Source of the DNA: Halieaceae bacterium
Lineage (GTDB): Bacteria > Pseudomonadota > Gammaproteobacteria > Pseudomonadales > Halieaceae
Reading direction: 5' to 3'
Length of the DNA stretch: 56,411 nucleotides
Assembly (NCBI GenBank): GCA_902613175.1
Contig: CACMGJ010000013.1
Span: forward strand, 1-56,411
Made by a program: the position numbers and the translations under genes. The notes under the pieces were generated by a model. It did not search any database. It saw only the letters and a list, made by a program, of their open reading frames with translations, and was not told where the DNA came from. Below are positions 1 to 56,411 of the stretch, one piece after another. Position 1 is the first letter of the stretch. Each line of letters opens with the position of its first letter.

Positions 1-22
1 GGACCTCATAAACATCTGAATA

Positions 23-487
23 CTATCGTTGCAGCCGATCCAGCGGCAGCTCTGTGGTTGTTTTAATACACTCCATGGAAAACGAGGCGCTCACGTCCGA
101 AAGCTCAGCGACTTTGATAAGGCGTTTGTAGATTGCGTCATACTCGGCCATATCACCTGCCACGACCTTTAACAGGTAATCGATATCTCCGGCCATTCGA
201 TGGATTTCCACGATCTCAGAAATACTTTGTACGCCGTCTGAAAAGCGCTTAAGCCAGGCATCATTATGATGCGCGGTCTTGACCATGACATAGGCGGTCA
301 TCGTCAGATTCAAGGATTTGGGATTCAGCAGCGCAACACGTTTATCGATATACCCAGCTTCCTCTAGCTTCTTGATGCGTCGCCAGCAGGGTGTTTGAGA
401 CACACCGGCCCGATCCGCAATATCAGCGATTGAGCCACTGCAATCAGACTGAAGGGCGTTTAGGATTCTTCTGTCAATCAAGTCCAT
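23..487 (-). CDS. Lrp/AsnC family transcriptional regulator
   Basis: This 154-residue protein has the full length and layout of an Lrp/AsnC regulator. Residues 1-60 form the N-terminal helix-turn-helix, opening with MDLIDRRILNALQSD and containing the recognition segment around SQTPCWRRIKKLEE. Residues 65-150 form the RAM (ligand-binding, oligomerising) domain, with the typical GDIDYLLKVV segment. Such proteins sense amino acids and act as local or global regulators; the effector here cannot be told. The start lies next to an AT-rich divergent region carrying a perfect inverted repeat (492-540), which suggests autoregulation. The divergent neighbour is a small DUF6356-type protein. No strong Shine-Dalgarno is visible before the ATG. 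Confidence 0.93.
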   Translation of the reverse strand: MDLIDRRILNALQSDCSGSIADIADRAGVSQTPCWRRIKKLEEAGYIDKRVALLNPKSLNLTMTAYVMVKTAHHNDAWLKRFSDGVQSISEIVEIHRMAGDIDYLLKVVAGDMAEYDAIYKRLIKVAELSDVSASFSMECIKTTTELPLDRLQR

Positions 488-491
488 TCTA

Positions 492-540
492 AATATATGC
501 CGTTTTGAGAAAAATTATTATATTTATACGCGCATATATT
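492..540. promoter_or_regulatory. Candidate Lrp-type operator: 9-bp inverted repeat
   Basis: AATATATGC at 492-500 is matched by its exact reverse complement GCATATATT at 532-540, with an AT-rich 31-bp centre. The repeat lies just upstream of the Lrp/AsnC gene and between it and the divergent small gene. The two half sites are 40 bp apart centre to centre, close to four helical turns, which suits an oligomeric Lrp-family protein. Binding is inferred. Confidence 0.45.
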
Positions 541-686
541 GCAAAAATTTAGAAAAAAATAACACATATGAGTTGATAGTATTTCCATAAAGTTCGTTGC
601 TAAGCGCACCGTGACCATCGCTTATTTCGGTCGGAAGCAATGGATTCAATGTGTTGGGCAGAGCGACTGTCGGAAGGGAGACATCA

Positions 687-911
687 ATGCAATTGATTCA
701 ACGGTTGTTCCGGGAGCACCCAGAGTCGGTAGGAGAGTCCTACCTAGAGCACTTGTTTCAGGCTTCTTATTTTGGTGTGCGAATGCTCGCTGCTGGTCTC
801 GCCTGCCTTGTCCATGCGGTCCTTCCCTGCGTCTTTAAAACCACCGGTCGCACAGCGATATCTGAACTTCACACGAAAATGGTTTTGCACCGAGCAAAAC
901 ATCGGGACTAG
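687..911 (+). CDS. Small DUF6356-type protein
   Basis: This 74-residue protein resembles the DUF6356 family. It has an opening LIQRLFREHPESVGESYLEH, a hydrophobic central segment around residues 25-50, and a C-terminal stretch with LHTKMVLHRAKHR. The family function is unknown, and one membrane-associated segment is likely. The ATG at 687 was chosen because a GGGAG purine tract lies just upstream and the family similarity begins there. The reading frame continues upstream to 651 without family-like sequence. The gene is divergent from the Lrp-type regulator, separated from it by about 200 bp. Confidence 0.7.
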   Translation: MQLIQRLFREHPESVGESYLEHLFQASYFGVRMLAAGLACLVHAVLPCVFKTTGRTAISELHTKMVLHRAKHRD

Positions 912-1074
912 GCCGCTATCCTGAGAGCCGAGAGGCCCAGTTCAAAGAGACATTGCTCAGGTTGACACGGCATCAACCCACTTGCACAACGTGGGCTCTG
1001 TGACCCATCGAATAGCGTTTGTTATTCGGCCCCGAGTTGATAATCTAAGCCGATCACTTGATAGGAGAATAACA

Positions 1075-4000
1075 ATGGTTCGGGGGTTCACACTCAAGCT
1101 TTTTTCCGCCGCGCTCGCGGCAGGACTTACCATCAATCCAGCCGCGGCTAAAGATGATGCCAGCTTTGATTTCAGCGGATTGACGTGGCGCAACCTGGGG
1201 CCCGCTTTCATGTCAGGTCGTATTTCGGATATTGACTGGGATCCGGAGGACTCCAGTGTTTGGTATGTAGCGGCCGGATCTGGCGGGGTCTGGAAAACTA
1301 ACAATGCGGGCGTGTCGTGGACCCCCATCTTCGATAATGAGGCGTCCTACTCCATTGGTAACGTGACCGTCGATCCGTCAAATTCAAATACCATTTGGGT
1401 AGGCACCGGGGAAGACGTCGGTGGTCGACATGTTGGCTTTGGGGACGGCATTTACCGATCGGACAACGGCGGTACGACATGGACCAACATGGGGCTCAAC
1501 GATTCCCAGCACATCTCCACCATTCTTGTTCACCCAAATGATTCAACGACTGTTTTCGCTGCTGTGCAGGGACCCTTGTGGACGCCGGGTGGCGAACGAG
1601 GTCTATACAAGACGACCGACGGCGGTAAGTCGTGGAAAAATGTACTTAGCGCAGGGGAGTGGACGGGTGTCACCGATGTAGTCATGGATCCCAGCAACCC
1701 AGATGTCCTCTATGCGGCCACCTGGCAACATCACCGCACGGTAGCGGCCTACATGGGTGGTGGCCCAGAGAGTGGTGTACACAAGTCGGTGGACGGTGGT
1801 GACACTTGGCAGCGGTTAAGTACCGGTTTACCTTCGGGAAATATGGGTAAGATTGGTCTTGCCATCTCACGGCAGGACTCTGACGTGATTTATGCAGCGA
1901 TAGAACTCAATCGTCGCGAAGGTGGAGTCTGGCGGTCCGATGATGGGGGTGCCAGTTGGTCCAAAGGCGCGGATGCCGTGGGTGGCGGTACTGGCCCCCA
2001 TTATTACCAGGAGATCTTCACCAGCCCTCATCATTTTGACTGGCTCTACCTGGTAGGCCCTACGGTTCAAAAATCGACCGATGGGGGTAAGACATTTACC
2101 TACATGGAACACCCCAACCAGCACGGCGATATGCACGCCATTGTGTTTGATCCTGCGGATCCGGATTACATCATGATGGGCACAGATGGCGGTGTTTACG
2201 AGAGCTTCGATCTCGGTGCGACGTGGCGTTACATGGAGAACTTGCCTCTAACGCAGTACTACAAGCTTGCCCTCGATGACGCTGAGCCCTTTTATAATAT
2301 TTATGGGGGCACTCAGGACAACAACACCCAAGGAGGCCCTTCTCGAACTGACAACGTCAGTGGCATTCGCACGGCAGATTGGTTTGTGATTCTGGGTGGA
2401 GACGGCCACCAACCAGCAACAGAGCCGGGGAATCCTGACATCGTTTATGCGCAGTCTCAGCAGGGCAACCTCACTCGCGTTGACAGGAAAACGGGTGAAA
2501 CGGTGTATATCCAGCCTCAGTCAGCCCCAGGAGAGGATCCTGAGCGCCACAACTGGGATGCCCCAATCCTTGTGAGCCCTCACAAGCCAACTCGGTTGTA
2601 CTTTGCGTCTCAGCGGGTTTGGAAGTCGGAGGACAGAGGCGATAGCTGGATGCCCATCTCGGGCGATCTCACACGGAACGAGGAACGGTTCTCGATGCCA
2701 ATCATGGGCGCCACGCAGAGCTGGGATTCGCCGTGGGACATGTATGCGATGTCGAATTACAACTCGATCACATCGTTGGCTGAGTCCCCGCTAGAAGCTG
2801 GGTTGTTGTACGCGGGAACGGATGACGGTCTCATTCACGTATCTCAAGATGATGGCGGTTCGTGGCGCTCAATTGAGGTAGGTTCGTTGCCGGGTGTACC
2901 CGATAGAGCATTTATCAACGATATCAGAGCGGACCTTCACGATTCGGATACCGTGTATGTCGCGCTGGACAACCATAAATACGGAGATTTCTCTCCCTAT
3001 CTATTGGTCAGTAAGAATCGGGGACGTAGTTGGAAGAAGATAACTAACGGTATTCCCGACAGACACCTCGTTTGGCGTCTCGTACAGGACCATGTTCGTC
3101 CCGAACTCATGTTTGCAGCGACGGAGTTTGGCGTATTTGCGACTTTTGACGCGGGTAAGGAATGGCACAAACTGTCAGGTGGCATGCCTACTATCTCGAT
3201 TCGAGATATTCAGATTCAGCGCCGTGAAAACGACTTGGTGGCTGCGAGCTTCGGTCGAGGCTTCTTTGTCCTAGATGACTACACCGCACTACGGGATATC
3301 GATCCTAGTGATTTCGATGCGGGTGCAGCGCTATTCGCACCCCGTGACGCCTACTGGTATTTCCAAAAACGTCCGCTGGGCTACAGACCGAAAGGCTCAC
3401 AGGGTGATTCTCTGTATCTTGCGGAAAACCCGCCTTTCGGATCTGTTTTCACCTATTTCGTAGCGGATAGTTTCAAAACCCAGGAACAAGCGCGCCAGGC
3501 AGGTGAGGCTGCAGCGAAGAAAGCGGGTGATAACGTATCTTTCCCCGGTTGGCGCCAGGTAACAGATGAAACCCGGGAACAAAAACCCGAGGTCATGCTG
3601 GTTATTCATGATAGCGACGGCAATGTTCTGCGCAGAGTCAGCGCGCCTAACAAAGCAGGACTCAATCGAGTTGCATGGGATTTACGCCGATCGTTCTCTG
3701 GCCCGGTGGAGACTGGTAAAAACTGGCGTGGAGACTCACCTAGCGGCTTTATGGTGATGCCGGGGAGCTATCAGGCGAAGCTTGTTGTGGTCCAAAATGG
3801 GGTTGAGCAGACCCTTGCAGGTCCCGTCGATTTCAATGTGAAGCGATTAAGGGAAGGGGCATTGCCAGGTAGTTCGCTGGATCAACTAGAGGCATTTACT
3901 GCTGAGTTAAATACGCTTTACGGGCAGTCATCAGCGGTTAGGTACGCTATTCGAGATGCACGGAAGAGCCTCGATAAGATTGCCACTATGATTGAGCGAA

Positions 4001-4341
4001 TGGCGAATCCAACGCCCGATGCTCACGCGCAAGTGCATGAACTCCGACGTGAACTCTATGACATCGAGGAGACCGTCTTTGGTAATGATATTCAGGCGGA
4101 CATTGGAGGTTATGAGCCCATGAGCGTGAGCAGTTGGCTAGGGCATGCGATGAGAGGCGTATCAAACTCGAGCTATGGCCCAACACCGAGTCACAAGCAG
4201 AGTGTTGAGCACGCTAAGACCGTTTTCGAGCCAGCAAAACGCCGTTTGGACGATGTGGTACAAAAACGGTTGCCTGCTCTAAGGGAGGCACTTCGAGGTG
4301 CGGGTGCGCCATGGACCGTGGGCGAGCCTATCGCTGAATAA
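1075..4341 (+). CDS. Secreted BNR/sortilin (VPS10)-like beta-propeller protein
   Basis: This 1,088-residue exported protein starts with a signal peptide (MVRGFTLKLF, hydrophobic Ala/Leu core, NPAAAKDD cleavage region). About eleven Asp-box (BNR) repeats follow, of the form GxYxSxDGGxTW, for example GVWKTNNAGVSW, GLYKTTDGGKSW and GVHKSVDGGDTW. They predict a large ten-bladed sortilin/VPS10-like or sialidase-like propeller over roughly residues 30-740. The C-terminal third (about 800-1,088) has a beta-rich part and a helical end. This family is common in marine bacteria and often called 'glycosyl hydrolase', but no catalytic activity can be read from the sequence. An AGGAG at 1063-1067 supports ATG 1075; the in-frame start at 982 would bury the signal peptide. 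It is convergent with the TonB receptor gene, 1 bp away. Confidence 0.85.
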   Translation: MVRGFTLKLFSAALAAGLTINPAAAKDDASFDFSGLTWRNLGPAFMSGRISDIDWDPEDSSVWYVAAGSGGVWKTNNAGVSWTPIFDNEASYSIGNVTVDPSNSNTIWVGTGEDVGGRHVGFGDGIYRSDNGGTTWTNMGLNDSQHISTILVHPNDSTTVFAAVQGPLWTPGGERGLYKTTDGGKSWKNVLSAGEWTGVTDVVMDPSNPDVLYAATWQHHRTVAAYMGGGPESGVHKSVDGGDTWQRLSTGLPSGNMGKIGLAISRQDSDVIYAAIELNRREGGVWRSDDGGASWSKGADAVGGGTGPHYYQEIFTSPHHFDWLYLVGPTVQKSTDGGKTFTYMEHPNQHGDMHAIVFDPADPDYIMMGTDGGVYESFDLGATWRYMENLPLTQYYKLALDDAEPFYNIYGGTQDNNTQGGPSRTDNVSGIRTADWFVILGGDGHQPATEPGNPDIVYAQSQQGNLTRVDRKTGETVYIQPQSAPGEDPERHNWDAPILVSPHKPTRLYFASQRVWKSEDRGDSWMPISGDLTRNEERFSMPIMGATQSWDSPWDMYAMSNYNSITSLAESPLEAGLLYAGTDDGLIHVSQDDGGSWRSIEVGSLPGVPDRAFINDIRADLHDSDTVYVALDNHKYGDFSPYLLVSKNRGRSWKKITNGIPDRHLVWRLVQDHVRPELMFAATEFGVFATFDAGKEWHKLSGGMPTISIRDIQIQRRENDLVAASFGRGFFVLDDYTALRDIDPSDFDAGAALFAPRDAYWYFQKRPLGYRPKGSQGDSLYLAENPPFGSVFTYFVADSFKTQEQARQAGEAAAKKAGDNVSFPGWRQVTDETREQKPEVMLVIHDSDGNVLRRVSAPNKAGLNRVAWDLRRSFSGPVETGKNWRGDSPSGFMVMPGSYQAKLVVVQNGVEQTLAGPVDFNVKRLREGALPGSSLDQLEAFTAELNTLYGQSSAVRYAIRDARKSLDKIATMIERMANPTPDAHAQVHELRRELYDIEETVFGNDIQADIGGYEPMSVSSWLGHAMRGVSNSSYGPTPSHKQSVEHAKTVFEPAKRRLDDVVQKRLPALREALRGAGAPWTVGEPIAE

Positions 4342-4342
4342 A

Positions 4343-6244
4343 TTAAGGGGTCCAGCGGAGGGTGAGGTGTGCCGCTCGCTCATTGGCGTGCGGTGCATCC
4401 TCGTCGGCGCTCGTTCGATAGATTCGGTCAAAACTATTGCTTAGAGCCAATGAGGCCGACCAGTGTGGATTCAGGTTCCACGCGATTCTTGCCCCGCCTA
4501 TCAATGATGAGCCCAAGAGGATTTCGCTAGGACCATGGTCAACCCGCTTGAATCGGTAGCCAAGGTCAACGCCAACCGACATATCGCCACTGCGCCAGGT
4601 GCCCGTGTATGACACCTCAGGCGGTGGAAGATCGTTTAAAAACTCCCCGTCATCGGCTTCACCTCGCTGCCACTGCCATGCGATGCGGTGCTTGATCTGG
4701 TGAGTGTTTTCGATAGACAGCTGGCCATCAAAGCCCCAGATTCTCCCAGAGCGTAAGTTTTGATAGGTCAAACTGCAGTCGTCCGCTCGCACGCGCTCGA
4801 TGTAGTCCTGAACCCGGTTATAGAAACTACTGAGCTCAAATACCAAGTTATCGCTCTGATGACTGAGCGTGACTTGCGATCCAATCGTTTCCTCTGGCGC
4901 TAATAGCGAATTCCCCTGAACTGTTCCTCTGGGTGTTTCACCTGAGAAGTAAAGTTCGCTCAAGGTTGGGAGTCGGTAGGCGGTCCCCAACTCCGCGGCC
5001 ATAAGCCAATTATTAGGGAATCTCTTATCAATCTGGACTTGTCCATTTAATTTAGTTCCAGATCGTGACGGGTCCTCGTTGCTCACTTGGGACCGGTCAA
5101 GTCGGCCACCCACTCGCAGGGTTGTGTCACCTAAAAACCACATTCGATCGGCAAAAACGCCGCTGACTTGCTCATTACCACCATTCACAAGACCTACAGC
5201 CGTCGCCTCTCCATCAAGCGGCGTTTCGATTTCAGTGATATCGACATTACTCCTTGCTGTCAGCTCGATACCCCAACGATTTGTGCTTGTGTCGTCAGTG
5301 TGTTGATGACTGATTAGTGCGCCATAAGTTTGACTTTGATATCGACTCACATTTTGTCGTTCACCAATACGCTCTGTTCGTGAAGCCCAGTCCTGGTCAT
5401 GAACATAGGCCTGCGCAAACAGGCCACGTTGGTTCTTTGCTCGCAGGTTGATGATCAGGTGTTCATCGTGTGGGTAGGTAGAGATGCGATCTGCTGGGAA
5501 GCGGTTACTGCTTTTTCCTAGGTCACGTCCCAAACCAGCGATGACCTCGGAACTGATTAGAAGCTCTCCAACCGTCTGTGTGTTTTGCGCATACAGGGCA
5601 AATTGTCGCAAACCCGTATTGAGCGGCTTATCGTCGGCGGCACGCGAGTTACTTGCTGACTTGAAGGATCCGGCGATCGTGGTCTGATCATTAAGCCTCG
5701 TTTCAACCCCAAATCCGCGATAGTTACCCGCAGAGCCTAATTGAATATTTAGAGTTGTTTGCTCTGGCTCCCTGAGAGAGGCACTCAGAACGCCACCCAT
5801 GGCGCCCGAGCCGTACAGCGATGAGGCAGGACCCATATCAGCCCTGATATTTTCTATGAATGTTTCGGGCAGAAAGGAGAGCGAGTTTCCGGCGCGTCGG
5901 TCGGAGACGATGGGCACACCCGAAATCTCAGTCCTGATGCGTGAACGGCTGAAGCCTCTCAAGCTGTAACTCTGGAACAGCCCACCTTGACCATTGCTTG
6001 CAGCACCGGCTAAACGAGCGACTAATTCTCCGGTGGAGAAGGCGGGCGCCACAACATCGGTCGGTGACACTAGGCGACTCGAGCCGCTACTGATTAGCGA
6101 GCCGCTCCTGGGGTCTTTCACACCACTGACAATGATCTCTTCCAGAGCCTCATCCGCAGCAAGGGCGGTCGATAAACCAGTAAAGCTCGCTATGACGAGG
6201 GTGACCCTGGGGATCACTTTCTTATTACAACGAAAAGTGGTCAT
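4343..6244 (-). CDS. TonB-dependent outer-membrane receptor
   Basis: This 633-residue receptor has a signal peptide (residues 1-29), a TonB-box-like EEIIVSG near residue 35, a plug domain (about 55-170, with SYSLRGFSRSRIRTEISGVP and GPASSLYGSGAMGG), and a beta-barrel ending in the aromatic-rich strand HLTLRWTP. TonB receptors import siderophores, haem, cobalamin, metals or oligosaccharides across the outer membrane using the proton-motive force. The substrate is not fixed by sequence. The size is that of small metal, haem or cobalamin receptors. A secreted protein gene (6319-6828) lies 74 bp upstream on the same strand and probably forms an operon with it. Confidence 0.9.
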   Translation of the reverse strand: MTTFRCNKKVIPRVTLVIASFTGLSTALAADEALEEIIVSGVKDPRSGSLISSGSSRLVSPTDVVAPAFSTGELVARLAGAASNGQGGLFQSYSLRGFSRSRIRTEISGVPIVSDRRAGNSLSFLPETFIENIRADMGPASSLYGSGAMGGVLSASLREPEQTTLNIQLGSAGNYRGFGVETRLNDQTTIAGSFKSASNSRAADDKPLNTGLRQFALYAQNTQTVGELLISSEVIAGLGRDLGKSSNRFPADRISTYPHDEHLIINLRAKNQRGLFAQAYVHDQDWASRTERIGERQNVSRYQSQTYGALISHQHTDDTSTNRWGIELTARSNVDITEIETPLDGEATAVGLVNGGNEQVSGVFADRMWFLGDTTLRVGGRLDRSQVSNEDPSRSGTKLNGQVQIDKRFPNNWLMAAELGTAYRLPTLSELYFSGETPRGTVQGNSLLAPEETIGSQVTLSHQSDNLVFELSSFYNRVQDYIERVRADDCSLTYQNLRSGRIWGFDGQLSIENTHQIKHRIAWQWQRGEADDGEFLNDLPPPEVSYTGTWRSGDMSVGVDLGYRFKRVDHGPSEILLGSSLIGGARIAWNLNPHWSASLALSNSFDRIYRTSADEDAPHANERAAHLTLRWTP

Positions 6245-6318
6245 CGTAAAACGCGAACTGCCTTTTTTATCTCAGAGGCGAACATAGCATGAGCGCTTGG
6301 CGGTAATGAGCTAACCGC

Positions 6319-6828
6319 TTAATTCACTACGAACGTGCCGAGCACAGATTTGCCCTGCATTTGAGGTCCGGATTCACCCATGGGGCGTCCCACTGCTAGG
6401 GGTACATTACCGACATAAAACTCGTAGTTTCCGGGTTTAATAGGCACAAAACTTATCGTCGCAGAGCCTATCTCATCGCATTCGATGGCGTTGAAACTAA
6501 GACCTTGCAGGTGAATTTCCATATCTCCCACGCTGACTAGTCTGAGATGCGCATTGTTCAAAAGCCGCGGCATCTCTAAGCGCCAACCACTTAGGTCACC
6601 CTTAACATCAGGGCAGCTGACAGTAAGTCGATAATAATTTCCTGAGTCCAGCTCTATGACCGACGGTTCAATTACCGGATAACCCTCGTTTGACGTGGTT
6701 ATCGTTAGCTGCCTGGGTGTCGCTGGGTATTGCGCAAGATTCCCTAGACTCTGTGCGGCGGCGTTAGTGACTGCTGAACCCAGTAGGGCTCCAAGTAGCC
6801 AGGTTGATACTGTCTTAGATGTGGACAT
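6319..6828 (-). CDS. Secreted beta-rich protein, cupredoxin-like
   Basis: This 169-residue protein has an N-terminal signal peptide (STWLLGALLGSAVTNAAAQ) and a beta-strand-rich body with a late PGNYEFYVGNVP segment, as in cupredoxin-like folds. I see no convincing His/Cys/Met copper site, although conserved-looking Cys occur in YRLTVSCPD and NAIECDE. It is transcribed toward the TonB receptor and sits just upstream of it. It may be a periplasmic partner for whatever that receptor imports; this is inference from position alone. No family is confidently recognised. Confidence 0.6.
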   Translation of the reverse strand: MSTSKTVSTWLLGALLGSAVTNAAAQSLGNLAQYPATPRQLTITTSNEGYPVIEPSVIELDSGNYYRLTVSCPDVKGDLSGWRLEMPRLLNNAHLRLVSVGDMEIHLQGLSFNAIECDEIGSATISFVPIKPGNYEFYVGNVPLAVGRPMGESGPQMQGKSVLGTFVVN

Positions 6829-7249
6829 AGTGAAGGCGGCGTCTTCGTTGTTTCCGTTACTGTAGCGCGATTAACAATACTTAACAGGAAGAAAGCAGGA
6901 GCCTAGCCGGAGATGCTTTTGCCGGGACTTACGATGAGGAGGCACGACGTTCATCTTTTCGACGTTCTTCTTAGCATGTCTCTGGGCTCCTTGCGGCGAT
7001 CTTCGTTTTGCCGACGCTCGCTCTGACGTCGCTAACTCTTTCGTCTCTCTTTGGTTGTGCTTACTTTTACTCCCTCGTTGTCTTAGCTCAGACAATCTTT
7101 TGTATATCGATACCGGCAAGCTATTAAAAAGTACAGCTAAACCTGCACGAAAGTGTCAAAACTGTATGAAGCAATAAACCATATTGCGTGTCATGCACGG
7201 TTTGTGGACACTCCAACATCGAATAAGACTATGTAAATGTGGAATGACA
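6829..7249. other. Intergenic region, no convincing gene
   Basis: These 421 bp separate the divergent TonB-receptor operon and crotonase gene. The minus strand is open from 7119 to 6871 with a lysine/arginine-rich 82-residue translation, but it starts only at TTG and lacks a ribosome site, so it is not called. No RNA, terminator or repeat is evident. Confidence 0.5.
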
Positions 7250-8047
7250 ATGTTTGATTATCAAACGATCAGCGTCGAAGCGAAGGACGGTGTTCACTGG
7301 TTAACGTTGAATCGACCTGAGAGCCTCAATGCGATCAATATTCAGATGGCAACAGAGCTTAGAGACTACTTCTCAGGACTATTTCAGGACCGATCTTGTC
7401 GGGTTGTGGTGATGAAGGGAGCAGGACGTGCTTACTGCGCAGGGCTAGACATCAAAGACCATGCAGGCTTAGTGGACGCGCCATTTGGTGGGGGATTTGG
7501 TTTCCAAGGTCACTTGGCTGATGTTTACATCAAAATGCGGCGATGCCCTCAACCCATTATTTCCCTTGTTCACGGGGCTGCAAGTGGTGGCGGTTTTGCC
7601 TTCGCCTTAGCCTCGGATATTCGTATCGCGGGGGAGAGCATGAAAATGAACTCCGCGTTCATCAAAATAGGTCTCTCCTCATGTGACATGGGAGTAAGTT
7701 ATTTCTTGCCACGACTGGTGGGAGTCACGATAGCCTCCGAAATGATGATGACCGGGCGGTTCATTAACGCAGAGCGAGCCCTCGCTGTTGGGCTGGTAAA
7801 TCAGGTGGTTGTCGATGAAGCGCTCGATGAAGCGGCAAAGGTATTTGTTTATGAAATGATGGCCACCTCACCGATGGGACTCCGAATGACCAAAGAGGGC
7901 CTCAACATGGCCATTGACGCTGGGAGTCTCGAGGCCGCGATGGCCATTGAAAATCGAAATCAGGTCATGTGTTCAAGCTCTGCTGATTTCAAAGAAGGTT
8001 TGCAAGCCTTTATAGAGAAACGAAAACCTGTCTATCGAGACGCATAA
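7250..8047 (+). CDS. Enoyl-CoA hydratase/isomerase family protein (crotonase)
   Basis: This crotonase-fold enzyme of about 265 residues acts on acyl-CoA thioesters. The two oxyanion-hole segments are visible: GRAYCAGLDIKDH (about residues 61-73) and VHGAASGGGFAFALASD (about 103-119). The segment GLSSCDMGVSYFLPRLVG replaces the double-Glu site of classical hydratases with Ser/Asp. This is seen in subgroups whose activity (hydratase, isomerase or other) is not settled, so no specific reaction is claimed. ATG 7250 has GGAA about 6 bp upstream; ATG 7244 (two codons earlier) is equally possible. The longer frame from 7184 adds unrelated residues. No pathway partner is adjacent. Confidence 0.88.
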   Translation: MFDYQTISVEAKDGVHWLTLNRPESLNAINIQMATELRDYFSGLFQDRSCRVVVMKGAGRAYCAGLDIKDHAGLVDAPFGGGFGFQGHLADVYIKMRRCPQPIISLVHGAASGGGFAFALASDIRIAGESMKMNSAFIKIGLSSCDMGVSYFLPRLVGVTIASEMMMTGRFINAERALAVGLVNQVVVDEALDEAAKVFVYEMMATSPMGLRMTKEGLNMAIDAGSLEAAMAIENRNQVMCSSSADFKEGLQAFIEKRKPVYRDA

Positions 8048-8099
8048 GCGCCAGGCCATTTATCTTCGGTAGAGCAGACAGAAAAAAGAGCAGTTTAGA

Positions 8100-8690
8100 T
8101 CACGCGCGCTCAAATATGAGCATCTGGTTGTTGGCAGGCATCGCATAATCTCGGGTGAGTGTCAGCCCAGCGCACTTTGCAGTCGACATCAGAGCTTCAA
8201 AGTCTCGTATGCCACTTGCCGGGTCCCGATCTTTGAGCCATTGATCGAAACTGGCATTCGACTCCGATGTAAATTGGCCATTGTATTTATAGGGGCCATA
8301 AAGCATCAGCAGGCCTGAGGGCTTTAGAGCTTCGACGGCCAGTCGCACCAAACGTTCGCCAAGGGGCTCTGAAACGATGTGCATGACATTGGCTGCATAA
8401 ACAACATCGACGGAATCACCGCTCCAGTTAAAGTCCGTAAGGTCCAGTACCAGTGGCGGTTGGATATTGTTGGATCCGTAAAGCGCGAGATTAGCCCTCA
8501 GTATTGGTACGACCGCCTCTCGCTCAGAAGGTAACCAAATGATGCCCGGGAACGTATTCGACATGTGAAGTGCATGCTGGCCCGCACCGCTCCCTATTTC
8601 TAAAACGAATGCGTCGGCCGGCAGATGCTTACCCATGATGTCCGCTATCGGTGCTTTATTGTTTTCTGCGGCTTGCGAATAACCCTGCAT
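8100..8690 (-). CDS. DUF938 (UPF0585) SAM-dependent methyltransferase-like protein
   Basis: This protein of about 196 residues is in the DUF938 class-I methyltransferase-like family. The SAM motif is VLEIGSGAGQHALHM (about residues 20-34). Later motifs include VVYAANVMHIVSEP and GLLMLYGPYKYNGQFTSESN, which is characteristic of this family. The substrate is unknown. The start MQGYSQAAENNKAPI matches the family N-terminus and lies 4 bp after the stop codon of the glyoxalase-like gene, so the two are co-transcribed. The longer frame to 8789 would overlap that gene and is rejected. Confidence 0.87.
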   Translation of the reverse strand: MQGYSQAAENNKAPIADIMGKHLPADAFVLEIGSGAGQHALHMSNTFPGIIWLPSEREAVVPILRANLALYGSNNIQPPLVLDLTDFNWSGDSVDVVYAANVMHIVSEPLGERLVRLAVEALKPSGLLMLYGPYKYNGQFTSESNASFDQWLKDRDPASGIRDFEALMSTAKCAGLTLTRDYAMPANNQMLIFERA

Positions 8691-8694
8691 CGAT

Positions 8695-9423
8695 TTAGGT
8701 CTTCTGCTGTTCCGAGGATTTAGGCGACAAATGAATGTCCGCATTGAAGAACTGAGGACCGTGAACGTGATCGGTGGCGTCAAGTTCACTCACGATAGAC
8801 GCGCTCATTGAACCTGGCTGAAGTGTCGGGTCATGGATGATTCTCACATTCGATACCGATGGTTCAATCAGTTCGCCAGTACGAACCTCGGAAATTCCAA
8901 GCGCACCATTTGGGTGGATCCTCACATTGCCGACTGGAATTCGGTAGTCAATGGGTGTCGCGTCCTGAATGAAGAAAGGCTGGCGACGCTTGTTTGCGCC
9001 TCGGAGTGTCCATTGAACAACCAGTCCATCTGGACGATGGCGTTTGAATTGAACAGGGTCGGTAAGAACCATGCCCGAAAGTGGGGATGAGTTAGTGATC
9101 CCGGTGAGCTCAGTGCCTCTGAAACAGAGATCGATCAACCCTTGGGGTCCTGACATCCAGTCAAGCAGTCGTGTCTGAAGATCGCGCCTAAGCCATCGCC
9201 TCAGGGTCAGCGCGCCAACTCGGCGCAACGACCGGATAATAAACCGAGCTCTCGATGAATGAAGGGCGATCAGTTCGATGTAGGTATCGTTCGAAAAAAC
9301 GATGAGCGCATTGTGCGTGGGGCCATTGGTACCGCCAGGGGTGACGGTAAATCCCTTTGATTCAAACCGAGCGATAGCTGTTGTTAGATCGTCCACAAAC
9401 AAGACGAGATGATCGAGTAACAA
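8695..9423 (-). CDS. Glyoxalase-like (VOC) domain protein
   Basis: This 242-residue protein begins MLLDHLVLFVDDLTTAIARF, a typical VOC/glyoxalase-like module start (DHLVxxVxDL). It has a second half with strand patterns (LSGMVLTDPVQFK, RIHPNGALGISEV) suggesting a glyoxalase_3-type arrangement. Metal ligands cannot be assigned with certainty. The family includes dioxygenases, isomerases and resistance proteins, so no reaction is proposed. It lies immediately upstream of and in the same operon as the DUF938 protein. Confidence 0.75.
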   Translation of the reverse strand: MLLDHLVLFVDDLTTAIARFESKGFTVTPGGTNGPTHNALIVFSNDTYIELIALHSSRARFIIRSLRRVGALTLRRWLRRDLQTRLLDWMSGPQGLIDLCFRGTELTGITNSSPLSGMVLTDPVQFKRHRPDGLVVQWTLRGANKRRQPFFIQDATPIDYRIPVGNVRIHPNGALGISEVRTGELIEPSVSNVRIIHDPTLQPGSMSASIVSELDATDHVHGPQFFNADIHLSPKSSEQQKT

Positions 9424-9621
9424 TAGCAGCCTCCATGGCTTGAACTACAAAACCTTCAACGCCCATCATAGAGTTAACGAGTTTCATCGGCACCAAGTTT
9501 CTCCCCTGTGTACAGTAGCGTGATGGCCGTGTTGCGGTAGGTTACGGTAGGGAGTGTCTCTTTACCTACGTATTGGCACTGACTATCGTTAACGAAACTT
9601 GCGACCCAAGACTGAGCTGGC

Positions 9622-10596
9622 ATGACACATCCCTATGACTCCTTGACGCCAGACTGTGTGGTTGATTGCCTCGAGAGTATCGGTCTTGTCAGCGATTTGC
9701 GTCTTTTGGCGCTGAACAGCTACGAAAATCGTGTCTATCAGGTCGGGATTGAAGGTGCTGACCCCGTCATTTTGAAATTTTACCGAGCCGGAAGATGGAC
9801 TGACGCGCAGATACTCGAGGAGCATGCGTTCGCGCAGGAGCTCGTTGATCATGAGATTTCAGTGGTCGCGCCAGAGTCTTTTGCTGGGGATACGCTTCAT
9901 CACGTTTTGGGGCAACGGTTTTCGGTATTCAAGCGTCGTGGTGGCTATCCGCCTGAGCTCGATAATTTGGATCATCTCTCTCGATTAGGGCAGACCCTGG
10001 GGCGCATTCATCGGGTGGGTGGCGCTACATCGTTTCTTCATCGCCGCGCGCTGTCCCCGACCCGGATGGCAACCGAGTCACGATTGTTTGTGGAAACTGA
10101 TTTTGTGCCGGTGGAGCTTCAATCGGCCTACAGGACATTGGCTCATGACTGCGATCAGGCGGCGACCGAGATTCTGTCAGCAATGACGACAGGTGATCTT
10201 CAGCGTGTGCACGGTGATTGTCATGTGGGCAACATCTTATGGCGCGATGACACTCCCCACTTTGTCGATCTCGATGACTGTATTTCCGGGCCTGTGGTTC
10301 AGGATATCTGGATGTTCTTGAACGGTGATCGTAACCAGCGCGAACTTCAGCTCGGTGAGTTTATAGACGGTTACGAAGAGTTTAATGACTTCGATGAACG
10401 GCAGCTAAGCTGGATTGAGGCATTGCGGACACTGCGAATTATGCACCATGCCGCTTGGTTAGCTCGCCGGTGGAGCGATCCTGCGTTCCCCAAAGCGTTT
10501 CCCTGGTTCGGTCAGCAGCGTTTTTGGGCCGATCACATTCTTGAACTTCGCGAGCAACTCAGCGCCATGCAGGAGGCGCCATTGCGTTTATTGTGA
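9622..10596 (+). CDS. srkA: Stress response serine/threonine kinase SrkA (YihE/RdoA)
   Basis: This 324-residue protein has the SrkA/YihE aminoglycoside-phosphotransferase-like kinase fold. It starts with HPYDSLTPDCVVDCLESIG, has an ATP-lobe segment SYENRVYQVGIEGADPVILKFYR, the catalytic loop HGDCHVGNILW near residue 197, and the metal-binding VDLDDC about 15 residues on. E. coli SrkA protects cells from envelope and oxidative stress death. The length matches the family. The downstream M36 protease gene starts about 130 bp later and may be independent. Confidence 0.93.
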   Translation: MTHPYDSLTPDCVVDCLESIGLVSDLRLLALNSYENRVYQVGIEGADPVILKFYRAGRWTDAQILEEHAFAQELVDHEISVVAPESFAGDTLHHVLGQRFSVFKRRGGYPPELDNLDHLSRLGQTLGRIHRVGGATSFLHRRALSPTRMATESRLFVETDFVPVELQSAYRTLAHDCDQAATEILSAMTTGDLQRVHGDCHVGNILWRDDTPHFVDLDDCISGPVVQDIWMFLNGDRNQRELQLGEFIDGYEEFNDFDERQLSWIEALRTLRIMHHAAWLARRWSDPAFPKAFPWFGQQRFWADHILELREQLSAMQEAPLRLL

Positions 10597-10723
10597 GTTA
10601 TCGCCCGACGTGTTTTTGACGCTAAACAGGGTGTCGCAGCCTCAAATTTTCTCGCCGTTTTTGCGGCAAACCCTAAAAATACTTGCTACGGTTGGATGCA
10701 GTTTTTACCGATGCAGGCAGCCT

Positions 10724-13700
10724 ATGAACCTCGGCACGACGAATCGCTCACTTCTTTCATTGCTCATACTAGGGTTAAGCGCGCCAGCGCTGGCGGCAGT
10801 GATGTCCGCCGAGCCAACACCACGCAGCAACATCGATACCAGTATCACGGGACCCGTTAATCATGAGCTACAACTCTCAACACGTTCGGCGCCAGCTACG
10901 GCCGTAACTCGACAGAGCAGCAGCCTTCCTCTTGATCGTTATGATGATCAACTTGGCGTCACAACCTTTCGCTGGAATCGGGAATCACTTCGAGCACCGA
11001 GTTTCAGAGGAGTAGATAGTGAGGCGCGCTCGCGCCATGCAGCCACGCATTATTTGGAGCAAATGACGGGCGTTGGGGCTACGGGTAAGAAACAGGATGA
11101 GCGTGCGGTACTTAAGGCGCTACATGATATGGGACGTGGTCCTATCATCGCTAAGTTTGCTCAGGAGTTTTCTGGGGTTGAAGTCTTCAACCGAGAGCTC
11201 AATGTGCTAATGGATCGCGATCTCAATATGGTCGCGGCGTCCGGATATTTTGCCAACATCAATCAGAGCCAGAAGAGTACGCCCAAACTTCGATTGTTTG
11301 GCTCGCAGGAATCAGCATTTTCTGTGGCTCTCAGCGATCTCTCGGGTGAGCGGGTGAGTGCGTCTCTGCTCGGCACAGAAAAGCGCGGTAAGTTTGACGT
11401 GGCAACATTATCCACGGATCGCGGCCTGGAACTTCGTGGCCTGTCGCGCGCAAAGCGTGTTTATTTCCCGGGTGTGAGCAAGCTGCACCCGGCTCATTAT
11501 GTCGAAGTTGGTGTGGTTCACCCGAGCTCAGGTCAGGAGCTGCTTTATAGCTATGTCATTGGCCGAGACGGAGACATCTTATTTAGACGAAACCTGGTTG
11601 AGAATGAGGCATACGATTACACCGTTTTCGGGCGTGATGTCGATAAGACCCTACTACAGGGCCCGCACGGTGACGTTATTCCCAAAGTAGGCGAGGGCCC
11701 TGATCCATCGGATATTGTGGATATGACGGTCATTTCCATTGACTCACACGGGTCGCTCAGTACGCAGGATCCATGGATACCGGGTCCAACGTCTGTGTTA
11801 GAGGGCAATAACGTCATTGCCTACGGCGATATCACGGGTGGCGATGGAAAAGATGACACGGATATTTCGCCTTCGGTCACTGCGCCCGGCGTATGGGATT
11901 ACGCCTATGATCCCCTTAACGGTGCCACAAAAGACAATTACAAAGCCGCCGTCGTAAACCTGTTTTACATGAACAACTTCCTTCATGACTGGTGGTATGA
12001 CCACGGCTTTGATGAGCAGTCGTACAACGCACAGTTCTTTAATTACGATCGTGGCGGTGTTGGTGGTGACCCTCTGGTAGTTCAAGGGCAGGACTCATCG
12101 GGGTTCAACAACGCCAACATGTACACGCCAGCGGATGGCGCAAGTCCGCGCATGCAACAGTATTTATTCTTTTCGAAAGAGGCAGACTATGGGGATGACT
12201 GGGGCCTGACAATTACCTCGCACCCTGAGATTGGATTGATGCCATTTACCCGACCTGCAATGTTCGGTCCTCAGATCTACCCAACGCTCAGTGCGAATAT
12301 TGTTCGCGGCAGTGACACAGTTACCTCCGATGGTGGTACCGATGATGATGCCTGTCAGACCCTTCTAAACGTTGAGGATGTAGCGGGAAACATTCTGTTG
12401 GTACCCACTTCAACAGTCCCTGAGTGTGACTACGTGACGCAATCTGCCAATGCACTGGCCGCCGGTGCCATTGGTATGGTTGTCGTGGTCGCGGATAACG
12501 AGTACGTGCTGTTTGGTGATGTCGAGCCGGATGTTGTGCCAACGGTTGGTGTATCCGCTGGTGATATTGCGTCCGTAGAGGCACTTTTGGACGCGGCAGA
12601 GATCGTCTCTGCAGACCTCTTCTCAAACGGTGCGTTGAAGGACTCTGCGTTTGACAACGGCATCATTGCACACGAGTGGGGCCACTATATCCAGAATCGT
12701 CTTGTGGGAAATGCGGCTGGTCTGGTGAACTTTCAGGGGCGTGCTATGGGTGAGGGCTGGAGTGATTTTCATGCACTCATGTTCATGCTCAGAGAGTCTC
12801 AATCGCTCATCGAGGGCAACAGTAGTTTTGAGAGCGGGTACACCGTGAGTACGCACGTAGCGAATTTCACAAACTCGGTTCGGCGCGCACCCTATACAGT
12901 TGATATGGCGACTAACCCACTGACGTTTTCTCATATTCAGGACGGTGCTCAGCCTGAGGGCTTGAGCCCCACCTCAAACGGGTCACCTCACGCGGCTGGT
13001 GAGATGTGGGCCTCGGTGCTGTGGGATGTGTATGTCAGGCTGCTCAATGCGTATGACTTCGACGAGGCCGAGAGCCGCATGGCAGATTATCTTGTCGCAG
13101 GTTACAAGATGACGCCGATAGCGCCAACTTACACTGAGGCGCGGGATGCCATTCTAGCGGCGATGTACACCAACGAGCCGGACGACTATGTCATGGCATT
13201 AGAAGCTTTTGCTCGACGTGGTATGGGCTTGGGAGCGGTCTCACCAGCCCGCGGGGCATATCCATTGTCGGGAGTGACGGAATCCTATTTGAGTCAGCTG
13301 TCGACCTACGAGACAACAAACTTTGAGTTAGAAAAAGACTTTGATGGTTTGGATGCCGGATTCTGTTCACGCGATGGCGTGCTCGATGTCGGCGAGACGG
13401 GCACCATTTCATTTGATGTGAGTAATGCCGGTTCAGAGTTCTTGAGCACTGTTCGCGCGCAGGCCGTGGTTACAAGCAACCATGATGTGACCATCGAGAA
13501 CGATGGTCTGGTGGAGTTCAGCAATCTGGACCTGTTCGAGACCGTTTCTAGCCCAGAGCTGAAGGTTGTTTTGAATTCGGCGGGCACGGCGGACACCTTG
13601 ACTATGGAACTGCAGTTCCTCGAGGTCGAAACTGGTGATGACACGGTTGAACCGGCACCGATTCAATTGAGCACCGTGGTCAACTATGACTTTGCTCCGC

Positions 13701-15292
13701 AGCCTTTGGTGGGTGATCAGGCGGTAGAGGATATGGAGGACCGAAGTTTCTTTGCGACCTTTGAAGAGCAAGTGCTGTATGAGGAAGCATCTCCGGCCGA
13801 GGGTACGCAGCGGGTCGACACGATAAACGTGGGTTTCTTCCAGCAGTTTACGCCGGAGCCCTTGGGCAGCCGTATCATGCTCTTGCTGAATAACCCTTAT
13901 CCCACCGATGTCGTTGCCGAAACCACTGAAATTACGGTGGGCGATGGCGACGACTTTTCTATTAGTTTCTGGCACTACTACTGGGTAGAAGCGGATTGGG
14001 ATGGTGCCGTCGTTGAAGTCAGTATCGATGGCAGTGATTGGCAAGATGCGGCGGATGCAGGCGGTGAGTTTGCGATTGGGTATCCAAGCACCTTGTTGGC
14101 ACTCGATCAGTCTGCGCTGTCAGGCCGGCCAGCCTTTACGGGTCGAAGTGACCCTGACGGTTTCGAGGGTGTGCGGGAAACTATTAGCTTCGGTTCAGCG
14201 CTGAACGGTTCAACGGTGCGTTTCAGATTCCGCATCGCGTCTGATTATTCAGTCGCTGAGTACGGTTGGTGGATAGACAACGTGACCGTTACCAATATTG
14301 CTTCACCTATGCTCTTCGAAACTGTCGCAGGGGACTCCGTTGCCTGCGATAACAGTCTGCCTAGATTGGCTCTGGATCGTGCTGGCGACAGCACGCAAGA
14401 GGGTGGGTCGGTTCAGGTTTCCGCAACGGCAACTGACAGAAACGCCACGGATGTGCTTTCGTATGCTTGGACCCAAGTCTCTGGTCCGGAGGCGGAGCTT
14501 ACAGGTGCAGACACACTTGATGTGACCATTACTTCACCCAGAGTTAAGGATACGGAAATACTGATCTTTGACTTTACGGTAGATGATGGGTCAGGTGGTG
14601 TGGTGACCGAGCGCTTTTCGCTAGAAGTAACCAATATTCCACCAGAGCTAGTCCTCTCCGGTAGCGAGGGCGCACTGGATGAAGGCTCGGCAGCAGCCAT
14701 TACCGTTGAAGTAACGAACGGTGCGGAGGACGATGACTACACCTACGAGTGGATACAAGTCAGCGGTACCTCAGCTACTTTGACCGGACAGAGCACTCCC
14801 AATCTCGCGGTGACACTGCCACGCATTGCGCAGGAAACGGAGACGTTGGTCTTCAACGTTTCGGTTAGTGATGGTGTGGATGCAACCGTGGAGGAATACA
14901 CCTTAACTGCGGTCAATATTGCACCGACGATCTCGGTTTCATTGGATCAGTCCTCTGTGCAAGAGGGTGAGCCTGTCGCCGCAACGGTTACGGTTACCAA
15001 TGCGGCTGTGGGTGAAAGCTACACCTACTCGTGGACACAGATCTCGGGTACGCCCGCCAGTATTTCGGGGCGAACGCTGACATCGGCAACCATTACAACG
15101 CCGAAGGTGAGTGCCACTGAGACTTTGCGTTTCGACGTTATTGTGAGTGACGGTGTGGTGAATGTATCGACACCGTTCTCCATTACGGTTCAGAGCAAGG
15201 CAAGCTCAGGCGGTGCCCTCGACTGGTTAATGCTGGGACTGGTGACCTTGCTAGGACTGAGCCGACGCCGTTTTCTAATGAAGGCGGCATAA
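10724..15292 (+). CDS. M36 (fungalysin-type) metalloprotease with PA insert, Ig-like repeats and GlyGly-CTERM tag
   Basis: This 1,522-residue secreted protease has a signal peptide (MNLGTTNRSLLSLLILGL...ALAA), a propeptide, and the M36 catalytic domain with zinc motif HEWGH near residue 650 and the third ligand in GEGWSDFHAL near 675. A PA domain is inserted before the zinc motif (about 534-626). Three Ig/PKD-like repeats of about 90 residues end the ectodomain (about 1,212-1,492, each with YxWxQVSG). The C-terminus is a GlyGly-CTERM tag: SSGG, a hydrophobic segment, then SRRRF. This tag is cleaved by rhombosortase, and the next gene encodes one. ATG 10724 was chosen because it begins the signal peptide; the earlier frame start overlaps srkA. 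Confidence 0.93.
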   Translation: MNLGTTNRSLLSLLILGLSAPALAAVMSAEPTPRSNIDTSITGPVNHELQLSTRSAPATAVTRQSSSLPLDRYDDQLGVTTFRWNRESLRAPSFRGVDSEARSRHAATHYLEQMTGVGATGKKQDERAVLKALHDMGRGPIIAKFAQEFSGVEVFNRELNVLMDRDLNMVAASGYFANINQSQKSTPKLRLFGSQESAFSVALSDLSGERVSASLLGTEKRGKFDVATLSTDRGLELRGLSRAKRVYFPGVSKLHPAHYVEVGVVHPSSGQELLYSYVIGRDGDILFRRNLVENEAYDYTVFGRDVDKTLLQGPHGDVIPKVGEGPDPSDIVDMTVISIDSHGSLSTQDPWIPGPTSVLEGNNVIAYGDITGGDGKDDTDISPSVTAPGVWDYAYDPLNGATKDNYKAAVVNLFYMNNFLHDWWYDHGFDEQSYNAQFFNYDRGGVGGDPLVVQGQDSSGFNNANMYTPADGASPRMQQYLFFSKEADYGDDWGLTITSHPEIGLMPFTRPAMFGPQIYPTLSANIVRGSDTVTSDGGTDDDACQTLLNVEDVAGNILLVPTSTVPECDYVTQSANALAAGAIGMVVVVADNEYVLFGDVEPDVVPTVGVSAGDIASVEALLDAAEIVSADLFSNGALKDSAFDNGIIAHEWGHYIQNRLVGNAAGLVNFQGRAMGEGWSDFHALMFMLRESQSLIEGNSSFESGYTVSTHVANFTNSVRRAPYTVDMATNPLTFSHIQDGAQPEGLSPTSNGSPHAAGEMWASVLWDVYVRLLNAYDFDEAESRMADYLVAGYKMTPIAPTYTEARDAILAAMYTNEPDDYVMALEAFARRGMGLGAVSPARGAYPLSGVTESYLSQLSTYETTNFELEKDFDGLDAGFCSRDGVLDVGETGTISFDVSNAGSEFLSTVRAQAVVTSNHDVTIENDGLVEFSNLDLFETVSSPELKVVLNSAGTADTLTMELQFLEVETGDDTVEPAPIQLSTVVNYDFAPQPLVGDQAVEDMEDRSFFATFEEQVLYEEASPAEGTQRVDTINVGFFQQFTPEPLGSRIMLLLNNPYPTDVVAETTEITVGDGDDFSISFWHYYWVEADWDGAVVEVSIDGSDWQDAADAGGEFAIGYPSTLLALDQSALSGRPAFTGRSDPDGFEGVRETISFGSALNGSTVRFRFRIASDYSVAEYGWWIDNVTVTNIASPMLFETVAGDSVACDNSLPRLALDRAGDSTQEGGSVQVSATATDRNATDVLSYAWTQVSGPEAELTGADTLDVTITSPRVKDTEILIFDFTVDDGSGGVVTERFSLEVTNIPPELVLSGSEGALDEGSAAAITVEVTNGAEDDDYTYEWIQVSGTSATLTGQSTPNLAVTLPRIAQETETLVFNVSVSDGVDATVEEYTLTAVNIAPTISVSLDQSSVQEGEPVAATVTVTNAAVGESYTYSWTQISGTPASISGRTLTSATITTPKVSATETLRFDVIVSDGVVNVSTPFSITVQSKASSGGALDWLMLGLVTLLGLSRRRFLMKAA

Positions 15293-15367
15293 GCGCATCC
15301 CGCTGGTTCCTGACACCGGTGGCTAGTGGGCTATCTGCTTTTGTACTGTGGAGTAAGGTCCATCGTT

Positions 15368-15952
15368 ATGCAGTTTAAAAGCGTTGATGCGCTGGTTGGA
15401 TTCGTTACGATCCTTGCGATACTGGTGGCGTTACTTCCTGTCGAATGGCAATACCTTCTGGTTTATCAGCGCGACAATTTTCATTGGTATCAGCTATTTA
15501 CCACAAATTTGATCCATGAAAACGCGAGTCATCTTCTGTTGAATCTTGTTGGATTAATCTTCATTGGATTTCTGGCCCGACGTTTTATGAGGGGTCTTCA
15601 GTTCGCCGTGATTCTAATTTTCGGGCTCTTAGGAGCCGTGCTTGCTGAGCATGTACTGGGACAACCGCCCTTTATGTCAATCACGGTCGCAGAGACTCGC
15701 GGATTATCAGGAGCACTTCATGGACTGTTCGCTGCTAGCATGCTGTATCTCGCGGTTGCACGAGATCGTCTTGCCTTAATTGTACTCTGTGGTTTGCTGT
15801 TGAAGGTCAGTGTCGAGGCATTCCGGGGGGAGACCCTAGTGAGTAGCGGTTCGGTAGAGCTTGTTGCGGTGATGGGACATCTTGGTGGAACGATCTCCGG
15901 CTTGGCGTTGGCAGCCGTGCTGGTCCGCAGTCGAACGGCTGGAAGTAAGTAG
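15368..15952 (+). CDS. rrtA: Rhombosortase (rhomboid-family GlyGly-CTERM processing protease)
   Basis: This intramembrane serine protease of about 194 residues has roughly six membrane spans. Serine motif GLSGALHG (Ser near residue 113) and catalytic His in MGHLGGTISG (near 170) are in place, and the short length and HExASHLLLNLVGL segment are typical of rhombosortase. The enzyme recognises the GlyGly-CTERM tag and releases or anchors exported proteins at the outer surface. It starts about 75 bp after the M36 protease, whose C-terminus carries exactly this tag, so the pair is functionally linked. ATG 15368 is preferred over the GTG at 15326 because the membrane protein begins there and GGAG/AAGG precede it. 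Confidence 0.9.
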   Translation: MQFKSVDALVGFVTILAILVALLPVEWQYLLVYQRDNFHWYQLFTTNLIHENASHLLLNLVGLIFIGFLARRFMRGLQFAVILIFGLLGAVLAEHVLGQPPFMSITVAETRGLSGALHGLFAASMLYLAVARDRLALIVLCGLLLKVSVEAFRGETLVSSGSVELVAVMGHLGGTISGLALAAVLVRSRTAGSK

Positions 15953-16070
15953 TTCTCAAGGGATCGATTAAATCTATTTGAGCTGGTTCACACTCTGATC
16001 CGAATTAAATTGAAGTCCAGCTCACAAGGCTTAATCTCTTAAATACATTGAGGCATCTGAGGCAGTTCCG

Positions 16071-16160
16071 ATGGATTTTGGCACCGTGATGTTTTTCGTA
16101 GGCATGTCGATCGCCGCTTTTTTGGCGCGGGTGTGCGTGTGGGCCAGTGAATACAAGTAG
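16071..16160 (+). CDS. Possible 29-residue hydrophobic peptide
   Basis: The frame reads MDFGTVMFFVGMSIAAFLAR then VCVWASEYK and stop. It has one predicted membrane span and is preceded by a GAGG-type purine run about 9 bp upstream of the ATG. A second similarly sized hydrophobic ORF follows 33 bp downstream on the same strand. It matches nothing I recognise and could be chance; the resemblance to small membrane proteins or type I toxins is only in size and hydrophobicity. Confidence 0.3.
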   Translation: MDFGTVMFFVGMSIAAFLARVCVWASEYK

Positions 16161-16193
16161 CAAGCCGCCTCGTTTCTTTCTACTATATTCGTC

Positions 16194-16283
16194 ATGTCTC
16201 CTGATCTGTTCATTGTCGCGCTGTTTACGCTATTAGCCCTTTGGCTGGCGATTGGCATCTTTTCATCTCGGCTCGCGGGTTAA
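16194..16283 (+). CDS. Possible 29-residue hydrophobic peptide
   Basis: The frame reads MSPDLFIVALFTLLALWLAI then GIFSSRLAG and stop, a single hydrophobic helix with a short polar tail. It follows the other small ORF on the same strand and ends just before the tRNA-Cys promoter. No clear Shine-Dalgarno is seen. Reported because two adjacent short frames with well-formed membrane spans are unusual; coding status is unproven. Confidence 0.3.
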   Translation: MSPDLFIVALFTLLALWLAIGIFSSRLAG

Positions 16284-16298
16284 AACCGGTAATCCGTA

Positions 16299-16326
16299 AT
16301 GACAAACTAAGCGAAGTCTGTATACT
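16299..16326 (+). promoter_or_regulatory. Probable sigma-70 promoter of tRNA-Cys
   Basis: A -35-like ATGACA (16299-16304) and a -10 TATACT (16321-16326) are separated by 16 bp and followed by a GC-rich TCGCGC discriminator. This is the usual form of stringently controlled stable-RNA promoters. The tRNA starts about 30 bp downstream. Confidence 0.5.
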
Positions 16327-16357
16327 TCGCGCTTCTTTGGAGCTCGCGCTCCTCTAT

Positions 16358-16431
16358 GGCTCGGTGGCAGAGTGGTGATGCAGCGGATTGCAAATCCGTC
16401 TACGCCGGTTCGATTCCGACCCGAGCCTCCA
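16358..16431 (+). tRNA. tRNA-Cys (anticodon GCA)
   Basis: This is a 74-nt cloverleaf. Acceptor stem GGCTCGG pairs with CCGAGCC, anticodon stem GCGGA/TCCGT holds loop TTGCAAA with anticodon GCA, and the T arm is CCGG-TTCGATT-CCGA-like. The CCA end is encoded. Its last 25 nt are repeated, with two changes, at 20116-20140, marking it as the integration target of the downstream island. Confidence 0.95.
16407..16431 (+). repeat. Left attachment repeat (3' end of tRNA-Cys)
   Basis: The 25-nt 3' end of tRNA-Cys, from GGTTCGATTCC through the CCA, is matched 23/25 by 20116-20140 in the same orientation. This is the attL/attR arrangement left by tRNA-targeted site-specific integration. Confidence 0.75.
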
Positions 16432-16448
16432 TTAATTTTATGTATAAA

Positions 16449-16475
16449 TCAATAGAATCAATAGAATCAATAGGT
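16449..16475 (+). repeat. 9-bp tandem repeat TCAATAGAA, three units
   Basis: Two perfect units and a third ending in GGT lie 18 bp after the tRNA-Cys CCA. This short repeat directly abuts the integration point. Confidence 0.8.
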
Positions 16476-16644
16476 TACGTTTCTTTTTTTATTCCAATTC
16501 CCCAAATGACTCCCCAATTTTCGTATTCAAGATCCTCGATTAGAAGAGCTAAAGTCCAAGGGTCTAGCGAGTAGGCAGTGGTGCCTCAGAAAGCCTGTTT
16601 TATTTAGAAGTACTAAGGTGTAACTGTTGTGCCACGCAGAAAGA

Positions 16645-16704
16645 CCCCCCCGGGGGGGCTACCGCATTTATCCGATAGCAGTAGATACCTGCCAGATACA
16701 TTAG
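16645..16704 (+). repeat. Dispersed repeat, copy A
   Basis: It begins with a perfect C7G7 palindrome (16645-16658), then GCTACCGCATTTATCC, then GATAGCAGTAGATACC and ends GATACATTAG. Copy C (55199-55256, minus) shares the same order nearly base for base, and copy B (17305-17345) shares the second half. The GCTAcC...GATAGC parts can pair as a short hairpin. Confidence 0.75.
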
Positions 16705-16807
16705 AAGGTGATTAAAAAAATCAGTTTGCTTACCCTAGCTCCTTTCTAATTGGTGTATGTGGTTCAGGCTAATTCTTCTCGACAAACCAGTGTTGTTAAG
16801 TTGGCTA

Positions 16808-17230
16808 CTAAAACTGCTGTATTAGGGCGTAAATCACGCCGCCGATGGCGCTTAGCAGAAGCGCGATAAAAGAAAAAAGGCACAGAAAAACGGCTGATCT
16901 GTGACTAATGCTTTGGGAGTAATTTCGTGCCCACCAAATACGCGCAACCAAAATTGTAGAGCCAAAACTCGCTGCTACGAGATCTGATACGCCGCTCGCA
17001 CAAATCCACAGTGTTGGCCACATTACAACTAGGAACTCCGAAAGATTTTGATGGTTCCGAAAAGTAATCATAAAATCCGCATCTGAATAAATTTCCAAGG
17101 AGTGAAACATCTCGGGATTTTGCTGCTTGTTGGCGTAGGTTTTCCGTGCCAAGCTAACACGGGATCCCAAAACCCACCAGAGAACCACTAGAGCTAGTGT
17201 GACGATTGACGTTAATGGATATTCGTTCAT
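16808..17230 (-). CDS. MAPEG-family membrane protein
   Basis: This 140-residue, four-span membrane protein has the MAPEG signature: ARKTYANKQQNPEMF near residues 29-43, then FRNHQNLSEFLVVMWPTLWI (the R-x-H-x-N...E pattern), and VARIWWARNYS in the third/fourth span region. MAPEG proteins include microsomal glutathione transferases and related lipid-peroxide enzymes; bacterial members are mostly uncharacterised. The gene is flanked by dispersed repeat copies A and B inside the tRNA-Cys island and is transcribed toward the tRNA. Confidence 0.72.
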   Translation of the reverse strand: MNEYPLTSIVTLALVVLWWVLGSRVSLARKTYANKQQNPEMFHSLEIYSDADFMITFRNHQNLSEFLVVMWPTLWICASGVSDLVAASFGSTILVARIWWARNYSQSISHRSAVFLCLFSFIALLLSAIGGVIYALIQQF

Positions 17231-17304
17231 TTCATAAACTCGGATTGTTTAACTAACTATATTCTTACCTGCACGTACCACCATAGTTTATTCGGAGCGA
17301 GTGA

Positions 17305-17345
17305 CTGCATTTTTCAATAGCAGTAGTTACCTGCCGGATACATTA
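17305..17345 (+). repeat. Dispersed repeat, copy B
   Basis: CTGCATTTTTCAATAGCAGT followed by AGTTACCTGCC and GGATACATTAG matches copies A and C but lacks the leading GC palindrome. It lies between the divergent MAPEG and secreted-protein genes, about 110 bp before the latter. Confidence 0.7.
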
Positions 17346-17454
17346 GACGCAAATGTTTTTGTTGCTTTTGCGCAAACTTGCATCCAATAAAAAATTGCTT
17401 AACACGCGTTCTCGTTTATGGTTTAACTGTCGAAAATCACTTTTAGGGGCATAG

Positions 17455-18195
17455 ATGATGCGGTTACTAGCAGTAATATTATTGAGCGTTGGCATTCAGG
17501 TGGCACAGGCTGATGACAGTCCCGCTACGGCGTGGGCTGAATACCATGCGTGCCAGTATGGTGAAGGGCAGAATGCCGCGACGATGGCGCAGTGGACAGG
17601 CGTCTGGAACGACTGGATGGACTCGATGGATCGTGACGACTACACAGCGGTTGTTTTGAGTCCACTATATCGCTCACCAGCGACCGAAATTGAGATGCTC
17701 TGGGTCGGGATAACAGACTCTAATCAATCTATGGCAGAGGTACAGAGTAAATGGCGCAATAGCGCCGTGTCCGGCACCTGGCCTGCACCTAACTGCTCAA
17801 TCAGCATGCTGACAACCCAGTTATTAGTCTCAAGCTTTGATCCTGATGAAATGTCAGACGAAATAGTCGTTGCCTACTGGTTATGCAATATGACAGGGGC
17901 TGAATCCATTAATGAGGTTTACGCCGCACACAAAGCAACTATGGATGCAGGCGCAGAGGCCGGAGCGATTCAAGGCTCCAAGATTATCCTGCCTCGCCAA
18001 GGTGTGCCTGAGCGCATTGGTGAATTTGATTTTATGGTGAGCTACACACACCCCTCTATGTCGCAATGGGGAAAAAACGTCGATGATGTATGGATGAGTG
18101 GGAAGCTCGAAAAGGAACAAGCGGCCGCCAACTCGCTTTATGAATGCGGTAACGCAGTTGTCTATACCGGGAGCGTGATTCGTCGGGCTAAGTAA
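17455..18195 (+). CDS. Secreted protein of unknown function
   Basis: This 246-residue protein has a signal peptide (MMRLLAVILLSVGIQVAQAD). The mature part seems to hold two similar halves. The first contains AWAEYHACQYGEG...MAQWTGVWNDWMDSM, and the second YWLCNMTGAESINEVYAAHKA...DDVWMSG. Each has a Cys-containing opening and a later WxxS/xxxW segment, hinting at duplicated ferredoxin-like (Dabb/ABM-like) units. No catalytic motif is visible. AGGGG precedes the ATG by about 5 bp. It is inside the tRNA-Cys island. Confidence 0.6.
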   Translation: MMRLLAVILLSVGIQVAQADDSPATAWAEYHACQYGEGQNAATMAQWTGVWNDWMDSMDRDDYTAVVLSPLYRSPATEIEMLWVGITDSNQSMAEVQSKWRNSAVSGTWPAPNCSISMLTTQLLVSSFDPDEMSDEIVVAYWLCNMTGAESINEVYAAHKATMDAGAEAGAIQGSKIILPRQGVPERIGEFDFMVSYTHPSMSQWGKNVDDVWMSGKLEKEQAAANSLYECGNAVVYTGSVIRRAK

Positions 18196-18377
18196 CAAGA
18201 TGCTCATTCAGGGGTCTAAAGGTTGGTAGGCCCCTAAAGGTTATCTCGGTACCAGAAGTACCATATGGCTTAAGACGGCTTCGTGGCTCGATTTTGAAAA
18301 CGGTTTTAACTTACTTTCGACATTAAGTAACAAAAACTAACACGCCTAAATCCCCAAGACCTGCCTAAAAACAAAGT

Positions 18378-18875
18378 TTAAGCGAAGAAGAGACGATAAA
18401 AAAAATGACTTATAAGTGGCGGTGTGGGCACCTTAGCACCCGTGTACATTTCATATACTGACTTATCCAAGACTTCTCCCGCTTTGTCCTCGCGATATCT
18501 CGGATTGTCACCGCAGGCCCACATCATGAAGCCAAAAAAGAGAGTGAGCGGCACCGGTACAAGAGCTAAATCTAGTCGCGGGTGATTAAATGGGTCAACT
18601 TTCCAATCCCTGATATAGCTATACCAAAGGGCGTACGATGCTCCGATTGCGCTGACTAGAATCATCCAATAGATGAAGTCTGGAGTTATCCCGCAATAAC
18701 AGCGGTAGTTATAGCTATCCGAAGACCCTTCAATCAGACGCAGAATAATGCCCCAATCGCCAGGAGACCAATAATCCAATAGCCAATTTTCTTGAGCGTA
18801 TCCAAGAACACTCCCCGGAGCTATTTCGGTATTAAACGATTCAGCTGAGGTTCTTTGAGTCGGAACAGCCGACAA
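18378..18875 (-). CDS. Membrane protein of unknown function
   Basis: This open frame of up to 165 residues has two clear hydrophobic segments (FIYWMILVSAIGASYALWYS and LALVPVPLTLFFGFMMWACG) and a polar tail. The annotated start overlaps the 3' end of the rhomboid gene by 55 bp; no better ATG with a ribosome site is visible, so the N-terminus is uncertain. It is the last gene of the PH-like/rhomboid operon in the tRNA-Cys island. I recognise no family. Confidence 0.5.
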   Translation of the reverse strand: MSAVPTQRTSAESFNTEIAPGSVLGYAQENWLLDYWSPGDWGIILRLIEGSSDSYNYRCYCGITPDFIYWMILVSAIGASYALWYSYIRDWKVDPFNHPRLDLALVPVPLTLFFGFMMWACGDNPRYREDKAGEVLDKSVYEMYTGAKVPTPPLISHFFYRLFFA

Positions 18876-19531
18876 TAAATAATACCTCCCAACGCTCCCA
18901 GGGCATGACCAATATGATCAACTTCTCCTGTCAAGGCATCAGCTTCAGGGCCATTTAAGTACGAATCAAACATCAATACCGCAGTTATCACTGCAAAGAG
19001 GAGAATGGCCAACAGCCACTCTTTAATTGATAAGTTTTCGTGATCGGTACAAAACGCCGCGCCAAGTGCGAATACGCCACCGGAAATACCGCACACCGTT
19101 AAAGGTTCAGGGTAAAAAAATGCCGAGGGACTCGAAACGATGATGCCCACTGATAAAACAGCGAGATATCGATTCAATCCAACACGCCGCTCGTATATTG
19201 ACAAAACAGCAAGACCAAGAACATTACTCGATACGTGAAGGAAGTTACTGTGAATGAATGAGGATGTAATCAGTTGATATGACGCAATTACCAAGTTGTC
19301 ACTTTGATTGCTTGATGCCAAACGTTGGTACCAGAGCTCATCAACGACCAAACCAATGGAGTCCGATGTGAAAAAATAGACTACAAGGACAAAAACGCCC
19401 GCGAGTAAACTACCAGTTACGGCACGGGTATTTTGCCAGTAGCTCAACGAGGGAGCCTTTAAGCTTTCCGGCGCCGGTTTAAAAAAAATTAGGGCGCCGA
19501 CAAAGATAACCATTAATCCAACAGCGATCAT
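18821..19531 (-). CDS. Rhomboid-family intramembrane serine protease
   Basis: This 236-residue protein has six to seven hydrophobic spans. The rhomboid core is HSNFLHVSSNVLGL, the serine motif CGISGGVFALGAA, and the catalytic His in DHIGHALGALGG. Rhomboids cleave transmembrane segments of other proteins. It is distinct from the rhombosortase at 15.4 kb: longer, with an extra N-terminal span and a different H-loop. Its start codon shares one base with the stop of the PH-like gene (TAATG), so they are translationally coupled; a membrane protein gene follows and overlaps. The partner genes suggest a local substrate, which is inference. Confidence 0.85.
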   Translation of the reverse strand: MIAVGLMVIFVGALIFFKPAPESLKAPSLSYWQNTRAVTGSLLAGVFVLVVYFFTSDSIGLVVDELWYQRLASSNQSDNLVIASYQLITSSFIHSNFLHVSSNVLGLAVLSIYERRVGLNRYLAVLSVGIIVSSPSAFFYPEPLTVCGISGGVFALGAAFCTDHENLSIKEWLLAILLFAVITAVLMFDSYLNGPEADALTGEVDHIGHALGALGGIIYCRLFRLKEPQLNRLIPK

Positions 19532-19935
19532 TATGGGGTTGCTATGTTGCTACGAATATAATCTGACACCTCGGGTGTCAGTTTTGCAATCTTTTCAATC
19601 CCTTTTAACTGGCCTTTGACCTTTAATTTTTTGCCGTTGGCAAATCGAAACACCATAGGCCTCTGAAGCAACCCGCCGCCCATCTTGGCACTTTTAATCT
19701 CTTCATACTTAAAGAAGTCTGCGTCTCGAAACTTGCCCATAAGGGTTAATTTATAAAAGTAAAGTCCTTGTTTAGAGACACCGATAAAGTAAGCCCTTGT
19801 ACCCGCAAACATTAGCGGGCCAACTAAGACGAACCACCAAAGACTTGGCGTGTAGGTCGCCTGGAAAAATCCGATTAATTCATCGCCTTCAGCAAGATGC
19901 TTTTCGATGTGTTTTTGCGCTTCATCTTTATGCAT
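19531..19935 (-). CDS. Small PH-like membrane-associated protein
   Basis: This protein of about 134 residues starts MHKDEAQKHIEKHLAEGDEL, then has one or two hydrophobic strands/spans (TYTPSLWWFVLVGPLMF). A C-terminal beta-rich segment follows, with GKFRDADFFKYEEIKSAKMG and a Lys-rich GKKLKVKGQLKG, resembling bacterial PH-like domains. ATG 19935 is preferred because GAGGAG sits about 8 bp upstream; the upstream frame to 19998 lacks such a site. First gene of the island operon and coupled to the rhomboid gene by TAATG. Confidence 0.6.
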   Translation of the reverse strand: MHKDEAQKHIEKHLAEGDELIGFFQATYTPSLWWFVLVGPLMFAGTRAYFIGVSKQGLYFYKLTLMGKFRDADFFKYEEIKSAKMGGGLLQRPMVFRFANGKKLKVKGQLKGIEKIAKLTPEVSDYIRSNIATP

Positions 19936-20115
19936 AAGTGACTCCTCATCTGAATTAGGGTTTCCTAAAAATCTAAAAAACCGCCAGAAAGTTTTCAAAT
20001 TTTTTTCGGACTGATTGATCGCTTAGTTTTCAGTGCAGAACTCGGAGCGCTTGATGTCACAGAGGGAGGCTTGGTTACACCCCAATTGTCGGAATCAACT
20101 GGCTCTTTTTTACAT

Positions 20116-20140
20116 GGTTCGACTCCGACCCGAGTCTCCA
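20116..20140 (+). repeat. Right attachment repeat of the tRNA-Cys island
   Basis: It matches the last 25 nt of tRNA-Cys with two transitions (T to C in the T loop and C to T in the acceptor strand). It starts GGTTCGACTCC and ends CGAGTCTCCA. No rest of a tRNA is present, so this is a 3' fragment and the likely right boundary. Confidence 0.75.
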
Positions 20141-20223
20141 TTTCTTCTTGACTCAATCACTACGACTAACCGTTGCGTGGTGCCGGCTGCAACCTATAAA
20201 TAATCACCGAGATAGTCAGCAGC

Positions 20224-20967
20224 CTATAAATTAGACGTTAACCATTTTGACTTCGCGTTTCGCACGAACGGTGCTGGCGCCGCTTGCTGTTGCGATCTAG
20301 GCACTTTCAAGCGCTCTTCAACCACGTCAATCACCATGCGTGTAATCGCTGGGAGATCGGTTTGCCTAGCCTCATCAAGCGTTAACCAGTGGAGGTCCAG
20401 CAGTTCGCCGGAGGCACTCGACACCTGTGAAGGATCCGATTGAATCGTTGAGTCGTGAACCATGAAAAATCGCGTGTCGAAGCGGCGGTTGCGGTAGGGC
20501 GGTGTTATGGCTCGCGCAATGAAATCCATGTCCTCGAGCGGGGGAACGACGCCGTGCGAAAAATACTGGGTCCAACTGTGATTCGTTGTCCGGACCAACT
20601 CGGCTGACGGACGCCCCACAACCAAGCCCGTCTCTTCAAACGTTTCACGAATAGCCGCCAGCGCTAAGCCTCGCAGTTTGGCGTCCGAGACGTTTGATCG
20701 GATTTCTCGACGCAGGCGTGTGAATACCGTTTTTGTGAGTTCGGACGGTACCTTTATGCGCTGATCGATGTAATCGAGTCGGCCGCCGGGAAATACAAAC
20801 TTTCCGGGCATGAACTTATGCTTCATCGAGCGCTTACCCAAGAGGATTCTGGGCTCTTCTGCTTGCTGCACGATAATGAGTGTTGCGGCATCGCGCGGCC
20901 TGACAGCTTTTTCTCCCTGCTGTCGGTATTCCTCAGGTCTACCGGGCGTCGTACCGTATCGACTCAT
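20224..20967 (-). CDS. Nudix hydrolase
   Basis: This protein of about 247 residues has the Nudix core. GKFVFPGGRLD near residue 55 precedes a Nudix box with IRETFEETGLV (REUxEExGU intact, upstream Glu less clear). Nudix enzymes hydrolyse nucleoside diphosphates linked to other groups. The C-terminus with LDLHWLTLDEARQTDLPAITR is typical of a CoA- or NDP-directed subgroup, but the substrate is unknown. ATG 20967 (MSRYGTTPGRP) has GGAAAG upstream; a GTG at 21042 would add 25 residues. It is the first core gene right of the island boundary. Confidence 0.85.
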   Translation of the reverse strand: MSRYGTTPGRPEEYRQQGEKAVRPRDAATLIIVQQAEEPRILLGKRSMKHKFMPGKFVFPGGRLDYIDQRIKVPSELTKTVFTRLRREIRSNVSDAKLRGLALAAIRETFEETGLVVGRPSAELVRTTNHSWTQYFSHGVVPPLEDMDFIARAITPPYRNRRFDTRFFMVHDSTIQSDPSQVSSASGELLDLHWLTLDEARQTDLPAITRMVIDVVEERLKVPRSQQQAAPAPFVRNAKSKWLTSNL

Positions 20968-21133
20968 CACTACTTTCCGGTTTTTTTTCTTATCCAAGTG
21001 CCCAAACCATAACTCAGTTTCTCCGTTATCGGTGATCGTCACCTGCTGAAGTCGTTGTCAGTTGGACTAAACCCATGAGACGCTAGCGGCATCTAAAAGA
21101 CCAATAAATGATGGATGTATTCAGGAGTAGGTT

Positions 21134-21583
21134 GTGGACTTAGCAGCATTTGAGACGGGCGCGAAAAAGAACTGTCCGATTTATGAGTTTTTGGGTTTGC
21201 AAGTATTGGAAGCTGAAGATGGCGTCTTTAAGGCGTTAATCCCCAATACCAAGGCATCAGGAAATCACATTGGCATCATGCACGCGGGCGCGTTGTTCTC
21301 GCTCGGAGAATTTCTTGGTGGGCTTATAACCGCACGGTACCTAAATAATCCAAGAAAGTTTCAACCCGTCGTCAGAGATTTGAAAATTGACTTCAAGGCA
21401 CCGGCCATGTCAGATATTACGGCGACTGCCTATTTTACTGCTGAGCAAGCGGTGGAGATGAATGCCAAGCTCGAGGAGACGGGTAAATACGATTTCCAGC
21501 AGAAAGCCGTACTCACGGATGAAAATGGAACCGTTGTTGCAGAGACCCTGGGCTCCTACGCGCTCCGTAACTTCTTAGGCTAG
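21134..21583 (+). CDS. Hotdog-fold thioesterase-like protein (PaaI/DUF4442 type)
   Basis: This 149-residue hotdog protein has a central segment GNHIGIMHAGALFSLGEFLGG, where the helix carries the MHAG/E active-site-like residues, and a following strand FQPVVRDLKIDFKAPAMSDITATA. These proteins hydrolyse acyl-CoA thioesters. It starts at GTG with AGGAG 7 bp upstream. It is convergent with the SDR pair, a few bp from their end. Confidence 0.8.
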   Translation: MDLAAFETGAKKNCPIYEFLGLQVLEAEDGVFKALIPNTKASGNHIGIMHAGALFSLGEFLGGLITARYLNNPRKFQPVVRDLKIDFKAPAMSDITATAYFTAEQAVEMNAKLEETGKYDFQQKAVLTDENGTVVAETLGSYALRNFLG

Positions 21584-21587
21584 GGCC

Positions 21588-22313
21588 TTAAAGCGTTAGC
21601 CCGCCATCGACAACGAGTTGTTGCGCTGTCACATAGGCGGCTAGCGGGGAAGCAAAAAACAACACGGCGCCGGCAATGTCTTGGGGCTTGCCGAATCTCG
21701 GTATCGGGTTGATTTTACTGAACTGGGCCTCCTGTTCTGGGCCTGACTGATTGGCCGTCATCTTGGTGGGTACCATGCCGGGCGCCACCGTATTGACCCT
21801 GACACCTGAGTGACCCCACTTTTTTGCCAAGGCTTTTGTCAGCTGAACCAAACCTGCTTTGCTGGCGCTATAGGCTGGGTTGTTGACCGCCGCATTGATG
21901 GACGCAACAGAGTCGATGTTGATGATAGAGCCCTGAGACTTCATCAACAAAGGGTAGAACTCGGTACAGAGCTGCATTGCACCCGAGAGGTTGATGCTCA
22001 GAATCTTTTCAAAGCCTGATCGCTCAAATTCCGCTTTCTTCCAAAGCACCGTCCCCACGCAATTAGCCAATACATCCAGCGCCTCGAACTGACTGGCCAG
22101 TTGGGTTATAGCGGCCTCATCTTGAACATCGAGCTGGTAATAGGTGAAGTGACTAAAATCATTTTCGTAGCTATCAGCGCTACGAGTCCCCGTAATGGAG
22201 ACGGTGGCACCGGCTTCATAGAAGGCGGTCGCTACTACGTAGCCGATGCCGTCGGAGCCACCACAAACCAAGATATGTTTGTCGGTAAAATCCAGTGCTG
22301 CTACTAAGCTCAT
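21588..22313 (-). CDS. Short-chain dehydrogenase/reductase
   Basis: This 241-residue classical SDR has an NAD(P)-binding motif in GGSDGIGYVV (residues 18-27; GGSDGIG form of TGxxxGIG), an NCVGTVL segment in place of NNAG, and the catalytic Ser/Tyr/Lys set in IDSVASI and YSASKAGLVQLTKAL. The end VTAQQLVVDGGLTL is typical of FabG-like reductases. Substrate unknown. Its start shares one base (TAATG) with the stop of the preceding SDR gene, so the two are coupled and may act on one pathway. Confidence 0.87.
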   Translation of the reverse strand: MSLVAALDFTDKHILVCGGSDGIGYVVATAFYEAGATVSITGTRSADSYENDFSHFTYYQLDVQDEAAITQLASQFEALDVLANCVGTVLWKKAEFERSGFEKILSINLSGAMQLCTEFYPLLMKSQGSIINIDSVASINAAVNNPAYSASKAGLVQLTKALAKKWGHSGVRVNTVAPGMVPTKMTANQSGPEQEAQFSKINPIPRFGKPQDIAGAVLFFASPLAAYVTAQQLVVDGGLTL

Positions 22314-23092
22314 TATCGCGGCCCCTGTCCGTCATCGATTTTTATGACTGTTCCGGTTACACATTCCGAAGCGGGTGAAACCAGGAAGAGAAGGGTGCTA
22401 TCCATTTGCGCTGGATCGCAAATTCGCCGACGTGGAAAGCCCTGTGAGATATCGCCGACGCGAGACAGCATGCCATCCATCATCTCGCTGGAAAAAGCAC
22501 CGGGTGCAATGCAGTTCACATTGATGTGATTTCGCGCCCACTCCACTGCATGCGACTCGGTCATGCGCACGACTGCACTTTTGGTCGTGGAGTAAAGGGT
22601 GGTGGCAATGGCGCCTGATACGTTGAACGCTGCAACCGATGCGATGTTGACGATGCGTCCCGGCATCTTTTGGTCAATGAGTCGGCGAGCGACCTCACAA
22701 GACAGAACCCACGGGCCTATGAGGTTGGTATCAAACACGGCATCCGTGAGCTCATCAGTCATCTTAATGGCTCGTTCAGCGTCGGGGATGCCCGCGTTAT
22801 TGATCAGAATCTGAACGGTGCCAAGTCGCGATTCAGCTTCAACCAACGCCGCTCGAATACTATCGCGTGAGGTCATATCAATCGCGATCGGTTCGCAAAT
22901 ACCCCCATCAGCCCGAATCTCCTCTGCAAGTGCCTCCAATCGATCGACGCGCCGACCCGTTGCGACGACTTTGGCACCACAGGCGGCAAGGACTTTTGCA
23001 AACCGTTTTCCCAAACCCGAGGTAGTCCCCGTGACAAAAGCTACTTGATCACTGAGGTCGGTAGAAACGTTAGGTAATGGAAATTCAGACAT
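22313..23092 (-). CDS. Short-chain dehydrogenase/reductase
   Basis: This 259-residue classical SDR has cofactor motif TGTTSGLGKRF (about residues 21-31) followed by VVATGRRVDRLE, which suggests NADP preference. NNAGIPDAER is intact, with catalytic Ser in NIASVAAF and YSTTK for Tyr/Lys. The end GTVIKIDDGQGPR replaces the common DGG. First gene of a two-SDR operon. It is divergent from an HSL-type esterase about 120 bp away. Confidence 0.88.
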   Translation of the reverse strand: MSEFPLPNVSTDLSDQVAFVTGTTSGLGKRFAKVLAACGAKVVATGRRVDRLEALAEEIRADGGICEPIAIDMTSRDSIRAALVEAESRLGTVQILINNAGIPDAERAIKMTDELTDAVFDTNLIGPWVLSCEVARRLIDQKMPGRIVNIASVAAFNVSGAIATTLYSTTKSAVVRMTESHAVEWARNHINVNCIAPGAFSSEMMDGMLSRVGDISQGFPRRRICDPAQMDSTLLFLVSPASECVTGTVIKIDDGQGPR

Positions 23093-23212
23093 CGTATTTC
23101 TCTTGTGATTTATTATTGATAGACGTAAAGATGTCTCGCGTTGCCTCAGAAAGCAAGGCGCCCAAATTTAGCCCATTGCTTATTGGGTAAAACCCGTTAA
23201 AAGGAATGTCTC

Positions 23213-24184
23213 ATGCACATCGAAGTCGATGATTTCCACCCTGAACTTCAACATCAGGTACCCGGGTTGCGGCGAATGGCGAGGCTCATGCGCATTCCCG
23301 GCGTAATCAGGGTCATTGACTGGCTGCGGCGCAGAGAGGCGGGGTCAGATGTGGCAGGGCTCGATTGCTCGACGATCAACATAGCGAGCTCCTTAGATGA
23401 TTACTCGATAAGGGTGCGCATTTACCGCCCGTCCAATGCCTCGGGACCTTTGCCTTGTCTGGTCTACTTTCATGGTGGCGGGTACATCATGGGGGTGCCC
23501 GAAGGCTCGGCTGAGTTGATAAAACTTTTTATTCAGACGAGGCCTTGCGTTGTCATCGCGCCTGACTACCGAAAGGCGCACCAAAAACCGTTTCCGGGCG
23601 GCTTTCAGGATTGTTATGACGCCATGATATGGGCGCGGAATAATGCGGATACCTTGGGATGCTCTGATAAAATAATTGTCGGTGGACACAGCGCAGGCGG
23701 GGGTCTCACTGCGGCGGTAGCACTGAAAGCCCGTGATACGGGCGATATCGATATTACGTTCCAGATGCCTTTTTATCCCATGATTGACGATACGCAGCCG
23801 GCCGACCCGCAACGCGATATTGATCCACCCGTGTGGGACACGGCGCTTAACGCGATTGGATGGGGCGCCTATTTGCGCGATATAAGAGGACGCGGCGAGA
23901 CCCCAAGCGCTTATGCGGCCCCTGCGCGTGCGGATTCCCTCACTGGCTTGCCTCCCACCATCACCTATGTGGGCGATAAAGACCCCTTTTATTGGGAGAC
24001 TCAGACCTACGTTGCTGAGCTTCGGCAGGCGGGTGTTGAAGTTGCAGACACCGTGTACGAGGGCTGCTATCACGCCTTCGAGTACATTGGGGAAGGGGGT
24101 GCGATCGGGGCGCAGGCCCGAGCTTTCACAGTTGAAAACTTCGGCTTGTTTTACGACCGGTATGTTAGGGGAACTTTGGTTTAG
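23213..24184 (+). CDS. HSL-family alpha/beta hydrolase (esterase/lipase)
   Basis: This 323-residue hydrolase has HGGGY at about residues 87-91 (oxyanion hole of the hormone-sensitive-lipase family) and the nucleophile elbow GHSAGGG with Ser near 159. The Asp and His are in GDKDPFYWE (about 252) and YHAFEY (about 283). These enzymes cleave short- to medium-chain esters. AAGGA precedes the ATG. It is convergent with the Coq4-like gene with a 4-bp stop overlap. Confidence 0.9.
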   Translation: MHIEVDDFHPELQHQVPGLRRMARLMRIPGVIRVIDWLRRREAGSDVAGLDCSTINIASSLDDYSIRVRIYRPSNASGPLPCLVYFHGGGYIMGVPEGSAELIKLFIQTRPCVVIAPDYRKAHQKPFPGGFQDCYDAMIWARNNADTLGCSDKIIVGGHSAGGGLTAAVALKARDTGDIDITFQMPFYPMIDDTQPADPQRDIDPPVWDTALNAIGWGAYLRDIRGRGETPSAYAAPARADSLTGLPPTITYVGDKDPFYWETQTYVAELRQAGVEVADTVYEGCYHAFEYIGEGGAIGAQARAFTVENFGLFYDRYVRGTLV

Positions 24185-24717
24185 GAAATTTCGCTCAAGA
24201 TTGAGTAGTCGAATTCTGTAAGGCGACTCGGAACTTTTTGCTCGCTCGTCAGCACAGTAATGCCGTATTCCTCTCGCAGGTCATTCAGTCTTCGATCCAA
24301 TAGGGTCGAGGGTAATTCAAAGGGCCACTTCTTTTTCATTCGGCGTGTGTGCCGGATGACAGTCCACAGTACGTGCTTATTCCTCCAGTAGAGTTTGGGA
24401 ATGAAGGTAATGCCCAGCTCCGACACGACAGCACGGCTGAGGTCTTTGATTTCCGGCAACTGTTGATACTTCTTCAGTAACTTCCACGAGAAGGTCGTGC
24501 CGAAAAAGACCCAGAAATCCAAGGCGGCTTCACCCTCGATGGTGGTGTCCTGTCCGAAAATCGCATGTGTTGCGTCGTGATAGAGCCAGATGGGATCAGT
24601 ATCCTCAGGGCTATCTGTCAGGATCTGGCGACCAATGTGCGTGAGAAACCGATGGTACTCCTCGATTGCATCCCGCAAGGTCTGTGAGCTGTTCTGATTC
24701 TGATATTCCAGGTACAT
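24181..24717 (-). CDS. Coq4-like protein
   Basis: This 178-residue protein carries HDATHAIFGQDTTIEGEA near residues 47-64, an exact HDxxH-x11-E motif as in COQ4. Eukaryotic COQ4 organises ubiquinone biosynthesis and may decarboxylate/hydroxylate the ring; bacterial relatives are poorly studied. The rest (SWKLLKKYQQLPEI, ELGITFIPKLYWRN) fits a helical protein. A GGGAG lies about 6 bp before the ATG. Its function in quinone metabolism is inferred only from the motif. Confidence 0.65.
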   Translation of the reverse strand: MYLEYQNQNSSQTLRDAIEEYHRFLTHIGRQILTDSPEDTDPIWLYHDATHAIFGQDTTIEGEAALDFWVFFGTTFSWKLLKKYQQLPEIKDLSRAVVSELGITFIPKLYWRNKHVLWTVIRHTRRMKKKWPFELPSTLLDRRLNDLREEYGITVLTSEQKVPSRLTEFDYSILSEIS

Positions 24718-24875
24718 GCTAACTCCCTGACCATAGCCAACGGACTTAAGATCCTCTTGTTGGTCGAAATTTACAAGCTCAATGCGGGATATTTTCCGCG
24801 GATGGGCTGCGCGTGCTGTCTAAGTTCAGCAGGGCGCTGTAACCTATGGGCTTCTGCAGTTCAGAGCTTTGCCCT

Positions 24876-25136
24876 ATGCCTGGCTATTCGTACTTTGCCC
24901 TGTCAGTTATCTGTCTCCTAACGGTGTATATCCCGCTGTTTTGGGTTTTGGGAGAGTTCAAAGATACGTCGAGGAACATGAAGCGCTTTTTTATTGGCTT
25001 TATGCCTATCGGGCTCGGCTGTATCGCCTGGATAGAGTTTGGAGGCCTCGATTGGAGTCGGGTGCTATCCAATCTTGCATACGCGGCTTTCGGGAGCCTC
25101 ATTCTGGCGCTGATACATAAATTTTCGCAGCCATGA
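24876..25136 (+). CDS. Small membrane protein, possible
   Basis: The frame encodes up to 96 residues (from 24846) with three hydrophobic segments (YFALSVICLLTVYIPLFWVL, FFIGFMPIGLGCIAWIEF, LAYAAFGSLILALIH). The start MPGYSYF at 24876 keeps all of them; no clear ribosome site is visible. No family is recognised. It lies 58 bp before another membrane protein gene. Confidence 0.4.
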   Translation: MPGYSYFALSVICLLTVYIPLFWVLGEFKDTSRNMKRFFIGFMPIGLGCIAWIEFGGLDWSRVLSNLAYAAFGSLILALIHKFSQP

Positions 25137-25194
25137 ACTTCGGTTGGACGTGTCTTCAGAGATTAACCACAAACTAAAAAAAGGGGGGTAGCGG

Positions 25195-25686
25195 ATGCCA
25201 GCAATGACGATGCTTGGATGGTTCCACACGATTATGGGGGTGCTGGCGCTGTTGCTGGCGATAGCAGCTATACGGAACCACGGTTTTATTCGCTCCACAG
25301 ACCGGGAGGGTGCGGCCTATCTCTTGGTTACCGTGGTGGTGGCCGGGTCAGCACTTGGTATCTACAACCAAGGTGGCTTTGGTATTGCGCATTATCTTGC
25401 CGTCCTAACACTGGCAGCTGCATTTGGTGGGTTTGTTCTTGAGCGTCTAAATTTGTTTGGTCGTTTCTCGGCGTACGTTCAGGCGATTGCCTACAGCGCG
25501 ACAATCCTGTTTCACATGATTCCTGCCATTACTGACTTTCTTCGTCGTTTGCCCGTGGGCGATCCTTTTATCGACTCTTTCGATTCACCTGTACTGCAGG
25601 GGTTTCATCTCGCGTTCTTAGGACTTTACGTGTTTGGTGTTGCGGCTCAGATTCTAAATTTACGACGTAGGGCGGCGGACCTGTAA
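25195..25686 (+). CDS. Multi-pass membrane protein, DUF2306-like
   Basis: This 163-residue protein has four to five hydrophobic spans beginning MLGWFHTIMGVLALLLAIAA. A HYLAVLTLAAAFGG span and a later SATILFHMIPAITDFLRR with His and Asp residues could bind haem or a metal. A GGGGGG-rich purine run precedes the ATG by about 5 bp. Function unknown; the family label is tentative. Confidence 0.6.
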   Translation: MPAMTMLGWFHTIMGVLALLLAIAAIRNHGFIRSTDREGAAYLLVTVVVAGSALGIYNQGGFGIAHYLAVLTLAAAFGGFVLERLNLFGRFSAYVQAIAYSATILFHMIPAITDFLRRLPVGDPFIDSFDSPVLQGFHLAFLGLYVFGVAAQILNLRRRAADL

Positions 25687-25853
25687 GCCGTCAAAAGTTG
25701 CACCCGGGCTCCTGAAGCGCGTCAACGCATAGTTTTCTGCAGGAAATAGACTTTGAAGCCGAGTTCTGTACCTTGTTGTGTCTCGAGTGGTGTATGTAGA
25801 AATTCTTTGCCAAACTGACGTCGCAATGATTACGAGAGACTTGGAGTAGACCC

Positions 25854-26192
25854 ATGGACGAGAGACTCGGACATTTTACAGATGAGGCTGACGCCTTTGC
25901 TCAGTGCGAGGCGGCAGGTTATACCGCGTACAAATTCGATTTCCCCGCAGATGACAATGAGTTTCACTGGCACGATTTCGATTCGCTGACGTTTATCACT
26001 GCGGGTGAGTTGACCATTTTCGATGTTGATAGCGGTGAGTCGAGAACCTGTGGTGCGGGCACCAAAATTATTGGGCGCAAAGGGGTGGTTCACCGAGAGC
26101 AGACGTCTGGATTTAGCGCCATTATTGGCTTTGCAGAAGATCCAACAATGTTGAGCCAGCCCATCAATAAACCACTGCCGGTAACGGTTTAA
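25854..26192 (+). CDS. Small cupin-domain protein
   Basis: This 112-residue protein has FDFPADDNEFHWHDFDSLTF in the first cupin motif (two His plus later Glu in ITAGELTIF) and GRKGVVHRE in the second motif. A single-domain metal-binding cupin is therefore likely. Cupins of this size are often sugar isomerases, dioxygenases or sensors; no substrate can be named. GGAG lies about 10 bp upstream of the ATG. Confidence 0.7.
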   Translation: MDERLGHFTDEADAFAQCEAAGYTAYKFDFPADDNEFHWHDFDSLTFITAGELTIFDVDSGESRTCGAGTKIIGRKGVVHREQTSGFSAIIGFAEDPTMLSQPINKPLPVTV

Positions 26193-26251
26193 ACAGAGCT
26201 TTTTAGTTAGCTGAGATTTTCAGCGGACTCGCTAAGGTTCGGGGGTAAGGT

Positions 26252-26773
26252 GTGGCGAATACGTTTACAACGGTTCTCGGCTACATGGGAACAAGGGTGC
26301 GGCAACGCTTGGGTGTCGAGGGTAAACTCGAATCACTCAATGATATTTTTAATTTCATTCAGTTAGACGACTGTGTGGCGACGTCAGGGCAGCCTACCGA
26401 GGCCCAATTTAGCCTCGTGAAGGAGGCTGGGCACACGACGGTTATCAATTTAGCGCCAAAAAGTCACGAGAATGCTCTGGGCAATGAGGATGAAATCCTC
26501 GAGAGCATGGGAATTCGTTACGTCCATTTGCCGGTCGTGTTCACGAATCCTACCCGTGATGACTTTGAGCGCTTTATCAACGCATTTGAATCCTGTGATG
26601 ACGATCGTATTTGGGTGCATTGCGCCGCCAACATGCGTGTCTCGGCGTTTTTCTTTAAATACCGCACCGAGCGACTGGGATGGTCTACGGAGCAGGCCCA
26701 AGCTGATTTACATAAGATTTGGGAGCCGGGAAAGCTGATGGATGTCTGGCAGGACTTCATTGACAAGGCATGA
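26252..26773 (+). CDS. Tyrosine phosphatase-like protein (CX5R, DSP/BLH type)
   Basis: This 173-residue protein has the phosphatase P-loop WVHCAANMRVSAF (HCxxxxxR, Cys near residue 123) preceded by an early DDCVATSGQPTEAQF segment, as in the beta-lactamase-hydrolase-associated phosphatase family. It probably dephosphorylates a phosphoprotein or small phosphate ester. It starts at GTG; an internal ATG at codon 12 is an alternative. A general-acid Asp may be in NPTRDDFERF. Confidence 0.75.
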   Translation: MANTFTTVLGYMGTRVRQRLGVEGKLESLNDIFNFIQLDDCVATSGQPTEAQFSLVKEAGHTTVINLAPKSHENALGNEDEILESMGIRYVHLPVVFTNPTRDDFERFINAFESCDDDRIWVHCAANMRVSAFFFKYRTERLGWSTEQAQADLHKIWEPGKLMDVWQDFIDKA

Positions 26774-27030
26774 CTGACCTTGGCTCGATATCAGTGCGTC
26801 CTTTCAGATTATTCAAATAAAAACAGTTGCTTGAAAAGGCTATCTCATAAGCTTTCTAACTCTGTCAGTGTCTTAAAGCAGCGTGAAGCGTCGAAATGAT
26901 TGGTTTTTGGGTTATTGTGATCATGAGTGATATTACTGATCAGGCATGAGGTTTAAACACAGTCCGTTTCGCTAAGTGGCTAGGCAAATAACGACGACTG
27001 CAACACGAGTACAGAAGGGGAATCAGCCTT

Positions 27031-28377
27031 ATGTGGTTAGTACATCAACGATCGTTTATTTGTGGAGTTTTGTTGCTCCTTGTACTGACAGTGCAGTCAG
27101 CGTTTGCAGGCGTCGCGATAGAAGACTACGAGCGGCGGCCCGACATACAAAACCGCCTACTGGAGGAGCGGCTTGATGTGTTGCTACCAACACTCATGCG
27201 TGAGACCGGTGTGGACATGTGGCTCGTTATTGCCCGTGAGTACAACGACGATCCGGTGTTCCTGTCTCTTGTCCCAAAACCCCGTTTCACAGCGCGGCGT
27301 ACCACCATGTTGGTGTTTTTTGACCGTGGGGACGCCGGTGTAGAGCGCTTAACTGTCAGTCGCTATCCGCTAGGCGCTATGTATGAGGCAGCATGGGAGG
27401 GCGGTGATCTGGATGCACAGTGGCAGCGACTTGCCGAGGTGATAGCGGAGCGCGATCCACAGACGATTGCCGTCAATACGAGCGATACCTGGCCTGTCGC
27501 CGATGGCATTAGCCACAGCTTGTATAGCAAGCTTGCGGCGTCACTGAGTCCCAAACTACAAACTCGTTTGCAGTCATCCGAGCGGTTAGTTGTGCGTTGG
27601 ATGGAAACTCGTACTGAGGGCGAAGTTGAGGTGTGGCAGCGCGCGGCGGCCATTGCACGCGAAACCATCGCGAGAGCATTCAGTAGCGAAGTCATTACCC
27701 CCGGCGTCACGACCGTGGGTGACGTCTCGTGGTTTATACGGACTCGCTTTGAGGAGGAGGGGTTGGAGCCATGGTTTCATCCAGATGTGAATCGCCAGTG
27801 GGAAGGCGCGGATTTTGGTGAGAACGCGCCGTTTCTTGGTGACGGCTCGAGAGATGGGATTATTCGACGTGGTGATGTGCTTCATACCGATGTTGGGCTC
27901 TGCTATCTCGGTTTATGTACCGATACCCAGGAAATGGGTTATGTCCTCAAGTTAGGTGAGTCAGAGCCGCCCAAAGGCTTGGTAGAGGCCATGCGTACTG
28001 GCAACCGATGGCAAGACGCGTTGACGGTAGAGTTTGTCACGGGTCGAACAGGGAACGAGATTCTTGCTGCAGCACAAGACAGCCTGAAGAAATTGAACAT
28101 TCAACACGCCATCTATACTCACCCCTTGGGTGTCTATGGGCATGCTCCAGGCCCCACCATAGGCATGTGGGATAACCAGGGACCCACGATTGGACGCGGA
28201 GACTGGCCTCTGTATCCGATGACGGGGTATGCCATTGAAGGCAATGTTGCAGTGAGGGTTCCCGAGTGGAATAACCAGCGTGTACAAATGAAACTTGAGC
28301 AGAGTGCGCTATTTGATGGAACTACCGTTCATTACTTGGCGGAGAGGCAAAAAGCACTCCACGTTGTAGGGTTTTAG
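27031..28377 (+). CDS. Exported M24-family metallopeptidase (Xaa-Pro aminopeptidase-like)
   Basis: This 448-residue protein has a signal peptide (residues 1-27, LLLLVLTVQSAFAG) and an N-terminal creatinase-like domain. The C-terminal pita-bread M24 domain has ligands Asp and Asp in HTDVGLCYLGLCTDTQ (11 apart), His in HPLGVYGHAPGP, and Glu in the last part (AIEGNVAVRVPEW). It should cleave Xaa-Pro bonds or related amides in the periplasm. Substrate unknown. About 257 bp without a gene precedes it. Confidence 0.85.
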   Translation: MWLVHQRSFICGVLLLLVLTVQSAFAGVAIEDYERRPDIQNRLLEERLDVLLPTLMRETGVDMWLVIAREYNDDPVFLSLVPKPRFTARRTTMLVFFDRGDAGVERLTVSRYPLGAMYEAAWEGGDLDAQWQRLAEVIAERDPQTIAVNTSDTWPVADGISHSLYSKLAASLSPKLQTRLQSSERLVVRWMETRTEGEVEVWQRAAAIARETIARAFSSEVITPGVTTVGDVSWFIRTRFEEEGLEPWFHPDVNRQWEGADFGENAPFLGDGSRDGIIRRGDVLHTDVGLCYLGLCTDTQEMGYVLKLGESEPPKGLVEAMRTGNRWQDALTVEFVTGRTGNEILAAAQDSLKKLNIQHAIYTHPLGVYGHAPGPTIGMWDNQGPTIGRGDWPLYPMTGYAIEGNVAVRVPEWNNQRVQMKLEQSALFDGTTVHYLAERQKALHVVGF

Positions 28378-28447
28378 CCGTCTCAACACACGCGAGTTAC
28401 AGGATATTTGGATGATTGGCGTTTACGAGAACTAAAGGAGAACAAAC

Positions 28448-28972
28448 GTGTCGTTATCGTTTTATGAGGTGAGTGTTGGGCAATACCTGCAGATGTTGGG
28501 TGCGACGCAGCATATCCTAAGGACAGCAGAGTCCCATGCCGAAGCAGGGGGAATCGACCTTGGTGCTATCGTCAATTTTCGGCTTCAAGACGACATGCAT
28601 CCATTCAGCTTTCAGGTCGTGAGCATTTGGCATCACTCCTACGGAGCGCTTCACGCGATGCGCGATGATTTTTTTGAGCCACCGCCGAGCGTCGAGGACA
28701 CGAGCTGGCAAGGTTTATCCGATCTTGTTGACCAAGCGGTCGAAAGTCTTAGTCAGGAAACCGAGGAATCGATGGCTGACTTGTCCGATAAAACCATGGT
28801 GTTCAGGGGAGGGGGAATGGAGATTCCTTTTACCAACCTAAACTTCTTACTGTCGTTCTCGCTTCCCAACTTTTATTTTCACATAACAACGGTCTACGAC
28901 ATGCTGCGCATGCACGGAGTGCCATTAGGGAAGCTGGACTTCATGGGGCAAATGAAGATGGGCCTTGAATGA
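28448..28972 (+). CDS. DUF1993 family protein (DinB-like)
   Basis: This 174-residue helical protein is of the DUF1993 type. It opens SLSFYEVSVGQYLQMLGATQ, has MHPFSFQVVSIWHHSYGALH in the middle with potential metal-binding His, and LPNFYFHITTVYDMLRMHGV near the end. The function is not known. Its stop overlaps the GST start by 4 bp (ATGA), so the two are co-transcribed; AAAGGAG precedes the GTG start. Confidence 0.82.
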   Translation: MSLSFYEVSVGQYLQMLGATQHILRTAESHAEAGGIDLGAIVNFRLQDDMHPFSFQVVSIWHHSYGALHAMRDDFFEPPPSVEDTSWQGLSDLVDQAVESLSQETEESMADLSDKTMVFRGGGMEIPFTNLNFLLSFSLPNFYFHITTVYDMLRMHGVPLGKLDFMGQMKMGLE

Positions 28973-29718
28973 CACAACCATTAGCGCTGTGGACTGCAGC
29001 TACGCCCAACGGCTGGAAGGTCAGTATCATGATCGAGGAGCTCCGAGAGCTCGAGATAGCGCTTCCGTCGATTGAAGTCATTACCGTTGATATCATGAAC
29101 GGCGAGCAATTTAGCGACACCTTCACCGCCGTGTCAGCCAACCAGAAAATACCCGGATTGGTGCATGGCGACATAAGACTCATGGAGAGCTGCGCGGTCC
29201 TTCAGTACCTCGGGGAGCAGTTCCCGTCTAGCCTGTATCCAAGCGGTGCTGACCGCTACGACGTTCTGCAATGGCTGACATGGCAAGCTGCGGGTTTGGG
29301 CCCCACGTTCGGTAATAAACTCAGCTACACCCGCTACATGGCCGATGTGCCGGAGGAGCAAAAGGTTCATCCGCTCACCCGTTTCAATGCAGAGGCTCAG
29401 CGCCTTCTGCGGGTGCTTGACAAGCAACTCGAGGAAAAATCTTTTGTTTGTGGCGAGGACTTCACCATCGCCGACATTGCGATTTTCCCGTGGGTCCGCG
29501 GTTACAAGTGGAGCAAGATCGACATTACTTTGCATCCCAATGTACTTGCCTGGAAGGAACGCGTGCATCAAAGACCCGGCGTTAAGCGCGGCCTCGCTTA
29601 CTCCGCGAAGTCGGGAGAGGAAGAGCAGTGGAGCGAGGAAACGAAGCGCAAGTATGCGTTGGGCGGTTCGTTTATGGCGTCGAATCAGACGATCGCTGAG
29701 AGTCATTCAGAGGTTTAA
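28969..29718 (+). CDS. Glutathione S-transferase (YfcG/nu-class-like)
   Basis: This 249-residue GST has an N-terminal thioredoxin-like domain (WTAATPNGWKVSIMIEELRE; NQKIPGLVHG with cis-Pro; LMESCAVLQYLGE, the glutathione-binding E-S). An all-helical C-terminal domain contains CGEDFTIADIAIFPWVRG. The TPNGWK segment is that of YfcG/nu-class enzymes with disulfide-bond oxidoreductase activity. It is coupled to the DUF1993 gene upstream and 5 bp from the FkbM/GT60 gene downstream. Confidence 0.9.
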   Translation: MTQPLALWTAATPNGWKVSIMIEELRELEIALPSIEVITVDIMNGEQFSDTFTAVSANQKIPGLVHGDIRLMESCAVLQYLGEQFPSSLYPSGADRYDVLQWLTWQAAGLGPTFGNKLSYTRYMADVPEEQKVHPLTRFNAEAQRLLRVLDKQLEEKSFVCGEDFTIADIAIFPWVRGYKWSKIDITLHPNVLAWKERVHQRPGVKRGLAYSAKSGEEEQWSEETKRKYALGGSFMASNQTIAESHSEV

Positions 29719-29723
29719 AAGAG

Positions 29724-31439
29724 TTGAGCTTGGATACGGACAGCCTGGTAAAGCTTCATGAGACCGTTAATGGCCCTATGTATCTGTTGGAAACCGATAC
29801 AGTCATCTGTGAAAGCCTTCGTACGACGGGCGATTACGCGCCTGACGAAAAAGCACTGCTTGGCCCTCTAATCGCTAGTGGCGACACGATTCTCGATGTG
29901 GGGGCTAATGTAGGTAACCACACGTTGTTCTTTTCTCAGTGCGTGGGCCCCGAGGGGCGAGTGCTGAGTTTTGAGCCACAACGATTTCTCTTTAAGATTC
30001 TGTGTGCCAATGCCTTGCTGGGACGTTATCAAAATGTATGGCCTTATCGCTTCGCTGTGGGAGATGAGGAGGGGAAGGTCGATATACCGGTTCCCAACTA
30101 CGAACGGCCGAATAACTTTGGTGGATACTCGCTTTCATTCGATACTTTTAAGGAAGAGGGTGACATCACAACGATCGACGCCATTGCGCCAGATCAGTGT
30201 CACCTCATCAAAATTGACGTAGAGGGTATGGAGTTGTCGGTACTCAAAGGCGCCGTCGAGACCATAGCTCGTACTCGACCCTTTTTGTATTTCGAATACA
30301 ACCGACCTGAATTTAAAGAGGAAATTCTTCGATTTTCGGTCGATCAGCTTCAATATCGCTTATATCGTCACGGGCAGAATGTTGTAGGCCATCATGCGGA
30401 TGAGACACCGCCGGAAGCCGTTGCAAACTTAACTGAAGTAACGCCAAAAGCGACGCCAAAGTCGGTTAAAACCCTGAAATCTTCAGGAAAAATCTTCGTT
30501 TCGATTGCCTGTTTTTGCGATCCCGATGTTGTGGATACGGTAAAGGATTGTTTCGACAAGGCGGTTAGTCCCGCTCGCGTAGAGATAGGGGTTTGCCTTC
30601 AGGCCAAGCCAAACGATGCGTCTTACGACGCGCTGAACGACATTGCGCGAGTAACGGTAGATCGTATCGATATTACCGAAGCGCGGGGACCTATTTATGC
30701 GCGAGCTCGGTGCGAAGCGCTGATGACCGACCCTAATTATTTCTTGCAAATCGATTGTCACTCGCGATTTTTTCCCGGCTGGGACGAGATTTTAATTCAA
30801 GAGTTCGCTAAAGCATCGGCGCTCAATGAGAACGCTGTCTTGTCGCACTATCCAATGAACATTAAAAATATGGCGTCATCCGATCACCTCGATCGCATCG
30901 GCCACGTGAATCGTTATCGATATATCGAAGCGGATGCGATCAAGAGTCACGGCTCATTGATTAAGTTACCGGAGGTGCCGGCTACGTCGCTCGGTATAAG
31001 CGCCGCGATGCTGTTTATGCGGGCAAAAGATCGCAGGCGTTTTCCTTACGACCCGGAACTTGATTTCGGCTTACATGCTGCAGAGCAAGTGTTGTACGCC
31101 GTGCGCCTCTGGACTCATGGCTTTGACATCTTTTGTCCCACACAGCATGCGCTGGCAACAGACTATGAGGGATCGCGTGATCGAATTCCCGATGAGGTCA
31201 AGCGCATCAGCAATGCAAATCGCACTGGCTGGCCTGAAGCCACGTGGTCGAAGGTGAAATGCTTGCTGGGTCTGGACGACATTGAGCAGGTCGATCCCGT
31301 CTACGGCGATTCTCTGGAGGAAAGTATGGGGCGCTTCGGTGTGGGCGATGAGCGGTCGCTGCGAGCTTACTATGAGTTTGCAGGGATACATGATGACCTA
31401 AAGCGCGTCTTCCCAAACTACCGGTACGCTGAAGATTAA
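29724..31439 (+). CDS. Fusion of FkbM-type methyltransferase and GT60-type GlcNAc-transferase
   Basis: This 571-residue two-domain enzyme has an FkbM-family methyltransferase at residues about 10-220 (DVGANVGNHTLFF at 59-71, LSFEPQRFLF, and IKIDVEGMELSVLKG near 163). From about 256 to 500 it has a GlcNAc-transferase of the GT60/PF11397 type (KIFVSIACFCDPDVVDT, EARGPIYARARCEAL, LQIDCHSRFFPGWDE with the metal-binding D-x-H). Eukaryotic GT60 enzymes add GlcNAc to hydroxyproline of Skp1. The fusion suggests a glycan that is also O-methylated. It begins at TTG, 5 bp after the GST stop; an ATG at 29778 is an alternative. It is convergent with a 2OG oxygenase gene, overlapping by 4 bp at the stops. 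Confidence 0.82.
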   Translation: MSLDTDSLVKLHETVNGPMYLLETDTVICESLRTTGDYAPDEKALLGPLIASGDTILDVGANVGNHTLFFSQCVGPEGRVLSFEPQRFLFKILCANALLGRYQNVWPYRFAVGDEEGKVDIPVPNYERPNNFGGYSLSFDTFKEEGDITTIDAIAPDQCHLIKIDVEGMELSVLKGAVETIARTRPFLYFEYNRPEFKEEILRFSVDQLQYRLYRHGQNVVGHHADETPPEAVANLTEVTPKATPKSVKTLKSSGKIFVSIACFCDPDVVDTVKDCFDKAVSPARVEIGVCLQAKPNDASYDALNDIARVTVDRIDITEARGPIYARARCEALMTDPNYFLQIDCHSRFFPGWDEILIQEFAKASALNENAVLSHYPMNIKNMASSDHLDRIGHVNRYRYIEADAIKSHGSLIKLPEVPATSLGISAAMLFMRAKDRRRFPYDPELDFGLHAAEQVLYAVRLWTHGFDIFCPTQHALATDYEGSRDRIPDEVKRISNANRTGWPEATWSKVKCLLGLDDIEQVDPVYGDSLEESMGRFGVGDERSLRAYYEFAGIHDDLKRVFPNYRYAED

Positions 31440-32455
31440 GTGGGTATCAAACTGTTGAGTGTTAAGCCCGCGACGTTTCGCTTCACTTTGAAGCGATATC
31501 GCTCACTGCCTTCTTTTTCGCTGGCCTCGGCCTCACCAAAAAAGAAGCTGATGATAACGTAGCGATTCCCTGAGCCGATTTCATTGACCTGATGGAAAAG
31601 CGATCCCGGAAAAATGACAGCGCAGTATTTGGCTACGCTCAGAACCTGTGAGTTGTATTCCGGGAACGCAATGCCACCCCCTTCATAATCATCATTCAAA
31701 ACCAGGGTCATCGCGTACCGGCGATGAAGGTGAGGAAAGATGGTGTCGCGATGCTTCCCAAACTTGCCGCGATTCTCTCCAGCGTATTTGCAGATTTTGT
31801 AGGTCTCGCGATGGGTGATTTCAGAGTAAAAAACCTTTTCAATCTCGGGTAACACGGACTTACTCAATTTGTCGTCGAGACGTTTTTCCAAATCGGTCGA
31901 TGGGTGAATATGGAGTCGTCGTTTGAAGTCTTTGTCTGCGACAAATCCCTCGTCCTGGTGTGCGTCGATATACTCGATAAGATCTTCTGCGAGTGCCTCA
32001 TCGATTGCATTGTTGATCACTAGCACTGGGGCGGGTGATTCAGTGCCAGGTAAAGTAAAGCCCGCTAGCTCCTCCTGCAGTTCCTCAAGGGTTTGCGCGT
32101 CAATGAAGTCAACAATCTTCAAATTACTGTCGGTGATGAAGGCACTGATGGGCGCAAGCTCGTGCTGAAAGAGGTGACAAAACTCGGCCGAGTGGAACCA
32201 GCGGCCATGCTCAATGTCGATTGCTGAAGGGGTGAACACAAAGTGTCTAAAAGGCAGGCGCAGCTGTAACGCGCCTGCGGTTAGTTGTAGACGACTATCC
32301 TTGAGAAACAACAGGATATTGGGCTCACCCGCTTTCCCTTGAACATCAAAAACCCTCTCGCATGTGTTTATGTAGGCATAGGGAACGTAGTCGCCAGTCG
32401 ACATTCGGGTGCTATAATCGATTGTGGGGTCTTGAGAGGGTGTTATGAGCTTCAT
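31436..32455 (-). CDS. 2OG-Fe(II) oxygenase (prolyl-4-hydroxylase-like) with N-terminal thioredoxin-fold domain
   Basis: This 339-residue protein has a C-terminal P4Hc-type oxygenase: HRD (HxD iron ligands, about 233-235), LFHQV (distal His, about 288) and NRYVIISFFFG (2OG-binding Arg, about 298). The segment GGGIAFPEYNSQVL lies between. Such enzymes hydroxylate prolines in proteins. Residues 15-130 look like a thioredoxin/peroxiredoxin-fold domain (GDYVPYAYINTCERVF, NILLFLKDSR), but no peroxidatic Cys is at the expected turn, so it is probably a binding module. The start at MKLITPSQDP (32455) suits the domain; the frame to 32779 would cross the divergent dehalogenase start. Its 3' end overlaps the GT60 fusion gene by 4 bp. 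Confidence 0.85.
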   Translation of the reverse strand: MKLITPSQDPTIDYSTRMSTGDYVPYAYINTCERVFDVQGKAGEPNILLFLKDSRLQLTAGALQLRLPFRHFVFTPSAIDIEHGRWFHSAEFCHLFQHELAPISAFITDSNLKIVDFIDAQTLEELQEELAGFTLPGTESPAPVLVINNAIDEALAEDLIEYIDAHQDEGFVADKDFKRRLHIHPSTDLEKRLDDKLSKSVLPEIEKVFYSEITHRETYKICKYAGENRGKFGKHRDTIFPHLHRRYAMTLVLNDDYEGGGIAFPEYNSQVLSVAKYCAVIFPGSLFHQVNEIGSGNRYVIISFFFGEAEASEKEGSERYRFKVKRNVAGLTLNSLIPT

Positions 32456-32512
32456 GACCCAAGTGTAAGCATAGAGCCAGCATAAATTAATAAAAACATT
32501 GGGGTGATTGCG

Positions 32513-33427
32513 ATGATTCCAGCAAGTGAGACGTTTAACGACACATGGCCATTTGAACCACATTTCACAAATGCAGCGGGGTTTCGCCAGCACTATGTCG
32601 ACGAGGGATCCGCTGACGAAGAGGTCATTCTCTGCCTCCACGGTGAGCCTACCTGGGGTTACCTCTACCGAAACATGATTGGTCCGCTCGCGGAAAATTT
32701 CAGGGTTGTGGTGCCAGATCACATGGGTTTTGGAAAATCTGAAACACCACAAGACCGCGTCTACACACTGCAAACACATGTTGAGAACCTAGAGCGATTT
32801 GTTGCTGATCTCGATCTGTCAGCCATCACGATTGTCTGTCAGGACTGGGGTGGCCCCATCGCGGGTGCGTTTACAGCCAGAAACCCTCACGTTGTAAAAC
32901 GACTTTTTCTCATGAACACCGTGCTTGGTTACGGTGGTGGTCTGTCAGCAGGTGGAAAAACGCCATGGTTTCAGTGGATTGAAAAGCACGAAGAGGCTGG
33001 CACACTCAATGGGATACTGGGCGAATTGGGTAGCACTGTATTGTCGGTAATGAAAATCATCGGTTTTCAGAACACGGCTGCTGTGGATGATACGTGGATC
33101 GAGGCCTACTCGGCCCCGTTTCCCGATCGTGAGAGCTGTATTGGCGCGATCAATTTCCCGCTCGATGTGCACTACGGACGTTTCTTACCCTTTGTTTTCG
33201 AGACCATGGAGCACGGCGACATTGAAGCGATGAAATCAAAACCCGCGATGCTGATATCGGGCGACAAGGATTTCGGTATCGCGCCTGATCATGCGGTCAG
33301 TGATTTTCGAGGACTCTTCCCGAATGCGCCGATCGTCGAAGTTTCTGGAGTGGGGCACTTCTGTCAGGAGGACATCCCTGGCGAGCTTGTGCAGTTCATC
33401 AGAGGGTTTATTGCTGAGAATCCCTGA
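32513..33427 (+). CDS. Haloalkane dehalogenase-like alpha/beta hydrolase
   Basis: This 304-residue enzyme matches the haloalkane dehalogenase pattern. HGEPTWGYLYRNM (about residues 43-55) is the HLD-I oxyanion/halide region. VCQDWGGPIAG holds nucleophile Asp near 111 with the adjacent halide-binding Trp, and the catalytic His is in GVGHFCQED near 281. Such enzymes hydrolyse carbon-halogen bonds. Relatives with Asp nucleophile also include epoxide hydrolases and fluoroacetate dehalogenases, but the DWGG and HGEPTW set favours the former. ATG 32513 is used; a GTG lies three codons upstream. It is divergent from the 2OG oxygenase (58 bp between starts). Confidence 0.82.
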   Translation: MIPASETFNDTWPFEPHFTNAAGFRQHYVDEGSADEEVILCLHGEPTWGYLYRNMIGPLAENFRVVVPDHMGFGKSETPQDRVYTLQTHVENLERFVADLDLSAITIVCQDWGGPIAGAFTARNPHVVKRLFLMNTVLGYGGGLSAGGKTPWFQWIEKHEEAGTLNGILGELGSTVLSVMKIIGFQNTAAVDDTWIEAYSAPFPDRESCIGAINFPLDVHYGRFLPFVFETMEHGDIEAMKSKPAMLISGDKDFGIAPDHAVSDFRGLFPNAPIVEVSGVGHFCQEDIPGELVQFIRGFIAENP

Positions 33428-33432
33428 CAATG

Positions 33433-34053
33433 CTAGAGCACAGCGCCGCTGAACACCCACAGACCGGCTAGGCCGAGCATGGTGGCTGCCACGCGATTCC
33501 CATTCATCAGCCCCTGAGAATCAGCGAGACGTTTAGCCAGCCACTGACCGCCCGTCGCATAAGTCGTCATGGCAATGAACTCCGTACTCATCATGATGAT
33601 AAGCATGGTGACGAATTGCGGGTAGAGAGCGGCGTCGCTTTGAACAAAGCCGGGAAGGAGCGCCATCAAAAAGGCCCAGCCTTTGGGATTACTAACCGCT
33701 GTCACGAAACCCAGTAGTACCAGCGCGCCCGCGCGGGTTTCATCTAGCCGGCGTGCCTTAAGGTCTTCGGGGGTTTCATTGAAAAGGCGGATGGCGAGAT
33801 ACAACAAGTATGTGCCGCCAACCAATGAAATTACCTGGAAATAAACAGCGTCTCGCGATAGTAGCCAGCCAAGACTCCAAAACGTTGCAGCAAAAACTGT
33901 TGCCACACCTGTCAATTCACCCAGCATCATCAACAGGGTGCGTTTATAACCAATCGACAAACCCAGTGTGAACGCAAGTGTCATGCATAACCCCGGTGTG
34001 AAGGACACGGAGGCGATGGTTGGTATGAATAGAAGGATGAGATCTGGGGACAT
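33433..34053 (-). CDS. LysE/RhtB family amino-acid exporter
   Basis: This 206-residue protein has five to six membrane spans and the LysE/RhtB hallmark N-terminus (SPDLILLFIPTIASVSFTPG, where the family has a conserved TPGP-like turn) and FVTAVSNPKGWAF in the middle. It exports amino acids or their derivatives. GGAG about 6 bp upstream supports ATG 34053; the longer frame to 34131 overlaps the divergent RidA gene. Convergent with the dehalogenase gene (6 bp). Confidence 0.85.
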   Translation of the reverse strand: MSPDLILLFIPTIASVSFTPGLCMTLAFTLGLSIGYKRTLLMMLGELTGVATVFAATFWSLGWLLSRDAVYFQVISLVGGTYLLYLAIRLFNETPEDLKARRLDETRAGALVLLGFVTAVSNPKGWAFLMALLPGFVQSDAALYPQFVTMLIIMMSTEFIAMTTYATGGQWLAKRLADSQGLMNGNRVAATMLGLAGLWVFSGAVL

Positions 34054-34163
34054 GAGCTCCTCGCGCCGGGCGGATGATAGCAGGATTTGAATCTGTGTCC
34101 GTGCGCATGTAGGTTTTAACCATGGGTTCAATAAACAGGGCCCGAATAGCGGGAGACTTGAGG

Positions 34164-34610
34164 ATGATGCGGATTCACATTGCGGTATTGCTCACAATGT
34201 TTATGGTCCCTTTGAGCGGTGTTGCCGACCCAGAGTTTTTCGACGAGGGGCCAATGGCAGGAAAGGGTTATCCATTTTCTGAGTCGGTGCGCGTCGGCGA
34301 TATTTTGTTTATCTCCGGTCAGGTTGGCGTCGACGAAAATAATGACTTAGTCGAGGGCGGCATTGCCGGTGAGACCCGCCAAATCATGAGCAATGTCGGC
34401 GGTGCGCTCGAGCGCCGAGGGTTGGGCTTTTCCGATGTGGTTAAGTGCACCGTATTTCTGGCCGATGTCGCGGAGTGGGCCGAGTTCAATACCATTTATA
34501 CGAGCTATTTTGAGCCGCCGTATCCGGCTCGGTCTGCCTTGGGGGCCAATGGTCTCGCCTTGGGGGCTAGATTGGAGGTGGAATGCATCGCTGCTTATCC
34601 GGGCGATTAA
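34164..34610 (+). CDS. Exported RidA-family protein
   Basis: This protein of about 148 residues is a RidA/YjgF/Rid family member with a signal peptide (RIHIAVLLTMFMVPLSGVAD). Key features are FISGQVGVDENNDLVEGG, GALERRGLGFSDVVKCTVFL, and PARSALGANGLALGARLEVE, with the substrate-binding Arg (PARS) and the Glu of LEVECIA. Cytosolic RidA deaminates reactive enamines/imines; an exported version is less usual and may act on other substrates. GGGAGA lies about 9 bp before ATG 34164; ATG 34167 is equally possible. Confidence 0.82.
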   Translation: MMRIHIAVLLTMFMVPLSGVADPEFFDEGPMAGKGYPFSESVRVGDILFISGQVGVDENNDLVEGGIAGETRQIMSNVGGALERRGLGFSDVVKCTVFLADVAEWAEFNTIYTSYFEPPYPARSALGANGLALGARLEVECIAAYPGD

Positions 34611-34649
34611 TGAGTCTTTTTATTCACGTAGAGGAACAGTGAGGTAACC

Positions 34650-34988
34650 ATGATGAGTGACCCCAAAACTATCGCGCTAGTCAGCATTGAATCAGTACCC
34701 AATGGGATGCGTCCCTTGGGGTTGGTGAGAGGTAGTACAGCCCGCTCTAGAAATATTGCTCGTGATATTACCGCGGGGTTGAAGAACCTGGTGGGTGGAG
34801 AGGTGACGTCTTACACAAAGCTTATGGCTGACGCTCGAGAGGAAGCGATCTACCGGATGCAGGAAGACGCGGCTCGAATGGGTGCAACGATGGTCGTGGG
34901 CGTGAGATTCGCGTCATCAATGGTGTCACAGGGCGTATCGGAGATGGTGGCCTGGGGCACAGCGGTTGGTCCGATGGATGGTCAATAG
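34650..34988 (+). CDS. UPF0145 (YbjQ-like) family protein
   Basis: This 112-residue protein is of the YbjQ/UPF0145 family, with GLVRGSTARSRNIARDITAG and LMADAREEAIYRMQEDAARMGA followed by VVGVRF. The family forms pentameric rings and is sometimes called heavy-metal-binding, but its role is unknown. GAGG lies before the double ATG. Its stop codon is in the first of three 11-bp tandem repeats, so its 3' end may have been shaped by repeat slippage. Confidence 0.88.
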   Translation: MMSDPKTIALVSIESVPNGMRPLGLVRGSTARSRNIARDITAGLKNLVGGEVTSYTKLMADAREEAIYRMQEDAARMGATMVVGVRFASSMVSQGVSEMVAWGTAVGPMDGQ

Positions 34989-35010
34989 ATGGCCAGTAGA
35001 TGGCTAATAG
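34978..35010 (+). repeat. 11-bp tandem repeat, three units
   Basis: Units ATGGTCAATAG, ATGGCCAGTAG and ATGGCTAATAG follow each other directly; the first contains the UPF0145 stop codon. Eleven is not a multiple of three, so each unit presents a TAG in a different frame. Confidence 0.8.
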
Positions 35011-35025
35011 ACGGATAGTATCGAT

Positions 35026-35124
35026 ATGTGGATGCTAATTATTGTTGGATTGTTATGCATACCCATCATTTACAAACGCTTTGGAGAGAAAGAGGCTGAG
35101 CGGTTTGAAGATCGAGAAAATTGA
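35026..35124 (+). CDS. Possible 32-residue single-span membrane protein
   Basis: The frame reads MWMLIIVGLLCIPIIYKRFG then EKEAERFEDREN and stop. It has one hydrophobic segment followed by a charged, Lys/Glu-rich tail. This is the layout of many genuine small inner-membrane proteins. A weak GGAT lies about 9 bp upstream. It lies 37 bp after the UPF0145 stop. Coding status is unproven. Confidence 0.4.
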   Translation: MWMLIIVGLLCIPIIYKRFGEKEAERFEDREN

Positions 35125-35248
35125 TGGCTAATTATTCTCGTGAGAGCAAAACTTAGACCGAGGTGTTAATTCTTTAGCTTTTTCGGGGCATATGACTTTT
35201 CACCTTCGCGACAGTTCCGCCGCTCGCATGTGTAGCATTTATTGTTCG

Positions 35249-35683
35249 TCAGAAGGTGTCATCCAATTCAAGTTCCCCGAACCGCTGCAAGCGCGAGGTG
35301 AGAACCGCGGCTTGTCGATATTTGACTGCTTGCTAGTAAACAGGATCGGTCACCATCTCAAGGAAGGCCCCCGCATTTGGATAACGGGCGATGAATACCT
35401 GATCCCAGGATTCGTCACTGGGTCCAATGACTGTCGATTCGAAATTGCCACGCCAGACAATCGAGCCGCCTACTCGGGAAAAGATGGGCTCACTGTCAGC
35501 CCCATAGTTGGCGTAAGCCTCGGCGCCGGTCATGGGGGTGCTTGCTAGCGGATGACCCTTCTCATAACGCGCTTGATCATAAAATTTGAGCTTGTTGAGC
35601 ATGAGGATAGGCGTTGTCCTGTCCAGCGCCGTAAACGCATCGAAATTAACTCTGGAGGGGTCGACGTACTGCTCATCGAACAT
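35249..35683 (-). pseudogene. DUF1330-family gene interrupted by an in-frame amber codon
   Basis: The translation from 35683 runs 116 residues in the DUF1330 pattern (MFDEQYVDPSRVNFDAF, FIARYPNAGAFLEMVTDPVY) and hits TAG at 35333-35335. The same frame continues for 27 codons (QAVKYRQAAVLTSRLQRFGE...) to TGA at 35249-35251. That continuation matches the normal DUF1330 C-terminus, which usually has a Gln near this point. A CAG to TAG change would explain it. TAG is used as an ordinary stop elsewhere in the window, so truncation, not recoding, is the simplest view. The open frame on the opposite strand (35192-35548) is its shadow. Confidence 0.75.
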
Positions 35684-35793
35684 GGTTTTTTGGCTCCGAA
35701 GGTATCCACGCGTGGTAACCTTACGCGGTCATGTCGGGCGAGACTAGGTCTCAGCCCGTTTGTTGCAAAACTTGTCGTTAGAGGGACGTGCGT

Positions 35794-36369
35794 ATGCGCG
35801 AGTTGGTTAAATCAACGCTAGAACAGCATAGGCAGGTAGTCGAAAAAATGGCTGCGCTTGAAAGCGAAATAGCGTCAGCGGGTGAGTTGTGTGGGAACGC
35901 GCTCGCGCAGGGCCAACGAATCTATCTGTGCGGTAACGGTGGTTCTGCGGCTGACGCGCAGCACATTGCGGCTGAACTCATTGGTCGCTTTGTCAACGAC
36001 CGTCGCGCGCTGCCGGCAATAGCGTTAACAACTGACACATCTGCGTTAACCGCCATTGGTAACGACTACGGCTACGACGAGGTTTTTAGCCGGCAGGTCG
36101 AGGGTTTGTGTCGGGAGGGCGACGTATTGATTGCTATCTCCACCTCCGGAAACTCCGACAATGTCCTCAGGGCTGTCGACGCAGCGCATCGCGCAGGTGG
36201 CTCTGTCATTGGACTCTCGGGCAAATCGGGTGGTGAACTGAATGCCAAGTGTGACGTGTCACTTGTCGTGCCCTCGGAGGTCACTGCGCGGATTCAGGAG
36301 ATGCATATCGTGATTGGTCACCTTATTTGTGCGCTCGTCGAAGAATATCTGGGCTTGGGTGCCGACTGA
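35794..36369 (+). CDS. gmhA: Phosphoheptose isomerase GmhA
   Basis: This SIS-domain protein of about 191 residues converts sedoheptulose-7-phosphate to D-glycero-D-manno-heptose-7-phosphate, the first step of LPS heptose synthesis. CGNGGSAADAQHIAAELIGRF (about 48-68), TTDTSALTAIGNDYG and ISTSGNSDNVLRA are the expected GmhA motifs, and QEMHIVIGH near the C-terminus has the catalytic His region. ATG 35794 with GAGGG upstream is preferred over the GTG 6 bp earlier. First gene of the heptose cluster; gmhB follows 3 bp after. Confidence 0.93.
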   Translation: MRELVKSTLEQHRQVVEKMAALESEIASAGELCGNALAQGQRIYLCGNGGSAADAQHIAAELIGRFVNDRRALPAIALTTDTSALTAIGNDYGYDEVFSRQVEGLCREGDVLIAISTSGNSDNVLRAVDAAHRAGGSVIGLSGKSGGELNAKCDVSLVVPSEVTARIQEMHIVIGHLICALVEEYLGLGAD

Positions 36370-36372
36370 TCT

Positions 36373-36912
36373 ATGACAGTCGCCGCTGTTTTTCTTGATC
36401 GAGACGGCGTTATCAACGTCGACTCTGGCTATGTAGGCGATTGGAACAACTTTGTATTCTTACCGGGCGTGATTGAAGCCATGCGCACGTTGTGCGAGGC
36501 CGGTTATGCCTTGGTTATTTTGACCAACCAATCAGGTATTGGCCGGGGGTTTTATACAGAGGAAGACTTCCACGTCCTAACCGAGCGCATGTGCAACGAG
36601 CTCAGCCGATGCGGAGTCTCCATCGCGGGTGTTTATTTTTGCCCTCATCTGCCGGAGGCCACGTTGCCTCAGTATCGGAAAATCTGTGAATGTAGAAAGC
36701 CACGACCGGGGCTCATTCATCGGGCGGTGGAAGAGCTTGATATTGATCTGGCACGCAGTGCCCTGGTGGGTGATAAGGATTCCGATATGGAGGCTGCACT
36801 GGCGTCAGACATCCCTCACCGCTATCACGTCACCAGTGGTGGGCCTTTTGCAAACTGCACTGCCGTGAACGATTTACCGGCCGCCTGTAGAGCGCTGCTG
36901 GCAACGGCTTAG
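36373..36912 (+). CDS. gmhB: D,D-heptose 1,7-bisphosphate phosphatase GmhB
   Basis: This 179-residue HAD phosphatase has nucleophile motif FLDRDGVINVDSGY (residues 7-20), a threonine motif in ILTNQSG, a zinc-binding loop with CPHLPE and CECRKPRPG, and GDKDSDMEA as the last motif. It removes the C7 phosphate from the heptose bisphosphate made by HldE. The gene follows gmhA after 3 bp and is in the same operon. Its stop overlaps the convergent sulfotransferase stop by 4 bp. Confidence 0.93.
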   Translation: MTVAAVFLDRDGVINVDSGYVGDWNNFVFLPGVIEAMRTLCEAGYALVILTNQSGIGRGFYTEEDFHVLTERMCNELSRCGVSIAGVYFCPHLPEATLPQYRKICECRKPRPGLIHRAVEELDIDLARSALVGDKDSDMEAALASDIPHRYHVTSGGPFANCTAVNDLPAACRALLATA

Positions 36913-37559
36913 AACTCGTACCCTAGTATTTCGATATCGCGCGCAAAGGCTTCGGTTACTAGCGCCTGCGTTTCTGGTGTGTAGTAGTCGCGGTAGGCGA
37001 GACGATCGTCTGCTTTACGACGATGAGGAAGCTCAATTTTCGGAATACCAATTCGCTTGCAGCATTCGTCGAAGTCCTGCTGAAGCGTCTCATAGTGGCC
37101 GATGAAGTCGACAATTAGATTGCCTTTGAGGTCGACTAGATAGTCGCTTTGCGGCGTAATGGAAGTGTCGATGTGGTATTGCCAAGGTCTTGAGGGATCA
37201 AGCTTTCGGCGCAAAAACTCTTCGAATGTCTCATTGGACTTCAGCAGCTGGGGGCGCTCTCGCCGCATATGGTGATAAGAGCTGACCTGTAGGTCCCAGG
37301 GGTTCCGAACAAATGCAAACTTGAACAGTGACTCATAGAAGTCACGTGGCAGCATTTCTTTAGCTGCAATTGCCTTAGCGTGTCGGGGTAGTTTGATGCC
37401 AACCTCATGATTTACCAGCCCGCTAAGCTTGCTGGCGATCCAGATGGGCGCGTAGTAGGGGTCGCGCCATCGATGCTTTTGTAGTGCAGCACGAACACTG
37501 GTGCCGCCCGTCTTCGCGATGTGTACGAAAAGGAACTTTTTTTGATGAGATAACAGCAT
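36909..37559 (-). CDS. Sulfotransferase family protein
   Basis: This protein of about 216 residues has the PAPS 5'-phosphosulfate loop FVHIAKTGGTSVRAAL (about residues 10-25) and the 3'-phosphate region FKFAFVRNPWDLQVSSYHH. These are the two hallmarks of carbohydrate-type sulfotransferases. The acceptor is unknown. Its place inside the LPS heptose cluster, on the opposite strand, suggests sulfation of a surface glycan, which is inference. Start choice is uncertain: ATG 37559 or GTG 37574, with no strong ribosome site for either. Confidence 0.82.
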   Translation of the reverse strand: MLLSHQKKFLFVHIAKTGGTSVRAALQKHRWRDPYYAPIWIASKLSGLVNHEVGIKLPRHAKAIAAKEMLPRDFYESLFKFAFVRNPWDLQVSSYHHMRRERPQLLKSNETFEEFLRRKLDPSRPWQYHIDTSITPQSDYLVDLKGNLIVDFIGHYETLQQDFDECCKRIGIPKIELPHRRKADDRLAYRDYYTPETQALVTEAFARDIEILGYEF

Positions 37560-37718
37560 GACGCGATGAAACACTCTCGCTATGGCAGGCGCAAGTTAAA
37601 TTGTTGATTTTTCGCTATTTTACAACGCTCAGCTGGAGTTCAATAGGTGATTTAGTTACTCTGCGAGAACTTTGGGGAGCCCGACATTCGGGATAAAGAC
37701 CGTAATCAGAGTCACTGA

Positions 37719-38927
37719 ATGCCACAGCAAAACCTTATTCCTGCACCCCTTATGTGGGTGTTCCTGTTTTTCTCACTTGCCGTCAGTGTGGCCACCCGCC
37801 AACTGATCTGGTTGATGGTGGTTGTCGGCCTGCTGGCATTGATTACCAACCGCGAGGCGATTCTCTCCACACCGGGTATGAAGAAAGCGGCAATTTTGTT
37901 TGCGTCTATTGCGCTACCAGGCCTCATCAGTCTTTTGTTCTCGGTCAATCTCGACAGGGGAATTTCGGCTGTTTTTCGATTTGCGGCCTATGCATTAGCA
38001 GCCTGGGTCGTATTGAGTGTGAAGATCGAAGAAGGCGACGCGAAGCGAATCATGTCGTTCCTGGGTATTTTGCTAGTAGCGTGGGCCGTCGATGGTTTTG
38101 TGCAGCTACTGACCGGTGTTAGCCTTCTGGGTGACCCGTTGGTAGAGCTGGGTGAAGAGGGCGCGATTGTAACGGGCTCTCTGCAGTTAGGTTACGGTGC
38201 AACGCTAGCCATTCTATCTCCATTTTTCCTGGAAGCGCTCCGGCGTGCCGGTGGCATGGGCGTTGGTATTCTTTCGCTTCCTGTTTACGCAGCAATCGTA
38301 ATGAGTGGGCATCAGTCGTCTGCTGTATTGGCTCTGATTGGTCTCGCTGGATGGACAATGCTAGCGCTGCGTAACAAGGAAGTCGGAGCAAAGCGTCAAG
38401 TCACTGGCTTTGTCATTTCAGCCATTATTGGACTGCTGCTCGGCGTTTATCTTTCAGTCGTTACGGGTCAGGTGAGCACGCTTGCAGAGGCGCCAGTACG
38501 GTATCAGTCATTCCTTTATCGGTCCCAATTATGGGAGCTGTCTTGGCTGGCATTTAAGGATCACTGGCTTACCGGCGTGGGTATGCGAGGTTTTGGCACG
38601 TACGCGCTGGCAAGCGACGCCAGCACCATCCCGGGTCTCGCCGAGACGTGGCACTCACACCTAACCATACTCGAAGTGATTTCAGAGACGGGGTTGGTTG
38701 GGCTGATTGGTTACGGCTTACTTTTGCGGTGGCTGTGGGGCTATGTTCAGGACGAGCGAATGCATGTCGCTGTGGCTGGTTTGACGGCCTTGCTTGCGGT
38801 ATTTCCGTTGGGAACAGCTGTTGGGATGTATTCCTACATTGGCGGTAATCTCATATTTCTTACCTTTAGCTTGCTGATTGCGTTGGACAGGGATTGCCCG
38901 CAAGTCACCGAGACCTCAACACCTTAA
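37719..38927 (+). CDS. O-antigen ligase-like (Wzy_C family) membrane protein
   Basis: This 402-residue protein has about ten to twelve hydrophobic spans and a periplasmic loop ending in ETWHSHLTILEVISETGLVG. That is the HxH...E-x-G-x-x-G pattern of the Wzy/WaaL family (about residues 309-328). WaaL joins O-antigen to the lipid A core in the periplasm; Wzy polymerises it. The location beside heptosyltransferase and hldE genes favours a ligase of core LPS, but the two cannot be told apart by sequence. The gene is followed 15 bp later by the GT9 gene. Confidence 0.82.
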   Translation: MPQQNLIPAPLMWVFLFFSLAVSVATRQLIWLMVVVGLLALITNREAILSTPGMKKAAILFASIALPGLISLLFSVNLDRGISAVFRFAAYALAAWVVLSVKIEEGDAKRIMSFLGILLVAWAVDGFVQLLTGVSLLGDPLVELGEEGAIVTGSLQLGYGATLAILSPFFLEALRRAGGMGVGILSLPVYAAIVMSGHQSSAVLALIGLAGWTMLALRNKEVGAKRQVTGFVISAIIGLLLGVYLSVVTGQVSTLAEAPVRYQSFLYRSQLWELSWLAFKDHWLTGVGMRGFGTYALASDASTIPGLAETWHSHLTILEVISETGLVGLIGYGLLLRWLWGYVQDERMHVAVAGLTALLAVFPLGTAVGMYSYIGGNLIFLTFSLLIALDRDCPQVTETSTP

Positions 38928-38942
38928 TCAGCGTTCAAAACG

Positions 38943-39962
38943 ATGAGTGCTACTGAGCCCAAGCGTGTTTTGATCATTCGGTTGAGTGCGATTGGCGACG
39001 TGGTCTTCGCATCACCTTTGGCTGCCGCGTGTAAAAAGCGATATCCGGAAGCCGAGATTGATTGGCTAGCAGAGGGCGTGGTTCGTCCCTTGCTGACCGA
39101 ACTACCCGGCTTGAACAAGGTTATTTTATGGCCACGCCAAGAGTGGCAAGACCTCTGGCGCGAAAAGCGTTTTTTCGCCTTGTTTAGCACTGTGGCGGCG
39201 TTTAGACGAAAGCTTCGTGCTCGTAACTATGATCTAGTGATCGATGCTCAGGGGCTCGTTAAAAGTGCTTTCCTCGCTTGGTTAACCGGTAGTCGCCAAC
39301 GTATAGGTTTCAAGTCGAAGGAACCCAATGGCATCTTCCTTACGGATCGTTACGAAAAGAGCATTACGTCACGCATCAGTTCCGAGTACCTCGCGTTGGC
39401 CGATACTTTGGGTTGGGATACCTCTAGCTTTAAGATGGTACTTGGGCTATCGGCGTCGGATGATGCGCGAGCGACAGATGTGGCACCTGAGGCGCCGTAT
39501 GTCGTTGTTGCACCGTTCACGACCCGACCGCAAAAGCATTGGACCCACGCGCATTGGCGAACGCTCATTGACCGCCTTGCAGATGCGGGGCACCAGGTGG
39601 CGTGCTTGGGCGGACCCGGTGACCGGGAGGAAGCGGTTGGTTTGCTTGACGGACTACCGGTACTTAACTGGGTAGGCAGCTATCCGTTGGGTGTGAGCGC
39701 TGGACTTGTAAAACAGGCTGCCGGAGTCATCGGTGTAGACACTGGGCTCACGCACATGGGCATTGCTGCAGGCATTCCGACCGTCGCGCTGTTTGGCTCC
39801 ACCTGTCCCTATCTTGAGACGGGTCGCGATAATGTCAGGGTGATTTATCATGGGCTCGAGTGTGCACCCTGTAAGCGAAGTCCTACATGCGCGGGGCGAT
39901 TTGATTGTATGGTGGGTATCACGGCCGATGAGGCCCTGAGCGCCTTTAACGAACTGGTCTAG
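38943..39962 (+). CDS. GT9 family glycosyltransferase (heptosyltransferase-like)
   Basis: This 339-residue GT9 enzyme has an N-terminal RVLIIRLSAIGDVVFASPLA as in WaaC/WaaF. The later motifs VIGVDTGLTHMGIAAGIPTVALFGST and FTTRPQKHW.HWR belong to the ADP-heptose-binding half. It transfers an L,D-heptose to the LPS core. Heptosyltransferase I or II cannot be assigned. It sits between the ligase and hldE genes, consistent with that role. Confidence 0.87.
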   Translation: MSATEPKRVLIIRLSAIGDVVFASPLAAACKKRYPEAEIDWLAEGVVRPLLTELPGLNKVILWPRQEWQDLWREKRFFALFSTVAAFRRKLRARNYDLVIDAQGLVKSAFLAWLTGSRQRIGFKSKEPNGIFLTDRYEKSITSRISSEYLALADTLGWDTSSFKMVLGLSASDDARATDVAPEAPYVVVAPFTTRPQKHWTHAHWRTLIDRLADAGHQVACLGGPGDREEAVGLLDGLPVLNWVGSYPLGVSAGLVKQAAGVIGVDTGLTHMGIAAGIPTVALFGSTCPYLETGRDNVRVIYHGLECAPCKRSPTCAGRFDCMVGITADEALSAFNELV

Positions 39963-40007
39963 AAGCATTTAGGCGCGAGATCAGGACAACCGAGAGAGTC
40001 ATATAGG

Positions 40008-41450
40008 ATGACGAAGCTTCCTAAATTCAGTGATGCCAAAGTACTGGTCATCGGTGATGTCATGCTCGACCGTTTTTGGCACGGTGCGGCGACGCGCATC
40101 AGCCCTGAGGCGCCAGTGCCCGTTGTCAAGGTGGCGGGCATTGATGACAAGCCAGGTGGGGCTGGGAATGTGGCAGTTAACCTTGCAGCGTTGGGTGTGG
40201 AAACGACGCTCTCAGGTCTTGTCGGTGACGACGAGCACGCGAAGCAACTTCGCTCAGCTGTTGAGGCAAAGGGCGTCCGATGGTCAGTGATGCCTTGCCC
40301 GGCAGATACGATCGTCAAGCTACGTGTGCTTAGCCGGAATCAGCAGCTTATTCGCATGGACTTTGAGGGACCACTCGACGATTACGCGGACGAATCGTTT
40401 TTGCAGTATGCGAGTAATCTAATCGCCGAACACGATGTGGTGCTACTGAGCGATTACGCGAAAGGTACGCTGACCAATATCGAGGCGCTTATCAGCGCAT
40501 GTCGCGCCCTAAATACGCCAGTTTTGGTCGATCCGAAGGGTGCGGATTTCTCCCGGTATGCCGGTGCAACACTCATCACACCGAACCTACCTGAATTTGA
40601 AGCGGTCGTTGGTGCCTGTCATCAGGACAATGGGGTTATTAGCGTTAGAGCGCGTGATCTTTGCGATCAGCACGGCTTTGATGCGGTGTTGGTTACTCGC
40701 AGTGAGCGCGGTATGACATTGCAGTCTAAGGAAGGTGAGCCTCTACATTTGCCAGCATTAGCGCGAGAGGTATTCGATGTGACGGGAGCGGGTGATACGG
40801 TTATTTCGGCCATGGCAGCTGGTCTTGCCAGTCAGGATAGCCTTGAGAACTCGACTCGCTTAGCCAACGTTGCTGCAGGGTTGGTTGTAGGCAAGGTAGG
40901 CACTGCAACGGTAACTCGCGAGGAGCTTGAGGGTGCCTTGCTGCAATCTGACGACGATATCGATAAAGAACTGCCTGCTCTCGGTGTCGTGACAGAGCAA
41001 GAAGCGCTGGCGGCTGTGGTGAGACTCAAGGCGGAAGGGCAACGTGTCGTGATGACAAACGGGTGTTTTGATTTATTGCACCCGGGGCATGTCACCTACT
41101 TGAGCCAGGCTGCAGCGCTCGCAGATGTGTTGATTGTGGCTGTTAATGATGATGCCTCGGTGACAGGTTTAAAGGGTCCTGACAGGCCTATTAACGGCAT
41201 CGACTCTCGTATGTCGGTGCTTGCCGGATTAAGGTCAGTAAGTTACGTCATACCGTTTTCCGAAGACACGCCGGCGCGCTTGATCGAGGCGATTTCACCT
41301 GACGTCTTAGTCAAGGGTGGGGATTACGCCATTAGTGAGATAGCGGGACACGAGCACGTGCTGGAAAGCGGTGGCGAAGTGATCATCCTCGAGTTTGTCG
41401 AGGGTTTCTCCACCACCGCTACGATTAAACGCATCAGCACTGATAGCTAG
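40008..41450 (+). CDS. hldE: Bifunctional heptose kinase/adenylyltransferase HldE (RfaE)
   Basis: This 480-residue protein has an N-terminal ribokinase-type D-glycero-beta-D-manno-heptose-7-phosphate kinase (GGAGNVAVNLAALG near 45, VDPKG near 175, DVTGAGDTV near 259). Its C-terminal nucleotidyltransferase starts near 345 (MTNGCFDLLHPGHVTYL with HxGH) and ends EFVEGFSTTATIKRI. It makes the heptose bisphosphate and then the ADP-heptose used by the GT9 enzyme. gmhA, gmhB and hldE together give most of the ADP-heptose route; hldD is not in the window. Confidence 0.95.
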   Translation: MTKLPKFSDAKVLVIGDVMLDRFWHGAATRISPEAPVPVVKVAGIDDKPGGAGNVAVNLAALGVETTLSGLVGDDEHAKQLRSAVEAKGVRWSVMPCPADTIVKLRVLSRNQQLIRMDFEGPLDDYADESFLQYASNLIAEHDVVLLSDYAKGTLTNIEALISACRALNTPVLVDPKGADFSRYAGATLITPNLPEFEAVVGACHQDNGVISVRARDLCDQHGFDAVLVTRSERGMTLQSKEGEPLHLPALAREVFDVTGAGDTVISAMAAGLASQDSLENSTRLANVAAGLVVGKVGTATVTREELEGALLQSDDDIDKELPALGVVTEQEALAAVVRLKAEGQRVVMTNGCFDLLHPGHVTYLSQAAALADVLIVAVNDDASVTGLKGPDRPINGIDSRMSVLAGLRSVSYVIPFSEDTPARLIEAISPDVLVKGGDYAISEIAGHEHVLESGGEVIILEFVEGFSTTATIKRISTDS

Positions 41451-41476
41451 TGCTGCGCGTTAACGATTAATGTGCT

Positions 41477-41965
41477 TTACCGATTAATATAAGCGCGCCC
41501 CATGCCAGCGTCTTCAGGCAGGTAACGTTCTAGCAACTTGCTTTGGCGACTCTCCATAGAGGTGAGTTCGCCTTCGATGACGACTGCAGTCGCGTAGCTC
41601 GTTACCTCCAATGGATCCCCGCTCCAGACGACGAGATCGACAGAATTGCCCACAGCCAAGGCGCGACTTCTGCTGTCGAAAACTTCGGCTGGGGTAGTGG
41701 TCATTGCCTGCAGCGATAGATCGTAATCCATGCTATAGGCGACAGCAGTGCCTGCTCCTTTGACAAAGTAGAGGCTCGCCGCCTCAAGTCTTTCACCAGT
41801 CCCGGTCAGGACCGTAGTGTTTTTAATGAGCGTTGGCGCGTGGCTTGGCGCTTTGTAGGTGGATGGGAACGGTGTGTCTGCAGTGCTAACAGACGCAGCA
41901 AAGGAGGCCGAAATGAAGGTGCCTTCAATGAGCCCGACTTGGTGCAAATGCTTCATAGAATTCAC
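41477..41965 (-). pseudogene. Amidohydrolase remnant lacking the catalytic core
   Basis: The 162-residue frame joins a short N-terminal piece resembling the start of exported amidohydrolases (STYKAPSHAPTLIKNTTVLT then GTGERLE) to the C-terminal end of the same family (YDLSLQAMTTTPAEVFDSRS, VDLVVWSGDPLEVTSYA, ESRQSKLLERYLPE). The roughly 300-residue TIM-barrel core with the metal-binding HxH and Asp/Lys is absent. The simplest view is an in-frame internal deletion of an imidazolonepropionase-like enzyme. The N-terminal signal also looks degraded. It could still be expressed but should have no enzyme activity. Confidence 0.7.
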
Positions 41966-42092
41966 TTAAGGTTTTTGGCCGCCCGACAATAGATCCTCCA
42001 CGCGAATTTGCCAACTACCAAAGGCGGTATGACAGGTGGCAATGTCGGGTTAGAGTGGAGGCTCGTGGAATAGCAAGTACGGAGATGTCGAT

Positions 42093-42881
42093 ATGCGACG
42101 GTTTGTTGATTTATCAATATTCTTGGAGAACGGCGTGATTAGCGATCCACCTCCAATGCGTCCCAAGATCGACTATATCCGGCACGACACCGGTGCGGAA
42201 CAAATGGCCGATTTTTTTGAAGGGCTTGATAAGAGCGAACTGCCCGATAGCGAAGGCTGGGCGATTGAAATGGTTCAGCTGTGCACGCACAACGGTACCC
42301 ACTTGGACGCCCCTTACCACTACCACAGCACGATGAACGACAAGCTTGGCGGTGCTGAGCGGGCAATCACCATTGATGAGGTGCCACTTGAATGGTGTTT
42401 TCAGCCAGGAATAAAGCTGGATTTTCGGGATAAGCCCGACGGCTACGTTGTTACCGCGCAGGCCGTAGAGGATGAGTTAGCGCGCATTGGTGTGACGCTA
42501 GAGCCGCTGAATATCGTTCTGGTCAATACCTCAGCCGGCAAGCGCTATGGTAGCGAGGATTATGTCAACGCAGGCGCTGGCATGGGTTACGAGGCAACGA
42601 TGTACCTGTTAGAGCGTGGCATTCGGGTCACCGGAACAGATGCCTGGAGTTGGGATGCACCGTTTTCCTACACCGCCGAGCGCTACGCGGCCGACAAAGA
42701 CGCCAGCATTATTTGGGAAGGGCACAAGGCCGGCCGCGATATTGGCTATTGTCATTTAGAGAAGATGCATAACCTCGAAGCGCTACCGGATTTTGGCTTT
42801 ACGGTGAGCTGTTTCCCGCACAAGGTTCGAGGCGGCTCCGCCGGTTGGACCCGCGCGGTTGCCATTATCGACGAGGACTAG
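42093..42881 (+). CDS. Cyclase family protein (kynurenine formamidase-like)
   Basis: This 262-residue protein has the cyclase/KynB metal-site motif THNGTHLDAPYHY (HxGTHxDxPxH, about residues 66-78) and an N-terminal FVDLSIFLENG. It is longer than KynB and probably belongs to a related metal-dependent hydrolase group acting on cyclic amides or esters. No tryptophan-pathway gene is adjacent. Its stop overlaps the convergent photolyase stop by 4 bp. Confidence 0.85.
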   Translation: MRRFVDLSIFLENGVISDPPPMRPKIDYIRHDTGAEQMADFFEGLDKSELPDSEGWAIEMVQLCTHNGTHLDAPYHYHSTMNDKLGGAERAITIDEVPLEWCFQPGIKLDFRDKPDGYVVTAQAVEDELARIGVTLEPLNIVLVNTSAGKRYGSEDYVNAGAGMGYEATMYLLERGIRVTGTDAWSWDAPFSYTAERYAADKDASIIWEGHKAGRDIGYCHLEKMHNLEALPDFGFTVSCFPHKVRGGSAGWTRAVAIIDED

Positions 42882-44323
42882 CTCGCTTTTTTGATGACCT
42901 GGTAGGCATCAAGTGCCCCTTGTCGCGCTGTTTTGTGATCAACAATAGGCATTGGATAGTTAGTACCCAATTTAACGCCTGCGCTGGCGAGCGTTAGCGC
43001 GGGCGCTTCCCAGGGCGCGTGGATAAATTTCTTGGGTAGCTCTGCGAGTTCAGGGCACCACCGACGTACGTAAGCTCCCTCGGGATCAAACTTCTGTCCC
43101 TGCGCAATGGGGTTAAAAATCCGGAAGTAGGGCGCGGCATCCGCTCCTGAGCCGGCCACCCATTGCCAGCTGCAGGCGTTGGACGCGATGTCAGCGTCTA
43201 AAAGGCAGTCCCAGAACCATCGCTCACCTTCTACCCAGTGAACCAAGAGATGCTTAGTTAAAAATGAGGCGACAATCATTCGGACCCGGTTGTGCATAAA
43301 ACCTGTATGCCACAGCTCACGCATGCCTGCATCGACAATCGGGTAGCCGGTCTGACCCTTCTGCCACGCTTTGAGTTGAGCTTCGCTGTTGTCCCAAGGA
43401 AAGGCCGCGAACTGGTCCTTAAATGGCGTGGTGGGCATCTCATCGAAGAGATCAATGAGTTGATAACAGAACTCGCGCCAGCCGATCTCAGCTAAAAATT
43501 TATCAATGGCCGGGCTCCATTGGGGCGCTGATAGCTTTCGCTGTTGTGCCGCTGCCCAGACCTGACGGGGCGATATCTCTCCAAACTTAAGGTGTGGCGA
43601 TAGCCTGGAGGTAGAACGTTTTGCAGGAAGATCACGGCCTTCTGAATAGTGGGCTACCGGTGCTTCAAGGAATGTATCTAAAGCTTCTTTAGCGCCATCC
43701 TCGCCCGGTGTCCAAAGAACCGACCATCCGTCTGCCCAGTCAGGTATAAGGTCTTGCGCGCTGGGTTGAAGTTGCCAGTCGATCAGGACGTCCGTTGGGC
43801 TGGCAGTCTTCGCCCATGTGACGTCAGGCAGTGATATCGGCATCGCCACGGTTAATTTGTTAGCTGCACGCCAGAATGGGGTGAACACTTTGAAGGATGT
43901 ACCCGAGCCCGTCAGAACCGAGCCGGGCTCATGCAGTAGCGTTCCGGGATAACGCTTTACCTCTACATTTTTCTTGGTAAATTCCGCGTTAATGGACGCC
44001 TCCAGCTTAGCCGACCACGGTTGATACTGGCGAGAAAAATAGATGGCGTCAGCCTGTGAAGAGGCTTGAAGCTCAATTAGCGTCTGTATCGTGTTCCCTC
44101 GTCGCAAAAGGAGTTGGCCGCCGAGCGATTCGATGGAGGCCGATAGTGAGGCCAAGCTCTCGTGCAGCCACCACTGACTCGCGCCACCAAAACCCCATTC
44201 GCCCGCCACCTGCTCGTCATAAATAAAAACGGGCAAGACATCACCGCGCTGTGTTGCAGCAGTGAGAGCAGGGTGGTCATGGATTCTCAGATCTTGTCTG
44301 AATAGTAAGATAGTGGTGCTCAC
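42878..44323 (-). CDS. phrB: Deoxyribodipyrimidine photolyase
   Basis: This 481-residue class-I CPD photolyase/cryptochrome-family protein has an N-terminal alpha/beta antenna domain (LLFRQDLRIHDHPAL) and a C-terminal FAD domain. The FAD domain shows GWREFCYQLI, the run TGYPIVDAGMRELWHTGFMH, MHNRVRMIVASFLTKHLLVHW, and the Trp-rich CSWQWVAGSGADAAPYFRIFNP. It repairs UV pyrimidine dimers with blue light. It overlaps the sirtuin gene upstream by 4 bp, forming an operon, and lies in a cluster with an epimerase, a sigma factor and a MerR regulator typical of light responses. Confidence 0.95.
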   Translation of the reverse strand: MSTTILLFRQDLRIHDHPALTAATQRGDVLPVFIYDEQVAGEWGFGGASQWWLHESLASLSASIESLGGQLLLRRGNTIQTLIELQASSQADAIYFSRQYQPWSAKLEASINAEFTKKNVEVKRYPGTLLHEPGSVLTGSGTSFKVFTPFWRAANKLTVAMPISLPDVTWAKTASPTDVLIDWQLQPSAQDLIPDWADGWSVLWTPGEDGAKEALDTFLEAPVAHYSEGRDLPAKRSTSRLSPHLKFGEISPRQVWAAAQQRKLSAPQWSPAIDKFLAEIGWREFCYQLIDLFDEMPTTPFKDQFAAFPWDNSEAQLKAWQKGQTGYPIVDAGMRELWHTGFMHNRVRMIVASFLTKHLLVHWVEGERWFWDCLLDADIASNACSWQWVAGSGADAAPYFRIFNPIAQGQKFDPEGAYVRRWCPELAELPKKFIHAPWEAPALTLASAGVKLGTNYPMPIVDHKTARQGALDAYQVIKKAS

Positions 44324-45168
44324 GCGGATTTGCTCTCTTGAGAAGGAATAATTTGATCGACGGCGGCTACCAGACGGCTCATCGCCGACTGCTCGACTTT
44401 AAGGGTTGCCAAATCATCAGCACGGGTTTCACCCTCATTGACGATGACAATGGGTATGCGCAGCTTTTCGGCCATACGACAAAAACGGAAGCCCGAATAG
44501 ACTTGTAAAGAGCTTCCTACCACGAGAAGCCCACCAGCACTGGCTAGTGATTCAGCACAGGCTTCACCCCGCGACCTCGGAACGGTGCCACCAAAAAAGA
44601 CAACGTCAGGCATAACGGCGCCTCCGCAATGCTTGCACTGGGGAATAGTTGTTCTCTCCACGTAGGCATCGGGCACATCGGCATCGCCATCAGGCCTCGC
44701 AATGTGCTGGTAATCGGTAACAAAGGGGTTGGCTTTCAAGAGACGAGTTTGGAAGCTCTTTCGTGACTCTTGCTGCCCGCAATTCAAGCAAATGACCTGA
44801 TCGAGTCGGCCATGAAGATCGACGACGCGTTGCGACCCTGCTTTTTGGTGCAATCGGTCAACGTTCTGCGTGATTAACAGATCGATCTTGCCAGCGCGTT
44901 CCAGTTCAGCGAGTGCGTAGTGCGTTGCGTTGGGACGTGCACTATCGACACCAACCCAACCGACCATTGAACGCGCCCAATACCGTTTCCGTTTGGCTTC
45001 AGACTCGACAAATTCTTTGTGCTGAATGGGGTCAACGCGAAGCCATCGCCCTGTGCGATCGCGGTAGGTGGGAATGCCCGAGTTGGCGCTGACGCCCGCA
45101 CCGGTCAATACCGTCCATCGCTCGATGCGATGCAACCACGTGGACAAAGATTCAACCGTTTGATGCAT
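44320..45168 (-). CDS. Sir2-family NAD-dependent protein deacylase (sirtuin)
   Basis: This 282-residue sirtuin has NAD-binding TGAGVSANSGIPTYRDRTGRW (about 22-42), TQNVDRLHQKAGS with the catalytic His following in DLHGR, a zinc site with CLNCGQQ and CKHCGG, and VVGSSLQVYSG. The NSGIPTYRD form and insertion pattern resemble class II (SIRT4-like) sirtuins. They remove acyl groups from lysine. It is the first gene of an operon with phrB (4-bp overlap). The divergent neighbour is the epimerase gene; a 10-bp palindrome lies between them. Confidence 0.9.
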   Translation of the reverse strand: MHQTVESLSTWLHRIERWTVLTGAGVSANSGIPTYRDRTGRWLRVDPIQHKEFVESEAKRKRYWARSMVGWVGVDSARPNATHYALAELERAGKIDLLITQNVDRLHQKAGSQRVVDLHGRLDQVICLNCGQQESRKSFQTRLLKANPFVTDYQHIARPDGDADVPDAYVERTTIPQCKHCGGAVMPDVVFFGGTVPRSRGEACAESLASAGGLLVVGSSLQVYSGFRFCRMAEKLRIPIVIVNEGETRADDLATLKVEQSAMSRLVAAVDQIIPSQESKSA

Positions 45169-45196
45169 TGGACGTATACGTTAGCTACTGTATTTT
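45168..45196 (+). promoter_or_regulatory. Candidate promoter and operator of the epimerase gene
   Basis: TTGGAC (45168-45173) and TATTTT (45191-45196) are 17 bp apart, a fair sigma-70 promoter pointing to the epimerase gene at 45230. A perfect 10-bp palindrome, ACGTATACGT (45172-45181), overlaps the -35 and the spacer. It sits between the divergent sirtuin and epimerase starts, so a regulator bound there could control both. Confidence 0.4.
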
Positions 45197-45229
45197 GGTT
45201 GGCATTAAAAGCCTAAGGATAAGTCGACG

Positions 45230-46111
45230 ATGAAGGTATTTGTTACAGGCGGAACGGGCCTAATTGGACGCGCTTTGGTCAAGCGCCTACTAGCGGATGC
45301 ACATCACATCACTATCCTAACAAGGCAGTCTCTCGACAGCTCAGAAGCTGTCACCTACATCAATTCGATTGACGACTTACACACGCGCCAAGACATCGTC
45401 ATCAACCTAGCTGGAGCGGGCTTAGCGGACCATCGGTGGTCGCCAGCCTACAAAAAAGAGATACGCGCGAGCCGAATTGACCTAACCCAAGCATTGGTAT
45501 CGCATCTGAGAGACATTGGTATGCCGAATCTGCTGATCAGTGGCAGTGCGATTGGCATCTACGGTGAAAGCAAAGAACGTCAGTTCAGCGAAACCGACGA
45601 AGTGGGTAGCGGTTTTTCGGCAGAGGTCTGTCGTGATTGGGAAGCCAGTGTCAGCGACATTGGAAGCGAGGGCACGCGCTGCGTCCTGCTTCGCACCGGT
45701 GTAGTGTTAGACAAAGCCCTCGGTGCATACCCTCAAATGACTCAATCGTTCCGATTTGGTCTGGCTTCGTGGATGGGGCAGGGCGATCACTGGCTTAGCT
45801 GGATTCACTTGGCGGACATGGTGGGCGCCATTAGGCATTGCATTCAAAATGAGGCGGTATCAGGACCTGTCAATATGACAGCGCCAAACCCGGTGACGCA
45901 TCGAACATTTTCGGATGAGGTTCGCAGTGTCACAACCACGGTGATGGGCATGGGAATGCCCGAATGGGTAATGCGGCTTATGGTGGGGGAGATGGCAGAT
46001 GAACTGCTTTTGACAGGACAGCGGGTAATGCCAACCAAACTACTGTCTGCGGGTTACGAGTTTCGCTTTGGCGAATTGAAGGCTGCCATTGCCGAGCTCG
46101 AGGCGCGATAG
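45230..46111 (+). CDS. TIGR01777-family NAD-dependent epimerase (YfcH-like)
   Basis: This 293-residue extended SDR has N-terminal VTGGTGLIGRALVKRL, INLAGAGLADHRWS, LISGSAIGIYGE, and MTAPNPVTHRTFSDEV near the end, all TIGR01777/SDR39U1 features. The substrate is not known. This family recurs beside photolyase genes in light-stress clusters. The gene is divergent from the sirtuin-phrB operon. AGGA lies about 10 bp before the ATG. Confidence 0.9.
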   Translation: MKVFVTGGTGLIGRALVKRLLADAHHITILTRQSLDSSEAVTYINSIDDLHTRQDIVINLAGAGLADHRWSPAYKKEIRASRIDLTQALVSHLRDIGMPNLLISGSAIGIYGESKERQFSETDEVGSGFSAEVCRDWEASVSDIGSEGTRCVLLRTGVVLDKALGAYPQMTQSFRFGLASWMGQGDHWLSWIHLADMVGAIRHCIQNEAVSGPVNMTAPNPVTHRTFSDEVRSVTTTVMGMGMPEWVMRLMVGEMADELLLTGQRVMPTKLLSAGYEFRFGELKAAIAELEAR

Positions 46112-46123
46112 CAGCGATGCCTA

Positions 46124-47410
46124 TCAATAATTACCGCTTTGTCGGTAATCATCGAACGCGTGTTGCACATCGATTTGGCCCTTGAGCTTCTTGAGCGCTG
46201 TGCGCTCTAGCTGACGTATCCACTCACGACTCACACCGAGCTTGTCGGCGATTTCGGCCCGGCTTAGGGGCGGTCCGTTTTGCAAACCCCAACGGGCCAA
46301 GACAACTTGTCGCTCATTGGCTTCAAGTCGGCCGATGGCATTCTCAAGAAAGTTGCCAAGCGAGGCCTGTTCAGCGTCATCGCCTGCTTCACCAAAGGTT
46401 TCACCGACAAGTCCGTCAACCAAGGTCTCGTCATCCTCATCAAACTTCGGTGCGTCTAGCGATACAGTAAGATTTCGTAGCTGCAATAATTCTCGTGCCT
46501 TGTCGGGATCAATGCCCGCACTAGCAGCAATGGTTTCAGCATCTGCCTCTTGTCCGGTCCTCGCTTGCTCGGCGTAACGCTCTTTGTACAGGCGGCCAAT
46601 TTGCTCTTGGACGTGAGTAGGGAAGCGAATGAGCGTTCCGGCATCGCCCACATAACGCCTGACAGCCTGCGTTATCCAGTTGAAGCAGTAAGTGCTGAAA
46701 CGGAAACCTTTCTCGTAGTCGAACTTCTCGGCTGCACGGATCAGTCCAAGCGTGCCTTCTTGAACAAGATCGAGGTAACCCACCCCCCGGCCTTTATAGC
46801 GAGACGCAATGGAATAGACGAGACGAAGGTTGTGCATGACCAGTCGATCTCGAGCCTCGGTATACGTCCGCAATTGCTTCTTGATTGCGGACAGTAAGGT
46901 GTGGTCCAGCGCAAACGACGGTACCGGCGTCTGCCAATGCCGTTGCCAGTGTCCAATGGCGTCCGCGACCGTATCTGCAAACTGACCACCCGATCGTCGC
47001 AATATTGCGACGGCAATTCCAATGGTTAGACTCGCTGGTAGCTCTAGCGATTCAACGTGCTTAAGTCGCGCAGCGCTCGTCTTCAGCTCTGATAGCTTCG
47101 TGGCGACGTTTCGTGACTGAACGGCGTGCGATCCATCACTGAACAGCGCGGCCAACTCGCGGCGTAAGACAAAGTGTAGGTCACGATTTGGGAAGCGTTG
47201 AATCTGTGGAGGGTTGTCAAGACACTCGTAACAAAACTGAGCTAAATACTGACTCAGTTCTTCGTTCTCAGAGATAAGAGCGTAGATTTCCCTGACAGCA
47301 CTCCATTTCGTGCTATCTATCGACTGCTCTTGCTCGGCGGTTAGCAGGTCGTAACGACGTGCTTCCGCAAACATCAATTCGATGTCTTTCTCGTCTGTGT
47401 TGTCGATCAT
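46124..47410 (-). CDS. Sigma-70 family RNA polymerase sigma factor
   Basis: This 428-residue sigma factor has an unrecognised N-terminal region (about residues 1-180) rich in helices. Core region 2 is NLRLVYSIASRYKGRGVGYL.DLVQEGTLGLIRAAEKFDYEKGFRFSTY (about 190-240), with the DNA-melting WITQAVRR. Region 3 follows, and region 4 has HTH LSRAEIADKLGVSREWIRQLER near 390. It is group 2/3-like: longer than RpoH or RpoS, with a different N-terminus. It is divergent from the MerR regulator across an intergenic region with a CTGGACA inverted repeat, which suggests MerR control. The first 180 residues may be a sensor or anti-sigma contact region. Confidence 0.88.
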   Translation of the reverse strand: MIDNTDEKDIELMFAEARRYDLLTAEQEQSIDSTKWSAVREIYALISENEELSQYLAQFCYECLDNPPQIQRFPNRDLHFVLRRELAALFSDGSHAVQSRNVATKLSELKTSAARLKHVESLELPASLTIGIAVAILRRSGGQFADTVADAIGHWQRHWQTPVPSFALDHTLLSAIKKQLRTYTEARDRLVMHNLRLVYSIASRYKGRGVGYLDLVQEGTLGLIRAAEKFDYEKGFRFSTYCFNWITQAVRRYVGDAGTLIRFPTHVQEQIGRLYKERYAEQARTGQEADAETIAASAGIDPDKARELLQLRNLTVSLDAPKFDEDDETLVDGLVGETFGEAGDDAEQASLGNFLENAIGRLEANERQVVLARWGLQNGPPLSRAEIADKLGVSREWIRQLERTALKKLKGQIDVQHAFDDYRQSGNY

Positions 47411-47473
47411 CTGAGCTACCCCCTCTTCTCTGATGTATCTATACGACTCATCGGAAAGGCAGCCCAGAAAAAA

Positions 47474-47513
47474 CTGGACAATGTCCAGCTGTTATATGAA
47501 CAAGTCCTGGACA
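47474..47513. promoter_or_regulatory. Candidate operator: CTGGACA inverted repeat and third half site
   Basis: CTGGACA (47474-47480) and TGTCCAG (47482-47488) form a 7+7 bp inverted repeat with one central base. A third half site, CTGGACA, lies at 47507-47513 in the same orientation as the first, 33 bp away (about three helical turns). It sits between the divergent sigma factor and MerR genes. MerR-family proteins bind this kind of dyad; binding is inferred. Confidence 0.55.
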
Positions 47514-47590
47514 GAAACAGAAACGACTGATCTAGACCCGGAAATCACCCGTAAATCACGACAATTAATGAACAAAACCCGAGGTAAAAC

Positions 47591-48592
47591 ATGAACGCAC
47601 CAGCCAAGACCGCAAGCCTCCTCGAACCAAGACCGCTGTATGGCATTGGAACCGTTGCACGACTGACGGGACTAAAGCCTGACACCCTTCGCGTATGGGA
47701 GCGTCGGTATGGATTGGGTGCCAGCTACAAGTCGGCGTCTGGACGCCGGCTCTTTACCCAGTCAGATCTGGAACATCTGCAACTCATCACTGCTCTAGTT
47801 GAAGACGGTGTGCGTATCGGTGAGATAGCGTCTTCTGATCGTAAAACGCTTGAGTTGCTGGTCAGTAACCGCGGCAGCCGCATGGCCAAGGCCATCCCCG
47901 CTGCAAAATCACGGATCGTGTTCGTCGGTGCTGAGCTGTGTCAGTGGTTAGACGGACATCAGGGCTGCTTGTCCAGTATCAACGCATTTTTGTTGCGGAT
48001 GCCACTCGCAGATGCTGTTGACGCCTTGGACGTCAACGAACAGGCCGATATGTTGGTCGTTCATTGCCCGTCCGTGTCGATGACCAATATTAATGCCATG
48101 GACACTCTCGCAAATCGACTAGGTGCGAAACGTACGTTGGTGCTTTATCAACTGTGTAACAGCCGTTGGATTGAAGAGATCGAACGTCGTGGCATGACGG
48201 CACTTGAGTATCCGCCCGAGTCAGCACGCCTTGCGTTTGAACTTGGTCGTATAGCTATTGACCATGAGGCGAAACAGGGTGAGATAAACCTTGGCGAGCT
48301 GATTCAAGCGAAGCCCCGAATGTACGACGACAGTACGCTCAATGCTGCAGCGAAGCTCAAGAGTCTGCTCGATTGTGAGTGTCCAAAGCACATTTCAGAT
48401 CTGATCAAAACGCTCAGCGAGTTCGAAAATTACTCGACTGCCTGTAGCGTTGAGAATTGGCACGAAGCAGCAGTGCACTCCTGCATCTACGCCTATACGG
48501 CGCAAGCCCGTTATCTTATGGAGAAGGCGCTTCAGGCCGCTCTGGAAGGTAGAGGCGAGGAACTCACTAAGATCATGCGAAGCCCCAACTAG
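47591..48592 (+). CDS. MerR-family transcriptional regulator (LitR/CarH-like, cobalamin motif degenerate)
   Basis: This 333-residue protein has an N-terminal MerR winged helix: YGIGTVARLTGLKPDTLRVW, then ERRYGL and SGRRLFTQSDLEHLQLI (about residues 18-70). A large C-terminal region of B12-binding-domain size follows, but the D-x-H-x-x-G cobalamin signature is not present (only LDGHQG occurs nearby). It belongs with light/stress regulators found beside photolyase genes. It may bind an altered ligand or act by partner proteins. The start has AGGTAAAAC upstream. A rho-independent terminator overlaps its stop. Confidence 0.85.
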   Translation: MNAPAKTASLLEPRPLYGIGTVARLTGLKPDTLRVWERRYGLGASYKSASGRRLFTQSDLEHLQLITALVEDGVRIGEIASSDRKTLELLVSNRGSRMAKAIPAAKSRIVFVGAELCQWLDGHQGCLSSINAFLLRMPLADAVDALDVNEQADMLVVHCPSVSMTNINAMDTLANRLGAKRTLVLYQLCNSRWIEEIERRGMTALEYPPESARLAFELGRIAIDHEAKQGEINLGELIQAKPRMYDDSTLNAAAKLKSLLDCECPKHISDLIKTLSEFENYSTACSVENWHEAAVHSCIYAYTAQARYLMEKALQAALEGRGEELTKIMRSPN

Positions 48593-48602
48593 TTCGGGGC
48601 TT
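48580..48602. terminator. Bidirectional terminator
   Basis: AAGCCCC (48580-48586) pairs with GGGGCTT (48596-48602), loop AACTAGTTC, followed by TTAA on the plus strand. It overlaps the MerR gene stop and abuts the convergent transporter stop, so it can end both transcripts. Confidence 0.75.
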
Positions 48603-49952
48603 TTAAGCTATTGATCTGGCGAGAATCGTTACGATAATTGCGGGGCACACAAATCTGACGTACCAAGGCCACCAGCGCATAAAGAATGTGTTGGAGGTAG
48701 ATCCTTCGTTTTTGGTGAGTTCTTTTAATAGCACATCCCGTCGCCACACCCATCCTGCATAAACGCACAGCGCCAAACCGAGGAGCGGCTGAGAGTAGCG
48801 TGTACTAACCGTAATCACCAGCCCGAACAGCGTATCGAAGTTCATGACGATAGCAGCGCTCATCGCTGTAATGATGGCTGTGGCGATGAAGGCGGCTCTC
48901 AGGCGTCCCCACTGGAAACGCTCAGCCAAGAACGATACGGGCACCTCCAACATGGAAATAGACGAGGTCAGAGCCGCAATACTCATGAGTCCGAAGAAGG
49001 CCAGGGCAAGTACTGTTCCGGTTTCATTCATGGAGTCGAAGAGGGCGGGAAGCACCACAAAGATGAGCGTGTCCTCAGACAAGAGTCCACCGGCTTCATT
49101 GAAGATCATGACGCCACGTTCAGCTGCCACATACATTGCCGGCAGAATGAGGAAGCCCGCTAAAACGGCAGTGCCGACATCCACCAAGGCTACTTGCACC
49201 CCAAGGCTAGGGAGATGCTCTTCATCTGAGACGTAAGAGCCGTAGATTAGCATGGTGCCGACGCCCAACGAGAGTGAGAAGAATGCCGCTCCCATGGCGT
49301 TAAACACCAACTCGGTGGACCACAGCTTAGAGAGGTCAGGTACGAGGTAGACAGCGAGACCTTTGCCGGCACCTTCAAGCGTCATGACATAAAGCGACAG
49401 CAAAATAAGGGTCACGATCAGCGCCGGCATTAGGCGTTTTGACCAACGCTCGATCCCTTTTTTGACACCACCGGCAACCACGGCCATGGTCAGTGTCATG
49501 AAGATGAGCATCAACATAAGGTTCCGCGACAGACCGAACTCGGAGAGCCATGTCGCGGTCTCGCTCGCACCCAGCGCATCAAGTGGGTAGGCAGCGCCAA
49601 ATCCGATCATCCAGCCCGACACAATGGCGTAAAAGCTAAGGATCAGACTTGCAGTGAAGATGCCAACAATACCGACCAGCGTACCAATGCCCCGCTGCGT
49701 TCCGTTACGCGAGACCTTTGCCAGCGCGGCGATCATGTTGCCGTGAGCGTGCCGCCCTAAGGTGAGTTCAGCCATTAAAACGGGGTAGGCCAGAAGAAAG
49801 GCGAGCAGAAGATAAACTACGACGAATGCGGCGCCGCCGTTACTGGCTGCCTGAGTGGGGAAGCCCCAGATGTTGCCCAAGCCAACAGCTGATCCAGCCG
49901 CTGCCATGATGAAACCAAACCGTGAACCAAACTCGCCGCGTTGCGATGCCAC
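48603..49952 (-). CDS. Neurotransmitter:sodium symporter (NSS/SNF) family transporter
   Basis: This 449-residue transporter has the LeuT fold with about eleven spans. The hallmark start RGEFGSRFGFIMAAAGSAVG, then LGNIWGFPT, carries the TM1 sodium/substrate site, and TM6 has NAMGAAFFSLSLGVGTMLIYGS. Bacterial NSS proteins import amino acids with sodium. GTG 49952 was chosen because AGGGG lies about 8 bp upstream and the family similarity begins at once. The in-frame ATG at 50084 would start within tRNA-Leu. Confidence 0.88.
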   Translation of the reverse strand: MASQRGEFGSRFGFIMAAAGSAVGLGNIWGFPTQAASNGGAAFVVVYLLLAFLLAYPVLMAELTLGRHAHGNMIAALAKVSRNGTQRGIGTLVGIVGIFTASLILSFYAIVSGWMIGFGAAYPLDALGASETATWLSEFGLSRNLMLMLIFMTLTMAVVAGGVKKGIERWSKRLMPALIVTLILLSLYVMTLEGAGKGLAVYLVPDLSKLWSTELVFNAMGAAFFSLSLGVGTMLIYGSYVSDEEHLPSLGVQVALVDVGTAVLAGFLILPAMYVAAERGVMIFNEAGGLLSEDTLIFVVLPALFDSMNETGTVLALAFFGLMSIAALTSSISMLEVPVSFLAERFQWGRLRAAFIATAIITAMSAAIVMNFDTLFGLVITVSTRYSQPLLGLALCVYAGWVWRRDVLLKELTKNEGSTSNTFFMRWWPWYVRFVCPAIIVTILARSIA

Positions 49953-50058
49953 TGCCGCTGCCCCTTGTTTATTCGTTGTTTTGCAAAACTGTACTGTAAC
50001 ACCCTCAAACGGGGTCGCGTATGCGTTGTGACGTGATATGATCGCGCGCGCTCCCTCA

Positions 50059-50146
50059 CCCCGGGTGGTGAAATTGGTAGACACAGGGGACTTAAAATCC
50101 CCCGCTCATTGCGAGCGTGCCGGTTCAAGTCCGGCCCCGGGGACCA
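50059..50146 (+). tRNA. tRNA-Leu (anticodon UAA)
   Basis: This 88-nt cloverleaf has acceptor CCCCGGG/CCCGGGG, D arm with TGGTGAAATTGGTAGACACA, anticodon stem GGGGA/TCCCC around CTTAAAA (anticodon TAA), a long variable arm, and T arm GCCGG-TTCAAGT-CCGGC; CCA is encoded. A -10-like TATGAT followed by a CG-rich discriminator lies upstream. The integrase gene follows 180 bp downstream, so it is probably an integration site. Confidence 0.95.
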
Positions 50147-50325
50147 TACAAGTTGTTGTTTTTAATAAAATTAATTTTAAAAATCGTCGTCCTTAGACGT
50201 TTCGAGCTTCTGGTATTTATTTGCTACTGACACTCTGCTGACACTTGTGATACGGTACATAGTGAAGTGGCCCCGCGTTGCGTCAACAACCGGAGCCGTG
50301 GCAAACACGCTTGAGGAGTGTTCGC

Positions 50326-51405
50326 ATGGGTGAGTCTACCAGCCGGATGGTTCGCACATCAGTCCCCGGTATCTATAAGCTTCCTAGTGGTTTATTCCTA
50401 GTTCGTATCCGAATTAAGGCCGGAGCCATAAGTCAGTCCTTCCACAGTATGTCCGGAGCTAAGCAATGGCAGCGGGCAACACTTCTTGGCCTCGAGGAAA
50501 AGACCCTCACCATCAGAGCCGGAAAACTGTTGAACCAATCTGAAGCGTCGAGAATTGATAGAAACGTCATCAGCATAAGTGATGCGATTGAACGTTTCAC
50601 TCGATCCGGAGATTGCAAAGTGAAGCCTAGTATTCTTAGGTTTATCCAGCAGGGGCTGGGGCATCTACCGGTAGACGAGGTCAGCAAGTCTGTGATCGTC
50701 GGGTTCTTAGATACTTACTGCGAGGGCAAGGCCCCAAGTACCCGAAACCGATATTTGAGTGCTGTCAGTTCGGTACTTAAATTTTGTACGCAGCGCGATT
50801 GGATAGATTCAAATCCCGCAAGTCTCATAAAGAAATTCTCTGAAGCCGGTAATGAACGTGACCGGGTGGTAACGATTGAAGAGGAGCGGGCGCTAATTGA
50901 AGCCTGCGATGCGATTGATGAGACGTTGGGACATATCTTTAGCATGCTTATGGCGACAGGTGCGAGGATTAGTGAGATCACGGGACTTCGGTGGCGTGAT
51001 GTTGACTTAGCTAACAGAACCATTCGCCTCAGCTCCACGTCCACAAAGAATAAGCAAGCCAGAACGCTTTTCATTGCTGGCCGGGCGTGGGATCGCCTAG
51101 ACGCACATGCTCGTGTTAGGCCCATAAATAGCGACTCGTTCGTATTTTCATACCACACAGGAGCTGAATATCCCGCAACTAGGGCATTTAGGAGGGTTGC
51201 AGACGAGATCGGCTACACCTGGTTTATTCCGCACCTGACGCGTCATACCTGGGCGTCTCGAGTCGCCACTATTCCTGGGATGACGGTGCAGCGTCTTTGC
51301 CAGTTAGCAGGCTGGTCGTCATGGCAAATGGCGCAACGTTATGCGCACGCAATGCAGACTGATAATCATGATGTGATGGCGCAACTGGCTGAGAATTTCT
51401 CGTGA
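50326..51405 (+). CDS. int: Tyrosine-family site-specific integrase
   Basis: This integrase of about 359 residues has an N-terminal arm-binding region, a core-binding SAM-like domain (about 80-165: FTRSGDCKVKPS, STRNRYLSAVSSVLKFC), and a catalytic domain. Catalytic Arg is in MATGARISEITGLRW, then HLTRHTWASR (H-x-x-R), and the nucleophile in MAQRYAHAMQ. GGAG about 10 bp upstream supports ATG 50326; a TTG start at 50278 would add 16 residues. It is oriented away from tRNA-Leu. Confidence 0.92.
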   Translation: MGESTSRMVRTSVPGIYKLPSGLFLVRIRIKAGAISQSFHSMSGAKQWQRATLLGLEEKTLTIRAGKLLNQSEASRIDRNVISISDAIERFTRSGDCKVKPSILRFIQQGLGHLPVDEVSKSVIVGFLDTYCEGKAPSTRNRYLSAVSSVLKFCTQRDWIDSNPASLIKKFSEAGNERDRVVTIEEERALIEACDAIDETLGHIFSMLMATGARISEITGLRWRDVDLANRTIRLSSTSTKNKQARTLFIAGRAWDRLDAHARVRPINSDSFVFSYHTGAEYPATRAFRRVADEIGYTWFIPHLTRHTWASRVATIPGMTVQRLCQLAGWSSWQMAQRYAHAMQTDNHDVMAQLAENFS

Positions 51406-52034
51406 CCACAAAAAGGATCGCTCAGCGCGATTTTATTGCACTTGAGAAGGATTTAGCTCTCGTATATTCCAATGACCCAGAGAGTATTAAAATCGCTGAG
51501 AGGGCTATTGAGCGCCTTCTCAGTGAGGCTAAACGAGGGATATGCGTAATAGCTGATCGGGGAACCACGTTTGCTCAGGTGCTCGAAATACTGCTTTTAC
51601 TCGACCCAGATCCGATTCTGCTCTCTAGTCTTGGTCGTCATGAGAAACTCGATTATTCATGGCAGTGGACAGGATCCTTAATCGCGTTTGAAGGCGAGCT
51701 CGATGTTTTTCTTGAGTTGTATAGCGCCGTGACCCACCTCAGGGTGGTTGAGGACAGCGAGTCTCGAAGGCGCCATGGAGCCAAAGGTGGTGCAATTCAA
51801 AGAAACTCAGATGTGAAAGAGGACATTGTTAGATGGTGGAACGAGAAAGGACGCAAGGTCCGGACCAGTAAAAGTGGAGCGATCGAATGGTTAATTGGCA
51901 ACTGGACGGCGTTTTGTAGCGAGAATGCAATCTCTTCTGATACACCGGCACCACACAAGAAAACGATCTACAAATATCTACAAGGTCTCCAGCACAAGTC
52001 GGATAAAAACAGTCGCGCCAAGCCCGCTTCCTGA
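51402..52034 (+). CDS. Protein of unknown function coupled to the integrase
   Basis: This 210-residue protein starts at GTG within the integrase stop region (4-bp overlap, GTGA), so it is probably translated with it. It is largely helical. The N-terminal half contains IAERAIERLLSEAKRGIC and a leucine-rich LEILLLLDPDPILLSSLGRH. The second half is basic with RRRHGAKGGAIQRNSDVKED and KKTIYKYLQGL, a possible helix-turn-helix or DNA-binding tail. No family is recognised. Position suggests an accessory of integration or excision. Confidence 0.6.
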   Translation: MTTKRIAQRDFIALEKDLALVYSNDPESIKIAERAIERLLSEAKRGICVIADRGTTFAQVLEILLLLDPDPILLSSLGRHEKLDYSWQWTGSLIAFEGELDVFLELYSAVTHLRVVEDSESRRRHGAKGGAIQRNSDVKEDIVRWWNEKGRKVRTSKSGAIEWLIGNWTAFCSENAISSDTPAPHKKTIYKYLQGLQHKSDKNSRAKPAS

Positions 52035-52084
52035 GACAGGCGACATATATCTTTACCTCCGTTGAGACAAGTAATGGAGGTTCC

Positions 52085-52399
52085 ATGCAGTACGGATATC
52101 ACTCAAGCGAACTTATACCCGTCGCACAGGCCGCGCAGTCGCTCGGTGCTTCTATGAAGCAAATTAACACTTGGATTAAGGATGGCCGGTTTCCACCGCC
52201 CGTGACCGTTGACGGCCGTCCTCTGCATTCGAGTCCAGTGGTTCCCCTAGATGAACTCAATTATGTCGCTGCATTGATGGCTGCAGGGAAGCCTTGGAGC
52301 TACATAGAGCGTGAAGTTCAAAGGCTTGTGAATTCTCGTACAAGGCGTCCAGCTAGCACCCAGCCAACCCACTTGATCCAAGAGGGAGACGAGGTATGA
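52085..52399 (+). CDS. AlpA-like helix-turn-helix regulator (excisionase type)
   Basis: This 104-residue protein has ELIPVAQAAQSLGASMKQIN then TWIKDGRFPPPVTVDGRPLH, the AlpA/MerR-like winged helix signature with GxFPxPV. AlpA proteins activate integrase or excisionase genes of P4-type elements. GGAGG 4 bp before the ATG is a strong ribosome site. It overlaps the next gene by 4 bp. Confidence 0.78.
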   Translation: MQYGYHSSELIPVAQAAQSLGASMKQINTWIKDGRFPPPVTVDGRPLHSSPVVPLDELNYVAALMAAGKPWSYIEREVQRLVNSRTRRPASTQPTHLIQEGDEV

Positions 52400-52683
52400 A
52401 CATCCCACAATCGCCTGAAGCTAGGAATATTTTTCGACCGGCACAATTTGAAGCGGCACACCCAAACATATTCGATAGAGAAGGGCGCTTAGATAACTGG
52501 CTTCGGTACCGCGAGGTAAATGGACTCATTGCGACGGGTGCCGTGTTCAAGAAGGGAAAGCTGATGTTCATAAACGCTGAGAAATTCGTCTTATGGATGT
52601 TGGAAGAAGGCGAGACAGGATCACTTGCACAAACAAAATCGGAGGAGATTAAGGATGGACAGCTATGTCCAACCATCTGCTAG
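52396..52683 (+). CDS. Small protein of unknown function in the element
   Basis: This 95-residue protein overlaps the AlpA-like gene by 4 bp (ATGA) and the next gene by about 30 bp. It has a compact central region, FDREGRLDNWLRYREVNGLI, then a VFKKGKLMFINAEKFVLWML segment that looks like a small winged or DNA-binding fold. No known family is recognised. Confidence 0.6.
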   Translation: MNIPQSPEARNIFRPAQFEAAHPNIFDREGRLDNWLRYREVNGLIATGAVFKKGKLMFINAEKFVLWMLEEGETGSLAQTKSEEIKDGQLCPTIC

Positions 52684-53647
52684 ATCAATACTTCAGGCCA
52701 GCTTAGTGAGCATTGCCGAGCTTGGTGAGACGACCGCGACACAACGCAAATGGGTGTTAGATGGGCTAATCCCTGAGGGCAAACCTATTTTGCTTGGCGG
52801 CCCCCCAGGAGCTGGCAAATCCCTGCTAGCGCAACAAATTTGCATGGCGGCCTCACTCGGAGCGAGGCTTTTTGGTCATGAAACCAACGGCCGACCAACC
52901 CTTTATTTGACCTGTGAAGATGACAAAGCTGAATTACAGCGAAGGTCAGCAGACATTGCTAACGCTCTGGGCTACCCGCTATCAGCTTTTACTGACTGCT
53001 ATACCGTGAGCCTAGAGGGATTTTCACAAACATCGCTTTGCACTCAACAGAAAGAATTCACTGAGTTTTATGACGAACTAGAATGCGCTATCGCGTATTT
53101 CCAATTTGGGTTAATCGTCTTGGATGTGGTGTCTGACTTTTGGGCTGGTAACGAGATCATTCGACAAGAGGTTAACCACTTCGTAAAAGGGGTTATTGGC
53201 TCGCTGGCTTGTCGCTATGGAACGGCGATCATGTTATTGCACCACCCCTCAGTACAGGGGAGAAACTCAGGGGATGGTCAATCTGGCTCCACTGCTTGGG
53301 AAGGATCTGTGAGAAGCAGGCTCTACCTAAGAGAGGACAAGAATGGTGTTCGCGAACTATCGCTTAAGAAAAGCAATTACTCAGAACGTCAATCTATCAA
53401 CCTGAAATGGAAGGAGGGCGCTCTGGTGGAGACTGACCAAGAACCCTGCGTTCACAATTCCGGCGGCCAGCGCCTGGGAAAGCATGCTACAAACGTACTT
53501 GAACTACTGAAGCAAAATGGTGGAGAACTTCTGTACACAGAGATCAGCAAAGAGTTTGGCTCAGGAAGTACGTATGACGCGGTGCAAGCATTGCTTAACA
53601 AGGGGCTCGCACGGCGTGACAAACATTTCGTTTTTTTAAATGACTAG
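52655..53647 (+). CDS. RepA-like AAA ATPase (hexameric helicase type)
   Basis: This protein of about 330 residues has Walker A GGPPGAGKSLLAQQI (about 48-62) preceded by VLDGLIPEGKPILL, and Walker B LIVLDVVSDFWAGN near 168. A C-terminal winged segment (ELLKQNGGELLYTEISKEFG) follows. It resembles plasmid RepA/AAA_25 helicases that drive replication of plasmids and integrated elements. ATG 52655 has GGAGGAG about 8 bp upstream; the frame from 52625 adds ten residues without support. It overlaps the preceding gene. Two hairpins lie after its stop. Confidence 0.82.
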   Translation: MDSYVQPSARSILQASLVSIAELGETTATQRKWVLDGLIPEGKPILLGGPPGAGKSLLAQQICMAASLGARLFGHETNGRPTLYLTCEDDKAELQRRSADIANALGYPLSAFTDCYTVSLEGFSQTSLCTQQKEFTEFYDELECAIAYFQFGLIVLDVVSDFWAGNEIIRQEVNHFVKGVIGSLACRYGTAIMLLHHPSVQGRNSGDGQSGSTAWEGSVRSRLYLREDKNGVRELSLKKSNYSERQSINLKWKEGALVETDQEPCVHNSGGQRLGKHATNVLELLKQNGGELLYTEISKEFGSGSTYDAVQALLNKGLARRDKHFVFLND

Positions 53648-53651
53648 CCCT

Positions 53652-53734
53652 ATCGGAAATCCGAAACTCCCTATATGGTTTCCGATGATTCCGATGACTC
53701 AGAGGATAGGAAACACATAACGTGTTTCCCATCC
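53652..53734. terminator. Two strong hairpins after the RepA-like gene
   Basis: ATCGGAAA/TTTCCGAT (53652-53686) and GGATxGGAAACAC/GTGTTTCCxATCC (53704-53734, one mismatch) are stable stems directly downstream of the stop codon. Neither has a clear T run, so they may be terminators or element regulatory sites. Confidence 0.4.
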
Positions 53735-54222
53735 CTAGAGATCATCTGAAAACTCAGGTTAGGTTACTTATTAATCAAGGGAATACATCTGACGTACTAA
53801 TTAACTAACAGCAGTTGGATAGTAGGTTTGATGCCAGTGTCAAGGTCGAGATGTGTTCCCCAAGAAAAAGTGTGTGCCCATGTAGGTGCCCACGCCACCA
53901 ATCATAAGTCATTGAATTAATGGCTTTTTTATCGTCTTTTCTTCGCTGAAACGTAGGTTTTATGCGGGTCTTGGGGATGTTATCGCGTAAGTTTTTGCTA
54001 CTTATTGCTCGTATTAAGGAAGGATCAGATTTAATGATCTAGGCTCATCTTACAAATACTGCGACTTGATTTTACGTACGCGCACACCTCAGTAAGTGAA
54101 AGAATAGAGTTTTGTTTGAAGGGTCGTAGTTGGTCATCGCTCTGTTGCTATCCCATAAAGCTCTGCAGCTGCGCCTCCTATAGCACCACACAGGCTCTAC
54201 TTCTTCAGCCCTTCTAATGCCA

Positions 54223-54382
54223 CGTAAAATACTGATTTATATGGTTTTTACCTAAATAATTTAGCTAATTTTTAGGCGTTTATCAGTAGTGGTTATGGTT
54301 CCAAAAATAGCGTAAATTACTGATTTTAGTAAACTTTTTTTAATGCAAAGTTAGCTATTTTTTAGAGTTTATACTCAAACGG
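54223..54382 (+). repeat. Imperfect tandem repeat, period about 88-90 bp
   Basis: Unit 1 (from 54223) and unit 2 (from 54311) share CGTAAA-A/T-TACTGATTT near the start. At 54261 and 54351 they share TTAGCTA-A/T-TTTTTAG followed by GTTTAT. Both units are AT-rich. Possible iterons or a decayed duplication. Confidence 0.55.
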
Positions 54383-54400
54383 TGGTGCGGATTAAGACGC

Positions 54401-54973
54401 TCATAAGTTATAGCTGAAGTTCTCAATGTCACCGGCCTTATCCAAAGAAGCTGTGCAATTTAAAGCATATTCTTCTTCCGGTAGCTTTTCGTCTATGTAC
54501 GTGCGACGCACGGATACACGAATCTTTGAACTTTCACTAAGCTTTTCAACGAAATCGTCACCTCCAAGACTACCCGTTGACCAACCACTCGGAGTCGAGT
54601 TGAGAACCAGAATCATCCAGACGTCCAACAGCTCCGCCCTGATTAGGTCTCTGCAATACGACTTCGCTTCAGCAACAGTTGAAAAGTAGTGGTCATCTAC
54701 TGGATTTAGGACAATGGTTAATTCGCTATCCTCAAAATCGAAAAGTGCTGACATCCTGACGACGCTGGAATAGTCGCCCCATTTCGTGACTCTGCCTTCT
54801 GCTAATCGCTCAACACTCTGAAGTCTCACATGAAGCGTTATGTATTCAATCAACGTGATGTTGGTGTCTAGCATCTTTTTTAACGAGCCGTCAGGCGCTG
54901 CAGAGGCAGGTACAGGGATTAGTAGGCTAGATAAGACGACGGTGGTAAAGATGTGGCTTAAGACTTTTTTCAC
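54401..54973 (-). CDS. Secreted protein of unknown function
   Basis: This protein of about 190 residues has an N-terminal signal peptide (MKKVLSHIFTTVVLSSLLI then PVPASAAP). The mature part has two Cys (SYCRDLI, LNCTAS) that could form a disulfide and mixed helix/strand content. No family is recognised. GTG 54973 is preferred because GGAGGAG lies 4-5 bp upstream; the TTG at 54988 would put that site inside the gene. It is on the opposite strand to the mobile element genes. Confidence 0.6.
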   Translation of the reverse strand: MKKVLSHIFTTVVLSSLLIPVPASAAPDGSLKKMLDTNITLIEYITLHVRLQSVERLAEGRVTKWGDYSSVVRMSALFDFEDSELTIVLNPVDDHYFSTVAEAKSYCRDLIRAELLDVWMILVLNSTPSGWSTGSLGGDDFVEKLSESSKIRVSVRRTYIDEKLPEEEYALNCTASLDKAGDIENFSYNL

Positions 54974-55358
54974 TTTCTCCTCCTGCAACCCTATGTCGCC
55001 GCTAGAGCTTCACCTTGCACTGATAATTCGTAAGGCTTGTCCCACCATATTTTCGTGAAGTCTCAGTTTCTTCAATTTTATCTTGGGATTAGCTGAGCGC
55101 CTAAAAGCCCCGTAGCTCATCCAAATTCTTTATTGCTCAAAAACATTGAAACCTACGGGCCAGAACAGAGCAATTATGACACGAGGGAATTCGGCTCTCT
55201 AATGTATTCGCCAGGTAACTACTGCTATCAGATAAATGCGATAGCCCCCCCCGGGGTTTTGGGGATGTTAAAAAGTTAGTTTTTGGTACTCATTTTTCTG
55301 TGCCGCTTTGTTATCTTTTCGACATAATGTGTCGCCTATTTACAAGAGAAACAAAGAA
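54974..55358. other. Intergenic region carrying dispersed repeat copy C
   Basis: This 385-bp divergent region lies between the secreted-protein and SMP-30 genes. It holds repeat copy C (55199-55256) and otherwise nothing clear. Confidence 0.5.
55199..55256 (-). repeat. Dispersed repeat, copy C
   Basis: Read on the minus strand it starts with C4G8, then GCTATCGCATTTATCTGATA, then GCAGTAGTTACCTGG and CGAATACATTAG. It matches copy A at almost every base over about 47 nt. GCTATC/GATAGC form a 6-bp stem with a 10-nt loop. It is inverted with respect to copies A and B. Confidence 0.75.
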
Positions 55359-56405
55359 ATGAGATTTGTCCACTACGCTGTATCGCTGGTCTGTTTTATC
55401 TCTTTGAGTCATGCGATAGCTGAGTCCAAGTCGTCTGTGGGTTCTAGACAAATCCTCGTCGGAAAAGACGTGGGCGTTTTGAGATTAGATCCGCGTCTAG
55501 ACGGCATAATTTCAAAGAAGGCAGTCGTTACGAAATTGGTGACAGGTTTCGTGTTTGCTGAGGGCCCAGTTTGGAGCACGCAAGACCAAAGTCTTTTATT
55601 TACGGATGTAAGAGACAATAAAATATACCAGTGGAAACAAAATCGTTTGACGCTCTTTTTGGACCCCGTTTTTCAAGGCCCCACACCACCCGGCATGCGC
55701 AATATCAGCGCAAATGGCCTCACCTTTGACAACCAACAGCGTCTAATAGTTGCCGAGCATGGTAATAGGCAAGTGTCGCGCTTCGACGACGCGAAAACTC
55801 GTTTTACTATTGTGGATAACTATCAGGGTCATAGGTTTAACAGCCCAAACGATCTTATCTACGATTCCCAGGGCAATCTTTTTTTTACCGACCCGCCTTA
55901 CGGTTTGGAAGGGCTGGACAAGTCAACACTAAAAGAGCTGGATTTCAATGGTGTCTACCGTTTGGATCCAGCAGGAAATCTAGATTTGCTATCGTCAGGT
56001 CTAAATCGTCCTAACGGGCTGGCCCTGTCCCCTGATGAGGACCTGTTATATGTTGCGAACTCGGACGCGAGGAAGATTTGGATGGCTTACGAATTGTCTG
56101 GGTCTTCGGTTAAAAGCGAAAAAATATTTTTTGATGCTGGTTACATAGACGCGCCGGGTGTACCCGATGGAATGAAGGTCGATAATGCTGGGAATATTTT
56201 CGCTACCGGCCCCGGGGGCGTCTTAATTATCTCGGCGGAGGGAAAACATTTAGGTACGATTTCGACTGGCGAGATCACGGCGAATGTTGGTTGGGGCGGA
56301 GCAATAGCTGAAGACCGTTGCACAAGCAAGACGCTTTATATGACGGCAAGTAGCAGCTTGTACTCTATAGATACTCTTACAGGTGGGTGCAGTCCTGGCG
56401 AGTAG
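55359..56405 (+). CDS. Exported SMP-30/gluconolactonase-like beta-propeller
   Basis: This 348-residue protein has a signal peptide (MRFVHYAVSLVCFISLSHAI). A six-bladed SMP-30/gluconolactonase propeller follows: FVFAEGPVWSTQDQSLLFTD (metal Glu), ANGLTFDNQQRLIVAEHGNR, NSPNDLIYDSQGNLFFTDPP (metal Asn), LNRPNGLALSPDEDLLYVAN (Asp). These enzymes hydrolyse lactones with a divalent metal. ATG 55359 begins the signal peptide; the frame from 55308 extends it with no site. It is complete, ending with TAG at 56403-56405. Confidence 0.88.
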   Translation: MRFVHYAVSLVCFISLSHAIAESKSSVGSRQILVGKDVGVLRLDPRLDGIISKKAVVTKLVTGFVFAEGPVWSTQDQSLLFTDVRDNKIYQWKQNRLTLFLDPVFQGPTPPGMRNISANGLTFDNQQRLIVAEHGNRQVSRFDDAKTRFTIVDNYQGHRFNSPNDLIYDSQGNLFFTDPPYGLEGLDKSTLKELDFNGVYRLDPAGNLDLLSSGLNRPNGLALSPDEDLLYVANSDARKIWMAYELSGSSVKSEKIFFDAGYIDAPGVPDGMKVDNAGNIFATGPGGVLIISAEGKHLGTISTGEITANVGWGGAIAEDRCTSKTLYMTASSSLYSIDTLTGGCSPGE

Positions 56406-56411
56406 CGTTAA

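Follow-up and report, generated by a model that had tools for sequence, protein, structure and literature searches.

Do the oxygenase and glycosyltransferase genes that meet tail to tail in a Halieaceae genome encode a bacterial pathway that hydroxylates a protein and then attaches a sugar to the new hydroxyl? The window, by which we mean the whole 56,411-nucleotide stretch of DNA analyzed, contains two convergent open reading frames, at 29724-31439 on the plus strand and 31436-32455 on the minus strand, with a 4-bp overlap of their stop codons. A first-pass annotation had proposed that a prolyl 4-hydroxylase-like oxygenase and a GT60-FkbM fusion protein act here in sequence; the coordinates, strands, motifs and stop overlap that it gave are borne out on the sequence, and its interpretation is supported in part. 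We put at roughly 0.5 the probability that the pair is a two-enzyme module acting on a protein (or peptide), in which hydroxylation of a side chain, most likely proline, is followed by HexNAc-type glycosylation and sometimes by methyl capping. The features are as follows, with the evidence for each in parentheses.

29724-31439, plus strand: coding sequence, FkbM-GT60 fusion, 571 aa (ORF and Pfam)
29895-30332, plus strand: FkbM methyltransferase domain, residues 58-203 (PF05050, TIGR01444)
30492-31394, plus strand: GT60 domain (PF11397), two matched stretches (Pfam)
30753-30761, plus strand: DxH motif of GT60, Asp-Cys-His, residues 344-346 (alignment)
31436-31439, no strand: TTAA common to both convergent stop codons (sequence)
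31436-32455, minus strand: coding sequence, 2-oxoglutarate/Fe(II) oxygenase, 339 aa, with a degenerate peroxiredoxin-like N-terminal domain (ORF, alignments, profile, fold)
31490-32029, minus strand: 2OG oxygenase domain, double-stranded beta-helix, about residues 143-322 (alignment, fold, profile)
31562-31564, minus strand: 2OG-binding Arg298 (alignments)
31592-31594, minus strand: distal iron-binding His288 (alignments)
31745-31753, minus strand: HRD iron-binding motif, residues 235-237 (alignments)
32051-32404, minus strand: thioredoxin/peroxiredoxin-like N-terminal domain, about residues 18-135, no conserved Cys (homologue matches, profile, alignment)

The 571-aa frame starts with TTG, 5 bp past the stop of a GST-like gene. 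The oxygenase begins at 32455; a longer frame of 447 aa is probably not the gene, because relatives begin at the identical Met. Purifying selection seems to act on both genes, with dN/dS of 0.05-0.18 in the comparisons where dS was finite. We rejected the GST and DUF1993 neighbours as parts of the module because some relatives lack them, and a viral origin of the pair was likewise set aside, since the oxygenase and GT60 alignments, run against viral contigs, picked up no relative.

Domains of the two proteins

The HRD motif, the distal His and the 2OG-binding Arg, all named in the first-pass annotation, are invariant (H235-R-D237, H288 and R298) in 13/13 oxygenases of one alignment and in 12/12 divergent ones, which assigns the protein to the 2OG/Fe(II) oxygenases of the P4Hc-like superfamily. 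The window protein itself has no Pfam match at E <= 0.1 and scores 37.2 bits against the NCBIfam Fe2+-dependent dioxygenase model, under the cut-off of 143; its homologues match PF13640 above cut-off. They also match AhpC-TSA, mostly under the cut-off and above it only in L123, and the family profile finds peroxiredoxin 3drn at 2.2e-4. The N-terminal part shows no catalytic Cys of the peroxiredoxin kind: no column in it holds an invariant or nearly invariant Cys across 12 members.

The GT60 assignment of the partner rests on a PF11397 match of 2.7e-44 (152.5 bits against a curated cut-off of 21), and the ORF carries the GT60-type motifs ARGPIYAR and LQIDCHSRF. The metal-binding motif DxH, here DCH, is conserved in 30/30 aligned bacterial GT60 rows. 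The His at the LYH/LWH position is missing from the module-type enzymes, with Thr in 13/13 module rows; outside the module it is His in 15 of 17 rows, Thr in L156 and Gln in L152. We take this His, by analogy to GT27, to be the third metal ligand, although it is not a curated family criterion, and its lack in the module-type GT60 counts against the preferred reading. So does the structure model of the GT60, which is poor (mean pLDDT 52) and matches GalNAc-transferases together with GtrB, RmlT and other GT-A enzymes.

The FkbM domain matches PF05050 (2.5e-18, 67.2 bits against a cut-off of 22.7) and TIGR01444 (3.5e-25, 89.1 bits against 37.7). It is an optional component: of the 12 genomes of the genus with a readable GT60 N-terminus, 5 carry it, 6 (G001, G006, G014, G018, G020 and G047) lack it, and 1 has both forms, on two contigs. 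Its state changes at least four times on the GT60 tree and likewise on the oxygenase tree, counted on 12 labelled rows with G017 unlabelled and with mostly weak branch support in both trees. A fixed three-step module including FkbM was rejected because of this 5/6/1 split, so that the methyl cap proposed earlier does not hold as an obligate step. As an occasional one it is still plausible, because 19 of 25 other GT60 proteins scanned match a class I methyltransferase domain (E <= 0.01, some of the matches falling under Pfam's cut-off). These bacterial fusions parallel the window's FkbM-GT60 protein but carry the methyltransferase at the C terminus and from Pfam families other than FkbM; some of them lie in HlyD/OEP/ABC (type I secretion-like) neighbourhoods.

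Recurrence of the pair

The oxygenase and GT60 are a real unit. A full-length oxygenase was found in 12 of 57 genomes of the same genus, many of them incomplete, and in all 12 a GT60 lies convergent beside it. The intact convergent pair also occurs in other surroundings in two distant gammaproteobacterial genomes, L118 (= L079/G411) and L119, whose proteins are 46-55% identical to those of the window; in a third such genome it has decayed. Furthermore, in another lineage (G813, locus L124, and G871, locus L213) a single chain combines a GT60, a redoxin-type 2OG domain and a second, prolyl-hydroxylase-like 2OG domain, which in L124 is nearest to the prolyl 4-hydroxylase alpha-2 chain (7zsc, 1.7e-8). 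The co-occurrence that the earlier annotation asked to be checked is thus seen within the genus, in distant pairs and in fusions, as would be expected of a Skp1-type pathway. An exported protein with PPPGGTTT repeats adjoins the L119 pair, a single case that offers a lead to a candidate target and nothing firmer.

Some GT60s of other bacteria are associated with prolyl 4-hydroxylases. Besides the L124 domain, G743 encodes a P4H-GT60-TTL fusion, with matches of the P4H part to prolyl-4 hydroxylase 2jig (9.3e-33) and to 3gze (9.5e-33), and in G053, of the same genus as the window, two GT60s cluster with a 2OG enzyme related to Dictyostelium PhyA. At E <= 0.1 the solved relatives of this G053 enzyme number just two, 6t8m (2.7e-8) and 4iw3 (3.7e-4), identified as DdPhyA and PPHD in an excerpt of PMC7864055. 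The GT60 of G452 has a C-terminal 2OG match of 24.6 bits, under Pfam's 27. In a phylum sample, a 2OG domain was fused or nearby in 3 of 28 GT60 genomes, the window's own included, a count that leaves out G569 and in which many stretches are cut by contig ends; that only three of them have one counts against the preferred reading.

Proposed reaction and competing explanations

We infer the order of the steps, the residue, the sugar and the protein nature of the target as follows. With O2, Fe(II) and 2-oxoglutarate, the oxygenase would add a hydroxyl group to a side chain, most likely of proline, on a target protein, and its thioredoxin-like N-terminal domain probably aids target recognition. 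The GT60 domain, drawing on a nucleotide sugar as donor, would then place a HexNAc-type sugar on this hydroxyl, and in those strains whose GT60 is joined to FkbM, the methyltransferase would O-methylate the product, most simply the sugar.

The wider redoxin-2OG family counts against this reading. None of its 18 fetched loci had a GT60 beside the oxygenase (1.5-kb flanks, imperfect gene caller). G019, G068 and G093 encode related oxygenases (34-36% identity) in genomes that have no GT60. In the cyanobacterial relatives L120 and L121 the oxygenase is fused to an SGNH (GDSL-type) domain, GT60 was not found in either genome, and the L121 fusion gene follows a PKS KR-ACP gene immediately. We rejected a one-to-one tie of the whole oxygenase family to GT60, as most members are without it.

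An unlikely alternative is that the enzymes tailor a small molecule, a lipid or a carrier-bound peptide. The PKS gene beside the L121 fusion speaks for it, and in G019 a different cassette, with the related oxygenase beside an AMP-ligase/carrier protein, occupies the same chromosomal site. In the window, a sulfotransferase-family gene (Pfam scan) lies about 3-6 kb downstream of the pair, as do ORFs that we take to be gmhA/gmhB-like and O-antigen-ligase-like. On the other hand, GT60 enzymes are polypeptide GlcNAc-transferases according to excerpts of PMC8724618, they are scarce, with only 5 among 390 genomes of the order encoding one, and elsewhere lie near secretion-system or PqqD genes, and the nearest solved relatives of the oxygenase, PiuC aside, are protein hydroxylases.

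That the same two-step logic applies to lysine or another residue, as in the collagen lysyl hydroxylase/glycosyltransferase LH3, is unlikely, although by profile the oxygenase is nearer to PKHD enzymes and lysyl hydroxylases than to prolyl hydroxylases. LH3 (1.6e-8, the group next after PKHD) and mimivirus L230 (2.3e-6) compare with 3.2e-7 for B. anthracis P4H; the YEGGG motif is shared with LH3 in the alignment, and the distal His and the Arg are spaced 10 apart, as in PiuC and, presumably, LH3. Against this, the best relatives by profile are the PKHD-type PiuC and Sbal_3634, and since PiuC comes first (5.2e-9), the profile gives no specific pointer to lysine. In Foldseek, PHD2 ranks first, closely followed by a PKHD enzyme, a prolyl hydroxylase of viral origin and, in the seventh row, LH3, with B. 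anthracis P4H also among the matches. Moreover, certain GT60s of other bacteria have an unambiguous prolyl 4-hydroxylase as fusion or cluster partner. On the prolyl 4-hydroxylase-like activity first proposed, fold and profile point different ways, the fold to PHD2 and the profile to PKHD and LH3.

We also think it improbable that the GT60 glycosylates Ser/Thr on the same protein or in the same pathway, with hydroxylation a separate event. T. cruzi GT60 enzymes are tied to mucin-type O-glycosylation in the part of PMC8724618 that treats them, and in 23 of the 25 bacterial GT60 proteins that were scanned the chain contains no 2OG match (E <= 0.01), but the tight pairing and repeated fusion of exactly these two activities argue against this view. 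Chance neighbourhood with no functional link is very improbable: within the genus the arrangement could stem from a single inheritance at one site, but the pairing exceeds chance because the two turn up together again at different chromosomal locations and fused in one chain, and the fusions already contradict chance.

Relation to known systems

Skp1 is a eukaryotic protein. In Dictyostelium and Toxoplasma the prolyl 4-hydroxylase PhyA and then the GT60 GlcNAc-transferase Gnt1 act on it, and the window pair resembles them in joining a 2OG hydroxylase to a GT60; it differs in being bacterial, in a redoxin-2OG oxygenase nearer to PKHD/LH3 by profile, and in its optional FkbM domain. LH3 (PLOD3) follows the same hydroxylate-then-glycosylate logic and provides, with its oxygenase domain, one of the solved structures nearest to the window oxygenase, but its glycosyltransferase domains are, to our knowledge, not of the PF11397 kind. 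PPHD, which acts on EF-Tu, and B. anthracis P4H, which is among both the fold and profile matches, are bacterial protein hydroxylases too, only distantly related in sequence, and we know of no glycosyltransferase partner for either. PiuC and Sbal_3634 (PKHD chains of 225-243 residues) are without the peroxiredoxin-like N terminus and have no GT60 partner that we know of.

Excerpts of PMC8724618 describe how cell proteins of eukaryotes are glycosylated on hydroxyproline. A search by title or abstract, in literature excluding most subscription journals and all preprints, returned no paper on a bacterial GT60 paired with a hydroxylase. We place the pair with the Skp1-type hydroxylate-then-glycosylate pathway, as a variant found in bacteria. 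That it is kept together or fused in some distant bacteria suggests that bacteria, too, may modify a protein by hydroxylation followed by attachment of a sugar. More tentatively, O2-dependent O-glycosylation of hydroxyproline (or hydroxylysine) might have been assembled several times in bacteria from GT60 and 2OG hydroxylases, with methyl capping in some lineages; the protist Skp1 PhyA-Gnt1 pathway may derive from this bacterial modification, which could also serve marine bacteria as an oxygen-responsive protein switch or a coat on surface or secreted proteins. The presence of the pair in 12 of 57 genomes of the genus, together with the variation in FkbM, makes comparative proteomics feasible. 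If the preferred reading is true, the pair would provide a minimal two-gene bacterial system for studying the coupling of hydroxylation to glycosylation, and would bear on the origin of the Skp1 oxygen-sensing pathway.

The convergent gene pair and its oxygenase

The first-pass annotation had described an FkbM-GT60 gene convergent with a 2OG oxygenase gene, and this observation was confirmed, including the TTAA common to both stop codons. The genome carrying the window is fragmented (1.9 Mb, 58.6% complete).

Features of the pair in the window
29724-31439, + strand: FkbM-GT60 fusion gene, 571 aa, TTG start
Residues 58-203 of the 571-aa protein: FkbM methyltransferase domain (PF05050)
Within the same protein: GT60 domain (PF11397, 2.7e-44)
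31436-32455, - strand: 2OG/Fe(II) oxygenase gene, 339 aa; HRD, His288 and Arg298 invariant in the alignment of homologues

Codon comparisons of the module genes gave dN/dS values of 0.05-0.18 (nine comparisons with finite dS, one at dS 1.5; two comparisons with the genus genome G008 were saturated and lie outside this range). Elsewhere in the window, positions 35192-35788 hold only short ORFs where several relatives have a 144-aa gene; some relatives add a 372-375-aa gene there, on the strand opposite to a gene that, from its ORF, we take to be gmhA-like.

A Pfam scan of the window oxygenase itself gave no match, and its sole NCBIfam match, to a PKHD-like dioxygenase model, was below threshold. 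Its homologues match PF13640 and, weakly, AhpC-TSA (above the Pfam cut-off only in L123, a related locus). Over its N-terminal part, the family profile aligns with a peroxiredoxin of known structure (2.2e-4). No cysteine is conserved in this part of the family alignment, so it probably serves in recognition or as a structural element. The oxygenase's AlphaFold model, with a mean pLDDT of 74.5, matches PHD2, PHD1, a PKHD hydroxylase, a viral prolyl hydroxylase, LH3 and B. anthracis P4H. By sequence profile, PKHD PiuC comes first (5.2e-9), followed by LH3 (1.6e-8) and then B. anthracis P4H (3.2e-7). Judged by these fold matches and this ranking, the window oxygenase is most probably a protein hydroxylase, with proline and lysine both remaining as candidate residues.

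Conservation of the pair within the genus

The co-occurrence expected in related genomes was found. Among 97 relatives searched, 57 belong to the window's genus (its own genome included), and 12 of these have a full-length oxygenase; in all 12 it is adjoined by a convergent GT60 (counting G045, where the GT60 is an 86-aa piece at a contig end) and, on the opposite side, by a haloalkane-dehalogenase-like gene. In a thirteenth genus genome, G047, the GT60 extends to the contig end. Oxygenases 73-95% identical occur in nine named genomes, six of them labelled Halieaceae and the rest Gammaproteobacteria, Proteobacteria and Alteromonadaceae; the window's genome is thus probably gammaproteobacterial, from the marine Halieaceae group.

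FkbM is fused to GT60 in five genus genomes (G000, G008, G031, G036, G054) and absent from it in six (G001, G006, G014, G018, G020, G047), while G017 has both forms on two contigs; this count leaves out G045. Across the 12 labelled rows of the GT60 tree (G017 carries no label), the FkbM state changes at least four times; most branches are weakly supported. The proposal of a hydroxyproline-glycosylation module with a methyl cap is partly supported: its hydroxylase/GT60 core is strengthened, whereas FkbM as a fixed step is weakened. The portions of the literature searched held no bacterial report of such a hydroxylase and GT60 pairing.

Between the module's two flanking genes, G019 carries a different cassette (L059:935-8984), encoding a TPR protein, an unknown 341-aa protein, a related 2OG oxygenase, an AMP-ligase/carrier protein (972 aa), an O-FucT-like protein (weak match) and a cupin_8/JmjC protein. 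The chromosomal site may be an exchange hotspot.

Pairs and fusions beyond the genus

The oxygenase alignment, run against the GTDB species genomes, yielded 17 loci, of which nine (L109-L117) were taken as belonging to genus genomes already covered, with L117 alone re-scanned. Among the other eight, an intact convergent pair in different surroundings was found in L118 (taken as L079/G411 from its matching genes) and L119. L122:5959-7761 is a decayed pair, with a shortened oxygenase and an in-frame stop in GT60, in surroundings like those of L118. In L124, a single 963-aa chain joins GT60, a redoxin-2OG (a 2OG oxygenase with a peroxiredoxin-like N-terminus, as in the window) and a second 2OG domain, and G871 is a second genome with this triple fusion. 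GT60 is absent both from the scanned stretches and from the whole genomes of L120, L121, L123 and L125.

The broad redoxin-2OG family is common across the phylum and mostly unlinked to GT60: none of 18 fetched loci had a GT60 within their short flanks (in L162, L163, L173 and L176 another frame than the oxygenase was picked), and G019, G068 and G093, with oxygenases 34-36% identical, have no GT60 anywhere in the genome. Hence the link is a property of one oxygenase clade, with other 2OG hydroxylases having joined GT60 separately.

In L119, the paired oxygenase gene has a divergent neighbour (L119:536-2398) encoding an exported-looking 620-aa protein with PPPGGTTT repeats, in this single case a possible substrate.

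GT60 domains in bacteria and their likely acceptors

PF11397 is found in 5/390 order genomes and 28/398 phylum genomes (own genome included), and in 8/235 genomes from the phylum of L124's genome (centre genome included, two at E 3e-4). Besides the window's, 25 of 33 GT60 places in the phylum sample were Pfam-scanned, the others being partial, unfetched or lost to the gene caller. At E <= 0.01, a class I methyltransferase matched 19 of these 25 proteins (some below the Pfam cut-off) and a 2OG domain two: G743, a P4H-GT60-TTL protein whose P4H part matches prolyl-4 hydroxylase 2jig (9.3e-33), and G452, where the match is under the Pfam cut-off. A hydroxylase is fused or nearby in 3/28 GT60 genomes of the phylum sample, own included; thus, most GT60s examined have no hydroxylase in sight.

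The alignment of 30 bacterial GT60 rows comprises 13 module-type rows and 17 others, and DxH is present in every one. At a position where 15 of the 17 others conserve His (L156 has Thr, L152 Gln), all 13 module-type rows have Thr. The GT60 domain was modelled poorly (pLDDT 52); in Foldseek the model comes closest to polypeptide GalNAc-transferases, though with a low TM-score, and the next matches include GtrB, RmlT, PcManGT and chondroitin polymerase. The module-type profile matched no PDB chain at E <= 1. According to PMC8724618, GT60 enzymes are polypeptide alpha-GlcNAc-transferases.

In G053, of the window's genus, a same-strand cluster (L058:4549-15413) combines two GT60s and a 2OG enzyme resembling PhyA with two proteins that bear PqqD, a weak match to O-FucT, a DUF5672-sulfotransferase protein and a methyltransferase; it has the look of a locus for tailoring peptides or proteins. 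The nearest solved structures to the cluster's 2OG enzyme are 6t8m (2.7e-8) and then 4iw3 (3.7e-4), identified in PMC7864055 as DdPhyA and PPHD. HlyD/OEP/ABC secretion genes adjoin some other GT60s. GT60-methyltransferase loci lie next to OEP-SPOR genes in L138, L139, L141, L142, L147, L153 and L154, most also with HlyD and double-ABC genes in a type I secretion-like arrangement (neighbours assigned by Pfam for L138 and via BLAST clusters for the others); they possibly yield a glycosylated secreted protein. The G481 GT60 lies within a type VI secretion locus (L128:2457-11078) that also encodes TssF, TssG and ImpA_N, together with an OmpA protein and one of fimbrial type. These contexts favour polypeptides as the acceptors of bacterial GT60s. 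A tubulin-tyrosine-ligase-like domain is beside or fused to GT60 in L156:5112-7078 and L152:4045-6672.

A small-molecule role for the module enzymes is possible, and the PKS neighbour of the L121 oxygenase and the carrier-protein neighbour of the related oxygenase in G019 speak for it. The mechanism proposed here is modification of a protein: the oxygenase would hydroxylate a side chain, probably of proline, GT60 would glycosylate the new hydroxyl, and methylation may follow as an optional step.
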